Source of the DNA: an uncultured Erysipelotrichaceae bacterium | Lineage (GTDB): Bacteria; Bacillota_I; Bacilli_A; Erysipelotrichales; Erysipelotrichaceae | Length of the DNA: 51,360 bases | Reading direction: 5' to 3' | NCBI GenBank assembly: GCA_902786245.1 | Contig: CADABS010000009.1 | Location: 1 to 51,360 of the forward strand | Part shown: in pieces, positions 1-51,360 of the stretch | How the letters are laid out: each line of letters starts with the position of its first letter | Numbering within the stretch: position 1 is the first letter of the stretch | Notes under the pieces: generated by a model | Seen by the model: only the letters and a program-made list of their open reading frames with translations | Databases searched by the model: none | Told to the model about the DNA's origin: nothing | Program-made: the position numbers and the translations under genes

Positions 1-165
<165 letters not shown>

Positions 166-182
166 TTATTGTACACTATCTG

Positions 183-212
183 AATAAAAAAGACAGAAAT
201 GATATTCTGTCT
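183..212 (-). terminator. Rho-independent terminator of the three-gene hydrolase operon
   Basis: AGACAGAA and TTCTGTCT form an 8-bp stem (191..212). On the minus strand it is followed by a T-rich run (183..190). It lies just after the stop of the deformylase paralogue at 221. Confidence 0.8.
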
Positions 213-220
213 TAATGGAT

Positions 221-631
221 TCAGATGATAATGCCCCGGCAGTGATCGATTTCATGCTGGATGACCTGGGCGCTGACACCGCGGTATTCCTTTGTATGTT
301 TCTGAAAGGATGTATCCAGGTATTCCACCGTGATCTTCTGAAAGCGTCTGGTCCTGCGCATGCCGCTCAGGGACAGGCACCCTTCTTCAGTTTCATACGG
401 ATCGGCTTTGCGGAGTATCTTCGGATTGAGCATGACGGTCAGCTTTCCCCTGTCAAAGAAAGCAATGCAGTTTTTCAATACACCGATCATATTGGCTGCC
501 ATGCCGGCGCAGATCAGACGGTTGGCGGCCAGCGTATCCGCAAGGTCTGCCGCCACGGACAGATCCTGTTCGGTCATATCCGATGATTTTGCGGCCAGGA
601 ACATCTGGTCTTTGATGATTGGGCGGATCAT
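221..631 (-). CDS. Peptide deformylase paralogue (136 aa)
   Basis: This is a short member of the peptide deformylase fold, metal enzymes that remove formyl groups from peptides. Motif 2 is EGCLS (residues 83-87, metal ligand Cys85) and motif 3 is QHEIDH (125-130, two His ligands and catalytic Glu). In motif 1 the usual GLAAPQIG is GMAANMIG (43-50), so the conserved active-site Gln is Met. At 136 residues it is shorter than a housekeeping deformylase (about 150-190). I chose the start at 631 because its ATGA overlaps the stop of the creatininase gene at 628..630. It is the last gene of a coupled trio with that gene and an esterase-like gene. It may act on a small N-formyl compound rather than on nascent proteins; that is inference. 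Confidence 0.8.
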   Translation of the reverse strand: MIRPIIKDQMFLAAKSSDMTEQDLSVAADLADTLAANRLICAGMAANMIGVLKNCIAFFDRGKLTVMLNPKILRKADPYETEEGCLSLSGMRRTRRFQKITVEYLDTSFQKHTKEYRGVSAQVIQHEIDHCRGIII

Positions 632-1404
632 TCCAGAGGAACCTTCCGGAATTCTTCCGCAAAGGCAGCGATATACTCTGCCGCTGCCCGGATCATTTCT
701 TCGCCCCATTCGGCACTGGCATCTTTCGGATGATCGTCGCCGAACCAGCCGTTGTCCGAAACATGCCGGCTCATGCGGTTGACCGGAATATCCGTTCCCC
801 GGAACCGCACCGTGCGCATGCCGGAGGCAGGCAGCGTTTCGGAAAGACCGTTCATGGGCGCATCGCTGATTTCTGAAAAATCGACCAGAGAAGGATCGAT
901 GGCAAGAATGGCGGATGTTTCTTCCCCGCCGCCGTGTCCGCCATGCCAGGGACTCTTTCCGTTCTGATCGGGAACCAGTGTCCAGACCATCTGCCACCAG
1001 TTCATCTGGGCGAGCAGGCAGCCCTGTTTTTCCAGGTCCAGGGCAGTTCTGTCCAGCGGCGGAATGTTTCCGCCATGGCCGTTGATCACGATAAACCGGC
1101 GGGCTCCATGGGCTTTCAGCCCCTGTGTTACGGCGGTCAGTACCTGATAGAGCACATCATGGCCGAGGCTGACCGTACCGGGATAAGACGCAAGGTAATC
1201 CGTGCATCCGTAGGGAATCATCGGGGCGATAGCAATATCGCACATCGTTTCGAGATGCTCGATGATCTTATTCGGGATCAGTGTATCCGTGCCCAGCGGC
1301 ATATGCCGGCCATGGCATTCCATAGATCCGAGCGGAATGATCACTGTATCTTCTTTCTGAAAATATGCTTCGGCCTGCGGCCAGGTCATGTTTTCAAGTC
1401 TCAT
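628..1404 (-). CDS. Creatininase-family amidohydrolase
   Basis: The 258-residue protein has the creatininase/formamide-amidohydrolase layout. Metal ligands are visible as SMECHG (27-32), GTD (38-40), the family signature NGHGGN (108-113) and GGEETS (159-164). Known members open cyclic amides or hydrolyse small amides and formamides (creatininase, ArfB, MftE). The substrate here is unknown. It overlaps its neighbours by four bases on both sides, with the esterase-like gene upstream and the deformylase paralogue downstream. The three are almost certainly one transcript and probably one catabolic pathway. Confidence 0.85.
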   Translation of the reverse strand: MRLENMTWPQAEAYFQKEDTVIIPLGSMECHGRHMPLGTDTLIPNKIIEHLETMCDIAIAPMIPYGCTDYLASYPGTVSLGHDVLYQVLTAVTQGLKAHGARRFIVINGHGGNIPPLDRTALDLEKQGCLLAQMNWWQMVWTLVPDQNGKSPWHGGHGGGEETSAILAIDPSLVDFSEISDAPMNGLSETLPASGMRTVRFRGTDIPVNRMSRHVSDNGWFGDDHPKDASAEWGEEMIRAAAEYIAAFAEEFRKVPLE

Positions 1405-2297
1405 AAGCTGCCTTTCAAGCTGATATAGCGGCGGAAGAAATCACATTCTTCGTCATTGCACAGCTTTGCGTCCGCAGTTTTGATATTGCAGTGGAATACA
1501 TGGCCCAGACGGTTCGTCTTTGAACCGTAGAATCTGAATACATGCGGGATGTCATTGCGGATCAGTTCCGGTATAAAGACGGAAGGCTGCGCTTTCAGGA
1601 AGTCATCGACACAGGTCATGACAAAGACCGGCGGGAAGGCTTCCGTCACATGCTTTACTGCACTGATCAGCTCCAGTTCTTTTTCGCTTCCTGCTTCCGG
1701 CAGATAGTCCGCCATCAGCATCGTTGTCAGATCTGCTTTATTGTCGATGGTGATATGGAATGCCCCGCAGTTGAGCGCGATTGCCCGGAAACGGAAATCT
1801 GCCGGTGCTTTGAAACTGTATTCTGCTGCGTATTCCGGATTGGTCAGTATTTCCGTATACAGCGCCAGATTATGCGCACCGGCGGAATCGCCGACCGCAA
1901 AGATATTGTCTGTATCCATGCCGTATTCCTGTCCGTGCTCCAGCACCCAGGAAACGACGCTGTTGGTATCTTCCAGTGAAGAAGGATATTTGTATTCCGG
2001 GGCCAGACGGTATGTGAAATTGACGACTGCGAATCCCCTCTGGGCAAGGTTCATGCAGTAGTACTGATATACTTCCTTGTCGCCGTATACCCAGCCGCCG
2101 CCATGGACGCTGATGATGACCGGCAGGCTGCCGCTTTCGCTTTTCGGTCTGTATACATCCAGCACCTGCCATTTCGGGTCGCTGCCATAGGCAATATCAT
2201 CATAGCGGATGACATCTTCCGGTGTGGAAAGACCGGCATCGCGGGCTGCATCGCCTTCTGCAAACATTGCACGGATTCTGTCGCTTACTGCGGACAT
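1401..2297 (-). CDS. Alpha/beta hydrolase, HSL-type esterase family
   Basis: This is a 298-residue cytoplasmic esterase or lipase-like protein. The oxyanion motif HGGGW is at 65-69 and the nucleophile elbow GDSAG at 136-140 (Ser138). The C-terminal acid and base are probably the CVDD Asp and the GHVFH His. This HGG(G/A)x...GDSAG pair defines the hormone-sensitive-lipase branch. I placed the start at 2297 because AGGAGG lies nine bases upstream; an earlier in-frame start at 2354 has no such site. It is the first gene of the esterase - creatininase - deformylase operon. The substrate is unknown, but a small ester or carbamoyl compound would fit the company. Confidence 0.8.
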   Translation of the reverse strand: MSAVSDRIRAMFAEGDAARDAGLSTPEDVIRYDDIAYGSDPKWQVLDVYRPKSESGSLPVIISVHGGGWVYGDKEVYQYYCMNLAQRGFAVVNFTYRLAPEYKYPSSLEDTNSVVSWVLEHGQEYGMDTDNIFAVGDSAGAHNLALYTEILTNPEYAAEYSFKAPADFRFRAIALNCGAFHITIDNKADLTTMLMADYLPEAGSEKELELISAVKHVTEAFPPVFVMTCVDDFLKAQPSVFIPELIRNDIPHVFRFYGSKTNRLGHVFHCNIKTADAKLCNDEECDFFRRYISLKGSL

Positions 2298-2332
2298 AGT
2301 TCTACCTCCTGTATTATGATTTTTTCTCTTAT

Positions 2333-2358
2333 ATGTATGGCTCAATTCTACCATACAT
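2333..2358. repeat. 8-bp perfect inverted repeat upstream of the hydrolase operon
   Basis: ATGTATGG (2333..2340) and CCATACAT (2351..2358) are separated by ten bases. There is no T-run after either side, so it is unlikely to be a terminator. It lies in the promoter region of the esterase gene, immediately after the stop of the phosphatase gene. It could be an operator. Confidence 0.4.
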
Positions 2359-2937
2359 TCATCGGATTTCTGCAGGAACGCTGATCTGCCCTGCCGATAT
2401 TTCCGCTGCGTATACAGCGCAGTTGCCGATATACTTCGACCAGTACATTCCTTCCGATGCCGGTGTGAGATACTCCAGGATCCCCTTCATTGCGATCGCA
2501 TGCGTGGACAGCAGGATATTCCCTTTCAGACCGCGGATTTCTTCGATCAGTGTTCCGGTCCTGCGGACGACATCCGCTAACTGTTCCATGCCGTCCGGGG
2601 CCGGGCAGTGAATGAAGTCGCTGAAAAAGGAAACGATCTCCGCAGGCGGGTTTTTCAGGTCGCATCCTTCATAGGGACCGTAATCCATTTCGATCAGTCT
2701 TGCGTCTGTTACCGGTTCCGTGCCGGGTGCGCACAGCTTGGCTGTCTGCACTGCCCGGATCAAAGGACTGGTAAATACATGGTCAAAAACGATGCCCTGT
2801 CCCCGGAACCAGGCACCTGCTTCCTCTGCCTGCCGGATTCCTTCTTCATTCAGCGGATGATCGCTTCTGCCCTGCAGCGCATGTGCTCTGTTTACCGCTG
2901 TCTGCCCGTGCCGGATGATATAGATTACCGCATCCAT
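2359..2937 (-). CDS. Histidine phosphatase family protein (phosphoglycerate-mutase-like)
   Basis: This 192-residue protein belongs to the branch-1 histidine phosphatases. The catalytic RHGQT is at residues 9-13 (phospho-accepting His10), and a second His sits in LLSTHAIAMKG near residue 150. The family includes cofactor-dependent phosphoglycerate mutase, CobC/RibC-type phosphatases and broad sugar-phosphate phosphatases. The length and absence of the mutase insertions favour a phosphatase. The start at 2937 follows GGAGAGG at rather long spacing, and a 19-codon ORF (2925..2984) overlaps it, so translation may be coupled. The substrate is unknown. Confidence 0.8.
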   Translation of the reverse strand: MDAVIYIIRHGQTAVNRAHALQGRSDHPLNEEGIRQAEEAGAWFRGQGIVFDHVFTSPLIRAVQTAKLCAPGTEPVTDARLIEMDYGPYEGCDLKNPPAEIVSFFSDFIHCPAPDGMEQLADVVRRTGTLIEEIRGLKGNILLSTHAIAMKGILEYLTPASEGMYWSKYIGNCAVYAAEISAGQISVPAEIR

Positions 2938-2984
2938 TCCATCACCTCTCCGTCTCTTCTGAACAGCACAATCTGTTTTTTCAT
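2925..2984 (-). CDS. Possible 19-residue upstream ORF overlapping the phosphatase start
   Basis: An ATG at 2984, with GGAG about nine bases upstream, opens a 19-codon frame (MKKQIVLFRRDGEV...). Its TAA at 2925..2927 lies inside codons 4-5 of the phosphatase, in another frame. The phosphatase Shine-Dalgarno sequence lies within this small frame. It could be a coupling leader peptide or chance; there is no family support. Confidence 0.25.
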   Translation of the reverse strand: MKKQIVLFRRDGEVMEWMR

Positions 2985-3060
2985 CTTCCGTGTCTCCGAT
3001 CTGTATTTATACTATCAGTTTACGGATAAAACCATGCGCAGAATGCATAACGGAAGATTC

Positions 3061-3088
3061 TTAACAAATCCGCATTGTCTGCTATAAT
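3061..3088 (+). promoter_or_regulatory. Sigma-A-type promoter of the ECF S-component gene
   Basis: TTAACA (3061..3066) and TATAAT (3083..3088) are 16 bases apart. Transcription would start near 3095. This rules out the in-frame TTG at 3075 as a start and supports the TTG at 3126. Confidence 0.7.
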
Positions 3089-3125
3089 ACGCGTGGTCCA
3101 TAGTAGAGAGAGGAGTACATTCATC

Positions 3126-3758
3126 TTGAACAACAACAGAAAAGAGATTCAGAAACTGACATTAACAGCGTTCTTTGTCGCAATTCAGATTATTCTTACA
3201 GTTACACCGCTGGGATATATTCCTCTCGGTGCGATCAGTATTACAACCATGCATATACCTGTCATTCTTGCGGGTATATTCCTCGGTGCCGGCACCGGTG
3301 CGCTGATCGGCGGCGTCTTCGGCATGTCGTCGATGCTCAGGGCGACATTCGCTCCCGGCATTACATCCTTCCTGTTTTCCCCGTTTATTACGGTCGGCGG
3401 CATTTCCGGCAATTTCAGCAGTCTGATCATCGTCTTTGTACCGCGGATCCTGCTGGGATGGCTGAGCGGAAAAATGTTCCGGATCCTGCGGAAGCGGATC
3501 GGCAATCTGCCTTCCTGTTCCGTCACCGCAGCAGCCTGCACGATCCTGCATACGCTGATGGTCATGGGTCTGATCTGGGCACTCTTCGGTCCGCAGTATG
3601 CTGAAGCACTGGGAATTGCAGCGGAAGCGGTCGGTACGGTGATCATGGGTGTTATTACATCCAACGGCATTCTTGAAACGATTCTGGCGGCCATTGTAAT
3701 ACCGGCGCTGGACAAAGCGCTCTGGCCGACCATCCGCAGAATGCGTCTGGGCGAGTGA
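3126..3758 (+). CDS. ECF transporter substrate-binding (S) component
   Basis: This 210-residue membrane protein has about six hydrophobic segments. It contains the typical ECF S-component stretch around MHIPVILAGIFLG, followed by a Gly/Ala-rich helix, and fits the PF12822-type vitamin-uptake subunits. S components bind one vitamin or precursor and use a shared EcfA-A'-T module, which is not in this window. The specificity is unknown; pantothenate-type S components look closest. The start is a TTG at 3126 preceded by GAGGAG, in line with the promoter at 3061..3088. It is monocistronic, closed by the terminator at 3764..3788. Confidence 0.8.
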   Translation: MNNNRKEIQKLTLTAFFVAIQIILTVTPLGYIPLGAISITTMHIPVILAGIFLGAGTGALIGGVFGMSSMLRATFAPGITSFLFSPFITVGGISGNFSSLIIVFVPRILLGWLSGKMFRILRKRIGNLPSCSVTAAACTILHTLMVMGLIWALFGPQYAEALGIAAEAVGTVIMGVITSNGILETILAAIVIPALDKALWPTIRRMRLGE

Positions 3759-3763
3759 GTTAA

Positions 3764-3788
3764 AAAACGGATCTGTGCGATCCGTTTT
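3764..3788. terminator. Bidirectional terminator between ECF S component and aldo/keto reductase
   Basis: AAAACGGATC (3764..3773) and GATCCGTTTT (3779..3788) form a 10-bp stem with A/T tails on both sides. The two flanking genes converge on it. Confidence 0.85.
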
Positions 3789-3790
3789 CT

Positions 3791-4927
3791 TTATCTCTCG
3801 TAATGCTTTGCGACATCCTTGAGGAAGTCAATAATTGTCAGATGCTGGGGACAGACACCTTCGCACTGGCCGCAGCCAATACAGTCGGATGCCTTGCCGA
3901 ATGCCTTTGTCAGTGTTTCGTAATTGGTGAAGTTGATCGTCCAGCCCTTCTCATCGAGGCGCTCACGCATATCTTCGTTATAGATGGAGAAATACTGCGG
4001 GATGCAGATATGCATCGGGCATCCTTCCGTACAGTAGGAACAGCCGGTGCAGGGAATGGCGATCTGGCTGTTGATCAGATCCGCCGCCCGGAAGCACATC
4101 TTCTTTTCTTCTTCGCTCAGCGGTCTGAAATCCTGCATATACGATGTATTGTTTTCCATCTGTTCCAGAGAGCTCATACCGGAAAGAACGCACATGACAT
4201 TGGGCAGACTTGCCGCAAAGCGGATCGCCCATGACGGAATGGACATGGACGGATCATAGTCTTTGAACATCTGTTCCGCCTCTTCCGGCAGGGATGCCAG
4301 GGTTCCGCCTTTCACCGGTTCCATGACAATGACCGGCTTGCCGTGCTTTTCCGCTGTCTCATAGCAGGCCCGGGACTGGATCCAGCTGCTTTCCCAGTCA
4401 AGATAATTGAGCTGCAGCTGCACGAATTCCATATCCGGATACTTTGTCAGGATCTGATCCAGCAGTTCCGCCGTATCATGGAACGAGAATCCGATATGTC
4501 TGACCAGACCCTGTTCCTTCTTTTCTTTCAGCCAGCTGAAGCAGTCGTATTTCTCATATTTCTCGAGCATGCCCGATTCAACGCCGTGCAGAAGATAATA
4601 ATCAAAGTATCCTGCCCCTGTCTTGCGCAGCTGTTCATTGAAAACTTTATCCCGGTCTTCATAAGAATTGAAGAAGCCGGCATGCAGTTTTGTGGCAAGG
4701 GTGAAGCTGTCCCGCGGGTAGCGTTCCACCAGTGCTTTTCTGGCAACATTTTCACTTTCAAAGCCGTTATACATCCAGGCTGTATCAAAATAGGTGAATC
4801 CTCTTTCCATGAACAGATCGATCATTCTGCTCACCTGTTCCACATCGACGCTGGACGCATCTGCCGGATTGATCCGGGGCATCCGCATCAGTCCGAATCC
4901 GAGTTTCTTTTCCGGTCTGAATTCCAT
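3791..4927 (-). CDS. Aldo/keto reductase with C-terminal 4Fe-4S ferredoxin domain
   Basis: The 378-residue protein starts with an aldo/keto reductase barrel (LGFGLMRMP, FDTAWMYNG with catalytic Asp and Tyr, ATKLH with Lys, LLHG with His). It ends in a ferredoxin-like domain with two cysteine motifs, CTGCSYCTEGCP (293-304) and CIGCGQCEGVCP (349-360). These could carry two 4Fe-4S clusters. Such fusions are common in anaerobes, where the barrel reduces a carbonyl with electrons from or to the clusters. Substrates are largely unknown. The start was moved to 4927 because AGGAGG lies nine bases upstream, inside the longer frame. Confidence 0.85.
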   Translation of the reverse strand: MEFRPEKKLGFGLMRMPRINPADASSVDVEQVSRMIDLFMERGFTYFDTAWMYNGFESENVARKALVERYPRDSFTLATKLHAGFFNSYEDRDKVFNEQLRKTGAGYFDYYLLHGVESGMLEKYEKYDCFSWLKEKKEQGLVRHIGFSFHDTAELLDQILTKYPDMEFVQLQLNYLDWESSWIQSRACYETAEKHGKPVIVMEPVKGGTLASLPEEAEQMFKDYDPSMSIPSWAIRFAASLPNVMCVLSGMSSLEQMENNTSYMQDFRPLSEEEKKMCFRAADLINSQIAIPCTGCSYCTEGCPMHICIPQYFSIYNEDMRERLDEKGWTINFTNYETLTKAFGKASDCIGCGQCEGVCPQHLTIIDFLKDVAKHYER

Positions 4928-4987
4928 ATCCGATATCCTCCTAATCATTGTCATCGTAGCAGATTGTCTCTTTGAATACTAATACCT

Positions 4988-5002
4988 TTCTGTTATACAG
5001 AA
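4988..5002. promoter_or_regulatory. Short palindrome upstream of the aldo/keto reductase
   Basis: TTCTGTTATACAGAA is a perfect 6-bp inverted repeat with a 3-base spacer. It lies between a small gene and the reductase, where an operator or promoter would sit. No regulator is assigned. Confidence 0.3.
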
Positions 5003-5006
5003 GCAT

Positions 5007-5285
5007 TCATCTGCCATACGGCTGCTGCATTTCTTCAAATGCGGCAGCGAATGCTTTCATGTATTCTGTTTCTTCAAGAGCAACCGTCTTACGGTATTCT
5101 TCCACTTCTCCGCTCTGCAGCACCCGGGCACTGAGCCACCGCAGCTGCGATACAGCTTTTTCGGTTTTCAGGACCGTCTGTTCATAAGCCGGTCCGATCA
5201 GCAGCAGTTTCAGTGCTTCATCCGGCTGCAGAAAGCTGCTGGTGATGATCCCGAATGTATCGTAGAGCATGATTTTCTGTTCCAT
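5007..5285 (-). CDS. Hypothetical 92-residue protein
   Basis: I do not recognise this protein. It begins MEQKIMLYDTFGIITSS, has no signal peptide or membrane segment, and is mostly helical and Glu/Ala/Leu-rich (EETEYMKAFAAAFEEM near the C-terminus). A weak GGCGGG ribosome site lies nine bases before the ATG. The frame fills the space between the ROK kinase terminator and the reductase promoter, which supports a real small gene. No function can be proposed. Confidence 0.5.
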   Translation of the reverse strand: MEQKIMLYDTFGIITSSFLQPDEALKLLLIGPAYEQTVLKTEKAVSQLRWLSARVLQSGEVEEYRKTVALEETEYMKAFAAAFEEMQQPYGR

Positions 5286-5305
5286 ACTGTTTCCCGCCTG
5301 TTTTT

Positions 5306-5334
5306 AAAAAATGCGGCAGAAGCTGTCTGCCGCA
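5306..5334 (-). terminator. Terminator of the ROK kinase gene
   Basis: TGCGGCAGA and TCTGCCGCA form a 9-bp stem (5312..5334). On the minus strand it is followed by a T-run (5306..5311). Confidence 0.85.
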
Positions 5335-5362
5335 GTGAATTTCTGCTGTGAACGGTCAGTGC

Positions 5363-6268
5363 TTACTGCAGTTCATACAGATAGTGATACAGAGCACCGA
5401 TCATGTTGGCGTCATTTCCGAATGTGCAGGCGACAACTTCCGGCCTTGTGGCAGGTGTTTTGCCCTTTGCCTCTTCGAAATATGCGTCCAGTTTGCGGTT
5501 GATCGTTTCCAGCAGGATCGGCTGTTTGGAAATGCCGCCGCCGAATGCAAAGCGCTGCATATCCAGGATCAGCTGCAGAGAAATGATGCCGGTAACGATA
5601 TTGTCGCAGAACGCATCGAGCACTTCCAGCGCATCCGTTACGCCGCTGTTGGCATCTTCAAAGAAGATCCTGCCGTTCATTTCCGAAACATCCACGCCTT
5701 TTCTCTCTGCGTACATGCTGACAAGAGTCGTTGTGCTGGCTGCCCGTGCCCATGTTTTTTTGCTTGTATATCTGTCATTCCAGTCTGCGCTGATGCCGGA
5801 GAATTCACCTGCCGCGAATGTATTGCCGCGGATGAGCTTTCCGCCGAGAATGACGGATCCGCCGATACCGGTGCCCAGGGTGATGACCGAACCGCTGTCG
5901 TAGCCTTTCATCGATCCTTTCCAGAGTTCCGCAAGGGCTGCTGCCTTGGCATCGTTTTCAACACAGAAAGGAACCGGGATCCGGTCTTTCAGTGCATCTG
6001 CCAGATTGATGCCGCTGACATATCCGAGTGCGCCGCTGGTGTAGAAATAGCCGGTCTGCGAATCGATCTTGCCCGGTGCGCTCATGCATACCGCTTCAAT
6101 GTTTCTGTCCTTGAACATTTCATAGATCGAAACGATGCTGTCTTCGAAGTTCTCCAGGCTGTTTCTCGGTGTAGGAATTTCTCCTTTTTCGAGAATTTCG
6201 ATTTCATCGGTCATGACAGCGTATTTGATATTCGTTCCGCCGACATCGATTGTGAGATAGTTGCTCAT
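5363..6268 (-). CDS. ROK-family sugar kinase
   Basis: The 301-residue protein has the ROK/ASKHA fold. The phosphate-binding loop DVGGTNIKYAV is near residue 8, the catalytic ENDAKAAALAE near 104, and GTGIGGSVI near 135. The zinc-binding CxCGxxGCxE motif of many ROK glucokinases is absent, as in beta-glucoside kinases and some N-acetylmannosamine or fructose kinases. It phosphorylates a hexose or disaccharide in the cytoplasm; which one is not clear. The GH1 fragment at the window start would fit beta-glucoside use, but it is 5 kb away. GGAGGA lies 11 bases before the ATG. It is monocistronic. Confidence 0.85.
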   Translation of the reverse strand: MSNYLTIDVGGTNIKYAVMTDEIEILEKGEIPTPRNSLENFEDSIVSIYEMFKDRNIEAVCMSAPGKIDSQTGYFYTSGALGYVSGINLADALKDRIPVPFCVENDAKAAALAELWKGSMKGYDSGSVITLGTGIGGSVILGGKLIRGNTFAAGEFSGISADWNDRYTSKKTWARAASTTTLVSMYAERKGVDVSEMNGRIFFEDANSGVTDALEVLDAFCDNIVTGIISLQLILDMQRFAFGGGISKQPILLETINRKLDAYFEEAKGKTPATRPEVVACTFGNDANMIGALYHYLYELQ

Positions 6269-6333
6269 GTTATTATTGTCCTCCGGTTACATTGTTCTGA
6301 TTACAGTATATGCTTTAATGCAGGTTTTTGGAA

Positions 6334-7041
6334 TTACGATCCGTAGCGGCACAGTTCAATGCCCGCCTTTTCAATGTATTCCCGCAGCTGCGGACTGCAC
6401 AGTATATCGAGTTCCCTGATCCGCTCCGATGCATAGCTGCTGCAGCGGTACAGTTCCAGATCGATCCAGCCGGGATGGCACATGATCTCGATATCTTCAT
6501 TCCGGTATTCTTCCAGGATCTGCAGCAGATGTTCCTTCGTCGCATCCTCTGCATAGAAAGAGTCAATAAACCTGAAACTGTTATGTGAGCGCACCTGCAG
6601 TCCGTATTCTGCCGCAAGCTTCAATGCGGTCTGCTGCGACTGCGGCGATTGATCGATGACGGTATGATGAGAATCGATATGGGTCGGCAGCTGTCCGGAT
6701 ACTGCGATGAAACGCTCGATCTGTGCCTTCCATTCGGCATATACCTCATCATAATCAATTTCATGTTCGAACAGCCGGGCTGCCCCATGCCAGAACAGAC
6801 CGGTGGAAGGATCTGTCAGGGTCCTGTTTGCGGTCAGCGGTCTGCCGCATGTCAGTACCAGATGGACACCGACTCCAAGACCGGGATGCTCGGTCTTCGC
6901 CCTGCGCACATATTCTTCAAAATATGCCGTATTGACAAGGGCAGTTGTGGAACGGAGGATGCCTTCCTCATAAGCCTGGAAAATGCCTTCTGAATTTGCT
7001 CTGGTGTAGCCCAGGTCGTCGCCGTTGATGATCAGTTTCAT
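6334..7041 (-). CDS. ChbG/YdjC-family carbohydrate deacetylase
   Basis: The 235-residue protein opens MKLIINGDDLGY, whose Asp pair binds the metal, and has HIDSHH near residue 122 completing the site. This is the YdjC fold. Characterised members remove an acetyl group from N-acetylglucosamine units of chito-oligosaccharides or cellobiose derivatives. The start at 7041 was preferred over 7080 because AGGAG lies nine bases upstream. It sits 19 bases after the 5'-deoxynucleotidase stop, so pheA, the nucleotidase and this gene probably share a transcript. No functional link among the three is evident. Confidence 0.8.
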   Translation of the reverse strand: MKLIINGDDLGYTRANSEGIFQAYEEGILRSTTALVNTAYFEEYVRRAKTEHPGLGVGVHLVLTCGRPLTANRTLTDPSTGLFWHGAARLFEHEIDYDEVYAEWKAQIERFIAVSGQLPTHIDSHHTVIDQSPQSQQTALKLAAEYGLQVRSHNSFRFIDSFYAEDATKEHLLQILEEYRNEDIEIMCHPGWIDLELYRCSSYASERIRELDILCSPQLREYIEKAGIELCRYGS

Positions 7042-7060
7042 ATGAATTCTCCTTCTGTGG

Positions 7061-7648
7061 TTATTTCTGCAGCAGTTCATCCAGCGTCCTGCCGTAGGCC
7101 GGCAGGAATTCTTTCATAAAATCATTGATCTCCGGCAGCGTTTCCGCCATTGTTTCCAGACTCTGCCGGGTCGAAAGCAGCGCGGTCCTGAATTCGGTAT
7201 TGCCTGCGCTTTCTTCTTCGATGCATTTGATCAGTGCGGAAAGCTTATCCGCCGCTTTGATATAGGGACGCAGTTCTTCGTCTTCCCGGAGCACATCCGC
7301 ATATGCGCTGCGCATATCCTGCGGCAGCTGGGCAAGCAGCTGTTCCACCGCATTGCCCTCTACCTGCCGGTACGCATCCCGGATCTCTTCATTGAAATAT
7401 TTGACCGGTGTCGGCAGATCGCCGGTGATGATTTCACCTGCGTCATGATACAGACTGATGACGGCTGCTCTGTCTGCCGGCAGACTGCGGCCGTAGCGCG
7501 TATTGCCGAGAATGCAGAGTGCATGGGCAATCATTGCGACTTCCAGCGAATGCTCGCTGAGATTTTCCCGCCGGGTACTGCGCATCAGCGCCCAGCGTTC
7601 GATATATTTCATTCTTGATACAATTGCAAAAAAATGATGATCTGTCAT
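7061..7648 (-). CDS. yfbR: 5'-deoxynucleotidase, YfbR-like HD phosphohydrolase
   Basis: This is a 195-residue HD-domain protein (E. coli YfbR is 199). Metal ligands are His33 (SEHS), the His68-Asp69 pair in YHDAGE, and a later Asp in KAADKLS. The stretch GEIITGDLPTPVKYFN is the family fingerprint. YfbR removes the 5'-phosphate from deoxynucleoside monophosphates, helping to balance dNTP pools. The start at 7648 follows CAGGAA at good spacing; the upstream in-frame start at 7675 lacks a site. It lies 28 bases after the prephenate dehydratase gene on the same strand. Confidence 0.85.
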   Translation of the reverse strand: MTDHHFFAIVSRMKYIERWALMRSTRRENLSEHSLEVAMIAHALCILGNTRYGRSLPADRAAVISLYHDAGEIITGDLPTPVKYFNEEIRDAYRQVEGNAVEQLLAQLPQDMRSAYADVLREDEELRPYIKAADKLSALIKCIEEESAGNTEFRTALLSTRQSLETMAETLPEINDFMKEFLPAYGRTLDELLQK

Positions 7649-7676
7649 ATCTGTTCCTGCCTGTGGTTTTATCATA

Positions 7677-8510
7677 TCAGAACTGCGCCTCAGCGTGTCT
7701 GTAGCATCCGAATATTTTCATATCCTCGCTGCGCATCTTCAGTTCCCGCAGCACTTCCCGGATCTGACGGTCTTCGGTATTCCCGGTAAAATCGATATAG
7801 AACATGTATTCGAATACCCTTCCGGGGATCGGTCTGGATTCCAGTTTCAGCACATTGATTCCGCTTTTGGCAAGAATGCCGAGGGCATTGTACAGCGCTC
7901 CGGGCTGATGCCGCAGAATGATCATAATCGATGTTTTATCCGCTCCGGGTACGGTTTCCGGCTTCGCTGTGACAACGAGAAACCTGGTCATATTGGTATC
8001 GGTGTCCTGCACCTGCCTGTACAGCGATTCCATGCCGTAGAATTCAGCTGCCCGCCAGCTACCCAGTGCCGCTTTCGACCGGTCGCCGCAGTCCCGGACA
8101 TATTCTACCGAACGGGCTGTATCCTGAAACGGAATCTGTTTCAGCTGCGGATTGGCCGCAAAGAAACCAGCGCACTGCGAAAGTGCTTCCGGATGGCTGT
8201 ATACCTCCCTGATTTCATCCGGCGATGTGCCGGGGATGACGATCAGATCTTCCCGGATCGGTATATTGATTTCCCCGACCGCATGGATATTGAATTTTCT
8301 GAAAAGATCATAGGAACGGGCAATGATGCCGGTCGTGGTATTCTCCACCGGAATCACCGCATAATCGAGATTCCCGTTCTCAACATCTGTCAGGATCTCC
8401 GTAAAATTCCGGCCGCCTTTCTGTTCGATTTCCTGTCCGGCAAAATACTGCAGTGCCGCAATTTCACTGAATGTTCCATGATGTCCCTGATATCCGACTT
8501 TATAAACCAT
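7677..8510 (-). CDS. pheA: Prephenate dehydratase
   Basis: This is a 277-residue monofunctional dehydratase converting prephenate to phenylpyruvate in phenylalanine synthesis. Residues 1-180 form the periplasmic-binding-like catalytic half. It starts VGYQGHHGTFSE and includes NMTRFLVV, the invariant TRF with catalytic Thr. The last 80 residues are an ACT domain, including GALYNALGILAKSGIN and LESRP, which binds Phe for feedback inhibition. There is no chorismate mutase domain. The start was set at 8510 because AGGAAA is nine bases upstream. It is divergent from the small membrane protein at 8544. Confidence 0.9.
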   Translation of the reverse strand: MVYKVGYQGHHGTFSEIAALQYFAGQEIEQKGGRNFTEILTDVENGNLDYAVIPVENTTTGIIARSYDLFRKFNIHAVGEINIPIREDLIVIPGTSPDEIREVYSHPEALSQCAGFFAANPQLKQIPFQDTARSVEYVRDCGDRSKAALGSWRAAEFYGMESLYRQVQDTDTNMTRFLVVTAKPETVPGADKTSIMIILRHQPGALYNALGILAKSGINVLKLESRPIPGRVFEYMFYIDFTGNTEDRQIREVLRELKMRSEDMKIFGCYRHAEAQF

Positions 8511-8531
8511 ATTCTTTTTTCCTGTCCCGGT

Positions 8532-8537
8532 TATAAT
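8532..8537 (+). promoter_or_regulatory. -10 element placing transcription start at the ATG (possible leaderless gene)
   Basis: A perfect TATAAT lies six bases before the ATG at 8544. Transcription would begin at or beside the start codon. No Shine-Dalgarno sequence is visible upstream. The -35 region is poor. Confidence 0.45.
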
Positions 8538-8543
8538 TTTAGT

Positions 8544-9065
8544 ATGCATGAATTTTTTTCACAGCAAAGAGTTTTGATCATACGGTTCACCGGATATATT
8601 CTGATTCCGGCTGTTTTTCTCGGCAGTCTGGCAGCTGCCGGATGGAAGGATTTCAATCTGACCGGTCTTCTGCAGATCCGGGAATATTCATTTTTATCCC
8701 ATGCAGTATGTATGCTGATCTATCTCTGGATGCTCTTTCTGATCCTCCGCATTTCACCCGGTACGGACAGACGTCTGCTGCGTCTGCTGCACATAACGGC
8801 AGCTGCTTCGGTCTTTCTGCCCTGGTCGCAGCAGGAACAGATCATTTCCAATCTGCATATCATTGCGGCCTATGCGGCTTTTATCCTGCTCAATCTCATC
8901 ACCGTACCGCTGATCATGCGGAATCATACGTGCATGCGTATCTGTATTATGACCATGCTGTTCTGTCTTCTGCACTGTATGACTTACAGCAGCGTCACCG
9001 GCCTGGCGGAAGCAGCTTATGCATGCATGCTCAGCGGCGTGCTGACATACCTGAGCACAAAATAA
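8544..9065 (+). CDS. Small integral membrane protein, unknown function
   Basis: This is a 173-residue protein with about five hydrophobic segments and short polar loops. It begins MHEFFSQQRVLIIRFTGY, and I do not recognise a family. The reading frame continues far upstream (to 7695), but that part is antisense to pheA. I take the ATG at 8544, which directly follows a TATAAT and lies in the pheA intergenic space. It has no ribosome binding site, so the mRNA may be leaderless. It ends 36 bases before the H1-like gene on the other strand. Function unknown. Confidence 0.6.
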   Translation: MHEFFSQQRVLIIRFTGYILIPAVFLGSLAAAGWKDFNLTGLLQIREYSFLSHAVCMLIYLWMLFLILRISPGTDRRLLRLLHITAAASVFLPWSQQEQIISNLHIIAAYAAFILLNLITVPLIMRNHTCMRICIMTMLFCLLHCMTYSSVTGLAEAAYACMLSGVLTYLSTK

Positions 9066-9100
9066 AAAACTGCCGCCTTGCAGCAGCAGTATCAGAGTAA

Positions 9101-9634
9101 TCAGCGGTCAAAGTATTTTCTGCGTGTTTCGCTGAGGTTGTCGCAGTAGTAGCGGACTGTCAGCGATGCGGAAACCTTGTTTTCCTCTGCCGGTTCAACG
9201 ATGAATCCGTCGCCCTCGAGCATGCAGTTCAGAATTGCTTCGCATGTGGACTTCAGATTGTCAACACCAGCCTCGACTTCTGTCAGAAGGTCGCCTGCAT
9301 TGATCTCGATATAGAGCCAGTCCATTGCATGTGCTTCGCCCTTCTTCCAGTTGATGATGTCTTCATAATCCTTGACTGTTCTCTTGACAACTTCCGGTTC
9401 CTGTGTCTTCTTGACAGTCTTCTTTGCAGCAGCCTTCTTTGCCGGAGTCTTCTTTTCAGCAGGCTTCTTTTCAGCAGGCTTCTTTTCAGCTGTCTTCTTG
9501 GCAGCAGTCTTCTTTGCAGGAGCAGGTTTTTCTTCTGCTTTCTTTGCCGGAGCAGCTTTCTTCGCAGCTGCTTTCTTTGTTGTCTTTGTTTCGGTTTCTG
9601 CCTCAGCAGTCTTTACAGTTTTCTTTGCTGGCAT
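9101..9634 (-). CDS. Lys/Ala/Pro-rich histone H1-like tail fused to an unassigned C-terminal domain
   Basis: The protein has 177 residues. Residues 1-85 are a low-complexity basic tail made of KKAAAKK, PAKK and repeated AEKKP units, like eukaryotic H1 C-termini and bacterial H1-like proteins. From about residue 88 (RTVKDYEDIINWKKGE) a compact, mostly acidic globular domain follows, with several aromatic and Cys residues; I cannot name it. A tail of this kind binds DNA or RNA without sequence specificity. GGGAGG lies nine bases before the ATG, so it is a normally expressed gene of its own. A nucleoid-associated role is inference. Confidence 0.75.
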   Translation of the reverse strand: MPAKKTVKTAEAETETKTTKKAAAKKAAPAKKAEEKPAPAKKTAAKKTAEKKPAEKKPAEKKTPAKKAAAKKTVKKTQEPEVVKRTVKDYEDIINWKKGEAHAMDWLYIEINAGDLLTEVEAGVDNLKSTCEAILNCMLEGDGFIVEPAEENKVSASLTVRYYCDNLSETRRKYFDR

Positions 9635-9705
9635 TTCAAAATACCTCCCTTTTTAAAACAAAATGATTATAACATATTTTGCGACATGCACAACGAATTG
9701 CCTGT

Positions 9706-10680
9706 TTACAGGCACTTTTTTCGATAATGAAAGCCCTCACATGCAGTCATGGACAGGTAATGAATGACTTCAGCGGGGTATTTTCCCACTGCTGTTTCGT
9801 TGGTAACCATGACTGATGACGCTCCGTCAACAGCCGCATTGAAGATATCCGAGACCTCTGCCCGGGTGGGAACCGGGCTGTCGATCATCGATGTCAGCAT
9901 CTGCGTGACCACCATAAACGGTCTGTTCTGCTGCAGGCATGCATGGCTGATTTCTTTCTGTACCGCAGGCAGTTTCCATAACGGCATGCAGTTGCCGAGA
10001 TCCCCTCTGGCAATCACGACGGTATCGCATTCCGGAATGATGGAAGCGATATCGGATGCGCCTTCTTCTGTTTCGATTTTTGCGAAGAGACGGACATCGC
10101 CGCAGCCATGTTCTTTCAGAACGCTGCGTACTCTGCGCAGATCAGAGCCGCTGTGTACAAACGGCTGCATGACGCTTGTTACCCCGTATTCCCGGATCAG
10201 GGATATATTGCGCAGATCCTGTTCTGTCAGGATCGGCGTATCGATCGTTCTGCCTTCGATCTTGATGCTCTTTCTGCTCTGCAGCATACCGCCCCGGATG
10301 ATCTGCATATGATTTTCATCGGTCATTTCCGCCAGGATCTTCCCGTCATCAAGCAGAATTCTGTCTTCCGGCATAAGCGCTGCGGATACCGCATCCGAAA
10401 GACAGAGCATCTCCGCCGGAATGATTTCTCCCCGGGAAAGGAAGAGCGGTTCCTTCAATACACCGATCCGGGTTTCCGGTCCCTGCAGATCGATCATCAG
10501 ATCGACCTTTTTCCCTGTTTCCGCTTCTGCCTGACGCAGATGCATCAGCATTTCCCTGCTTTCCTGCAGACCGGCATGGGAACAGTTCAGACGGATTCCG
10601 GTCATTCCTTCTGTGATCATCGCCGCAAGCGTATCCCTGTCACTGCATGCGGGTCCGATCGTACCGAATATTTCCAGCAC
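9706..10680 (-). CDS. Pyruvate kinase-like protein lacking the C-terminal domain
   Basis: This is a 324-residue pyruvate kinase homologue; full enzymes have about 470-590. It keeps FGTIGPAC, GMTGIRLNCSHAG, DLQGPETRIG, a B domain, AKIETEEG (catalytic Lys and metal Glu), ARGDLG (metal Asp), VTQML (Thr) and PTRAEVSD. It ends at ETAVGKYPAE plus about 22 residues. The barrel is therefore complete but the C domain, which carries the fructose-1,6-bisphosphate site and tetramer contacts, is missing. The active-site set suggests catalysis is possible, perhaps unregulated or on another enol substrate. The start is a GTG with AGGTG upstream. A normal pyk presumably lies elsewhere. Confidence 0.8.
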   Translation of the reverse strand: MLEIFGTIGPACSDRDTLAAMITEGMTGIRLNCSHAGLQESREMLMHLRQAEAETGKKVDLMIDLQGPETRIGVLKEPLFLSRGEIIPAEMLCLSDAVSAALMPEDRILLDDGKILAEMTDENHMQIIRGGMLQSRKSIKIEGRTIDTPILTEQDLRNISLIREYGVTSVMQPFVHSGSDLRRVRSVLKEHGCGDVRLFAKIETEEGASDIASIIPECDTVVIARGDLGNCMPLWKLPAVQKEISHACLQQNRPFMVVTQMLTSMIDSPVPTRAEVSDIFNAAVDGASSVMVTNETAVGKYPAEVIHYLSMTACEGFHYRKKCL

Positions 10681-10773
10681 AGTTTCACCTCTTTCTTGTA
10701 CGGCTGAATTTGCCGCAATGGTTCTTTTTTCAACATTGACATGATAAACTTATTAACAGAAAGAGGAAAGCAC

Positions 10774-12237
10774 ATGATTGTAAACAGTGAAGGAATGAAG
10801 CAGATCGAAGCCAATTCCGGTGCTTCCGCAGAAACACTGATGGAAAGAGCCGGCGCAGCGCTGGCAGACGCCATAAAAAAAGAAATACAGCCGACTGATC
10901 GGATACTGATCCTGGCCGGCTGCGGCAATAACGGCGGTGACGGATATGTCATCTGCCGGTATCTGAGCGGCCTTGACTGCCGCGTAATACCTGTCTGCGG
11001 CCAGCCCAAAACCGAGGCTGCGCAGAAGAACATGAAACTGCTGGACCCGTCCGTTATTCTCCGCCCCTCTGCCGTATACAGGCAGATCGAGCGGGCAGAT
11101 GTCATTATTGATGCGGTCTACGGTTTCGGATACCATGGCGAACTGCAGAGCGACATACGCAATATATTCAAAGCCGTCAATTCTTCCTCCGCACGGGTAT
11201 TCTCCGTGGATATCAACAGCGGAGCAGAAGCAGATACGGATCATCACGATATCGGCGCGGTCCGTTCCGATATTACTTTTGCGCTGGACTGCTATAAGCC
11301 TGCGCATATGCTCAGAAAAGAAACCGAACTCTTCCGGGAAGTCCGGCTGATTCCGCTGGATCTGCCGCATCCGGAAGTTTCGCCTTACTGCGAAATGAAT
11401 GAAGAAGAGTTCTTCCGCTGCTTCCCGAAGCGCCGGGAGAATGATTATAAGGGAACCTACGGCAAGACCCTGCTGATCGGCGGAAGCTATGGAATGGCCG
11501 GCGCCGTCAGTCTGAACATCACCGGAGCCCGGACCGTCGGTGCCCCGTATGTGGAAGTCTGCCTGCCGGAAGAAATCTATCCGATCGTCGCCGCAAAGCA
11601 TACGACGGCGGTCTTCCATCCGTTCCGCATGCATGAAGCAGACCGGATGATCGAACCGTATTCACGCAAAGCCAAAGCGATTGCCTTCGGCAGCGGTGCC
11701 GTTGCCCTGGAGCGCAAGGAACAGTGCATGGACATGATCCTGCAGAGCAGTACGGTTCCCGTGATCCTGGATGCGGAGGCTCTCCGCCTTCTGCATCACA
11801 ATACCTATATTCTGCGCTTCGTGAAGTGTCCTGTGATCCTTACCCCGCATCTGGGCGAATTCGCAGCGATGCTGAATCTGCCGGCAGAAGTCATACAGGA
11901 CAACAAAATGCTGTATGCCAGCCGCTTTGCACAGGAAAACGGCGTCTATCTTGTTCTGAAAGGTCCCAATACGATTGCAGCCTCACCGAACGGTGAAATC
12001 TACATCAACCAGTCCGGCAATCCGGCACTGGCCCAGGCAGGTTCCGGCGATGTGCTGACCGGAATCATGGCCGGTATTCTGACTCTGACCGCAGATGTTT
12101 TCAAAGCTGTATGCATGTCTGTCTGGCTGCACGGATATCTGGCGGATCTTGGCACAAAAACGCATTCCATGCAGGGATTCTGCCTGGAATCATTCCCGGC
12201 AATCGCGGATGAACTGTTCCGCAGGCATGGATTCTGA
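10774..12237 (+). CDS. nnr: Bifunctional NAD(P)HX epimerase/dehydratase
   Basis: This 487-residue metabolite-repair enzyme restores hydrated NADH or NADPH. Residues 1-205 are the YjeF-N epimerase, with CGNNGGDGY near 50 binding phosphate. Residues 215-487 are the ADP- or ATP-dependent dehydratase of the ribokinase-like fold, with LTPHLGEFA and the catalytic QAGSGDVLTG near 428. The start at 10774 follows AGAGGAAAG; the ATG at 10741 has no site. It lies divergent from the PK paralogue and about 30 bases before the CPBP gene, likely as an operon. Confidence 0.9.
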   Translation: MIVNSEGMKQIEANSGASAETLMERAGAALADAIKKEIQPTDRILILAGCGNNGGDGYVICRYLSGLDCRVIPVCGQPKTEAAQKNMKLLDPSVILRPSAVYRQIERADVIIDAVYGFGYHGELQSDIRNIFKAVNSSSARVFSVDINSGAEADTDHHDIGAVRSDITFALDCYKPAHMLRKETELFREVRLIPLDLPHPEVSPYCEMNEEEFFRCFPKRRENDYKGTYGKTLLIGGSYGMAGAVSLNITGARTVGAPYVEVCLPEEIYPIVAAKHTTAVFHPFRMHEADRMIEPYSRKAKAIAFGSGAVALERKEQCMDMILQSSTVPVILDAEALRLLHHNTYILRFVKCPVILTPHLGEFAAMLNLPAEVIQDNKMLYASRFAQENGVYLVLKGPNTIAASPNGEIYINQSGNPALAQAGSGDVLTGIMAGILTLTADVFKAVCMSVWLHGYLADLGTKTHSMQGFCLESFPAIADELFRRHGF

Positions 12238-12266
12238 TGCAGAAAGCTGGAGATCGAGAGCATTGA

Positions 12267-13199
12267 ATGAGCAATTTGAATAAACAGACGATTACCACCC
12301 GTCAGGCAAAAAACCAGGTCAATACATTCGGCCTGTCACTGTTTATCTATATCTGTCTGATCCAGACCGTCTGGCACGGAGCAGTGATTCTCAACCGCTT
12401 CCGGCCGGACTTTTTCGGTGATGCCGATCCGATCCTTGTCATGATGCTGTTCAACGGACTCATGATGCTGTTTACCGCATTTGTCCTGTTCCGGATCAGC
12501 GCAAAGCAGCTCCGTCTGCGGATGCGGGATTATCTGCACAAGGTGCCGATGCCCGTCAGCCGGAAATTCATTCTTCTGATCCTGGGCATTGCCATCTATG
12601 TCCTGACCGGCTTTGTGGCGACCATCTTCCCGATCCTGCGCCAGGATGTTACCTCTGCCTACAGTTTTGTCGGGGATTTCTCGAGCGTTCCCCTGATCAT
12701 CAACAACGCTGTCTATTTCATTCTGTTTGTATGCATCAAGCCGCTCTGTGATGAGTATATCTTCCGGGGTATCATCCAGCGTCAGCTCGGCCATTACAGC
12801 CGGTATTTCGGTGTACTTGCATCAGCCGTCCTCTATGCACTTGCTCAGCCGACAATTGCGGACGCCGTCATCGCATTCTTTCTGGGATGGTATCTTGCGA
12901 TCATTTCCCTGCGCTATCATTCCATCCGGCCTTCTCTGCAGATCCATGCGGGCATCGTTTTCTTCAGCTGGATCATGTCCGTGATACCGCAGCGCTTCAC
13001 CTGGATCTCGGCGACCATGATCATGGTCGTGTTCCTCGGCACCGGCTTTGTTCTGATCGGACGCAGAGTCAATACCGATCTGCTGCGGCTCAGCAGCGGC
13101 GAAGAAAAACTGTGGAAGATCGTATTCACGTCTTTCACAGTCATCATGTGCATCGCAGTATTCCTGATCGGAATCATACTCAGTATGTTCCATCTGTGA
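12267..13199 (+). CDS. CPBP-family (Abi) membrane protein with altered active-site motifs
   Basis: This is a 310-residue multi-pass protein with about eight hydrophobic segments. The CPBP/Rce1 motif 1 EExxxR appears as DEYIFRG (about residues 167-173). Motif 2 FxxxH appears as LYALAQ, with Gln for His. A His is present in motif 3 (IHAGIVF). CPBP proteins are intramembrane proteases used in prenyl-protein or bacteriocin-immunity roles. With two of the catalytic positions changed, proteolysis is doubtful here. It follows the NAD(P)HX repair gene by 29 bases. Its terminator lies within the convergent gene at 13219..13247. Confidence 0.75.
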   Translation: MSNLNKQTITTRQAKNQVNTFGLSLFIYICLIQTVWHGAVILNRFRPDFFGDADPILVMMLFNGLMMLFTAFVLFRISAKQLRLRMRDYLHKVPMPVSRKFILLILGIAIYVLTGFVATIFPILRQDVTSAYSFVGDFSSVPLIINNAVYFILFVCIKPLCDEYIFRGIIQRQLGHYSRYFGVLASAVLYALAQPTIADAVIAFFLGWYLAIISLRYHSIRPSLQIHAGIVFFSWIMSVIPQRFTWISATMIMVVFLGTGFVLIGRRVNTDLLRLSSGEEKLWKIVFTSFTVIMCIAVFLIGIILSMFHL

Positions 13200-13202
13200 T
13201 CT

Positions 13203-14237
13203 CTACCATCTGTTCATGACCTTCTCGGCAAATCCGGGAAGGTTTTTAAATGTCAGGACCGTTCCGTCATCCAGCACCGCGGTGCCGCTGAAGTTTCCGA
13301 ACACCTGATGCTGATCGGATCTGAGCACCTTGAAATCCGTACAGGATGCCCGGTCGATCACCGGAACGAATTCCATGGTCAGCCTATTATCCGAAGAAGT
13401 GAACTGCCATGGCTCCATAAAGCGTTCCTTCTGATCGCTGCCGAGCGGTATATGGAATATGACATCTTCCAGCTTGTGTGCCCTGCCGTCATAGAAAAGC
13501 ATGTTCTCCGTTGCGGCAGATGTATCGCCGAAGCCGTATCCCAGATTGAAACCGAACCGGTGTCCGTCAAGATCTGCCGAAAGCGATGACCAGTACCAGG
13601 TATTCTGGTATGTCCATACACCTCTGCCCCAGTCAAGCACCGCAAAGGCACGATCAGGTGTAAACTCGTATTTTTCACTCCCGCAGGTAACCGTACCGGA
13701 AGCCCGCATGCAGTTGATCTTCTGGTTGTAGTAGAAAGCTTTTTCGTCTTCCGCATAGGGTGTCATGATCACCATGGAATCCTGCGGGACATCATTCAGA
13801 ATGATTTCTGCCTGCAGGGTATCGCGGTTCCGGAAGCCCGGATAGGTACAGCACAGCCTTCTTTCTTTTCCGTCGCTGTAGAATGCAATATCGATGTTTC
13901 TGTCACGGTAGGAAACATTGCCGGAAGATGAATCCGCGGGCATATGGAAGCTGCCCATCGGCATCACGGTCATGATACTGGAAGTTGTTTCGCACGGTTC
14001 TTCAAAATTCAGCCAGGATGCGCTGAGCATGCCCATATATGCGTTATCCGCAACCGTCAGTGCCAGGCCCCGGCGGCCGTCGCTGATCAGATAGTAATCC
14101 CATTCCTTGATGCGGAAAGGACTGGCCTTGACAGCTCTGCGGTCATACGTACGGACCAGTGAAACAGCGTATCCCTTTTCGATCAGCTTCCCGTTTTCAT
14201 CGAGAAGCGGTCCTCTGCGGTCAACTTTTCTCTGCAT
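13203..14237 (-). CDS. DUF2804 family protein
   Basis: This is a 344-residue soluble protein of the DUF2804 type. The DRRGPLLDENGKL opening, the FRIKEWDYYLISDG block near 45 and FAVLDWGRGVWTY near 205 are characteristic. It is rich in beta strands and probably a lipocalin or AttH-like fold, with no known enzyme activity. The start at 14237 follows GGAGA at nine bases; an earlier in-frame start at 14273 has none. It converges on the CPBP gene with a gap of only three bases. Confidence 0.75.
   Translation of the reverse strand: MQRKVDRRGPLLDENGKLIEKGYAVSLVRTYDRRAVKASPFRIKEWDYYLISDGRRGLALTVADNAYMGMLSASWLNFEEPCETTSSIMTVMPMGSFHMPADSSSGNVSYRDRNIDIAFYSDGKERRLCCTYPGFRNRDTLQAEIILNDVPQDSMVIMTPYAEDEKAFYYNQKINCMRASGTVTCGSEKYEFTPDRAFAVLDWGRGVWTYQNTWYWSSLSADLDGHRFGFNLGYGFGDTSAATENMLFYDGRAHKLEDVIFHIPLGSDQKERFMEPWQFTSSDNRLTMEFVPVIDRASCTDFKVLRSDQHQVFGNFSGTAVLDDGTVLTFKNLPGFAEKVMNRW
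13219..13247 (+). terminator. Terminator of the nnr-CPBP operon, embedded in the DUF2804 3' coding end
   Basis: ACCTTCTCGG (13219..13228) and CCGGGAAGGT (13234..13243) form a 10-bp stem with one G-T pair and a CAAAT loop. It is followed by TTTTT. The whole element is coding sequence of the opposite-strand gene. Confidence 0.75.
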
Positions 14238-14288
14238 ATGATATGATCTCCGTTTATTCTCTGTTAACTTCATTGTAGCCTATAAATC

Positions 14289-14325
14289 AGAAAAAAAAGC
14301 AGAGAAGATTTTTTCTTCTCCGCTT
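14289..14325 (-). terminator. Terminator of the glycosidase / DAK-fragment unit
   Basis: GCAGAGAAG and CTTCTCCGC pair (14299..14323, one mismatch). On the minus strand eight T residues follow. Confidence 0.75.
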
Positions 14326-14343
14326 CTGTTTCTGCTGTGCTTC

Positions 14344-14601
14344 TCAGCCTGGCAGGCCTTCTTCCTGACGCTGCATGTTTTCAACGACAACGTCATAGAT
14401 ATCGCCGATGGACTGTCCGTATTCCAGAACGAGCCAGGGCTCATTGGTATGAAAATGAATCTTGATGAGCGTATCATCGCCGACGACCAGCAGGCAGTCG
14501 CCCTTGAAGTGTTCAAGAATATAATCATGGATCACATCTTCATCCAGATTTTCACCGTCAATCAGCAGCTGTGTGTCGAATTTGAATTCAAGCTGTTCCA
14601 T
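14344..14601 (-). CDS. Stand-alone DAK/FakA C-terminal-like domain (85 aa)
   Basis: The 85-residue protein matches the part of YloV/FakA-type kinases that follows the DhaL domain. DCLLVVGDDTLIKIHFHTNEP with YGQSIGDIYDV and ENMQRQEE resembles the 'GDSLVVV...VKVHVHTNDPG...VLEYGQ' segment. It has neither the kinase domain nor the rest of the DegV-like partner. Such orphans have been called 'kinase to dihydroxyacetone kinase'; no function is established. AGGAGA lies seven bases before the ATG at 14601. It follows the glycosidase gene by about 70 bases and shares its terminator. Confidence 0.7.
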   Translation of the reverse strand: MEQLEFKFDTQLLIDGENLDEDVIHDYILEHFKGDCLLVVGDDTLIKIHFHTNEPWLVLEYGQSIGDIYDVVVENMQRQEEGLPG

Positions 14602-14670
14602 ATGCAAATCTCCTTTTCTTCCCCGTGATTATACCACTTTAAAGCCGATCATTTATCGGAATGCACCCGA

Positions 14671-16581
14671 TCAGTTTCTGTGGAAGCGCAGTTTCGGAAT
14701 ATTCAGTGTCCGCTCCAGCGTTTCTTCGAGTTCATCGAGATCGGCGGTATCTTCCAGAGATATATCCTCTACAGCCAGATTCTCGAGATCCCGGCGGTAG
14801 AACGGTTCTTCTCCGCCGCCGACGATTTCCGGCAGTTCATCGTCTGTATCGAAGTCCGCCGGTTCATCCTCTTCTTCCGCCGGCAGTTCTTCCTGACGCT
14901 GCGGTTCTTCTGTGACATAGTCTTCCAGCAGTACCGGCGCAAATGCTTCTTCCGGTACCTGTACCATTGCCGGCTCTTCCGGTTCAATCAGTGTGATATC
15001 CGGTACTGCGAGCTCCGGTTCCTGTTCCGGTTCTTCTTCTGTATCTGAGACATAATCTGCTTCTTCCGGTCTGCGCAGGCGGATCGCCATATACTGGCGC
15101 TGGGGCAGATCGATCCGGAACGCACCTTTATGAACACCGGCTTTTGTGATTGTCATATTCCATGTATCGATGATATCGGCAGCGAATTCTGTTTCATCAT
15201 CGATATGGAATTCCCGGTATGCCGGACGCATGAAACTGTAATAGAACAGATACTGGCTTCTGACCGGCAGAGACCATTCCGATTCCGGAACAGCTGCGAC
15301 ATCGTCCCACTGGTCTGCAATGGGCATCAGTCCGCATCCGGGAACTTCTTTCAGAATCTGCAGCAGGAAGCCCATCCGCTTCCAGCTTTCGCCATGCAGT
15401 GTACCGCCGTGCGACCACCAGATCGCTTCATCATCGAGATAGGTTTCGCCATGTCCGGGATAGCCGCCTCTGACGGCAGTTTCCCAGAATCTTCTGGTCA
15501 TTTCTTCCGGTGTGATATTGCCGAAGCCGTACGGCAGATTGCCTTCATAGGCGATTTCATCCATCACCACCGGCTTGCCGTACCGCATCCGCAGATCATC
15601 CGTCAGTTCCGCACCTTTATAGAGGTCGATACGCTGTACGGAGCAGTGCGTGATCCAGGGTCTGCTGTGGTCATACATCCGTGTGCAGTTGTGTATGGAA
15701 CGCAGATGATGATAGGGATCCCTGCGGACCAGCAGATCCGCATAGTGTTCCCAGTCTGCTTCGGTTTTTGCCTTGAGCAGATCGTATTCATTGGCCAGTG
15801 CCCACCAGACATTGCGGAATGCGCTGAAACGGCTGATGATATATTTCCAGTACAGGTCATCTTCTTCTCTGCTCATCGAGGAGAATCCCCAGCGGTCATA
15901 CGGATGCATGCAGATGAGATCTGCTTCGATTCCCCTTCTGCCCAGTTCTCTGATCATATTTTCGATATGGCGGAAATAGGAAGGACGGAATCTTGTTTTA
16001 TCAAAGCTGTTTCCTTCGTCTCTGCCCAGATATGCGAAGAAATTCTGATCATTCAGCACGGAAGAATCCATCGGTGTGCCTTCATACGGATACTCCCGCG
16101 GTTCCTTCAGGTTATATGCATAATGTTTCGGGAAAATGCAGAACCGGATTTTGTTGAAAGAGGACTGCTCCAGCGAAGCGAGCGTCTTCTTGATCATTTC
16201 ATCCGTCTGCAGATGCCAGACATATGCCGTCGTGCCCAGCGGATAGAACGGGGTGCCGTCTTCATAGGCAAAGTGATATGTACTGCATGTCCGCACCGGG
16301 CCATGGCAGTTTTCCTGTGCAGGTTCAACGTAGAAGACACCGGAACATGCATCGCTGAATGATGTCCGGATGACAAATGTATATTTTCCTTCATAGGACG
16401 GCATGAACCGGATCCTGTAGATTCCGTCTCCGTCATAGAAGCCTTCTGTAACGACGCTTTCATTTCTGCCGGTAAAAATACCGCTCAGCCATTGTTCTGT
16501 AAAGGGATTGCCGTCTGATGGGCCTTCCAGTGATACTTCGAATACATCCCACCGCCTGACATGTGCCGAATATTCCGCCAT
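14671..16581 (-). CDS. DUF5060/DUF4038-type glycosidase with a 134-residue acidic tail
   Basis: The protein has 636 residues. Residues 1-90 form a DUF5060 beta-sandwich (VRRWDVFEVSLEG, GIYRIRFMPSYEG). Residues 100-430 form a TIM barrel like GH140/DUF4038 enzymes, with ALANEYDLL (acid/base Glu) and PVVMDEIAYEG (candidate nucleophile). A DUF5605-like sandwich runs to about 502. The remaining 134 residues are strongly acidic (TEEEPEQEPE, AEEEDEPADFDTDDE) and end in a helix and LRFHRN. There is no signal peptide, so it is cytoplasmic. The substrate may be an apiose- or rhamnose-containing oligosaccharide, by family only. GGAGG precedes the ATG. Confidence 0.8.
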   Translation of the reverse strand: MAEYSAHVRRWDVFEVSLEGPSDGNPFTEQWLSGIFTGRNESVVTEGFYDGDGIYRIRFMPSYEGKYTFVIRTSFSDACSGVFYVEPAQENCHGPVRTCSTYHFAYEDGTPFYPLGTTAYVWHLQTDEMIKKTLASLEQSSFNKIRFCIFPKHYAYNLKEPREYPYEGTPMDSSVLNDQNFFAYLGRDEGNSFDKTRFRPSYFRHIENMIRELGRRGIEADLICMHPYDRWGFSSMSREEDDLYWKYIISRFSAFRNVWWALANEYDLLKAKTEADWEHYADLLVRRDPYHHLRSIHNCTRMYDHSRPWITHCSVQRIDLYKGAELTDDLRMRYGKPVVMDEIAYEGNLPYGFGNITPEEMTRRFWETAVRGGYPGHGETYLDDEAIWWSHGGTLHGESWKRMGFLLQILKEVPGCGLMPIADQWDDVAAVPESEWSLPVRSQYLFYYSFMRPAYREFHIDDETEFAADIIDTWNMTITKAGVHKGAFRIDLPQRQYMAIRLRRPEEADYVSDTEEEPEQEPELAVPDITLIEPEEPAMVQVPEEAFAPVLLEDYVTEEPQRQEELPAEEEDEPADFDTDDELPEIVGGGEEPFYRRDLENLAVEDISLEDTADLDELEETLERTLNIPKLRFHRN

Positions 16582-16665
16582 AGAGCATACCTCCGAATTG
16601 TTTCTATTATAATATCATGACAAACTTCTTCTATCAGAAAAGGAATCGCTTAACGCACACTGTGT

Positions 16666-17640
16666 TCAGTTTCTGTCGCCCGGAAAAATCAGTCCCGCGC
16701 ATCTTCTTGCCTTTTCCAGTATTTCAACGATCGTCAGGATACGTTCCTTTTCCTGTTCATAGACAGCGCTGTCATTTTCTTGGAGACATCTGACGATTCT
16801 GGACATATCCTGCTGGACAAACAGCGGATTGATTTCTTCTCTGTCTTTTCCGTTCAGCTGCAGATAAGTGCTTCCCGCCGGCGGATTGAATCCCCGGTCA
16901 ATTGTCAGGTAGCCCTTTTCTCCCTGGACCAGAATGATATTCCGGCCCGCTGAGCATTTGGATGAACTGCTCTCACAGATCAGTTCCGGATATTTCAGGA
17001 TCAGTTCGCCGCCTGTATCGATCCCTCTTTCGGTATTTGCCATGTAGTATACTTCATCCGGTCTGCCGAAAAGCATGACCATCAATGCGATATTATATAC
17101 ATTCAGGTCCATCAGAGCCCCGCCTTCCATCTCCGGGCTGAATACATTCGGTGTCTGTCCGGCAAGGAAAGCATCATATCTGCGCGAATACTGGCTGCGG
17201 TTATCTTTATAGAGCCGGATCTTTCCGAGTCTGTCCCTGTATTCTTCAATCAGCAGGAAACGGCTGTATTCTCTGGACAGAGACATATCGAACAGCTTTA
17301 CATTCTTTTCTTCAGCCAGTCTGAACAGTTCTTCCGCCTGCTTCAGCGCAGCACAGAAAGGTTTCTCGACAATAACATTCTTTCCATGCAGGATTGCTGT
17401 TTTTGCCTGCGGATAATGAAGAACATTGGGACTGACGATATAGATCGTATCAATGTCCGGGTCGCTGCACATTTCTTCAAGATCCGTATATACCTTTTCA
17501 ATATTGTTATTCTCAGCGAAATCCTTTCCCTTTTCATAACTGCGGGAATACAGTGCTGTCGTTTTGACACTGGCATAGTCTTTCAGACTTTCCGTAAACC
17601 ACGGAACAATAGTACTGGTGCCGACAATTCCGATATTCAT
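16666..17640 (-). CDS. Gfo/Idh/MocA-family oxidoreductase
   Basis: This is a 324-residue NAD(P)-dependent sugar or cyclitol dehydrogenase. The N-terminal Rossmann domain starts MNIGIVGTSTIV and includes the cofactor and active-site motif VIVEKPFC near residue 91. The C-terminal alpha/beta domain follows, with MEGGALMDLNVYNIAL near 170. The GTS in place of the usual GxGxxG loop is seen in some members of the family. GGGAGG lies eight bases before the ATG. It lies between the his operon end and the glycosidase gene, so it may act on a product of that enzyme; this is weak inference from position. Confidence 0.8.
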   Translation of the reverse strand: MNIGIVGTSTIVPWFTESLKDYASVKTTALYSRSYEKGKDFAENNNIEKVYTDLEEMCSDPDIDTIYIVSPNVLHYPQAKTAILHGKNVIVEKPFCAALKQAEELFRLAEEKNVKLFDMSLSREYSRFLLIEEYRDRLGKIRLYKDNRSQYSRRYDAFLAGQTPNVFSPEMEGGALMDLNVYNIALMVMLFGRPDEVYYMANTERGIDTGGELILKYPELICESSSSKCSAGRNIILVQGEKGYLTIDRGFNPPAGSTYLQLNGKDREEINPLFVQQDMSRIVRCLQENDSAVYEQEKERILTIVEILEKARRCAGLIFPGDRN

Positions 17641-17733
17641 AAAACGCCTCCCTGATGTTCTGCAATAATGGTTCCTTCCCTTTCATAATACAGGTTTCTG
17701 CGGCTATTTCACTGCCGTTTTCTGTCCGGCACG

Positions 17734-17763
17734 AAAAAAACCGCATCACAGTACTGTGACCGG
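17734..17763 (-). terminator. Terminator of the his operon
   Basis: On the minus strand CCGGTCACAG pairs imperfectly with TGTGATGCGG and is followed by seven T residues (17734..17740). The stem includes the hisE stop codon. Confidence 0.7.
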
Positions 17764-18069
17764 CTTTCTTTCCGCTTTGAGATTATGCTGTTTCTGCGCT
17801 CTGGCAGTCATTTCCTCTTCCACCGCCTGCAGAGTTATGCCTCTTTCCGCCATCAGGACCAGAAGATGATAGAGCAGATCATTGATTTCGCCGACCAGTT
17901 CTTCATCTGTCTGCGACATTGCGGCGATGATCACTTCTGTGCTTTCTTCGCCGAATTTCTTCAGGATCTTCTCCCGTCCTTTTTCAAAAAGATACGCGGT
18001 ATAGCTTCCCTCTTCAGGGTTTTCTTTCCGTTCCATGACGGTTTCATACAGATGATACAGTTCTTTCAC
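17746..18069 (-). CDS. hisE: Phosphoribosyl-ATP pyrophosphatase
   Basis: This 107-residue enzyme performs the second step of histidine synthesis, cleaving PRPP-ATP adduct to phosphoribosyl-AMP. The MazG-like all-alpha fold is recognised by [20 protein letters not shown] and the [14 protein letters not shown] helix, whose acidic residues bind Mg. The start is a GTG at 18069, overlapping the hisI stop as GTGA, with GGAGAGG upstream. HisI and HisE are separate proteins here, not the fused hisIE of enteric bacteria. Confidence 0.9.
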
Positions 18070-18395
18070 AGTATTTCCTCTCCTTCCAGCGTCCGGTAGA
18101 AACAGCTTCTTCTGCCGGTATGGCAGGCTGCGCCGTCCTGGTCCACCAGCAGAAGCAGCGTATCTTCGTCGCAGTCGATCCGGATTTCCCTGACATGCTG
18201 GTAATGCCCGCTTGTTTCGCCTTTGACCCATAATGCCGAACGGCTTCTTGACCAATAGGTCGCAAGTCCGGTTTCGAGTGTCCTGGCAAGACTTTCTGCG
18301 TTCATGTAGGCAAGCATCAGTACTTCTCTGGTCGTAAAGTCCTGCACAATGCACGGAACAAGTCCGTCTCCTTTTTCAAAATCCGGTCTGATCAT
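18066..18395 (-). CDS. hisI: Phosphoribosyl-AMP cyclohydrolase
   Basis: This 109-residue zinc enzyme opens the adenine ring in step three of histidine synthesis. Metal and substrate motifs are present: [41 protein letters not shown] and [10 protein letters not shown]. Those carry the conserved Cys and Asp ligands. It has a four-base ATGA overlap with hisF upstream and a GTGA overlap with hisE downstream. Confidence 0.92.
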
Positions 18396-19153
18396 ATTCT
18401 TACGGCTATTTTCCTTTCTTTCAGATATTCCTTGACAGTGCCGACGGTCAGTTCACCGTAATGGAACAGACTTGCCGCAAGGGCTGCGTCTGCCGCATCT
18501 TTTTCAAATACTTCCGCGAAGTGTTCCAGCCTGCCACATCCGCCGCTGGCAATGACCGGTACACGGACAGCGCTGCGCACCGCCTGCAGGAATGCAATAT
18601 CATAGCCCTGCTTTGTGCCGTCCGCATCCATGCTTGTCAGCAGGATTTCTCCGGCGCCTTTGTTCACGCCGTCTTTGATCCACTCCACCGCATCGATGCC
18701 GGTATCGATCCGGCCGCCGTGGATATAGACATTCCATCCGCTTCCGTCGTCTCTGCGTTTTCCATCTACTGCCAGAACCATGCACTGGTCGCCGAACATC
18801 CTCGCACCTTCGCTGAGCAGATCCGGGTTCTTCACTGCAGCGCTGTTGAGCGAAACCTTATCCGCACCTGCCCGCAGGATCTTCTGCATCTCTTCCACGG
18901 ACTTGATACCGCCGCCGACGGTAAAGGGCATGAATATTTTCTCTGCTGTCTTTTCGACGATATGGACCATTGTCGAGCGGTGTTCATGGGTCGCCGTGAT
19001 GTCGAGAAAAACAAGTTCATCCGCTCCCTGGCGGTAGTATTCATCCGCCAGTTCCACCGGATCGCCGACTTCTTTCAGTCCGACGAAATTGATGCCTTTG
19101 ACAACTCTGCCGTCTTTGACGTCCAGACACGGAATGATCCGCTTTGTAATCAT
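18392..19153 (-). CDS. hisF: Imidazole glycerol phosphate synthase, cyclase subunit
   Basis: This 253-residue barrel joins with HisH to make IGP and AICAR from PRFAR. Catalytic Asp11 is in [14 protein letters not shown] and Asp130 is in VLAVDGKRR. Phosphate sites are at TVGGGI near 82, [14 protein letters not shown] near 172 and VIASGGCG. It follows hisA by a four-base overlap. HisH is two genes upstream, and such pairs form the known glutaminase-cyclase complex. Confidence 0.93.
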
Positions 19154-19872
19154 TTCGCACCTCCTGTGATCCGGACTGCTTCCCGCAGATCCACCGCGCC
19201 GTTATAAAGCGCTTTTCCGATGATTGCGCCGTAGAGTCCTGCTTCCTGCAGCTGCCGCACATCATCGATATGATGTACGCCGCCGCTGGCCGTGATATCA
19301 ATGGATACCGCTTCCTTCAGCTGCTTCAGCATTGCGGTGTTGGGACCTTTCATCGTTCCGTCCCGGGATATGTCTGTGCAGATGATATTGGAAACGCCCA
19401 GTTCTTCCAGATGCCGGGCAAAATCCAGGTAATGCACGGATGTGCCTTCGAGCCAGCCGGAAGTACGTACATAGCCGTCCCGGCAGTCGATGCCTACGGC
19501 AATGCCGCTGCCGTATCCTGCCAGTGCTTCCTTCAGCATATCCTCGTCTTCTACTGCTGCGGTTCCCAGAATGACCCGCTTTACGCCGTGTTCAAGATAA
19601 TCCGAGATGCTTTTCAGATCGCGGATGCCGCCGCCGACTTCTGCCGGAATGGAAAGACTGTTCACCGCATCCAGAATCAGATCCCGGTTCACCGGGTGTC
19701 CCTGTCTGGCTCCGTCCAGATCGACGATATGCACGTACTGCGCACCGGCTTTTTCAAATGACTGCAGTGTATCTTTCACGGATTCCGCAACGATTTCGCT
19801 CTGTCCGTAGTCGCCCTGATACAGGCGCACCGGCTTTCCGCCGATGATGTCTGCTGCTGGTATAACGATCAT
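19150..19872 (-). CDS. hisA: ProFAR isomerase
   Basis: This 240-residue barrel catalyses the Amadori rearrangement of ProFAR to PRFAR. Catalytic Asp8 is in IPAADIIGG and the second Asp is in [14 protein letters not shown] near 130. Phosphate loops are at EVGGGIRD and TASGGVHH. The reading frame is open further upstream (to 20010). The start at 19872 has AGGAGAC before it and a four-base overlap with the hisH stop, as at the other junctions. Confidence 0.93.
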
Positions 19873-20477
19873 ACAGTCTCCTTTGCGAACCACTGCAGTA
19901 TCTGCAGTCCGTCCTCTCCGCTTTTTTCCGGATGAAACTGAGCTGCCATCAGATTGCCTCTGACCATCAGGCCGGCCACCTTCACATCTCCGTACATGGA
20001 AAAGCCGCACAGGTCCGCTTCATCATAATCTTCAGCGCAGTACGAATGCACATAATAGACATAGGGATGCGGCGTCAGCGAGGCAAACAGCGGATGTTCC
20101 TTTGCTTTCTCCAGTTCATTCCAGCCGATCTGCGGCACCGGAAGATCTGTCTTCATCCGGACGATCCTTCCTTTCAGGACGCCGAGTCCGGGATGGATGC
20201 CTTTTTCTTCGCTCTCTTCGAACAGCATCTGCATGCCGACGCAGATACCGAGCAGCGGTTTCCCCTGGTCGATCCAGTTCTTTACCGGACCGGCCAGTCC
20301 TCTTTGATGCATGTTGGCCATGCAGTCGCCGAATGCGCCGACCCCGGGCAGGATCAGCTTCCCGCATTTTTCCAGTTCCTGTACGTCCCCGGAAATCATG
20401 CATTCTTCCCCGATATGGTGCAGAGCATTCTCGACGCTGCGCAGATTGCCCATGCCGTAGTCAATGATGCCGATCAT
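19869..20477 (-). CDS. hisH: Imidazole glycerol phosphate synthase, glutaminase subunit
   Basis: This 202-residue class I glutamine amidotransferase supplies ammonia to HisF. The oxyanion loop is LPGVGAFGDC near 50, the nucleophile Cys is in LLGICVGMQML near 80, and His and Glu are in AAQFHPEKSG near 182. The start has a four-base overlap with hisB. It ends with the FAKETV tail over the hisA start. Confidence 0.93.
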   Translation of the reverse strand: MIGIIDYGMGNLRSVENALHHIGEECMISGDVQELEKCGKLILPGVGAFGDCMANMHQRGLAGPVKNWIDQGKPLLGICVGMQMLFEESEEKGIHPGLGVLKGRIVRMKTDLPVPQIGWNELEKAKEHPLFASLTPHPYVYYVHSYCAEDYDEADLCGFSMYGDVKVAGLMVRGNLMAAQFHPEKSGEDGLQILQWFAKETV

Positions 20478-21055
20478 TCGAGCATACCCTTCGAGCTGAG
20501 CAGTGTATCGCCCTGGATGCGCACAGCCGCTGCCAGGGCATGGGCCAGGGATTTGAATATGGCTTCCGCTTTGTGGTGATCATTGTCTCCATAGCGGACA
20601 TTGACATGCAGGGTGATACCGGCCGCAAATGCAAATGCGCGCAGGAATTCCCTGACCATCTCCGTCGACATCATACCGATCTGATCTCTGTCAAATGCAC
20701 AGCTGCATACAAGATACGGTCTGCCGCTGATATCCAGAGATGTTTCGCACAGTGTTTCATCCATCGGCAGGACAAACCATCCGTAGCGGGCAATGCCGAC
20801 TCTGTCCCCCAGTGCTTCTTTCAGCACGGTTCCCAGGACGATCCCGCAGTCTTCGATCGTATGATGGTCATCCACGTCCAGATCGCCGTCTGCCCGCAAC
20901 GTGATATCCATGCCGGAATGGAATGCCAGCAGTTCCATCATATGATTGAAAAAGCCGATTCCGGTGTCGATATCCGCGCTGCCCGTACCGTCGACTGTCA
21001 GTTCGCAGTGTACCGATGTTTCCTTTGTGATCCTGTCTTTTTCCGCATATCTCAT
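20474..21055 (-). CDS. hisB: Imidazoleglycerol-phosphate dehydratase
   Basis: This is the 193-residue monofunctional IGPD. The metal-binding His clusters are GFFNHMMELLAFH and DVDDHHTIEDCGIVLG in the first half, and YGDNDHHKAEAIFK in the second; each half contributes to a Mn site. There is no HAD-type histidinol-phosphatase domain. The step after HisC must therefore be done by a separate phosphatase, which is not in the window. Confidence 0.93.
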   Translation of the reverse strand: MRYAEKDRITKETSVHCELTVDGTGSADIDTGIGFFNHMMELLAFHSGMDITLRADGDLDVDDHHTIEDCGIVLGTVLKEALGDRVGIARYGWFVLPMDETLCETSLDISGRPYLVCSCAFDRDQIGMMSTEMVREFLRAFAFAAGITLHVNVRYGDNDHHKAEAIFKSLAHALAAAVRIQGDTLLSSKGMLE

Positions 21056-22077
21056 CGTTCCATCTCCCTCTGCAGCTTATGCGCTGCGTCCAGTACCGCG
21101 TTATTCTCCTGTTCCGTACCGATTGAAATACGGAACGTATCCGTACCCGCATAATCGCGGATCAGGATATTCTGTTTCTTCAGTTCCTGCAGGAACGGTT
21201 CCTTGTGTCTGCTGCGGCAGTAAACGAAATTCGTCTTTGAAGGAAGAACTGCAAGCCAGTCCATCTTCTGCAGATCCGCACAGACTCTTTCCCGTTCGGC
21301 AATGATCTTCTGTATATTCAGGGCAATCGCATCATGGAACTGCAGAACTGCAGATGCGGCAGCCATGGACAGGCAGTTCAGCGTATACGGAACAAAGTTC
21401 TGTTTCAGCGTCTTCATGTTTTCCGCGCATGAGACCGCAAATCCTACCCGCAGGCCGGCCAGTCCGTATGCCTTGGACAGTGTTCTTGTGACATACAGGT
21501 TGCTGCAGCGGTCCATCAGACGGATACTGCTTTCCTGGCCGCTGAATTCGATATATGCTTCATCGACGACGACCGGCACGGAGAATCCCTGCAGGATCTT
21601 CTCAATGGTCTCTTCAGAAAGGCACTGTCCGGTCGGATTGTTCGGATTGGAGAACATGACCAGGGATGCATCCCTGCCCTGTTCAATAAACGCATCGATG
21701 TCAAAGCTGCCGTCTTCTTCCACATCGAATTTTTTCACTTCCGCTTCATAGCTGCTGGCATAGTAATCATACATGGAGAAATCGGGATCCAGCGTATACA
21801 GTATTTTTCCCTTTCCCAGGAATGTCGAGATCAGATAGCCGAGCATCTGGTCGGAGCCGTTGCCGGCCAGAATGCATTCCGGAGATACCCCGATGACGTT
21901 TCCGTATGCCTGCAGAAGCTCTGTTTCATCGTTGTCGGGATACCGGTTGAGGGCAGCACCCTGCAGTTTTTCCATGATGGCCGCATGGATTCGTTCATCC
22001 ATGGGAAGATTGTTTTCATTCGCATTCAGCAGAATACCGGCTGTTTCCGCTGCCTGATATGACTGTATCTTTTTCAT
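21052..22077 (-). CDS. hisC: Histidinol-phosphate aminotransferase
   Basis: This 341-residue PLP enzyme converts imidazole-acetol phosphate to histidinol phosphate. LNANENNLP is at the N-terminus, SNPNNPTGQ near 145 and VVDEAYIEF near 178. The PLP lysine is in TRTLSKAYGLAGLRVG near 205, and phosphate-binding FRISIG is near the end. The frame is open to 22419, but the ATG at 22077 overlaps the hisD stop by four bases and begins as HisC should (MKKIQSY). Confidence 0.92.
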   Translation of the reverse strand: MKKIQSYQAAETAGILLNANENNLPMDERIHAAIMEKLQGAALNRYPDNDETELLQAYGNVIGVSPECILAGNGSDQMLGYLISTFLGKGKILYTLDPDFSMYDYYASSYEAEVKKFDVEEDGSFDIDAFIEQGRDASLVMFSNPNNPTGQCLSEETIEKILQGFSVPVVVDEAYIEFSGQESSIRLMDRCSNLYVTRTLSKAYGLAGLRVGFAVSCAENMKTLKQNFVPYTLNCLSMAAASAVLQFHDAIALNIQKIIAERERVCADLQKMDWLAVLPSKTNFVYCRSRHKEPFLQELKKQNILIRDYAGTDTFRISIGTEQENNAVLDAAHKLQREMER

Positions 22078-23357
22078 TCCGCCATCCTCACCCGGGCTGC
22101 ATTTGCATGCGCCTCCAGGTCTTCTTCTTCCGCCATTTTGATAATGTACTCCCCATAGGCATGCAGCGCTTCCTCCGTATAATGCAGGAAGGATGACTTC
22201 TTGACAAATGCGTCTACGCCCAGTGCGCTGGAGAAGCGGGCTGTGCCGCTGGTCGGCAGAACGTGATTCGTACCGCCGAAATAATCGCCGATCGACTCGC
22301 ATGTGTAGTATCCGAGGAATACCGAGCCGGCGTTGAGAACCTGATTCAGTTTGTTCATCGGATCGCGGATCATCAGTTCGAGATGTTCCGGGGCAATGGC
22401 ATTGGCATAATCGATGCATTCATCAACCGTATCGCAGACAATGGCAGTTCCGTAATCCCGCAGGGAAGCGCCGGCAATATCCTTCTTCGGCAGTCTGTCA
22501 AGCTGGATCTTCAGCTGTTCATTGACTCTGTCCAGAAGACTCCGGGATGTCGTCAGGAATATCGCGGAAGCCATCGGATCATGTTCTGCCTGGGAAAGCA
22601 GATCCGCTGCGATATATACGGGATCTGCATCTTCGTCCGCGATGACGAGGATTTCCGAAGGCCCTGCGATCATATCGATATCAACTTTGCCGTATACGAG
22701 TTTTTTGGCAGATGCGACAAAGATATTGCCGGGTCCGACGATCTTGTCGACCGGCCGGATGGTTTCGGTGCCATAGGCAAGTGCGCCGATTGCCTGGGCG
22801 CCGCCGACTTTGTAGATTTCCGTGACACCTGCCAGCTTTGCGGCAAAGGCAATATTCGGATTCAGACCGCCGGATTTTGAAGGCGGTGTCGTCATGACGA
22901 TGCGCTGTACGCCGGCGACTCTGGCCGGTACCGCATTCATCAGAACAGAGCTGGGATACTGGGCTCTGCCGCCGGGCACATAGATGCCGACAGAGGACAG
23001 CGGCAGAACTCTCTGACCGAGATAGATGCCCATTTCCTTCTGCAGGATATAGGACTGCTGTATCTGGGCCCGGTGGAAGTATTCGATGTTGGCCATCGCC
23101 TTCTCCATCGCCCGCATGAATGCCGGATCGCATTTGGAAGCAGCTTCTTCCAGTTCTTCTTCGCTGACCCGGAAGGATTCTTCTCTGACCCCGTCAAACT
23201 GTTCGGTATATCTGCGCAGGGCAGCGTCTCCTTCCGCCCGGACTGCATTGAGAATATCCGCTGCTTTCTGCAGAATATCGCCGCTGATTTCCTGGCTGCG
23301 GCTGTCGAGGTATTTTCTCAGGATCTCAGGATCCTTCTGACTGATTTCTCTCAGCAT
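22074..23357 (-). CDS. hisD: Histidinol dehydrogenase
   Basis: This 427-residue zinc enzyme performs the last two oxidations of histidinol to histidine with NAD. VPGGRAQYPSSVLM near 130 and KIVGPGNIFVASAKK near 210 are recognised. Catalytic Glu-His falls in IAPEHLELM near 325, with zinc ligands in YFGGTNHVLPTSGTARF near 355. It starts 32 bases inside hisG, the longest overlap in the operon. Its ribosome site (GAAAGAAG) is weak, so it is probably coupled to hisG translation. Confidence 0.93.
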   Translation of the reverse strand: MLREISQKDPEILRKYLDSRSQEISGDILQKAADILNAVRAEGDAALRRYTEQFDGVREESFRVSEEELEEAASKCDPAFMRAMEKAMANIEYFHRAQIQQSYILQKEMGIYLGQRVLPLSSVGIYVPGGRAQYPSSVLMNAVPARVAGVQRIVMTTPPSKSGGLNPNIAFAAKLAGVTEIYKVGGAQAIGALAYGTETIRPVDKIVGPGNIFVASAKKLVYGKVDIDMIAGPSEILVIADEDADPVYIAADLLSQAEHDPMASAIFLTTSRSLLDRVNEQLKIQLDRLPKKDIAGASLRDYGTAIVCDTVDECIDYANAIAPEHLELMIRDPMNKLNQVLNAGSVFLGYYTCESIGDYFGGTNHVLPTSGTARFSSALGVDAFVKKSSFLHYTEEALHAYGEYIIKMAEEEDLEAHANAARVRMAE

Positions 23358-23985
23358 CTTCTTTCACTATCCTTTCCAGATCTGACAGGACGCTCATGAT
23401 TTCCTGTCTCTTCATCTTGAAACTTGCTTTGTTTACAATGGCTCTTGCGCTGATTTCGCATACCGTATCATAGACGACCAGGCCGTTTTCCTTTAGGGTC
23501 GTACCGGTTTCCATGATATCGACGATCCCGTCGCATAATCCGAGCACCGGTCCGAGTTCGACCGATCCTTCGATCCGGATCATCTCCACATCCATTCCCC
23601 GGCTGAGAAAATACTGTTTCGCGACTTCCGGGTATTTGGAACCGATCCGCACATGCCCCATCATCTGCAGCGGGTTGGCATCCGCCATGCCCGCAACGAT
23701 GAACCGGCAGCGGCCGATGTTCAGATCGAGCAGTTCATAATAATCCGATCCGCCCTCCATCAGGGTATCCTTGCCGACAATGCCGATATCTGCCACACCA
23801 TGTTCCACATAGGTGATGCAGTCAGCAGCTTTGACAAGAAAATAGCGGATATCCTTAACGGTGTCTTCAAAGACAAGTGCTCTGCCTTTATTATGCAGCT
23901 TTTCAATGCCGTAGCCGCATCTTTCGAGCATATCGACGGTCTGTTTTTCCAGACGTCCTTTGGTCAAAGCGATTGAAAGGCTCAT
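23326..23985 (-). CDS. hisG: ATP phosphoribosyltransferase, short form
   Basis: This 219-residue enzyme makes the first committed product, PR-ATP. It begins MSLSIALTKGRLEKQ, with the PRPP-binding loop ETGTTLKENGL near 160. It lacks the C-terminal ACT-like regulatory domain of long HisG (about 300). Short HisG works only with HisZ, whose gene lies directly upstream with a four-base overlap. The short-form/HisZ pair is the usual Firmicutes arrangement. Confidence 0.93.
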   Translation of the reverse strand: MSLSIALTKGRLEKQTVDMLERCGYGIEKLHNKGRALVFEDTVKDIRYFLVKAADCITYVEHGVADIGIVGKDTLMEGGSDYYELLDLNIGRCRFIVAGMADANPLQMMGHVRIGSKYPEVAKQYFLSRGMDVEMIRIEGSVELGPVLGLCDGIVDIMETGTTLKENGLVVYDTVCEISARAIVNKASFKMKRQEIMSVLSDLERIVKEDAERNQSEGS

Positions 23986-25067
23986 TCCGTTTCCTCCATG
24001 ACCAGTTCGACCGGTCCGTATTTGCGCAGTTCTCTTGCTTTTCTGATTGCGTCTGCTTCCTGGGAAGGACGGTAGTACAGTTTTCTGATTTCTTGTGTTT
24101 CGGTTTCGACATGGCCGATCAGCAGATCGCTCTTGACGCCGAAGCCGACGGCCGGCAGGTCGCGGCCGAGTTTGCGCAGCAACGTATCGTATCTGCCGCC
24201 GCTGAGCACACCGGATCCGATTCCTTCCGCAAATCCTTCGAAGATAATGCCGGTGTAGTAATCACGGTGCGGCACCTTGCCCAGATCAAAGGAAATATTT
24301 CTGCCGTAGCCCAGATCTTCCAGCTGTTCTTTCAGCCGGCACAGATGGCGGATGATTTCCCGCAGGGCTTCATCGAAGCAGACTTCTTCCGCATCTTCCA
24401 GAGCATTTTCTCCGCCCAGCAGAGGAAGCCGGTTGAAGAATTCCTTCTCCTCGGGACGCAGCTGCGCCGCTTCGATCATCTGCTTTGTATCGGTCATTGC
24501 CTTGCGGTCGATGAGATCGGAAAGCACTGCGCTCTGTTCTTCATCCAGACCGGCCAGACGGCAGGCCTTCCAGAAGAACCGGCTGTTGCCGATTTCCAGC
24601 ACGCAGCGGTCCCGGAACAGTTCCCGCATGACATCCAGGGCGCAGCTGAGCACTTCCAGGTCTGCTTTTTCATCGAGCCCGATCAGTTCGATGCCGCAGT
24701 CTGTCACTTCGTTCCGCTTGCCGGCAAAGCTCTGTCTGACCTTATAGACATTGGAACAGTAGGAAAACCGCAGAGGGAGATTTCCGCCGGTGTATTTTGA
24801 AGCGCATACACGGGCGATCGGCAGGGTCATGTCGGTGCGCAGCGTCAGGATCTGACCGCTGTCATCGACGAATTTGTACAGTGTCTCTTCTTCCAGCGAA
24901 GCAAATGACGAGCGGTATGTGGCATAGAATTCCAGCAGCGGCGTTTCGATCGGACGGTATCCCCACAATGTGAAGATATCCATGATCTTCCGGTTCACTG
25001 CCTGTTTCTTTTCGCATTCATCCGGCAGGATATCGCGCATTCCCGACGGTATCTGTATCTGTTTCAT
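23982..25067 (-). CDS. hisZ: ATP phosphoribosyltransferase regulatory subunit
   Basis: This 361-residue paralogue of histidyl-tRNA synthetase activates short HisG and gives histidine feedback inhibition. Class II synthetase motif traces are IPSGMRDILPDEC, LRTDMTLPIARV near 100, and the HisRS-like GRYDTLL near 290. It lacks the anticodon-binding domain and ends MEETE. I set the start at 25067, after GGAGG, because the in-frame start at 25100 lies inside the T-box terminator. It is the first gene of the ten-gene his operon. Confidence 0.92.
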   Translation of the reverse strand: MKQIQIPSGMRDILPDECEKKQAVNRKIMDIFTLWGYRPIETPLLEFYATYRSSFASLEEETLYKFVDDSGQILTLRTDMTLPIARVCASKYTGGNLPLRFSYCSNVYKVRQSFAGKRNEVTDCGIELIGLDEKADLEVLSCALDVMRELFRDRCVLEIGNSRFFWKACRLAGLDEEQSAVLSDLIDRKAMTDTKQMIEAAQLRPEEKEFFNRLPLLGGENALEDAEEVCFDEALREIIRHLCRLKEQLEDLGYGRNISFDLGKVPHRDYYTGIIFEGFAEGIGSGVLSGGRYDTLLRKLGRDLPAVGFGVKSDLLIGHVETETQEIRKLYYRPSQEADAIRKARELRKYGPVELVMEETE

Positions 25068-25087
25068 CGATCTGGTCCTCCGAAAAT

Positions 25088-25342
25088 AAATAAAGGACAT
25101 CCCCCTAGGGACGTCCTGAACGTGGTTCCACCCTGTTTCACTGCATTCTCACGAATGGCAGCCTCATGAAGTACTGACATACTCCTGTACTGTAACGGGT
25201 ACTTCCGCCGATGCCTACTGCGGTTTCGGCAGCGGAGCTCCGGGATGTGTTTTCAGCAGCAGCGTTCCTCTTCTTTTCACCGGCCAGAAGCTCTCTTTGC
25301 TCGCGCAGCGCCGCCTACTTTTTCCCTTCATCGCTTTTGATT
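25088..25342 (-). promoter_or_regulatory. T-box leader of the his operon (specifier CAC, histidine)
   Basis: Read on the minus strand, the leader has GCGATGAAGGGAAAAAGTA at the base of stem I, then the AGAGAG turn and GGTGAAAAG. The specifier stretch is GAAAACACATCC, with CAC at 25249..25247. The T-box AGGGTGGAACCACG is at 25134..25121. It ends in a terminator (AGGACGTCCC and GGGGGATGTCCT, 25093..25116) followed by a T-rich run. Uncharged tRNA-His would pair with CAC and with the T-box bulge, prevent the terminator and turn on hisZGDCBHAFIE. This occupies most of the 346-base gap between genes. Confidence 0.9.
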
Positions 25343-25348
25343 GAATCA

Positions 25349-25376
25349 ATCATAGCATCCGTGCATGTATTGTCAA
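25349..25376 (-). promoter_or_regulatory. Promoter of the his operon
   Basis: TTGACA (25376..25371) and TATGAT (25354..25349) are 16 bases apart. Transcription would start near 25342, at the first base of the T-box. Confidence 0.8.
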
Positions 25377-25413
25377 CCATTGAACTTCTGCTTTCACCAT
25401 GGATTTCTGCGCA

Positions 25414-27177
25414 TCAGGGCTGCCTGATCCGCAGTTTCCGGTACAGTCCGGACAGAAGTCCGGCCGTCGCGGCTGCACTGAGGGTGAACGGCAGCAGCGG
25501 TGACACCTTCTTCCTGCCCGTGCCCGCAGTACTGTCTTCGGGTGTCTCTTCGGCAGCCTTCCGGCACCGCAGTGTCAGTACGATGTCCTCCTGCGGCATT
25601 TCCTGCGGCATGGTGAATTCGATATCCGTCCGGTTCAGCTGATATCCCGGCGGCGCGGAGATCTGATGGATCCGGTATGTTTCCCCCAGCATGACCTGGC
25701 TGCCGACCGTATGTGCCTGGGTCTCGGAATACCATTGATCGACGGGGCTGCCGGCGCTGTCGACAACCGCCACCTGCACATTGCTTAACGCCTGTCCGTA
25801 TTCATCAATGACCCGTACAGAGAAAGCGGGATCCTTCTGCTTTTCAGGGATACGGATTTCTTCCGGCACTGCCGGAGGGATATAGACCGGAACGTTCCAG
25901 CGGACCTGTGCAGGCTCTTCCGCAGGCTTTTCCGGTTCCATCTTTTCTTCCTTCTTCTCCGGTTTTTCCGGCTCCTTCACCTCTTCAGCCGGCTGCACAG
26001 CCGGCTCCTGCGGTTCCGTCATCTCCGGCAGGACTGGTTCGGGAATGATGACCGGATCAAAGACAAATTCTGCGGACGGTTCGGTTTCCGGGCAGGTTTG
26101 CGGGATATGGATCTGTATGCTCTTTTCATGCAGGACATATCCTTCTTTTTCACCCGTGCATTCAATGCTGTAGTTCCTTCCCTTTTCCAGCAGGGCATGG
26201 GTCTGCAGTGCATCCGCACCGTCCGATTCCCATTCCGCAAGGATCTTTCCGCTGTCATCTTTCAGACAGACCGGCATGCCGCTGATCTGTTCTTTGGATG
26301 CACTGTCCATGAGGACAACAGAAGCTTTGACCGGTTCCGCAATCAGACGGATTTCCTGATCAGAGGCATGAAAACGGACGGGACTGCAGGCATAATATCC
26401 TTTCATTGTCTCCGCTGCCTGCAATGTGTATTCACCGTCTTCCATGATGAGAGAGAAACATCCCTTTTCATCCGTATGCACACTGAAGCGCGGGTGTTCC
26501 TTTTCATCATCGAAGATCAGCCAGTCCGTCATTGCGGAAGGCTCTCCGTTCACCAGGACCGTCCCGTTCATCTGCCGCAGTCTCTGTCCGGAAAAACTGA
26601 ACAGGAAATCCGCATCCCGGGCATCCCTGGTGACCGGAATATGAAAGGAAAACGGCGGCAGCTGCGGTTCTTCAAAGCGCACGGTATACTCCTTTCCGGC
26701 CTTGAATACAGCCGGAATACCGTCAAATTCCGGCATATCCTTTTCTTCCGTCCATTTCCAGCGGGCGGTCTCTTTGCCCTCTTCATCGGCAATTGCGATC
26801 AGAGCTGTGTCCTGTTTCACTGTTTCCCAGGGTGAAGCCGGGATCAGACGGACGCTGACCGGGATTTCTGAAATCTCTGCCGGCTGCAATTCTTCATCTG
26901 CTCTGACCGTTTCCGGTGCCTGCAGCAGAATCCCCGGCGGCAGACTGTCATACCGGATTCTGTAAACATGGCCGCTCTGCAGGGGAACGGTCATATTGTC
27001 CTCCATTGCGAATACGCGGTCCTCCTCTGTTTCTTCATCCTGCAGGATCATCTGCGGCTTCGGGCTGCTTCTGCCTTCATACCCGATCTTCCATTCTGTT
27101 TCTTCCCTGGCAATGCATGTGATTTCCGCATTTGCCAGCAGAAATACAGCCATCGCACCTGTACATAGTTTACGCAT
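25414..27177 (-). CDS. SpaA/prealbumin-like-fold surface protein without LPXTG
   Basis: This is a 587-residue exported protein. A signal peptide is likely at the N-terminus (MRKLCTGAMAVFLLANAEI..., Lys-Arg then hydrophobic core). It has several Cna-B/SpaA-like beta domains. The clearest is the last, with FSVRVIDEYGQALSNVQVAV near 450 and APPGYQL near 515. A Pro/Glu/Lys-rich linker sits at about 385-425 (EPEKPEKKEEKMEPEKPAEE). At the C-terminus a hydrophobic stretch (SPLLPFTLSAAATAGLL) and basic tail follow STAGTGRKK, but no LPXTG is present. It is more likely membrane-anchored than sortase-linked. AGGAGG precedes the ATG by five bases. Confidence 0.75.
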   Translation of the reverse strand: MRKLCTGAMAVFLLANAEITCIAREETEWKIGYEGRSSPKPQMILQDEETEEDRVFAMEDNMTVPLQSGHVYRIRYDSLPPGILLQAPETVRADEELQPAEISEIPVSVRLIPASPWETVKQDTALIAIADEEGKETARWKWTEEKDMPEFDGIPAVFKAGKEYTVRFEEPQLPPFSFHIPVTRDARDADFLFSFSGQRLRQMNGTVLVNGEPSAMTDWLIFDDEKEHPRFSVHTDEKGCFSLIMEDGEYTLQAAETMKGYYACSPVRFHASDQEIRLIAEPVKASVVLMDSASKEQISGMPVCLKDDSGKILAEWESDGADALQTHALLEKGRNYSIECTGEKEGYVLHEKSIQIHIPQTCPETEPSAEFVFDPVIIPEPVLPEMTEPQEPAVQPAEEVKEPEKPEKKEEKMEPEKPAEEPAQVRWNVPVYIPPAVPEEIRIPEKQKDPAFSVRVIDEYGQALSNVQVAVVDSAGSPVDQWYSETQAHTVGSQVMLGETYRIHQISAPPGYQLNRTDIEFTMPQEMPQEDIVLTLRCRKAAEETPEDSTAGTGRKKVSPLLPFTLSAAATAGLLSGLYRKLRIRQP

Positions 27178-27249
27178 GATCTACCTCCTGACATTTCACT
27201 GTGTCAGTATATGTATTCACGCTCAATCCGCAGAATACCCTCTGAAAAA

Positions 27250-27278
27250 CAAAAAAGACGGATTTTTTTCAATCCGTC
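27250..27278 (-). terminator. Terminator after larA
   Basis: GACGGATT and AATCCGTC pair (27257..27278). A T-run follows on the minus strand (27251..27256). The stem contains the larA stop codon. Confidence 0.8.
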
Positions 27279-28522
27279 CCGTATACAGGCAGGGTGCTGC
27301 CGCCATACGGCATCAGAATGACAGAAGCGTCAGACCCATAGATCTGCAGGGCTTTCTCCCATGCGGCAGGCAGTGATTCTCCCGGTTCCAGTATTGTATT
27401 TTCAATCAGCTGCGGATCCAGATCGGAAATCAGAACGATACGTGCTTTCCGGGCTGTCTGGGCGATCGCCGCAGCCTTGTGGGCACCGAGTATGAAGTGC
27501 TCACGGATCTTTCTGATCATGGTTTCCGGATCGCGGATCGTCCGCATCCATTCTTCAAAATGCGGTTCGCCGAATCCCTCCGCACAGGATCCGACCAGCA
27601 GGATCATGCCTCCCTCTCTGACGGCATGTTTTGCATTGTCCAGGGCTTTCTGGGTCTGGTACAGGTTCAGATCCTTCGGTGCGCCGCCCTGCGATACGAC
27701 AACGATGTCTGCTTTTCTCTCCAGCGGACACCTGTAGAAGCGGTCCAGATAGCGGCATGCCCGGCGGTGTGCGGATGTGACATCGCCGCTGACCGCATAG
27801 ACGATCTGCTTTTTTGTATTCAGTACGACGTTGACGATAAAGTCGATGCCGGCAATCGCTCCGGCTTCTTCGATATCTTCCCGGATCGGGTTTCCTTCCA
27901 GTTTTCCGGCACAGGCGTTTTCATCGGTCATCAGGCGGTGATTTGCCTGGATCGCTTCGCGGGTGGAAACGCCCGGCATGAGTGCCTTGGCACCGCCCGA
28001 ATAGCCGGCAAAGTAATGGTATTCAACGTTGCCGATACATATGCGCCGGTCTGCCTCGGCTGCTCTGCGGTCGATATCGACCGGTGTTCCTCTGCGGGTG
28101 AAGCCCAGACGCACGGTATCATCGGGATCCGAGTCGACACAGCGGATCTCCTTCCAGGCTCTCTCCCCGGCCAGATGCGCCTGTTCTTCCGGGGTCTGGG
28201 GACGGTGCGATCCGCGGGCAAACATCAGCGTGATATCGCTCCGGGCAATACCTGCTTCATACAGTTCATCCAGCAGTGCCGGCATGATTTTCATGGTCGG
28301 ACAGGGACGGGTGATATCGCTGGTGATCAGAACGATCTTCTCGCCGGGCCGTACGATATCCTTCAGCCGCGGTGAATCATCCGGTGCCTTGAGCGCACCG
28401 CGTATGATCCTGTCTTCTTCCGGATCTTCCGGCAGTTCCCTGGGTACAAGCGTCTGTACATGCATCGTATCCGGAATCACGATTTTTTCGGTACGGGTAC
28501 CGGTTCTGAATTCCGCGATCAT
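27269..28522 (-). CDS. larA: LarA-family nickel-dependent racemase/epimerase
   Basis: The 417-residue protein is a LarA homologue (lactate racemase, DUF2088). The active-site set is visible: FARGSHRPQ (His108 equivalent), EYHYFAGYSGGAKALMPG (His174 and the Lys184 that holds the nickel-pincer cofactor) and ANHRL (His200). The N-terminal DITRPCP is also typical. LarA family members racemise or epimerise alpha-hydroxy acids. Cofactor synthesis needs LarB, LarC and LarE, none of which is here. Its start overlaps the serA-like stop by four bases, so the two are co-translated. The substrate could be lactate, malate or a sugar acid. Confidence 0.8.
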   Translation of the reverse strand: MIAEFRTGTRTEKIVIPDTMHVQTLVPRELPEDPEEDRIIRGALKAPDDSPRLKDIVRPGEKIVLITSDITRPCPTMKIMPALLDELYEAGIARSDITLMFARGSHRPQTPEEQAHLAGERAWKEIRCVDSDPDDTVRLGFTRRGTPVDIDRRAAEADRRICIGNVEYHYFAGYSGGAKALMPGVSTREAIQANHRLMTDENACAGKLEGNPIREDIEEAGAIAGIDFIVNVVLNTKKQIVYAVSGDVTSAHRRACRYLDRFYRCPLERKADIVVVSQGGAPKDLNLYQTQKALDNAKHAVREGGMILLVGSCAEGFGEPHFEEWMRTIRDPETMIRKIREHFILGAHKAAAIAQTARKARIVLISDLDPQLIENTILEPGESLPAAWEKALQIYGSDASVILMPYGGSTLPVYGTD

Positions 28523-29682
28523 ACAATACGGACCCTGATCACGCCTTCGAGATCCGCGATTCTTTCTTTCAGATGCCCGGATACTTCCGAGTTGATATCA
28601 AATACGGAATAGGCATATGCACCGTTTGATTTGTTGGTCATGTTTTCAATATTGATGCTTTCTGCCGAGAGTTCCTGCGTCAGATGGGCAAGCATGCCGG
28701 GCAGGTTTCTGTGGATGACGCAGATCCTGGCGATGCCGGAGCGTTCCATACTGACGGAAGGCATATTGACGGAATTGCGGATATTGCCGGTGCGCAGATA
28801 TTCATCGATCTCCGCCGCTGCCATCCTGGCGCAGTTGGCTTCTGCCTCGACCGTCGTGCCGCCCAGATGCGGAGTCAGAACGACATTCGGTGTTTCGATC
28901 AGTCTTCGTGTCGGGAAGTCGGCGACATACCGGGCGACTTTGCCGCTGGCAAGTCCTTCGATGATTGCGTCTTCATCCACGACTTCGCCTCTGGCATAGT
29001 TGATAATGCGTACGCCTTTCTTCATCTTGGCGATCGCTTCCCGGCCGATCAGCCCGCGGGTATCCTCCTTCAGGGGGACATGCAGGGTAATATAATCGCT
29101 GTAGCGGAGCAGATCATCGAGATCCGTCACCCGGAATACATGGCGGCTGATTTTCCAGGCCGCATCCACGGAAAGATAGGGATCATAGCCATAGACCTTC
29201 ATATCCAGATTCTTGGCAATATTGGCAACCATGGATCCGACGTTGCCGGTGCCGATGACACCCAGCGACTTTCCGGCGTATTCGGGTCCGGCAAACTGCT
29301 TTTTGATCTTCTCCATTCTCTGCTCGACCGGTCCTTCCGAATCGTCGTAGGTATAGACCCATTTCATGCCGTCAAAGATATCGCGGCTTGCCATGGAAAG
29401 CGCAAAGAGGAACAGTTCCTTGACACCGTTTGCGTTTCCGCCCGGTGTATTGAATACGACGATGCCCTTGTCGATGCATTCATCGACCGGGATAGTATTG
29501 TAGCCGATCCCGGCTCTGCCGATACAGAGAAGCGCAGGATTCCAGGGATAATCATGCATATCGGAAGCCCGGACAAAAATCGCATCCGGATCTTCGATAC
29601 TGTCGCCGACCGTATAGAGATCGGGCGTCAGTATTTCTTTACAGGAATCTGATATGTTATTCAATGTCTTGACTTTGTACAT
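28519..29682 (-). CDS. serA: D-3-phosphoglycerate dehydrogenase-like 2-hydroxyacid dehydrogenase with ACT domain
   Basis: The 387-residue protein is like short SerA. An N-terminal catalytic part precedes a Rossmann core (GVIGTGNVGSMVA near 145, NAD loop). INYARGEVVDEDA near 230 has the catalytic Arg, and LTPHLGGTTVEAEANC near 277 has the catalytic His. A C-terminal ACT domain follows from about 310. The usual acid between Arg and His, in FPNEE or FPTEP, falls in DFPTRRLIE; the Glu is replaced by Arg, with another Glu four residues on. SerA oxidises 3-phosphoglycerate for serine synthesis. With no serC or serB nearby and larA fused by overlap, another hydroxy acid is possible. Confidence 0.75.
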   Translation of the reverse strand: MYKVKTLNNISDSCKEILTPDLYTVGDSIEDPDAIFVRASDMHDYPWNPALLCIGRAGIGYNTIPVDECIDKGIVVFNTPGGNANGVKELFLFALSMASRDIFDGMKWVYTYDDSEGPVEQRMEKIKKQFAGPEYAGKSLGVIGTGNVGSMVANIAKNLDMKVYGYDPYLSVDAAWKISRHVFRVTDLDDLLRYSDYITLHVPLKEDTRGLIGREAIAKMKKGVRIINYARGEVVDEDAIIEGLASGKVARYVADFPTRRLIETPNVVLTPHLGGTTVEAEANCARMAAAEIDEYLRTGNIRNSVNMPSVSMERSGIARICVIHRNLPGMLAHLTQELSAESINIENMTNKSNGAYAYSVFDINSEVSGHLKERIADLEGVIRVRIV

Positions 29683-29726
29683 AAATCTGGCCTCCTCGAT
29701 TTCTCAATAGTCTATCATAATTGCAA

Positions 29727-29755
29727 TTGCAAATGAATGTACCCTGCGATAAAAT
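29727..29755 (+). promoter_or_regulatory. Promoter of tRNA-Leu
   Basis: TTGCAA (29727..29732) and TAAAAT (29750..29755) are 17 bases apart. Transcription would start near 29762, eight bases before the mature tRNA. Confidence 0.7.
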
Positions 29756-29769
29756 TAGTTCGTTCATCT

Positions 29770-29853
29770 GCCCCCGTGATGGAATTGGTAGACGTAGGGG
29801 ACTCAAAATCCCCCGGTGGCGACACCGTGTCGGTTCGAGTCCGACCGAGGGCA
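29770..29853 (+). tRNA. tRNA-Leu (anticodon CAA)
   Basis: This is an 84-base tRNA with a class II variable arm. The anticodon stem GGGGA/TCCCC encloses CTCAAAA, giving anticodon CAA (reads UUG). The T arm is GTCGG TTCGAGT CCGAC. The acceptor stem GCCCCCG pairs with CGAGGGC, leaving one C-A mismatch at the fifth pair. The discriminator is A and no CCA is encoded, so CCA must be added enzymatically. Confidence 0.9.
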
Positions 29854-29860
29854 TAAACGA

Positions 29861-29887
29861 AAAATCCGGCTGACCGGATTTTTTATT
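29861..29887. terminator. Terminator of tRNA-Leu, shared with the convergent gene
   Basis: AATCCGG and CCGGATT form a 7-bp stem with a CTGA loop, followed by TTTTATTTT. It also carries an A-run on the other side, for the minus-strand gene ending at 29883. Confidence 0.8.
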
Positions 29888-31229
29888 TTCTGCGCAGAAT
29901 GATCCGGGTGATCCTGTCGCTCGTGACAGCGTCCACCGTACCGTCTTCCGATATGACGATGCCGAGGAAAAACTGATCCAGCTGCGCCCGGCGGGTTACG
30001 TAGTTGACCGTCGAATTGTACCTGGCGCCGCGGGAGATATTTCCCTTGACGACCCGGTCCCCGTCCAGAATGACGCCGATGCAGGAACAGTTGCAGGAAG
30101 TATCCATCAGTACCGCACCGTCGATCGATGTCAGGCAGGAAATCATATCTCGTTTTTCATACAGGTTCACGGATGCGATTTCGGTTGCGCTTCTCGCTGC
30201 CGCAAGACGTTCGGATTCCGCGGCGGTATCCTCCGGACTGCCGATGACAAGAATCGTGCCGTGGGTCTGCCGGGACGCTTCCGCGATCACCTCCTGCAGT
30301 TTCTGCAGCTGCTCTGCATCCAGATCGCCATTCATGGACCGCAGTATTCTGGTCAGATCATCTGAAGATGCGCCGGCCGCGTGCAGGTGGTACTTTGCGT
30401 CGTAATAAGAAATCTTTTTGGTGCCGTCATAGGTGATCGTCCAGCAGAGGTTTCCCCACATCCGTACAAAGCACTCGCTCATCCTGGCCTTTTCCCGCGT
30501 AATGCCGCGGATCTTGCCCTGTTCGCTGATGACAAGTGCCGTGTTTTTATCGGAGAGTTCCATCAGCTTCCGGATCTGCCGCAGATTCTCCGCAGAGAAC
30601 TGGGGCGGATCCCTGAATACGATATCCATGCCCCTGCGGGCAGTGCGTCTTTCCTCCGGTTTGCTGTCATAGCGCGGAACGATGAGACTGCAGTCGACAT
30701 AGGATCCTTCATATGTCAGCGCAGCCAGTGTCTGCAGGAATGATATATCCAGGCGGTAGAATCCGTAGAAGAATTCCCCTACGCCGGAGGCAATCAGCAT
30801 CTCATACATATAATGGATCTTCAGTTTCCGCAGACCGCTGATCTGAATCTGCCGGAAGAGTTCCTGCCAGAAGGAGGCAGTGATGAACTGCAGCGGGGAA
30901 ATACCGTCTTCGCGGAAATCGAATACGACGAACACCCGGTCGACAAACCAGGTATAGCAGTTCTCAAAGTTTTCAATATCAAGTACAGAACCGATCGATG
31001 AATATGTGACCTTATTGGATCCCCTCTCCACCGTACAGATCGGATAACTGTCTGTTTCGTCGCCGATGGAGATGCGGTCAGCGGAAAAATGGATCCGTAC
31101 ATCCGGAATGTTTTTCGGATCATTGTACAGATGACGCAGATATTGAACATACAGATCGCGTACTTTTAAAAACAGATCTTCTTTTTCAATTGTCTGATCA
31201 TCGAGAAGATTATCCCAGTAATTACGCAT
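29883..31229 (-). CDS. Diadenylate-cyclase-like (DisA_N domain) protein with altered RHR motif
   Basis: The protein has 448 residues. Residues about 305-448 fit the DAC domain: ASRQTHGTILVIG near 318, SIDGAVLMD (DGA at 370-372), IGVILDGD, a Gly/Arg loop at 397-406 (ISRGARYNST), and GIVISEDGTVDAV near 422. Canonical cyclases have RHR after DGA; here the loop reads RYN. Residues 1-300 match nothing I recognise and contain no transmembrane helices, unlike CdaA, and no DisA helix-hairpin-helix end. It may make cyclic di-AMP, or only bind nucleotides. The start at 31229 follows AAGGAAG. It is a separate unit from the S1 gene, from which a terminator divides it. Confidence 0.7.
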   Translation of the reverse strand: MRNYWDNLLDDQTIEKEDLFLKVRDLYVQYLRHLYNDPKNIPDVRIHFSADRISIGDETDSYPICTVERGSNKVTYSSIGSVLDIENFENCYTWFVDRVFVVFDFREDGISPLQFITASFWQELFRQIQISGLRKLKIHYMYEMLIASGVGEFFYGFYRLDISFLQTLAALTYEGSYVDCSLIVPRYDSKPEERRTARRGMDIVFRDPPQFSAENLRQIRKLMELSDKNTALVISEQGKIRGITREKARMSECFVRMWGNLCWTITYDGTKKISYYDAKYHLHAAGASSDDLTRILRSMNGDLDAEQLQKLQEVIAEASRQTHGTILVIGSPEDTAAESERLAAARSATEIASVNLYEKRDMISCLTSIDGAVLMDTSCNCSCIGVILDGDRVVKGNISRGARYNSTVNYVTRRAQLDQFFLGIVISEDGTVDAVTSDRITRIILRRK

Positions 31230-31317
31230 GGTGCGCTTCCTTCCTGTCTGCAACAGCATTATAGCAAATGAAGGTTCTGCATCATATCCCTGACGGCTGT
31301 ATGATTCCGCTTCTGTG

Positions 31318-31345
31318 TAAAAAAAAGGATACCGTTCCGTATCCT
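31318..31345 (-). terminator. Terminator of the S1-domain gene
   Basis: AGGATAC (31326..31332) and GTATCCT (31339..31345) form a 7-bp stem. A run of T residues follows on the minus strand. Confidence 0.8.
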
Positions 31346-31356
31346 GCTGTACTGTA

Positions 31357-31743
31357 TTATTCCGCTTTATCTGTGCTGTCGGCCATTTCCTTTTCTGCAT
31401 CAGCGATCCACTGATCCATCCTTGCGGCAATGGAACTGAACCCGATCTTCATCGGCGGCAGCGATGCTTTGGAGGCTACCGTTCTGCGCCGGCTGCGGGT
31501 CGATGTGCGCCGGACCGCTTTGAGAGACAGACGGGCCTGATTCGAGGCAGCGTCAAAATCAATGATCTTGACCCGCACCGTTTCGCCGACTGTCACAAAA
31601 GAACTGATATCGCGCACAAAACCATCGCTGATTTCCGATATGTGAATCAGTCCGGTTGCGTGATGATCCAGTGCCACAAAGGCGCCGTACGGCTGAATGC
31701 CGGTGATTTTTCCTTCAACAATCTGTCCTGCTCTGTAAGTCAT
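31357..31743 (-). CDS. S1 RNA-binding domain protein (YugI/GSP13/CvfD-like)
   Basis: The protein has 128 residues. Residues 1-75 are a single S1 domain (GQIVEGKITGIQPYGAFVAL, GLIHISEIS, VKIIDFDA, ARLSLKA). A basic linker RRTSTRSRRR and a short helical tail follow. Small S1 proteins of this type bind RNA or the ribosome and tune translation in stress. The start ATG at 31743 lies in a strongly AT-rich divergent promoter region shared with the DUF212 gene. The ribosome site is weak (GCGGGC). Confidence 0.8.
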   Translation of the reverse strand: MTYRAGQIVEGKITGIQPYGAFVALDHHATGLIHISEISDGFVRDISSFVTVGETVRVKIIDFDAASNQARLSLKAVRRTSTRSRRRTVASKASLPPMKIGFSSIAARMDQWIADAEKEMADSTDKAE

Positions 31744-31761
31744 AAAAATTGCCCGCAAGTG

Positions 31762-31795
31762 AAAGTATAACATGTTTTTCTCATGTGTTATACTT
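31762..31795. promoter_or_regulatory. Divergent promoter region with imperfect inverted repeat
   Basis: AAAGTATAACATG and CATGTGTTATACTTT form a near-perfect inverted repeat containing -10-like TATAAC and TATACT on both strands. On the plus strand the extended -10 (TGTTATACT, ending 31794) puts the start of transcription near 31801, two bases before the ATG of the next gene. Confidence 0.5.
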
Positions 31796-31802
31796 TTGTG
31801 GT

Positions 31803-32282
31803 ATGAACAGACATGAACTTTTTCTGGTGATGCGGAGCATGCACCCGTTCTGGTCAGCAATGGCCGCCGGAATTACAGCGCAGCTTCTGAAACCATTATT
31901 CTACTATATGAAAAAGAAAAAATGGAACTGGCTCCTGGTCAAGGCCTCGGGAGGCTTTCCAAGCTCGCACAGCGCACTTGTCACTGCGCTGGCACTGGCG
32001 GTGGGTCTGCAGGAACATTTCCGTTCTTCCATTTTTGCCGTTACTCTGACAATGGCAGTCATTGTCATCTATGATGCAGCAAATGTCAGGTATTATAGTG
32101 GACAAAACATTAAAGTTACGCAACAATTAGTCCGTGATCTGCAGGAACAGCAGCCGGAACAGTTCGATGATCCCATTTATCAGCTGAAAATGAAAGATGT
32201 GCTCGGACATAAATGGATCGAAATCATCGGCGGAATCGCAATCGGAGTCCTGTATGCCATTCTGTTCTGGCGCATACTATAG
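31803..32282 (+). CDS. Divergent PAP2-family membrane protein (DUF212, YuiD-like)
   Basis: This is a 159-residue protein (B. subtilis YuiD is 158) with four or so membrane segments. The family core is LVKASGGFPSSHSALVTALA near 43, the acid-phosphatase-like Ser-His motif, plus IYDAANVRYYSG near 92. Its function is unknown; lipid or polyprenyl phosphate phosphatase activity is inferred for the fold. The start at 31803 lies about eight bases after an extended -10 and has no Shine-Dalgarno, so the mRNA may be leaderless. The NifU-like gene follows 18 bases later with a good ribosome site. Confidence 0.8.
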   Translation: MNRHELFLVMRSMHPFWSAMAAGITAQLLKPLFYYMKKKKWNWLLVKASGGFPSSHSALVTALALAVGLQEHFRSSIFAVTLTMAVIVIYDAANVRYYSGQNIKVTQQLVRDLQEQQPEQFDDPIYQLKMKDVLGHKWIEIIGGIAIGVLYAILFWRIL

Positions 32283-32300
32283 AAAAGAGGTAATCAAAAC

Positions 32301-32594
32301 ATGGAAGATATGGAAAAGAAAGCAGAGCAGGCCGCCGCGCCTGCTGATGTACTTGAACGGATCGAAAAGACGATCAATAAAATCAGACCGTACATTCAGG
32401 CAGACGGAGGCGATGTTCAGCTGATCGATTATCAGGACGGTGTCGTTACCGTCTCGATGACCGGTGCCTGTGCCGGCTGTATGGCAATCGGCACGACCCT
32501 GAACGACGGCATCCAGGCGCTGCTGATGGATGAAGTCCCTGAAGTCAAGCGGGTCGAGCTGATGCAGGCATCCCCTTACGGATACTATTATTGA
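32301..32594 (+). CDS. NifU C-terminal-domain iron-sulfur scaffold
   Basis: This 97-residue Nfu-type protein contains IRPYIQADGGDVQLIDY near 27 and TGACAGCMAIG near 52, whose CxxC binds a 4Fe-4S cluster between two monomers. It carries clusters to target enzymes. It has no N-terminal IscU domain. AGAGGT lies nine bases before the ATG. It is cotranscribed with the DUF212 gene and closed by the terminator at 32598..32622. Confidence 0.9.
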   Translation: MEDMEKKAEQAAAPADVLERIEKTINKIRPYIQADGGDVQLIDYQDGVVTVSMTGACAGCMAIGTTLNDGIQALLMDEVPEVKRVELMQASPYGYYY

Positions 32595-32597
32595 TAC

Positions 32598-32622
32598 AAT
32601 CCGGATATTCCGGATTTTTTTA
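32598..32622 (+). terminator. Terminator after the NifU-like gene
   Basis: AATCCGG ATA TTCCGGATT closes a hairpin at 32598..32616, followed by TTTTT. Confidence 0.75.
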
Positions 32623-32710
32623 TGTTTTCATGGATTATTTTTGTGTATTTCCGGTTTTTTCCGAAATTTATTTCCGGTTTCCGGTTTTTTTTTCTGTTTT
32701 TTATGTTTTT
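32623..32710 (+). other. T-rich tract with three TTTCCGG repeats upstream of glnN
   Basis: The stretch is dominated by T runs. TTTCCGG occurs at 32648..32654, 32671..32677 and 32678..32684, with a degenerate copy (TTTTCCGA) between. It lies directly upstream of the glnN promoter. I see no gene in it. Confidence 0.4.
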
Positions 32711-32738
32711 GTTGAATTTCATCCGGTTCTGCTATACA
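32711..32738 (+). promoter_or_regulatory. Probable promoter of glnN
   Basis: GTTGAA (32711..32716) and TATACA (32733..32738) are 16 bases apart. The leader to the ATG at 32764 would be about 20 bases, with AAAAGGAGA as ribosome site. Confidence 0.5.
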
Positions 32739-32763
32739 TTTTTACCATAAAAGGAGAACGACT

Positions 32764-34857
32764 ATGGAAAGACCGTTTGAAGATTTCGGCTGTATGGTCT
32801 TCGATGAAAGGGAAATGGGCGACAGGCTTCCCAGACCTGTCTATGATTCCTGGAAGAAAACCGTAGCGAACGAGGGAACACTCGACCGTCCCACTGCTGA
32901 TGCCATCGCCCATGCCATGAAACGATGGGCAATGGAAAAAGGCGCTACACATTTTACCCACTGGTTCCAGCCGATGACCGGCGGAACGGCAGAAAAGCAT
33001 GACTCGTTCATCGAACCGGGAGCCAACGGCGAACCGATTGCGCGCTTCTCCGGAAAGATGCTGATCAAGGGCGAACCGGATGCGTCCAGTTTCCCGAGCG
33101 GCGGTCTGCGGGCAACATTTGAAGCCCGCGGCTATACATACTGGGATGTGACCAGCCCGGTATTCATCCGTGACAGAGTTCTCTGTATTCCGACGGTATT
33201 TGTCTCCTATAACGGCGAAGCACTGGACCGCAAGGAACCGCTGATCAAATCCATTGCCGCATTGAGCCAGGCTGCGACAAGAGTCGTCAACCTGCTCGGC
33301 GACAAGGATGTGCGTTCCTGCAATATTTCTGTCGGTCTGGAACAGGAATACTTCCTGATCGACCGCGGCTATTTCAATAAGCGTCTGGATCTGAAGCTGT
33401 GCGGACGCACCCTGTTCGGATGCGCTGCGCCGAAGCGTCAGGAACTGGATGATCATTATTTCGGATCGATCCCTGCCCGCGTTTCCGCCTTCATGAAAGA
33501 AGTCAATGAAGAACTGTGGAAGCTGGGTATCTATGCAAAGACGGAGCATAATGAAGTAGCCCCCTGCCAGTTTGAACTGGCACCGGTATTCTCCAGCGGC
33601 AACGTTGCGGTCGACCAGAACCAGCTGACAATGGATATTCTCCGCAAAACCGCGGAAAAGCACGGTCTTGCCTGCCTCCTGCATGAAAAGCCGTTTGAGG
33701 GTATCAACGGATCCGGCAAGCACGACAATTATTCAATCGTTACCGATAACGGACAGAATCTGTTCTCTCCGGGCGAAAAGCCTTCTGAAAACATCCGTTT
33801 CCTGGTCTTCGTCTGTGCATTCATCAAGGCCGTGGATACCTATCCGGTCCTGCTGAGACTCAGTGCCAGTTCCACCGGCAATGATCACCGTCTCGGTGCC
33901 AATGAAGCGCCGCCTGCCATTATTTCCATTTATCTCGGCAGCTATATCGAAGATGTTCTGTACAGTCTGTACCGCGGTCATGAATCGCAGCCCGGCAGCA
34001 CTGCCGCGAAGCAGGATTTCAGCCCGGTATCGACCCTGTCTTATATTCCCCATGACAACACCGACCGCAACCGGACAAGCCCGCTGGCATTTACCGGAAA
34101 CAAATTCGAATTCCGCATGCTCGGGGCATCGATGAGCGCTTCCTTCCCGAACACCGTTCTCAACGCGATCATGGCCGAGTCTCTGAATGAAATCGGCGAT
34201 CAGCTGGAAGGTCTGAAATATCTGCAGGATGTACGGGAAAAGGCAGTCGATATCTGCCGCAACATCATCCATGATCATAAGCGGGTCCTGTTCTCCGGCG
34301 ACGGCTACAGCAGCGAATGGGTCAAGGAAGCAGAGCGGCGTGGTCTGCCGAATGTACCTTCCTTCATTGAAGCAGTCGATGAGCTGACATCGGAGGAATC
34401 TGTCAATCTGTTTACTTCCCTCAATATCTATTCCGAGAAAGAACTCTATGCCAACCGGACGATCCTTGAAGAACGCTACAGCCATATCATGGGCATCGAA
34501 GTGCGGACAATGATGGAGCTTGTGCGCAAGGAGATCCTGCCGGCAATGTCTGCGGAATACGGCTTCTACAGCAGTATCCTGCAGTCCGCGGGAAAGAAAG
34601 CACCGGCATTCATCACCGGCCGGGCTGCGGAAATCGGAAAGATGATCGATGCGGTCAGCGAATCCCTGCAGGAACTCGGCAGCGTCTGGGCAGAGATCCA
34701 GACCATCAGCGATTCTTTCAGGGCAGGCAAGGAAATCTATTACCGGATCAATCCGCTGATGAAAAAACTGCGGGCAGACATTGATGCCTATGAAGACATC
34801 GCTTCCCGCGAATACTATAAAATTCCTCTCTATGAGGATATGCTGTTCAATCTCTGA
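32764..34857 (+). CDS. glnN: Glutamine synthetase type III
   Basis: The 697-residue protein matches GSIII in length and in its opening (FGCMVFDEREM). HFTHWFQPMTGGTAEKHDSF near 63, LEQEYFLID near 196 (metal Glu), EHNEVAPCQFELAP near 263 and FEGINGSGKHDNYSI near 312 are family landmarks. It condenses glutamate and ammonia with ATP as a dodecamer. Type III enzymes are common in Bacteroidetes, cyanobacteria and some Firmicutes; no type I gene is seen here. It is a single gene between two terminators, and the upstream T-rich repeats may be its control region. Confidence 0.93.
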   Translation: MERPFEDFGCMVFDEREMGDRLPRPVYDSWKKTVANEGTLDRPTADAIAHAMKRWAMEKGATHFTHWFQPMTGGTAEKHDSFIEPGANGEPIARFSGKMLIKGEPDASSFPSGGLRATFEARGYTYWDVTSPVFIRDRVLCIPTVFVSYNGEALDRKEPLIKSIAALSQAATRVVNLLGDKDVRSCNISVGLEQEYFLIDRGYFNKRLDLKLCGRTLFGCAAPKRQELDDHYFGSIPARVSAFMKEVNEELWKLGIYAKTEHNEVAPCQFELAPVFSSGNVAVDQNQLTMDILRKTAEKHGLACLLHEKPFEGINGSGKHDNYSIVTDNGQNLFSPGEKPSENIRFLVFVCAFIKAVDTYPVLLRLSASSTGNDHRLGANEAPPAIISIYLGSYIEDVLYSLYRGHESQPGSTAAKQDFSPVSTLSYIPHDNTDRNRTSPLAFTGNKFEFRMLGASMSASFPNTVLNAIMAESLNEIGDQLEGLKYLQDVREKAVDICRNIIHDHKRVLFSGDGYSSEWVKEAERRGLPNVPSFIEAVDELTSEESVNLFTSLNIYSEKELYANRTILEERYSHIMGIEVRTMMELVRKEILPAMSAEYGFYSSILQSAGKKAPAFITGRAAEIGKMIDAVSESLQELGSVWAEIQTISDSFRAGKEIYYRINPLMKKLRADIDAYEDIASREYYKIPLYEDMLFNL

Positions 34858-34864
34858 AACGATG

Positions 34865-34889
34865 AAGACCGGCGGGTGCCGGTCTTTTA
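34865..34889. terminator. Terminator between glnN and the AI-2E family gene
   Basis: AAGACCGG (34865..34872) and CCGGTCTT (34879..34886) form an 8-bp stem followed by TTTTAT. It lies between convergent genes. Confidence 0.8.
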
Positions 34890-36032
34890 TACTTCATCGA
34901 TATTGATATTCTTCTGCTTCAGCTGTTTTATTGCCCAGCTCTTTACAAGAACATAGATGACCGAGAATATCGGCACACCGGCAAACATGCCGGGAACGCC
35001 GAACAGAGCGCCGCCGCAGATAATTGCGAACATGACCCACATCGTCGGCAGGCCTACCGCATCGCCGAGGATCTTGGGACCGATGATATTGCCGTCGATC
35101 TGCTGCAGAATGATGATGAATATGCTGAACTCCAGTGCTTTCAGCGGACTGATGATCAGCAGGATCAGAATGCACGGAACCGCACCGATAAACGGACCGA
35201 ATACCGGAATCATGTTCGTGATGCCGATGACAAAGGCAATCAGCGGTGCATAGGGCATTTTCATCAGGAAACAGCTGATATAGCAGATGCCGGCAATGAT
35301 CAGGGAATCCACGGATTTGCCGAACACGAAACTGTCGAAGGTTCTGATCGTCAGACGCATGATCGACAGCGTCTCATCCGCTGCCTCCCGCGGCAGCGAA
35401 CTGTACATGACGGCTTTGATCTGACGCTTGAATTTCTCTTCATCCAGCAGAAGATACAGCGCGATGATCACACCGACAAAGAAATCCATGATGGCTCTGG
35501 CAAACGATATGGAGAACGAAAGGATCTGGGAAAGGCCCCCTTCCGCACCGGTCAGCCATGTGCTCAGCTTGCGGCCCATGGCATCCAGAGATGCTTCGAG
35601 GAATTCCGCGATTTCCGGACTGGTCTCAAAATGCTGAATGTAATTCCGGATCGTCCGTATATATCCGTCAATGGAATCGATCAGGGTCCGAAGGGAATCC
35701 GCCAGCTGCGGGATCAGTACCGCGAAGAAGCCGCAGATCAGGAACAGCAGCAATACCAGACAGATTACGGCGGAGATCCGTCTGATGGTCTTTGCCGAAA
35801 GACTGGTACGGGCAGAAAGCTGCTGTTCAGCCAGATTCCGGACCGGCTCCATGATAAACATCAGGATCAGACCGATGATAAAAGGCGACATTGCGGAAAT
35901 GACTTTTATTACAATGCCCCATACATCGGAAATATGATTGGCCAGAAGAAAAAGCGATACGATCACAATACCGGATGCGGATAATGCACGTATCAGTTTT
36001 TTGGTATCTTCGTCGAATTGTCTGAGATTCAT
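34887..36032 (-). CDS. AI-2E family transporter (PerM/YdiK-like)
   Basis: This 381-residue integral membrane protein has about eight hydrophobic segments in the AI-2E layout. A paired N-terminal helix region and a soluble coiled central part (about 105-160) precede the conserved C-terminal bundle with IPVFGPFIGAVP near 277 and GPKILGDAVGLPTMWVMFAI near 325. Members include TqsA and sodium/proton antiporters, so the substrate cannot be called. AAGAGGGGACT precedes the ATG. It faces away from metK across 277 bases that hold the metK promoter and leader. Confidence 0.85.
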   Translation of the reverse strand: MNLRQFDEDTKKLIRALSASGIVIVSLFLLANHISDVWGIVIKVISAMSPFIIGLILMFIMEPVRNLAEQQLSARTSLSAKTIRRISAVICLVLLLFLICGFFAVLIPQLADSLRTLIDSIDGYIRTIRNYIQHFETSPEIAEFLEASLDAMGRKLSTWLTGAEGGLSQILSFSISFARAIMDFFVGVIIALYLLLDEEKFKRQIKAVMYSSLPREAADETLSIMRLTIRTFDSFVFGKSVDSLIIAGICYISCFLMKMPYAPLIAFVIGITNMIPVFGPFIGAVPCILILLIISPLKALEFSIFIIILQQIDGNIIGPKILGDAVGLPTMWVMFAIICGGALFGVPGMFAGVPIFSVIYVLVKSWAIKQLKQKNINIDEV

Positions 36033-36118
36033 AGTCCCCTCTTGACCGCATTATAGCATGATTTCACGCCGCTATGCGCAATATGCAGCAGTTCTGTGAT
36101 TCTGTCTGATTTATTCCA

Positions 36119-36147
36119 TTGACACACGTATTGCAACGTGCTTAAAT
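36119..36147 (+). promoter_or_regulatory. Promoter of metK
   Basis: TTGACA (36119..36124) and TTAAAT (36142..36147) are 17 bases apart. Transcription would start near 36154, giving a leader of about 155 bases. Confidence 0.7.
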
Positions 36148-36153
36148 ATGTAC

Positions 36154-36300
36154 GTCTTTTATCAGGAACGGGGCAAGAGAGTCAGCTCGTTGACCCCCTA
36201 CCAACCTGCCGGAAGGCAAGGTGGTAAAGCTGACATCGATAAAGAAAGAGCGAATATTCAACTGACTCTTTCTGAAATCAGAAAAGACTGAAAGGAAGGG
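36154..36300 (+). promoter_or_regulatory. Candidate SAM riboswitch (reduced SAM-I/IV-like) controlling metK
   Basis: P1 is TTTTATC (36157..36163) with GATAAAG (36238..36244). P2 is GGGG (36170..36173) with CCCC (36194..36197) through a kink-turn-like CAAGAG...CTCGTTGA. P3 is TACCAACCTGCC and GGCAAGGTGGTA around a GGAA loop, matching the CAACC...GGTG core of SAM-I. The P2 loop GTCAG (36181..36185) can pair with CTGAC (36230..36234) as a pseudoknot. There is no P4. The same P2 bases AGAGTCAG (36178..36185) also pair perfectly with CTGACTCT (36262..36269), a plausible switch strand. The ribosome site is AAGGAAGGG. Confidence 0.6.
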
Positions 36301-36309
36301 TTTTTATTT

Positions 36310-37401
36310 ATGTCTGTAACTTATTTTACTTCTGAGTCCGTTACCAGCGGACATCCCGACAAAGTCTGCGACCTGATCGCGGATTCCATTCTTGACGAAG
36401 CAATGCGCCAGGATCCTGACTGCCATATGGCAGTGGAAGCGTCCATCAAAGATGATCTGATTTTCATCTTCGGAGAAGCCGGCACCTCTGCCGTACTCGA
36501 TTATGAAGGCATTGCCCTGCGGGTGATGAAGGAAATCGGCTATGAAGAAGAATACCATGTCATCACCAAGGTCAACAAGCAGTCGGCCGAAATCAACAAT
36601 GCCGTCGCACATGATGTCATCAGTGCCGGCGACCAGGGTATCATGTTCGGCTTCGCATCCGATGAAACAGAAAACCTGATGCCGTTTGCCATTGACTGTG
36701 CCCATCGCCTTGCCCGCCGTCTCGAAGAAGTCAGACGTTCCGACGCAAGACTGCGGCCGGATGGAAAGACACAGGTGACTGCCGAATATGATGACGGTGT
36801 ATTCAAAAGAATTGAAACGATCGTTGTTTCAACCCAGCATACGGAAGATATCACCCAGGAAGAACTGCGCAGCCTGATCATTGAAAAGGTCATCCGCCCG
36901 GTCGTCGATCCGAAGTACCTGGATGAAAACACAAAGTATCTGATCAATCCGTCCGGTTCATTCATTGTCGGCGGAAGCTGGGGCGACTCCGGTACGACAG
37001 GACGCAAGATCGTTGTGGATACCTATGGCGGCTATGCACCGATCGGCGGCGGATGCTTCTCTTCAAAGGATCCCACCAAGGTCGACCGTTCCGCAGCGTA
37101 TTATGCAAGATATGTATGCCGCAATGTCGTTGCGAACGGACTTGCACATAAATGCCAGCTGCAGCTGTCCTATGCGATCGGCGAACCGCTGCCGACATCG
37201 GTATTTATCCAGTCCTTCGGAACATCTGAATATTCGGATAAGGATCTGGCAAAGATCGTCATGAAGAACTTTGACTTCAGTGTTGCAAACATTATCAAAG
37301 AACTGGATCTGCGCCGGCCGATCTATACCCGGACAACCAATTACGGCCATTTCGGCAAGAAGGATATGCCCTGGGAACAGTTCAAGAAGATCGAACTCTG
37401 A
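36310..37401 (+). CDS. metK: S-adenosylmethionine synthetase, short divergent form
   Basis: This 363-residue enzyme makes SAM from methionine and ATP. Conserved pieces are TSGHPDKVCD, GDQGIMFGFASDET near 101, TGRKIVVDTYGG near 222, and KDPTKVDRSAAYYARY near 246. The catalytic His, Asp, Lys and Arg residues are all present. Bacterial MetK is usually about 380-400 residues. Several loops differ from the common form: GGSWGDSGTTG in place of GGPxGDAGLTG, and YAPIGGG in place of xxxHGGG. The ATG follows AAGGAAGGG. It is monocistronic, and the leader upstream probably senses its product. Confidence 0.88.
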   Translation: MSVTYFTSESVTSGHPDKVCDLIADSILDEAMRQDPDCHMAVEASIKDDLIFIFGEAGTSAVLDYEGIALRVMKEIGYEEEYHVITKVNKQSAEINNAVAHDVISAGDQGIMFGFASDETENLMPFAIDCAHRLARRLEEVRRSDARLRPDGKTQVTAEYDDGVFKRIETIVVSTQHTEDITQEELRSLIIEKVIRPVVDPKYLDENTKYLINPSGSFIVGGSWGDSGTTGRKIVVDTYGGYAPIGGGCFSSKDPTKVDRSAAYYARYVCRNVVANGLAHKCQLQLSYAIGEPLPTSVFIQSFGTSEYSDKDLAKIVMKNFDFSVANIIKELDLRRPIYTRTTNYGHFGKKDMPWEQFKKIEL

Positions 37402-37402
37402 G

Positions 37403-37429
37403 GATGTGCTCACAGCACATCTTTTTTTT
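37403..37429 (+). terminator. Terminator of metK
   Basis: GATGTGCT and AGCACATC form an 8-bp stem, followed by eight T residues. Confidence 0.9.
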
Positions 37430-37437
37430 ATCCAATG

Positions 37438-37463
37438 AAAAAGGAGACTTCCGTGAAGTCTCC
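37438..37463 (-). terminator. Terminator of ileS
   Basis: GGAGACTTC and GAAGTCTCC form a 9-bp stem around CGT (37443..37463), with a T-run on the minus strand (37438..37442). Confidence 0.85.
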
Positions 37464-37477
37464 CTGTAAAGCTATGA

Positions 37478-40204
37478 TCAGCGGGTGATCAGTTTTGCCA
37501 TGACGCCGTGGCAGCGCGGGCAGAGATCATTCTCGTCTGCTTCTTCGCTGTAGTTCCAGCATCTCGGGCACTTGGTGCCGGAAGCCTTGGCGACTGCCGG
37601 TTCCCCTTCGCCCTTTTCAATATTGACTTTGGATACAATGAACCACTGGGCTGCTGTATCCTGCAGTGCTGCCTTCAGCAGATTTTCATCTGCGTCTGTG
37701 CAGTGCAGTGTAACCGCTGCTTCCTGGGAAGAAGCGACCAGTTTGTCATTTCTGGCATTTTCAATTGCCTTGTTCACATCGGAACGGATTTCCAGCAGGC
37801 GTGTGAACTGTTCCTTCAGTTCTGCCGCATCTGCATATTCCTTCGCTTCCGGGAATTCCGTATAGTGTACAGACGGCTCGCAGTCGTTGGAGAAGAATGT
37901 CCAGACTTCTTCTGCCGTATAGCACAGGAACGGAGCCCACAGGCGGACAAGCGCATCCAGGCACTGCCAGTATACTGTCTGAACCTGGCGGCGGCGCAGA
38001 TCATCCGCAGCGCTGCAGTAGAGGATGTCCTTGGTGAAATCGCAGTAGTAGGAACTGAGTTCATTGACCATGAAGTTCATCAGCGTCTTGTTGGCTGCTA
38101 CATAGTCATATGCAAGTACATCGGCACGGACATCGCGGATGACATCGCTGAGCAGAACGAGAATATACTGATCTGCCTTTTCGAGATTTTCATAGGCGAC
38201 CATGTCCTTCTTCGGATCGAAGTCTGCCGGATTGATGTTTCCGAGCAGGAAGCGGAAGGTATTGCGGATCTTGCGGTACTGATCCGATACCTGCTTGATA
38301 TTGGAATCGCCCAGACGCAGGTCCTGCTTGTAGTCGGAGGTCATTGCCCACAGACGGAATACGTCTGCTCCGTTCTTATTGATGATGTCACGGGGATCGA
38401 CGACATTGCCGATGGACTTGGACATCTTTTCACCGTTGGAATCGCAGACATAGCCATGGCTCAGTACTTCCCGGTACGGCGAGCAGCCTTTGACCGCCGT
38501 GCCGACGATCATGGATGAATTGAACCATCCGCGGTACTGGTCCGATCCCTCGAAATACAGATCGCACGGATAGGAACCGCCGCGTGCTTCCAGTTCATTC
38601 CAGGAAGAACCGGAGTCGAACCAGACGTCCATGATATCTGTTTCCTTGCGGAATACGCCGTTCGGTGACTTTTCGTTTGTATAGCCATCCGGCAGAAGGT
38701 CTTTCGCTTCTCTTTCAAACCAGACGTTGGAACCGAACTCCTGGACCAGATTAGCGATATGGTCGAATACTTCCTTTTCCATGATCGGCGATCCGTCTTC
38801 GCAGTAGAAGATCGGAATCGGGACACCCCAGAGACGCTGTCTGGAAATACACCAGTCGCCGCGGTCCTTGATCATGTTGTACATACGGATCTGACCCCAT
38901 TCGTTATGCCATGTAACATTGTTCTGGATCTGATCCAGTACAGCTGTACGGACTTTGTCGATCGAGCAGAACCACTGCTTGGCAGCACGGAAGATGACCT
39001 TCTTCTTCAGACGGTCGTCATGCGGATAGCTGTGGGTGATATTCTCGACTGCCAGCAGGCATCCTTTTTCATTCATCATCGTGATGATTGCCTTCGAGCA
39101 GTCTTCGAAGAACAGACCTTTCATCTTTTCGCCTGCTTCTTCGTTCATATATCCTTTTTCATCAACGGTGCAGATCGGATCGATATTGTAGTTCTGCAGA
39201 ACATAATAGTCGTCCAGACCATGGCCGCCGGCGGTGTGTACGCAGCCGGTACCGTCTTCTGCTGTAACGTGGTCGCCGACGATGACCGGGCAGTCCTTAT
39301 CCAGAACAACGTGGCGGTATGTGATTCCTTCCAGTTCCCTGCCGGTGAACGTACGCAGAATGCCCTGGTTTTCCAGCTTGAATTTCTCCAGCAGACGGTC
39401 TGTGAATGCTTCGAGGAAAATCAGTTTTCCCTTTTCCGTCTGAACTTCCGCATAGCGCAGATCCGGATTGAGCGATACTGCCTGGTTGGCCGGAATCGTC
39501 CAGGGAGTCGTTGTCCAGATGACAAAGTAATCATTTTCATCCAGAACACCCTTGCCGTCCGCAACCTGGAATGCCAGGTAGATCGTTGCGTCCTTGACGT
39601 CGCGGTATACGATTTCAGAATCCGCAATCGCTGTTTCATTGAACGGCGACCAGTAGATCGGCTTCAGTCCCTGGAAGATCAGGCCGTCCAGAGCCATCTT
39701 CTCAAAGGAACGGATCTGTCTTGCTTCGAAGTCTTTGTTCAGGGTGATATACGGATGTTCATAGTCCGCGATCTGGCCCAGTCTCTTTTCTGTCGCCATC
39801 TGTGTTTTGATCTGGCCGTGTGCGTATTCATCGCATCTGCGTCTGAAATCAGCGCCGGACATGCTCTTGCGGTCGACACCGAGCTTCTGCACTGCGTTTT
39901 CAATCGGCAGTCCGTGTGTATCCCAGCCCGGGAAGAACGGTGTATAATAGCCGCTCATTGCATGGCTGCGGACGATGAAGTCCTTGATCACGCGGTTCAT
40001 CGCGGTACCGGCATGCAGATCGCCGTTGGCATACGGCGGGCCGTCGTGAAGAATAAACGGCTTCTGTCCTTCGTGCCGGCGGATGATTTCGTTATAGTGA
40101 TCGTTCTTTTCCCAGTTTTCCAGGATACCCGGTTCTTTCTTTGCCAGATTGCCGCGCATTTCAAAGTCGGTTTTCGGCATGTTCAGCGTTGTTTTATAGT
40201 CCAT
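37478..40204 (-). CDS. ileS: Isoleucyl-tRNA synthetase
   Basis: This 908-residue class I synthetase charges tRNA-Ile. The signature region is PPYANGDLHAGTAMN near 65; the HIGH position reads HAGT, not HxGH. GWDTHGLPIE follows. A CP1 editing domain includes WTTTPWTIPANQAVSL near 240, and GEKMSKSIGNVVDP lies near 600. At the C-terminus a zinc finger CPRCWNY...CPRCHG (from about residue 882) is present. The start was set at 40204 after CGGAGGAAAAG, because the longer frame to 40264 lies in the T-box terminator. It is preceded by an Ile T-box. Confidence 0.93.
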   Translation of the reverse strand: MDYKTTLNMPKTDFEMRGNLAKKEPGILENWEKNDHYNEIIRRHEGQKPFILHDGPPYANGDLHAGTAMNRVIKDFIVRSHAMSGYYTPFFPGWDTHGLPIENAVQKLGVDRKSMSGADFRRRCDEYAHGQIKTQMATEKRLGQIADYEHPYITLNKDFEARQIRSFEKMALDGLIFQGLKPIYWSPFNETAIADSEIVYRDVKDATIYLAFQVADGKGVLDENDYFVIWTTTPWTIPANQAVSLNPDLRYAEVQTEKGKLIFLEAFTDRLLEKFKLENQGILRTFTGRELEGITYRHVVLDKDCPVIVGDHVTAEDGTGCVHTAGGHGLDDYYVLQNYNIDPICTVDEKGYMNEEAGEKMKGLFFEDCSKAIITMMNEKGCLLAVENITHSYPHDDRLKKKVIFRAAKQWFCSIDKVRTAVLDQIQNNVTWHNEWGQIRMYNMIKDRGDWCISRQRLWGVPIPIFYCEDGSPIMEKEVFDHIANLVQEFGSNVWFEREAKDLLPDGYTNEKSPNGVFRKETDIMDVWFDSGSSWNELEARGGSYPCDLYFEGSDQYRGWFNSSMIVGTAVKGCSPYREVLSHGYVCDSNGEKMSKSIGNVVDPRDIINKNGADVFRLWAMTSDYKQDLRLGDSNIKQVSDQYRKIRNTFRFLLGNINPADFDPKKDMVAYENLEKADQYILVLLSDVIRDVRADVLAYDYVAANKTLMNFMVNELSSYYCDFTKDILYCSAADDLRRRQVQTVYWQCLDALVRLWAPFLCYTAEEVWTFFSNDCEPSVHYTEFPEAKEYADAAELKEQFTRLLEIRSDVNKAIENARNDKLVASSQEAAVTLHCTDADENLLKAALQDTAAQWFIVSKVNIEKGEGEPAVAKASGTKCPRCWNYSEEADENDLCPRCHGVMAKLITR

Positions 40205-40224
40205 TTTCTTTTCCTCCGTCGCTG

Positions 40225-40412
40225 TAAAAAATAAAACGTCCTTGCAATCTAAGGACGTCATCATAACGCGGTACCACCTTAGTTCCCTTACGGGCCCTCA
40301 TTGCTTCCCTTAACGCGGGAAATACGACCGCTCACAAGTGATGTCTGTCCGCATGTTTCTGATCTGTTTTCACCAACCACAGATTCTCTGGATTTCCGCA
40401 TGGGGAAGCGCG
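40225..40412 (-). promoter_or_regulatory. T-box leader of ileS (specifier ATC, isoleucine)
   Basis: On the minus strand the leader shows the AGAGAAT turn and TTGGTGAAAAC, then GACATCACTTGTGAG with specifier ATC at 40342..40340. The T-box AAGGTGGTACCGCG ends at 40267. The terminator is ACGTCCTT (40243..40236 region) and AAGGACGT (40258..40251), followed by a T-rich run. Uncharged tRNA-Ile would favour the antiterminator. It lies between divIVA and ileS, so read-through from the cell-division genes would also be controlled here. Confidence 0.9.
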
Positions 40413-40418
40413 TCTTGA

Positions 40419-40901
40419 TCAGCGCAGTTTTTCTTCGGCTTCTTTGAGCCACATCAGATCCGGCATTTCCGGAAGTGAGAATGAATCGAGTTCTTTCAGC
40501 AGATGCTCAAGCTTGCCGCTGGCATCTGATTTGACATTGCCTGCTTCCTGGTACAGAATCGTCAGATCCTCCAGGATACCGCGGGCGGATGTCAGTGCTT
40601 CACGGATGATCGCATCCGCGTTTTTCTGCGCGGTGTTGATGATCTCATTGGCTTCCCGCAGCGATAGCCTTGCAATACTGTCCGCTGCTTCTTTCCGGAC
40701 ATCTTCCGTGTTCTGCATCTCGATCATTTTTGCTTTCGATTCCTCCAGCTGTCTGGCGGTTTCAACCAGCTGTTCCTGATAGACTTCTATCTTCCGTTCC
40801 AGCAGATCCACTTCCGCAGCGTAGCGTTCAATTGCTTCATCTACCGCAAACCGATCATATCCGTTTTTCATCACCCGAAATGTCGGTCTCTGCGCTGCCA
40901 T
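40419..40901 (-). CDS. divIVA: DivIVA-domain cell-division protein
   Basis: The 160-residue protein starts with the DivIVA N-terminal domain (FRVMKNGYDRFAVDEAIERYA), which binds curved or negatively charged membrane. It continues as a coiled coil (about 25-115) and ends with a short acidic-aromatic tail (PEMPDLMWLKEAEEKLR). It places pole and septum factors in Firmicutes. The gene order sepF - ylmH - divIVA - ileS is the classical division cluster. It starts 12 bases after the ylmH stop. Confidence 0.85.
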   Translation of the reverse strand: MAAQRPTFRVMKNGYDRFAVDEAIERYAAEVDLLERKIEVYQEQLVETARQLEESKAKMIEMQNTEDVRKEAADSIARLSLREANEIINTAQKNADAIIREALTSARGILEDLTILYQEAGNVKSDASGKLEHLLKELDSFSLPEMPDLMWLKEAEEKLR

Positions 40902-40912
40902 GTGTCCACCTC

Positions 40913-41653
40913 TCAGATATAATGCAGGAATTCCGCTGCCAGACGACCGTTCCGCGTCTTCCTGACCGTGCCCAGATAAACGAAGCGTCCGGTCCCGCGG
41001 ATCGAAATCGTAACGTTATTATTACACAATTCATCAGGCTCTTCAAGCGTGACGTGATTGACCTGAACAAGCCCTCTGCGGATCATTTCCTTGGCCTCGG
41101 AACGGCTGCTTTTTGTCAGTCCGGCGACAATCGCATCCAGTCTTTCACTGGCGATGACACAGCTGATCTGTTCGGTTCTGAACACTTGGGCAGGCCGCTC
41201 TGCAATCTCATGGAAGGAGACGCTCAGCTGTCCGATCCGGAAGAGATGATCGATCAGAAAGCCGGCCATGGACGGGGATGTATACAGGTAGATCCGGTTT
41301 TCATCCACCCAGAAATCACCGAAGCTGTGGCGGTCGATCTGCAGATGCATCAGCGCTCCGAGAATATCACGGTGTCCGATCTTCCGGAAACGCTGGTCGA
41401 GTTCGGCACAGAGACAGACAATATCAGAAAAGTCATCTTCCTCATCCGAAAGGAAAATGACTTTCTTTTTCTGTGCTTCAGGATAGCCGCCGTCCAGCCT
41501 GACACAGCTGTCGCAGATGACATTTTTCAATACCGCTGCCTGTTCTTCTTCATTGAGAAAAGCAGTGGCGAGCGATCTGTGCCAAAGCCTGCTCTTGTCC
41601 TGCAGATCCTGCGCATGCGCAATCAGTGATGTATAATCCGGCTGATCAGTCAT
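40913..41653 (-). CDS. ylmH: YlmH-like S4-domain RNA-binding protein
   Basis: This is a 246-residue protein of the YlmH family. The N-terminal part (HAQDLQDKSRLWHR... , VRLDGGYPEAQKKKVIFLSD near 65, GHRDILGALMHLQIDR near 107) precedes an S4 domain (ERLDAIVAGLTKSSRSEAKEMIRRGLVQVN near 170). It binds rRNA or tRNA-ribosome complexes and has been linked to rescue of stalled ribosomes. The start at 41653 overlaps the sepF stop by eight bases. Confidence 0.85.
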   Translation of the reverse strand: MTDQPDYTSLIAHAQDLQDKSRLWHRSLATAFLNEEEQAAVLKNVICDSCVRLDGGYPEAQKKKVIFLSDEEDDFSDIVCLCAELDQRFRKIGHRDILGALMHLQIDRHSFGDFWVDENRIYLYTSPSMAGFLIDHLFRIGQLSVSFHEIAERPAQVFRTEQISCVIASERLDAIVAGLTKSSRSEAKEMIRRGLVQVNHVTLEEPDELCNNNVTISIRGTGRFVYLGTVRKTRNGRLAAEFLHYI

Positions 41654-42050
41654 CGTCGCTGTCCAGCGAAATGACACCGTCAACGCTGACACTCTTCGGT
41701 GTGCAGAGAATGACATTATGACCGATTTTCTGAATCGTTCCATCCAGTGCGAATACGACACCGGTCAGGAAATCGATCGTGCGCTGTGCGAATTCTCTCT
41801 GCAGACGGTGCAGGTTGACAACGCATGCCCTTCTCTGTTTGAGATGACGGGCGATCTCCTCGGATTCTTCAAAACTTCTCGGTTCAAACAGCACCATCTG
41901 GGCGCCGCTCGGAATATTTGTGACTTTTGTCTGCTTTGTTTCGTATGTGCTCACCGGAACTGTCTCCGCTTCCGTGTAAACGAGTTCTTCCTCTTCTTCG
42001 TCGTCTTCTTCCGGGGCAATGAAATCCTTGATTTTGTCCAAAACAGCCAT
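41646..42050 (-). CDS. sepF: SepF cell-division protein
   Basis: This 134-residue FtsZ-binding protein has an N-terminal membrane-targeting helix (MAVLDKIKDFIA), an acidic linker (about 13-25) and a C-terminal alpha/beta domain with EPRSFEESEEIARHLKQRR and RTIDFLTGVVFALDG. SepF tethers FtsZ filaments to the membrane and bundles them. GGAGG lies nine bases before the ATG. It is the promoter-proximal gene of the cluster. Confidence 0.92.
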   Translation of the reverse strand: MAVLDKIKDFIAPEEDDEEEEELVYTEAETVPVSTYETKQTKVTNIPSGAQMVLFEPRSFEESEEIARHLKQRRACVVNLHRLQREFAQRTIDFLTGVVFALDGTIQKIGHNVILCTPKSVSVDGVISLDSDDD

Positions 42051-42075
42051 GTTATCTGACCTCCATATCGAAAAT

Positions 42076-42104
42076 ATTATACCATTGTGTTTTTTCTTCT
42101 ACAA
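42076..42104 (-). promoter_or_regulatory. Promoter of the sepF operon
   Basis: TTGTAG (42104..42099) and TATAAT (42081..42076) are 17 bases apart, with sepF starting about 26 bases later. Confidence 0.7.
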
Positions 42105-42110
42105 TGCGCA

Positions 42111-43166
42111 TTACAGGCGATTGACCGTCTCCCGGTCAAGTCTGCGGCAGAGTTCCGATGCCAGTCTGACCGCATTCTGATAGTCATCCAGACGGCACCA
42201 GCAGTAGCTGGAGTGAATATAGCGGACGGGAATGCCGATGACGATTGCCGGAATGCCGTAATCCGTATTGACCGCAGCGCCGTTTGTACCGCCGCCGGAG
42301 CGGACGGATTCCTGGACCGGAATGCCCATTTCACGGGCTGTGTCCAGCGCCAGCTTCTGGAAGCGCCAGTTTGTGATCATCGAAACATCCATGTGTCTCA
42401 GCATCGGTCCTTTTCCGAGAGCGGACTGAATCATATAATCTTCACTGAATGTATCATCGGCCGGGCATCCTTCAAAGCAGATCACCGCATCCGGCTTCAG
42501 GGCAGACATATTCGCCCGTACGCCTCTTTCGCCGACTTCCTCCTGCACCGAGAAGCTTCCCTGGACATTGCAGGGCAGTTCTTCTTCCTGCAGACCGTTC
42601 AGAACTTCGATGGCTGCCGCAACACCGATCCGGTCATCGAAAGCTTTGCCGTAGAATATTCCCCGTTCCTCATCATATTCGCATGAGACATCCGGAACCG
42701 CAGGTGAAGCAATGCCCAGTCCCAGAGCATGGGTTTCGTCGGCGGAAGAAGTACCGCAGTCCAGAACCAGCTCTGACATTTCAGGCACGCTCATCCCTTT
42801 GGATTTATCCATGAAATGCGGAGGTCTGGCAGATACGACACCGCGGACCGTATTTCCGTCTTTTGTCCGGATACGGAAGGATGTATTGGGAAAAGAAAGA
42901 CGGTTCCATCCGCCCAGCGGCAGAATGCGCATCGTTCCGTTGGGACGTACAGCCTGGACGATCAGTCCGACTTCATCCATATGCGCGTCAAACATGATTC
43001 TCGGTTTGTCGCTGTCTTTTTCCTTTTCGCAGCGGACATTGGTCATATGATCGGTCACGGTTTCATAGCCGCTCAGTTCTTCTTTGACGATGGCCGCAAC
43101 GTCATCTTCAAAGCCGGAGGGTCCGAACGCATCGGACAGTGCAATGATTCTTTCGATTTCATTCAT
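42111..43166 (-). CDS. M42-family metallopeptidase
   Basis: This 351-residue dinuclear metal aminopeptidase has ligands in FDAHMDEVGLIV (His, Asp near 60), GKAFDDRIGV (Asp near 172), SVQEEVGERG (Glu-Glu catalytic and ligand, near 205), CFEGCPADD and RYIHSSY (His near 315). Members (glutamyl aminopeptidase, TET, FrvX-like) trim short peptides in the cytoplasm, often as dodecamers. GAGG lies upstream of the ATG. A perfect palindrome covers its transcription start region. Confidence 0.88.
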   Translation of the reverse strand: MNEIERIIALSDAFGPSGFEDDVAAIVKEELSGYETVTDHMTNVRCEKEKDSDKPRIMFDAHMDEVGLIVQAVRPNGTMRILPLGGWNRLSFPNTSFRIRTKDGNTVRGVVSARPPHFMDKSKGMSVPEMSELVLDCGTSSADETHALGLGIASPAVPDVSCEYDEERGIFYGKAFDDRIGVAAAIEVLNGLQEEELPCNVQGSFSVQEEVGERGVRANMSALKPDAVICFEGCPADDTFSEDYMIQSALGKGPMLRHMDVSMITNWRFQKLALDTAREMGIPVQESVRSGGGTNGAAVNTDYGIPAIVIGIPVRYIHSSYCWCRLDDYQNAVRLASELCRRLDRETVNRL

Positions 43167-43180
43167 GGTAAATACCTCGC

Positions 43181-43195
43181 AATACCGGTATTATA
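43181..43195 (-). promoter_or_regulatory. -10 element and overlapping palindrome of the M42 peptidase gene
   Basis: TATAAT (43195..43190) overlaps AATACCGGTATT, a perfect 12-bp palindrome (43181..43192). A repressor bound there would block transcription start. Confidence 0.4.
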
Positions 43196-43286
43196 CATCA
43201 AAGAACAGCTTCCACGGGGCGATCCGCACATTTCCTTCCGCCATTGCAATACAGAAAAAGATTGTTTCATTCTCTCCGCCATTTAT

Positions 43287-43294
43287 GCTATACT
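43287..43294 (+). promoter_or_regulatory. Extended -10 promoter of tRNA-Ser
   Basis: TGCTATACT (43286-43294) is an extended -10. The tRNA begins 12 bases later. The -35 region is weak. Confidence 0.5.
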
Positions 43295-43305
43295 ACTATT
43301 CGCAT

Positions 43306-43394
43306 GGAGAAGTACCCAAGAGGCTGAAGGGACTGGTTTCGAAAACCAGCAGACGTGCAAGCGTGCGGGGGTTCAAATCCCTCCTTCTCCGCCA
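43306..43394 (+). tRNA. tRNA-Ser (anticodon CGA)
   Basis: This is an 89-base class II tRNA. The acceptor stem is GGAGAAG/CTTCTCC, the anticodon stem CTGGT/ACCAG encloses TTCGAAA (anticodon CGA, reads UCG), and a long variable arm precedes the T arm (GTTCAAATC). The discriminator is G and the CCA end is encoded, unlike the tRNA-Leu in this window. Confidence 0.92.
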
Positions 43395-43398
43395 TATG

Positions 43399-43427
43399 AA
43401 AAGAACGCCCGTCGGCGTTCTTTTTTC
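43399..43427. terminator. Terminator of tRNA-Ser, shared with phosphofructokinase
   Basis: AAGAACGCC (43401..43409) and GGCGTTCTT (43414..43422) form a 9-bp stem with a T-run after it and A residues before it, so it can serve both converging genes. Confidence 0.85.
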
Positions 43428-44637
43428 ATTTCATGTAATACGGCCGGATATAAGCCGGCAGTCCGTCCTTCATGATCAGCGCCTGCGATCCCTGAATGAG
43501 CGGACGCAGATATTTCTCTGCTTCCTCGGTAATGCCCCGATAATCCGGAAGGAGCCAGTTTTCCGGGAAGTTGCGGACATAGTTGGCCACCTGATCTGCT
43601 TCGATATCGAAATACTCGGTATCGTATTCCTCCCCTTCTTTGCGGCGGATGCTTACCATCCTGCCGGTAAATGCCGGATTCGCACTGCGCATATGGGCAC
43701 TGATGCCGAGCCGGTATGACTCAGTCACATCCGTACCGGACTGCTCTGACGCATGGCAGCGCTGGGCAGTGGAAAGATCCTGTACCTTGCAGCGGGAACA
43801 TACGCCTGCTTCCAGGATCATCTGTTCCAGTGTCTTTCCCGCTCCGCCGAGAACGGCATGTCCGAACAGATCGTTTTTTGCCTCCCCTGCTTTGATGTAG
43901 GTGCCGTCAAGATAATGCGCGCCTTCCGAAACGACAACGAAGCATTTGGATGTCTGTTCAATGCACTCCTTGACCCGGGACAGGAAGAGGTCTTTGTCAA
44001 ACGGCTTTTCCGGTACAATCAGAATATCCACGATTCCGGAAAGACAGGCCGAAGCTGCCAGCCATCCGGCATCTCTGCCCATCGTCTCCATAATGAATAC
44101 TTCCTTGCGGGAAGCCGGATACACATTCACATCCAGCCAGCACTGCAGTGCAGTTGTCGCAATGAATTTCGCCGCGCTGCCGAAACCCGGCGCATGGTCG
44201 ATATGCATCAGATCATTGTCGATGGTCTTCGGGCAGCCGATGAACCGGCGGTTTGAAATATTATTTCTGGCGGCGTATTCCGACAGTGCCGCAACAGTAT
44301 CCATCGAATCATTGCCGCCGATATAGAACAGCACTTCGATGTCATTCTTTTCCAGGATCGCGAAGATCTTCTCAAAGTCTTCGGAATTGGACCGTTTCAG
44401 TTTGTAGCGGCATGATCCCAGTGCGGATGAAGGTGTCTGGCGCAGAATGCGGTGCTCTTCATCGCTCATATCCGTCAGATCGACAAAGCGCTCCTGCAGG
44501 ATGCCTTCGATGCCGTTGAGACCTCCCAGAACCCTGTCATAGAGAGGATTCATCTGGTTTGCCTTGACGATGCCTGCGACCGTCGCATTGATTACCGAGG
44601 ACGGTCCGCCTGATTGTGCAACTAAGCATTTCGACAT
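43426..44637 (-). CDS. Pyrophosphate-dependent phosphofructokinase
   Basis: This 403-residue enzyme phosphorylates fructose 6-phosphate with PPi, reversibly. AQSGGPSSVINA is at the N-terminus and IGGNDSMD near 106. CPKTIDNDLMHIDHAPGFGS is near 135; the Lys in PKTIDND, where ATP enzymes have Gly, is the mark of PPi use. METMGRDAGWLA near 186 is typical. It is therefore a PPi-saving glycolytic or gluconeogenic route in an anaerobe. GGAG lies upstream of the ATG. It is monocistronic between the tRNA-Ser terminator and the ABC-F gene. Confidence 0.9.
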   Translation of the reverse strand: MSKCLVAQSGGPSSVINATVAGIVKANQMNPLYDRVLGGLNGIEGILQERFVDLTDMSDEEHRILRQTPSSALGSCRYKLKRSNSEDFEKIFAILEKNDIEVLFYIGGNDSMDTVAALSEYAARNNISNRRFIGCPKTIDNDLMHIDHAPGFGSAAKFIATTALQCWLDVNVYPASRKEVFIMETMGRDAGWLAASACLSGIVDILIVPEKPFDKDLFLSRVKECIEQTSKCFVVVSEGAHYLDGTYIKAGEAKNDLFGHAVLGGAGKTLEQMILEAGVCSRCKVQDLSTAQRCHASEQSGTDVTESYRLGISAHMRSANPAFTGRMVSIRRKEGEEYDTEYFDIEADQVANYVRNFPENWLLPDYRGITEEAEKYLRPLIQGSQALIMKDGLPAYIRPYYMK

Positions 44638-44713
44638 GATGATTTCTCCTTATATAGCTGATATTCTGTCTATATTATATCCCAACTGAAAAGAACAATA
44701 AAAAGAAGAACAA

Positions 44714-46576
44714 TCAGTTTTCACTGAGTTCTTCCCATTGATTCATAAGCGATGCGATCTCGTTTTCAAGAACGTCGATCGTTTCATCCAGTTCATTCAT
44801 TTTCTGGAAGTCATGATAGTATTCCGGCTCGAAGCGGAGATTCCGCTTTTCCTCCAGTTCGGTTTCCTTTGCGGTGATCTGCTCTTCCAGACGGGCAATC
44901 TGACGCCGCAGCGCCTCCGGCGAAAGCTGTCTGTTTCTGCTCTGCGCCTGGGCTTTTTCATTCTGCCGGGAACGGTTTTCCACGGCCTGTCTGGCTTCTG
45001 TCTTTTCCATGTATTCCGCATATGTCATCGGCAGGAATTCCGCCCCGCCATCCGAAAGGACGAGCAGGGACGTTGCCAGCTGCCGGATGAAATACCGGTC
45101 ATGAGATACGAACAGCAGCGTACCCGTATAGTCTTTCAGCGATTCTTCCAGTGCTTCCTTGCCGGGGATATCGAGATGGTTGGTCGGTTCGTCAAGGATC
45201 AGCAGATTGGAATGCTTCAGCAGCAGTTTTGCCAGGGAAAGCCGGACTTTTTCTCCGCCGCTGAGCACATCGACGGTTTTGAATACATCGTCCGCCGAAA
45301 ACAGAAACTGTCCCAGGACACCGCGGATCGCGGTACGGTCGAGTTCCGGATTTTCATCCCAGATCTCTTCCAGAACGGTTTTGCCGCTGGAGAACTGGGC
45401 CAGCTGCTGATCAAAATATCCCGGTTCGATCTGATGGCCGAACAGGAAGCTTCCGCCTTTTTTCCCGGTCAGTCCCATCAGCGTTTTGACGAATGTCGAT
45501 TTGCCGGTTCCGTTGGGACCGATGACCGCTGTCCTGTCGCCGCGGCGCATGGACATCGTCACTTCGCACAGAACCGAGTCATATCCGATCTGCAGCTTTT
45601 CCACGTCCAGGACCCGCTCTCCGCCTTTGATGGCCGGTGTGAATCTGGCATGGAATGTTTTGTCATCCGCCTTTTCCAGTTCGATTTTCTCCATCCTGTC
45701 CAGATACTTGATCTTGGACTGGGCAAAGGCCGCCTTGTTCTTTTTATAGCGGAATTTCTCAATCAGCATCTGCAGGCGCCCAATATCTTTCTGCTGGCGG
45801 TTGTATGCCTGCTGCAGACGTTCAAGATCATTCTTTTTCTGCACCGTATAGGAAGAATAATTGCCGGCATATTTCTTCATCTTCCCGTATTCCATGTCAT
45901 AGACACAGTCCGCGATGCGGTCCAGAAACATCCGGTCATGCGACACGGCTACCACTGCCTTGGGGTAGTTTTTCACATATCCTTCCAGCCATTCGATGGC
46001 GTCCAGGTCCAGATGGTTCGTCGGCTCATCCAGCAGAAGAATATCCGGTTTGGACAGCAGAAGACGCACAAATGCGATCCTTGTTTTCTGACCGCCCGAG
46101 AACTCGCCGATCGGCCGGTCCAGATCTTCATCGCCGAATCCGAACCGGGTGAATACGGTCTTCATTTCCGACTCCCAGCTGTAGCCGCCGCTGCGCTCAA
46201 ACTGTTCCTGCAGATCGGAATACTGGGCAAGGATCTTGTCTGTCACCTCAAGCGTCATCTTTTCTTCGAGTTCCTGCATCCGCTTCTGCAGATCAAAGAT
46301 ACGGCTGTAGATCGTCATCAGTTCCTGCCGCACGGTCCAGTCGTCATGTTCCAGCACCTTCTGGGCAAGATAGCCGATTGTCGTTCCGTTCTGGCAGGAT
46401 ACGGTTCCTCGATCAAAGGAATCTTCCCCGCACATGCAGCGCAAAAAGGTCGTCTTTCCGCAGCCGTTGCGTCCGACGATCGCGATTTTTTCCGTTCCTT
46501 TGATTTCAAAGTTGACATCCTCAAATACGGCATCTGCACCGAAATACTTGGATGCTCTGCTTACCTGATATAACAT
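44714..46576 (-). CDS. ABC-F family ATPase (ribosome-associated)
   Basis: The 620-residue protein has two ABC cassettes and no membrane domain. Walker A motifs are GRNGCGKTT near 35 and GPNGTGKST near 345. Signatures are FSGGQK and LSGGEK, and both Walker B motifs read LDEPTNHLD. The interdomain linker is a long Arg/Lys/Gln-rich helix pair (about 235-300), which reaches the peptidyl-transferase centre in known members. A C-terminal coiled coil follows at about 540-620. It most resembles the housekeeping YdiF/Uup group, which relieve stalled ribosomes. AAGGAG precedes the ATG. A terminator separates it from asnS. Confidence 0.88.
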   Translation of the reverse strand: MLYQVSRASKYFGADAVFEDVNFEIKGTEKIAIVGRNGCGKTTFLRCMCGEDSFDRGTVSCQNGTTIGYLAQKVLEHDDWTVRQELMTIYSRIFDLQKRMQELEEKMTLEVTDKILAQYSDLQEQFERSGGYSWESEMKTVFTRFGFGDEDLDRPIGEFSGGQKTRIAFVRLLLSKPDILLLDEPTNHLDLDAIEWLEGYVKNYPKAVVAVSHDRMFLDRIADCVYDMEYGKMKKYAGNYSSYTVQKKNDLERLQQAYNRQQKDIGRLQMLIEKFRYKKNKAAFAQSKIKYLDRMEKIELEKADDKTFHARFTPAIKGGERVLDVEKLQIGYDSVLCEVTMSMRRGDRTAVIGPNGTGKSTFVKTLMGLTGKKGGSFLFGHQIEPGYFDQQLAQFSSGKTVLEEIWDENPELDRTAIRGVLGQFLFSADDVFKTVDVLSGGEKVRLSLAKLLLKHSNLLILDEPTNHLDIPGKEALEESLKDYTGTLLFVSHDRYFIRQLATSLLVLSDGGAEFLPMTYAEYMEKTEARQAVENRSRQNEKAQAQSRNRQLSPEALRRQIARLEEQITAKETELEEKRNLRFEPEYYHDFQKMNELDETIDVLENEIASLMNQWEELSEN

Positions 46577-46586
46577 AATACTCCTT

Positions 46587-46626
46587 AAAAACGGGAATGG
46601 ATTTCAGGACTGAAACCGCATTCCCG
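46587..46626 (-). terminator. Terminator or attenuator between asnS and the ABC-F gene
   Basis: CGGGAATG and CATTCCCG with inner TTTCAG/CTGAAA form a long hairpin (46592..46626), followed by TTTTT on the minus strand. The ABC-F ribosome site AAGGAG begins straight after. Confidence 0.75.
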
Positions 46627-46643
46627 CAAAAACTCTGAACAGA

Positions 46644-48044
46644 TCAGAACAGAAGGTTCTTCGGCGTTCTGGCGAACGGGATGACGTCACGGATGTTTTC
46701 CATACCGGTGACATACATGACCAGTCTCTCGAAGCCGAGTCCGAATCCGGCATGCTGGCATCCGCCGTATCTGCGCAGATCAAGATACCATTCCAGACCT
46801 TCTTTGTTCATTCCGAGCGCATCCATCTTCTTTTCCAGCACATCCAGGCGCTCTTCTCTCTGGGAGCCGCCGACCAGTTCGCCGACACCCGGCACCAGCA
46901 GATCGCATGCGGCGACCGTTTTGCCGTCATCATTCTGGCGCATATAGAATGCCTTGATTTCAGCCGGATAATCAATCAGGAACGTCGGACCGTTGACGAC
47001 CTTCTCCGTGATATAGCGTTCATGTTCCGTATTGAGGTCCATGCCCCAGTAGATATTGCTGTTTTCGAATTTCGCTTCGCCCGATTCAGAAGCCTTCTTC
47101 AGGATCTCGATTGCTTCGGTATACGGCATACGGCGGAATTCGCTGTTTCTGACATGATTCAGTCTGTCCAGCAGAGTCGTATCGATTCTTTCATTGAAGA
47201 ATCTGATTTCTTCCGGACATGCATCAAGAACGTAATCGATGCAGTACTTGATCATGTCTTCGATGACATCCATGTCATATTCCAGATCCGCAAATGCCAT
47301 TTCCGGCTCGATCATCCAGAATTCAGCCGCATGGGTCGTCGTATTCGAGTTTTCCGCTCTGAATGTCGGACCGAATGTATATACATCGCGGAATGCCAGC
47401 GCAAAGGCTTCAGCCTGCAGCTGTCCGGATACTGTCAGAGAAGCATGTTTTCCGAAGAAATCCTGCTCATACTGTGCATCATCGCGGGTCGTTACGGTAA
47501 ATGTCTCACCGGCACCTTCCGCATCGTTTCCGGTAATGATCGGCGTGTTGACATAGACAAATCCCTGATCCTGGAAGAACTGGTGAATTGCCATTGCCAG
47601 GCAGGAACGCACTCTGAAAACCGCAGAGAACGTATTTGCACGCGGACGCAGATGGCCGATCTCCCGCAGGTATTCAAATGAATGCCTTTTCTTCTGCAGC
47701 GGATAGGTTCCGTCGCATCCGCCTTCCAGCGTAATCTCCGTTGCCTGGATTTCAAAAGGCTGCTTGGCATCCGGTGTAACGGTATATCTGCCGATGACCG
47801 AAACCGCTGCGCCGGTCAGGTATCTTGATACCTCATCGTAATTGTTCAGCGTATCCGATGAATAGACGATCTGTACATTCTGAAAGTATGTGCCGTCATT
47901 CAGCGCGATAAACGATACATTCTTGCCGGCCCGGTTGGTTCTGATCCAGCCCTGTACCTGAATGTACTCAATCTGATCTTTTTCCAGTTCTGTTCCTTCG
48001 GCAGTCAGCGCGTATAATTCGCGCACGCTCATTTCTGTTGGCAT
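46644..48044 (-). CDS. asnS: Asparaginyl-tRNA synthetase
   Basis: This 466-residue class II synthetase has an N-terminal OB anticodon-binding domain ([24 protein letters not shown]). Motif 2 is [24 protein letters not shown] near 243. Motif 3 is [15 protein letters not shown] near the end, with the ATP Arg. The NTTTHAAEF form and lack of a bacterial AspRS insertion mark it as AsnS. AGGGGAGAAC precedes the ATG. It follows rex by 20 bases on the same strand, so rex and asnS may share a transcript. Confidence 0.93.
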
Positions 48045-48063
48045 AATTTCTGTTCTCCCCTTG

Positions 48064-48684
48064 TTATTTCTTCAGTGAATTGGTTTCAAATACCAGTTCC
48101 TGAATTGACGATACGATATCTACATGCTTGACATAAACATCCTGCGGCACCGTGAAGTGATCCATCGCAAAGCTGACGATTCCGCGGATTCCGTTGCTGA
48201 TGAGCAGATCGACTGTTTCCTGCACATCCTGCGATATGCACAGAATTGCGATCCGGCATCCGTCCGGTATGTGCTCTTTCAGACTCTGCAGCGCATACAC
48301 CGGCACCGGTGCCGGTCCAGCTGCTTCCGGATCGATATCAAATGCGCATACGATTTCCCCGACGACATGATTCCAGTTATTGTAATTCAGCAGCGCTCTG
48401 CCGAGGTTGCCGCATCCGACAAGAATGATCTTCTCATCGAAGTTCACGCCGAGTTCCTGGGAAAAGACGGAGATCAGCGTATCGACGCTGTAGCCGTAGC
48501 CCTGTTTGCCCAGGTTGCCGAGAAAACTGAAATCGCGGCGGATCGTTGTCGATTCGATCGATACCAGTTCAGCCAGTTCTCGGGACATGACTCTGCGCAC
48601 ACCGTCTGCTCTCAGCTTTCTGAGTGCTTTCAGATAGACCGGATATCTCTGCAGTGTTGCTTTGGGAACTGTTCTTTTACTCAT
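48064..48684 (-). CDS. rex: Redox-sensing transcriptional repressor Rex
   Basis: The protein has 206 residues. An N-terminal winged helix ([32 protein letters not shown] near 33-64) precedes a Rossmann domain ([16 protein letters not shown] near 86) and a domain-swapped C-terminal helix. It senses the NADH/NAD ratio and represses fermentation and hydrogenase genes when NAD is high. The ATG follows GGTGATG. The promoter at 48702..48730 carries a Rex-like half site (TTGTGAAAATAT) overlapping the -35, so it may control itself. Confidence 0.92.
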
Positions 48685-48701
48685 ATGTCATCACCGAAAC
48701 A

Positions 48702-48730
48702 ATAGTATCACTAAAGACACTTTGTGAAAA
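48702..48730 (-). promoter_or_regulatory. Promoter of rex with a Rex-like half site
   Basis: TTTTCA (48730..48725) and TACTAT (48707..48702) are 17 bases apart. The plus-strand sequence TTGTGAAAATAT (48722..48733) covers the -35 and matches one arm of the Rex operator (TTGTGAA). The other arm is not seen. Confidence 0.45.
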
Positions 48731-48740
48731 TATGCGTTTT

Positions 48741-49754
48741 TTAGCAATCTTCACCCGGCATGGCCATTCCCGGATCGGCAGAAAGATCGAATGTGCCGAA
48801 CTGTCCATGTTTATATGCGACATATCCGGCTGCGCCGATCATCGCCGCATTGTCTGTACAGCAGTACAGAGGCGGAATGATCAGTTCCGTGTCCTTTCTG
48901 TTTTTCATTTCTTCTTCCATCATCACCCGGAGTCTGGAATTCGCCGCCACGCCGCCGGCCAGTACCAGCATTTCCGGTCTGTATTCTTCCACTGCAGCCA
49001 ATGTTTTCTTTACCAGCGAACGCAGTGCGGTTTCCTGAAAGCAATAAGCCACATCGGCAGTATTGATTTCACGTCCGGCTTTTTCTTCCCGCTGGATCAG
49101 CTGCAGCACGGCAGTTTTCAGACCGGAGAAGGAAAAATCATAGGGATTGACGGTTTTCGGTGTGGGCAGTGTGTAATGTTCACTGCCCTCTTTGGCGATT
49201 CTGTCGATTTTCGGACCGCCGGGATAGCCGAGTCCGAGCACTCTTGCGACTTTGTCATAGGCTTCGCCGATCGCATCATCCATTGTCGTACCGAGCACTT
49301 TGAAATCCCATTCATTCTGCATCCATACCAGTTCCGTATGGCCGCCGGAGATTACCAGAGCCATCAGCGGAAAGCGCAGTTCTGCGACAAAGCAGTTGGC
49401 ATAGATGTGTCCGGTCATATGGTTGACCGGCACGAGCGGCTTATGGAAAGCCCAGGCAATTGTCTTGGCTGCCTGTACGCCGACATGCAGAGAGCCGATC
49501 AGACCGGGTCCCTGTGTAAATGCCACCGCATCGATTCCATCCATATCCGTATCTGCCTGCTTCAGTGCTTCCGTCACGACTGCGGAAATATTTTCCACAT
49601 GGATCCGGCTGGCAACTTCCGGCACAACACCGCCGTACAGTGTGTGCACATTGATCTGGGAAGATACGATATTGGACAGTATTTCATGTCCGTCTTTTAC
49701 TACTGCCGCAGCTGTTTCATCACAGCTGCTTTCAATCGCAAGCAATACTGTCAT
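48741..49754 (-). CDS. tsaD: tRNA N6-adenosine threonylcarbamoyltransferase
   Basis: This 337-residue protein makes t6A at position 37 of ANN-reading tRNAs. The metal-binding HMTGHIYAN near 111 and the conserved N-terminus LAIESSCDETAAAVV are present. ASKHA loops are VISGGHTELV near 133 and VLAGGVAANS near 267. It works with TsaB and TsaE, whose genes lie directly upstream. Its first 23 bases overlap the end of rimI. Confidence 0.93.
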   Translation of the reverse strand: MTVLLAIESSCDETAAAVVKDGHEILSNIVSSQINVHTLYGGVVPEVASRIHVENISAVVTEALKQADTDMDGIDAVAFTQGPGLIGSLHVGVQAAKTIAWAFHKPLVPVNHMTGHIYANCFVAELRFPLMALVISGGHTELVWMQNEWDFKVLGTTMDDAIGEAYDKVARVLGLGYPGGPKIDRIAKEGSEHYTLPTPKTVNPYDFSFSGLKTAVLQLIQREEKAGREINTADVAYCFQETALRSLVKKTLAAVEEYRPEMLVLAGGVAANSRLRVMMEEEMKNRKDTELIIPPLYCCTDNAAMIGAAGYVAYKHGQFGTFDLSADPGMAMPGEDC

Positions 49755-50199
49755 TATTCAAACCTCCGACCGGCTTGATCATCAGGTAAGCATCCTCGCC
49801 GTTTTCATAATACTGTTTCCGGACTGCTGCCTGGATAAAGCCGTTTTTCTCATACAGACTGCGGGCGGGTGTGTTGGATACCCGTACCTCGAGACTGAGA
49901 AATTCACATTCATTTTCTATGGATCTGCGCACCGCATCATTCATCAGCTGCTGGCCGATGCCGCGCTGACGGGCTTCTGAAGCGACCGCGATATTGGCAA
50001 TCTGGGCCTGGTCATACATGATCCAGAGATCGATATATCCCAGGATCCTGCCGTCTTCTTCATATACGGAAAGAATGGCGAAAGGATTTTCATTCAGTTC
50101 GTACAGAAATTCCTTTTGAGGCCAGGGACTATCCGGAAAAGACTCATTCTCAACTGCCATTACCTGCGGCAGATCCTCCGCTGTCATTTTCCGTATCAT
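49732..50199 (-). CDS. rimI: Ribosomal-protein-alanine N-acetyltransferase RimI
   Basis: This is a 155-residue GNAT. The acetyl-CoA loop is ASEARQRGIGQQLM near 76, with ENESFPDSPWP near 17 and SLEVRVSNTPARSLYEKNGF near 104. RimI acetylates the N-terminal Ala of ribosomal protein S18 and is often found between tsaB and tsaD, as here. It overlaps tsaB by four bases and tsaD by 23. Confidence 0.92.
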   Translation of the reverse strand: MIRKMTAEDLPQVMAVENESFPDSPWPQKEFLYELNENPFAILSVYEEDGRILGYIDLWIMYDQAQIANIAVASEARQRGIGQQLMNDAVRRSIENECEFLSLEVRVSNTPARSLYEKNGFIQAAVRKQYYENGEDAYLMIKPVGGLNNDSIACD

Positions 50200-50789
50200 T
50201 TCTTTACCATATATGCATCGCTGGATTTCAGATAATCCGGAACGACTTCATGCACATTCTCTGCTTTTTTCCAGGCGGACTGTGTCTTTGCGAAACATAA
50301 AGCAATGTCCGGCCAGGAATCCTGTCTGCCCACGAGTCTGCCGTCGCCGGTCACTGTCTCAGCCGGATCAATTGTCAGTTCTGCGGTTTCCCGGACGCTT
50401 TCTTCTTCAGAAGGCACACCATTGACATAGGCGCAGGTATAGACACGTTTTCCTCTTGCGTCCATGATTACACGGCATGTTTCTCCGCCGGCATAAAGAC
50501 GCAGGGTACTGATTGTATAGAGAGGAATAATCTTCATTGCACAGAAGACCTTGGCAACCGTCATCGCGATGCGGACACCGGTATAGGAACCCGGACCGTC
50601 GGAAATGACGACGCTGCCGATATCTTCCGGATGTAAACCGTTTCTTTCCAGCAGTGCGATCAGCTGGGGAAAGATTTCTTCGGACTGTCTCTTCCAGCAT
50701 TCGTTCTGAACCCGGTCAATGACTTCACCGTCGCGGATCAGACCGAGTACAAGATAGATATGGCTTGTATCCATGCATAATGTAATCAT
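50196..50789 (-). CDS. tsaB: t6A biosynthesis protein TsaB
   Basis: This is a 197-residue ASKHA-fold protein lacking the catalytic site of TsaD. LCMDTSHIYLVLGL is at the N-terminus, and ISDGPGSYTGVRIAM near 63 is the family signature. It dimerises with TsaD and is needed for t6A. The start overlaps the tsaE stop by four bases. Confidence 0.93.
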   Translation of the reverse strand: MITLCMDTSHIYLVLGLIRDGEVIDRVQNECWKRQSEEIFPQLIALLERNGLHPEDIGSVVISDGPGSYTGVRIAMTVAKVFCAMKIIPLYTISTLRLYAGGETCRVIMDARGKRVYTCAYVNGVPSEEESVRETAELTIDPAETVTGDGRLVGRQDSWPDIALCFAKTQSAWKKAENVHEVVPDYLKSSDAYMVKK

Positions 50790-51238
50790 ACGAGTTCCTC
50801 CAGCAGCTGTTCATACGCTGCGCCGGATGCGCTCATCTCAAACATCCGGCTGTCTTCGTTTCCAAGGCGGATCGAAATTTTCAGATTTTCTTCCGGCACA
50901 AGATCAGGCACGAACTGCGACCATTCGATGACCGTCAGACCGTTGTCTTCCATCAGTTCTTCAAATCCGAGATCCTGTGAAATGCCTTCCAGCCTGTATG
51001 CGTCAATATGGTATAAAGGCATCCGTCCTTTATATACTTTCAGAATCGTAAACGTCGGACTAGTCACATTCCGCTTTACACCGAGACCCTGTGCGATTCC
51101 CTGGGTCAGAGTGGTCTTGCCCGCTCCCAGATCGCCATCCAGCAGGATCACCATGTTTCCTCTGACGGCGGATCCGATTTTTCTTCCCAGTGCGTGTGTT
51201 TCTTCAACTGTATTTGTCTGTAAACATAAGTTTTTCAT
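50786..51238 (-). CDS. tsaE: t6A biosynthesis ATPase TsaE
   Basis: This is a 150-residue P-loop protein. Walker A is GDLGAGKTTLTQG near 37 and SPTFTIL follows near 62. YHIDAYRLEG and VIEWSQFV are family landmarks. It drives the TsaB-TsaD cycle by ATP hydrolysis. The start at 51238 was taken over 51253 because AGAGG lies five bases upstream. It is the first gene of the t6A operon, just after the rRNA terminator. Confidence 0.92.
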   Translation of the reverse strand: MKNLCLQTNTVEETHALGRKIGSAVRGNMVILLDGDLGAGKTTLTQGIAQGLGVKRNVTSPTFTILKVYKGRMPLYHIDAYRLEGISQDLGFEELMEDNGLTVIEWSQFVPDLVPEENLKISIRLGNEDSRMFEMSASGAAYEQLLEELV

Positions 51239-51264
51239 AAAGACCTCTGCCATAACAGAATACC

Positions 51265-51270
51265 ATTATA
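51265..51270 (-). promoter_or_regulatory. -10 element of the tsaE operon
   Basis: A perfect TATAAT lies 26 bases before the ATG. No clear -35 is visible; that region falls in the rRNA terminator. Confidence 0.45.
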
Positions 51271-51280
51271 TTCCGTATTG

Positions 51281-51309
51281 AAAAAAAAGGATATCCGATG
51301 CGGATATCC
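51281..51309 (-). terminator. Terminator of the rRNA operon
   Basis: GGATATCCG and CGGATATCC form a 9-bp stem (51289..51309), followed by eight T residues on the minus strand (51281..51288). Confidence 0.9.
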
Positions 51310-51313
51310 ATTA

Positions 51314-51360
51314 CCTGGCAACGTGCTTACTTCACCCGAAGGCTATGTCGGCCGCTGAAG
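51314..51360 (-). rRNA. rrf: 5S ribosomal RNA, 3' end only
   Basis: On the minus strand the sequence reads CTTCAGCGGCCGACATAG then TTCGGG and GTAAGCACGTTGCCAGG, the 3' half and acceptor end of a 5S rRNA. The 5' half and presumably 23S and 16S lie beyond base 51360. The exact mature end is set from the GTTGCCAGG match. Confidence 0.8.

Follow-up and report, generated by a model that had tools for sequence, protein, structure and literature searches.

The SAM-synthetase gene metK of a gut bacterium is preceded, in the 51,360-nucleotide stretch of DNA analysed here (the window), by a SAM-I-like aptamer without the P4 helix, and we consider it likely that this aptamer acts as an OFF switch for metK by way of a hairpin that sequesters the Shine-Dalgarno (SD) sequence. 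The regulated gene (36310..37401, with the ATG at 36310; all elements of the leader described below are, like the gene, on the + strand) encodes a methionine adenosyltransferase, with a TIGR01034 score of 475.5 bits (cut-off 309.4). The aptamer (36156..36245) matched the Rfam covariance model of SAM-I, RF00162, with 45.9 bits (E 2e-7), a score far beyond chance, which bears out an earlier note on this DNA that had read the metK leader as a reduced SAM riboswitch. The sequence strings that the note had singled out (GTCAG at 36181-36185, CTGAC at 36230-36234, AGAGTCAG at 36178-36185, CTGACTCT at 36262-36269, CTTTC and GAAAGG) were all found in place. Rfam matches to mir-1295, MIR841, ceN53 and BsrC in the leader region were all far below the cut-off.

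Upstream of the aptamer a probable sigma-A promoter (36119..36147) can be read from the sequence: TTGACA at 36119-36124, a spacer of 17 nt and TTAAAT at 36142-36147. A pattern scan did not call this promoter, A being missing at position 2 of the second hexamer. In most of the 30 leaders listed, TTGAC and a -10-like box stood at a constant distance from the sequence GTCTTTT. Transcription would then start near 36153-36155, which would place the 5′ strand of P1 at the 5′ end of the mRNA.

For the comparative analysis 70 genomes of the genus, which belongs to Erysipelotrichaceae and stands near Solobacterium/Lactimicrobium, were used, and metK was located in 67 of them. Where a related metK gene had a named record, this came from Erysipelotrichaceae, Solobacterium or Lactimicrobium. 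The genus genomes and the named relatives yielded 58 distinct leaders whose 5′ end was intact. Alignment A1 comprised 60 P4-less aptamers from many genera, and a covariance model, R1, was built from 60 P4-less aptamers. R1 gave the window aptamer 92.6 bits, and found 61 metK-type places with at least 75.9 bits in 60 of the 70 genus genomes, many of these sequences belonging to its own training set. RF00162 had matches in 42 of the 70 genomes, above the curated cut-off of 44.4 bits in 27, some of which were other SAM elements; by our own count of the match list about 18 of the 61 metK-type places passed. The suspicion that a search with the SAM-I model might miss the leader was thus unfounded for the window (45.9 versus 44.4 bits) but correct for about two thirds of its relatives. 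In a sample of the phylum R1 matched in 116 of 392 genomes, distributed over many families, and nearly all of the matches inspected were P4-less; judged by these sequences, P4-less aptamers extend beyond the genus.

Other arrangements were also observed. Two genus genomes (G018 and G026) have metK without a P4-less leader; here the leader (L113, L115) was lost or replaced, and another conserved leader is common to both. In G059 and G005 the gene encodes a divergent MetK (38% identity) and is preceded by a P4-less aptamer of the other subtype, not the metK type, with a plain terminator (L005, L006). One leader (L132) contains two SAM-I matches in tandem (G262:C50:14418-14503 and 14571-14666; 56.8 and 74.7 bits), and P4 was present in the one aptamer inspected.

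The aptamer has, as the earlier note had described, a P1, a P2 and a P3; the internal loop of P2 is asymmetric, and P3 carries the CAACC...GGTG core. The strands of P1 (36157..36163 and 36238..36244) showed two-sided changes in four of seven pairs in A1. P2 (36168..36199) consists of P2a (36170-36173/36194-36197), the asymmetric internal loop and P2b (36177-36179/36186-36188), and the pair A168-U199 sits outside P2a; two-sided changes occurred at all five P2a pairs in some sequences of A1. The asymmetric loop is retained in the leaders, and its sequence varies. At the equivalents of SAM-I positions 19-20/35-36 the 58 leaders have GA/GA (15), AA/GG (25), TA/GA (9), AA/GA (6, the type of the window) or TA/AA or TA/TC (3). 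Both G-A pairs can form in 15 of the 58, and A20-G35 is possible in most of the others, including the window. In the window CAA and UUG could pair, and loss of the k-turn in favour of a continuous helix was considered. This helix is not conserved (relatives have GCCG and GUCG there), and we therefore kept the reading of the internal loop as a probable k-turn-like element of variable form.

The loop of P2 (GUCAG, 36181..36185) can pair with CUGAC in J3/4 (36230..36234) to form the SAM-type pseudoknot PK-1. In the 60 aptamers 95.7% of the cells of PK-1 were paired and two-sided changes were present at four of the five pairs; the middle pair was C-G in 34, U-A in 14 and A-U in 11 sequences. The covariation that the earlier note had named as a check on this pairing is thus present. 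The whole P4-less structure was 90.7% paired in A1, as against 31 to 48% when shifted by one to three columns.

P3 (36200..36225) carries the CAACC...GGUG internal loop, the element that contacts SAM in SAM-I, and its core positions were invariant in the 60 sequences. The nucleotides of SAM-I that contact the ligand from P1, J1/2 and P3 are listed in PMC3764141; the equivalents of A6, U7, G11, A12, C44, A45, C47, U57 and G58, and also that of G56, were invariant in the 60 aptamers. The equivalent of the G43-C59 pair was C-G in 49 and G-C in 11 of them, the flipped C-G being the metK type. At the site where SAM-I has P4, the window has a stretch of 13 nt (36225..36237) without a hairpin, occupied by the pseudoknot strand. 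The distance from GGTGG of P3 to the 3′ strand of P1 was exactly 13 nt in all 58 leaders, and since the pseudoknot strand fills this space there is no P4 in any of them, as the note had observed for the window. Canonical, P4-bearing aptamers of the same family are about 12 nt longer at this place and have a CAGA..UCUG hairpin.

A second RF00162 match in this genome (49.8 bits) lies on a different contig (L001 1501-1585 = G000:C90:2587-2671). This aptamer is P4-less too, has the canonical G43-C59 pair and is followed by an 81-aa reading frame without a Pfam match. Aptamers of the same subtype precede small proteins with a common motif like RMNEEEFxxLLxSL in other genomes (L011, L013, L017 and L025); the next frame at L025 may be a polyphosphate kinase 2. 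The genome also has a second metK paralogue (L116, G000:C52), 62% identical, with no SAM element in front. In the window itself a T-box leader (25104-25340, - strand; RF00230, 109.2 bits) is located directly upstream of hisZ (23982-25100), the gene of the ATP phosphoribosyltransferase regulatory subunit.

Nearly every leader has the same order of elements 3′ of P1: GAAAGAG, a variable linker, CTCTTTC, a second variable linker, AAAAGAC, the SD, a U-rich tract and the ATG. Three helices can be drawn between these elements and the aptamer. In the anti-P1 helix GUCUUUU (36154..36160) pairs with AAAAGAC (36282..36288), directly upstream of the SD, and excludes P1 at 36157-36160. The first five pairs were possible in 57 of 57 leaders, and when the pairing energies of own and swapped strands were compared, z was -4.8 (-3.4 with 31 representatives). 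Complementarity was retained with differing sequences in L045 (GTTTATCACG with CGTGATAGAC), L087 (GTCTTTAATC with GGTTAAGAC, one bulge), L101 (GTCTTCT with AGAAGAC), L195 (CTTAAATT with GATTTAAG), L163 (a 14-bp match with one bulge) and L147. Several other genera have no anti-P1 complement before the SD, thus the helix is not universal. An extension of it into J1/2 (UCAAGA/UCUUGA) was seen in some leaders and is missing from most, and was discarded.

The second helix, the ON hairpin, pairs GAAAGAG (36244..36250) with CUCUUUC (36266..36272) in nearly all leaders. It gave no independent covariation (z -1.2 to -1.8) because its sequence is almost invariant. CUCUUUC is shared with the third helix, the OFF hairpin, in which GACUCUUUCU (36264..36273; GACTCTTTCT in the DNA) forms ten contiguous pairs with AGGAAGGGUU (36293..36302), with a duplex energy of -10.7 kcal/mol. 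The SD (AGGAAGGG, 36293-36300) lies in the 3′ arm, and between it and the start codon there is, as read from the sequence, the U-rich tract UUUUUAUUU (36301..36309). The OFF helix had the strongest covariation of the platform: z for own versus swapped strands was -9.2 in the 58 leaders and still -4.4 in 11 representatives with less than 70% identity, where none of 5000 permutations was as good. In these energy tests relatedness was corrected only in part, by identity thinning alone. Relatives have AAGCUC/GAGCUU, AUAACUC/GAGUUAU, AUGCUC/GAGCAU or AAUUCUC/GAGAAUU in this place, often followed at once by U4-U7. The suggestion that CTTTC might meet the SD region and so control the ribosome site is therefore supported by covariation.

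We then compared predicted folds with and without P1, using an energy model that contains neither the pseudoknot nor the ligand. The free minimum-energy fold of the window contained the ON hairpin and the anti-P1 helix. When P1 was enforced the fold had the OFF helix, and the predicted unpaired probability of the SD fell from 0.56 to 0.03. Over the 58 leaders the predicted exposure of the SD averaged 0.45 without P1 forced and 0.07 with it; it fell by more than 0.1 in 42 of 58 and rose in none. With shuffled linkers the mean change was slightly opposite (-0.05 to -0.10), and falls of more than 0.3 were seen in 0-1 of 58 leaders, as against 37 of 58 for the real sequences. About 16 of the 58 leaders were predicted to be mostly closed even without P1 being forced. 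Because the overlap between P1 and the ON hairpin amounts to just one or two bases in the window, the switch depends in part on energies, and the coupling would run mainly through the anti-P1 helix, which shares 36157-36160 with P1, and through the competition of the ON and OFF helices for CUCUUUC.

These features suggest the following mechanism. At low SAM the P1 5′ strand, probably the first bases of the mRNA, would pair with AAAAGAC before the SD, and GAAAGAG would hold CUCUUUC away from the SD; the SD would be open and metK would be made. At high SAM, the ligand and the pseudoknot between the P2 loop and J3/4 would keep P1 closed, AAAAGAC and CUCUUUC would be freed, GACUCUUUCU would pair across the entire SD, and the ribosome would be blocked. 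In relatives whose OFF stem adjoins a U-run, transcription might be terminated as well. We infer that SAM binds, and likewise which way control acts, how the events follow one another and how much translation and termination each contribute; for the direction, with P1 closed by SAM and the SD hidden, we rely on the OFF logic of SAM-I elsewhere.

The alternative that retains most weight, although we think it unlikely, is that the switch acts on transcription only, the anti-SD/SD hairpin and the U-run being an intrinsic terminator and translation having no direct regulation. Many relatives have a stem of 9-14 bp that ends right at 4-7 U, with the U-rich tract placed directly 3′ of this stem, the arrangement of an intrinsic terminator, and in other genera there are plain terminators, such as those of L092 and L096, which have the same GAAAGAG/CTCTTTC overlap. 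In the window, however, the stem is A/U-rich with G-U pairs, has a 19-nt loop and is followed by a U-tract interrupted by A; a terminator scan, whose loop range covered only 3-8, made no call there, and in all leaders the SD is inside the 3′ arm of the hairpin. On account of the weak stem, the broken U-tract and the silent scan, control of translation appears favoured in the window. For many of the relatives, where the hairpin adjoins a U-run, the best reading would be a dual terminator and sequestor. Dual expression platforms of terminator and ribosome binding site (RBS) are a known category (Barrick and Breaker 2007, PMC2258182). In the metK leaders, too, the RBS is part of the 3′ half of a hairpin that resembles a terminator; the difference is a further helix, adjacent to the SD, in which the 5′ strand of P1 is captured.

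In L163 and L195 the anti-P1 strand is located 3′ of the terminator, beside the SD. The anti-P1 strand of L163, which lies upstream of metK in G173, contains CCUUG, which could pair with the SD CAAGG; a second switch, acting on the SD beside a plain terminator, is possible in this leader.

With respect to the known classes, SAM-I has PK-1 and P4; SAM-IV has PK-1, PK-2 and P5 and lacks P4; SAM-I/IV has P4 and PK-2 and lacks PK-1 (PMC6890682). The P4 hairpin in the core separates SAM-I from SAM-IV (PMC7270179). The metK leader shares with SAM-I (RF00162) P1, the asymmetric-loop P2, the SAM-contact core of P3, PK-1 between P2 loop and J3/4 and, as predicted here, control of a SAM gene through P1. 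Unlike SAM-I it has 13 nt without a hairpin in place of P4, a 5-bp PK-1, in the metK type a G43-C59 pair flipped to C-G, often no sheared pair 19/36, and downstream partners for both strands of P1. With SAM-IV (RF00634) it has the absence of P4, PK-1 and the ligand core in common, but it lacks any sign of PK-2 or P5, and the RF00634 model found no match at the leader. The ligand core is also that of SAM-I/IV (RF01725), whose model gave a weak match of 35.1 bits over 36154-36274. Of the models that the note had proposed to run, only SAM-I thus matched above its cut-off.

That RF01725 match could mean that the RNA belongs with SAM-I/IV or SAM-IV and that P5 is the hairpin that follows P1. This is very improbable: the score is below the cut-off of 41.1, SAM-IV is not detected, and SAM-I/IV, with P4 and without PK-1 (PMC6890682), is the reverse of the metK leader RNA. 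Nor was there an excess of complementarity between the P3 loop and downstream sequence that would indicate PK-2 (3.95 nt, compared with 3.89 nt in shuffled sequences). We place the RNA nearest to SAM-I and call it a P4-less variant, because P4, a feature by which SAM-I is told from SAM-IV, is absent.

The earlier note had seen the switch elsewhere, in a pairing of the P2-loop segment AGAGTCAG with CTGACTCT that would break the pseudoknot. The two form a perfect 8-bp match in the window, and the idea of mutually exclusive pairings was right in outline; its second helix was not, the real alternatives being the P1 5′ strand with AAAAGAC and GAAAGAG with CTCTTTC. The match was present in 1 of the 58 leaders, the window, and the others share 3 to 5 nt, whereas PK-1 and CTCTTTC are found in all or nearly all. 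CTCT/CTCTTTC is conserved for other reasons, which makes the match unremarkable: CTGA before the conserved CTCT is expected about 0.2 times in 58 leaders (58/256) and was observed once. We regard it as a probable chance feature, which could give an added local bias in this species only; that it is the switch we judge scarcely credible. Least probable of all is a variant of the SAM-I fold for another ligand, for although spermidine variants of SAM-I are known, one of them before metK (PMC10853860), these occur with polyamine genes and are altered in the ligand positions of J1/2 and the P3 internal loop, and the equivalents of G11, A12, C44, A45, C47, G56, U57 and G58 are intact in the 60 aptamers.

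In summary, comparison of the sequences indicates that the metK leader is a real, functional-looking SAM OFF switch. The P4-less layout appears to be new as a structure; SAM-I-type control and dual platforms were already known. We found no description of a P4-less SAM-I in the literature searched, which is weak evidence of novelty as the coverage was partial and short terms such as P4 were unsearchable. The chances seem to us evenly balanced that the SAM clan has here a fourth layout, with PK-1 and with neither P4 nor PK-2, which extends through Erysipelotrichaceae and into further families of its class. Before metK, each strand of P1 would then have its own capturing strand downstream, that of the 5′ strand lying beside the SD, and one helix would command both transcription and translation. 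If this is true, neither P4 nor PK-2, the substitute for P4 in SAM-IV, is needed for the SAM-I core to work, a point that bears on the role of the peripheral helices. The 58 leaders, in which a single logic is kept with varied sequences, are material for studying P1 capture and dual control of transcription and translation. Because the standard cut-off omits about two thirds of the leaders of one genus, counts of metK genes under SAM control are too low for this group.
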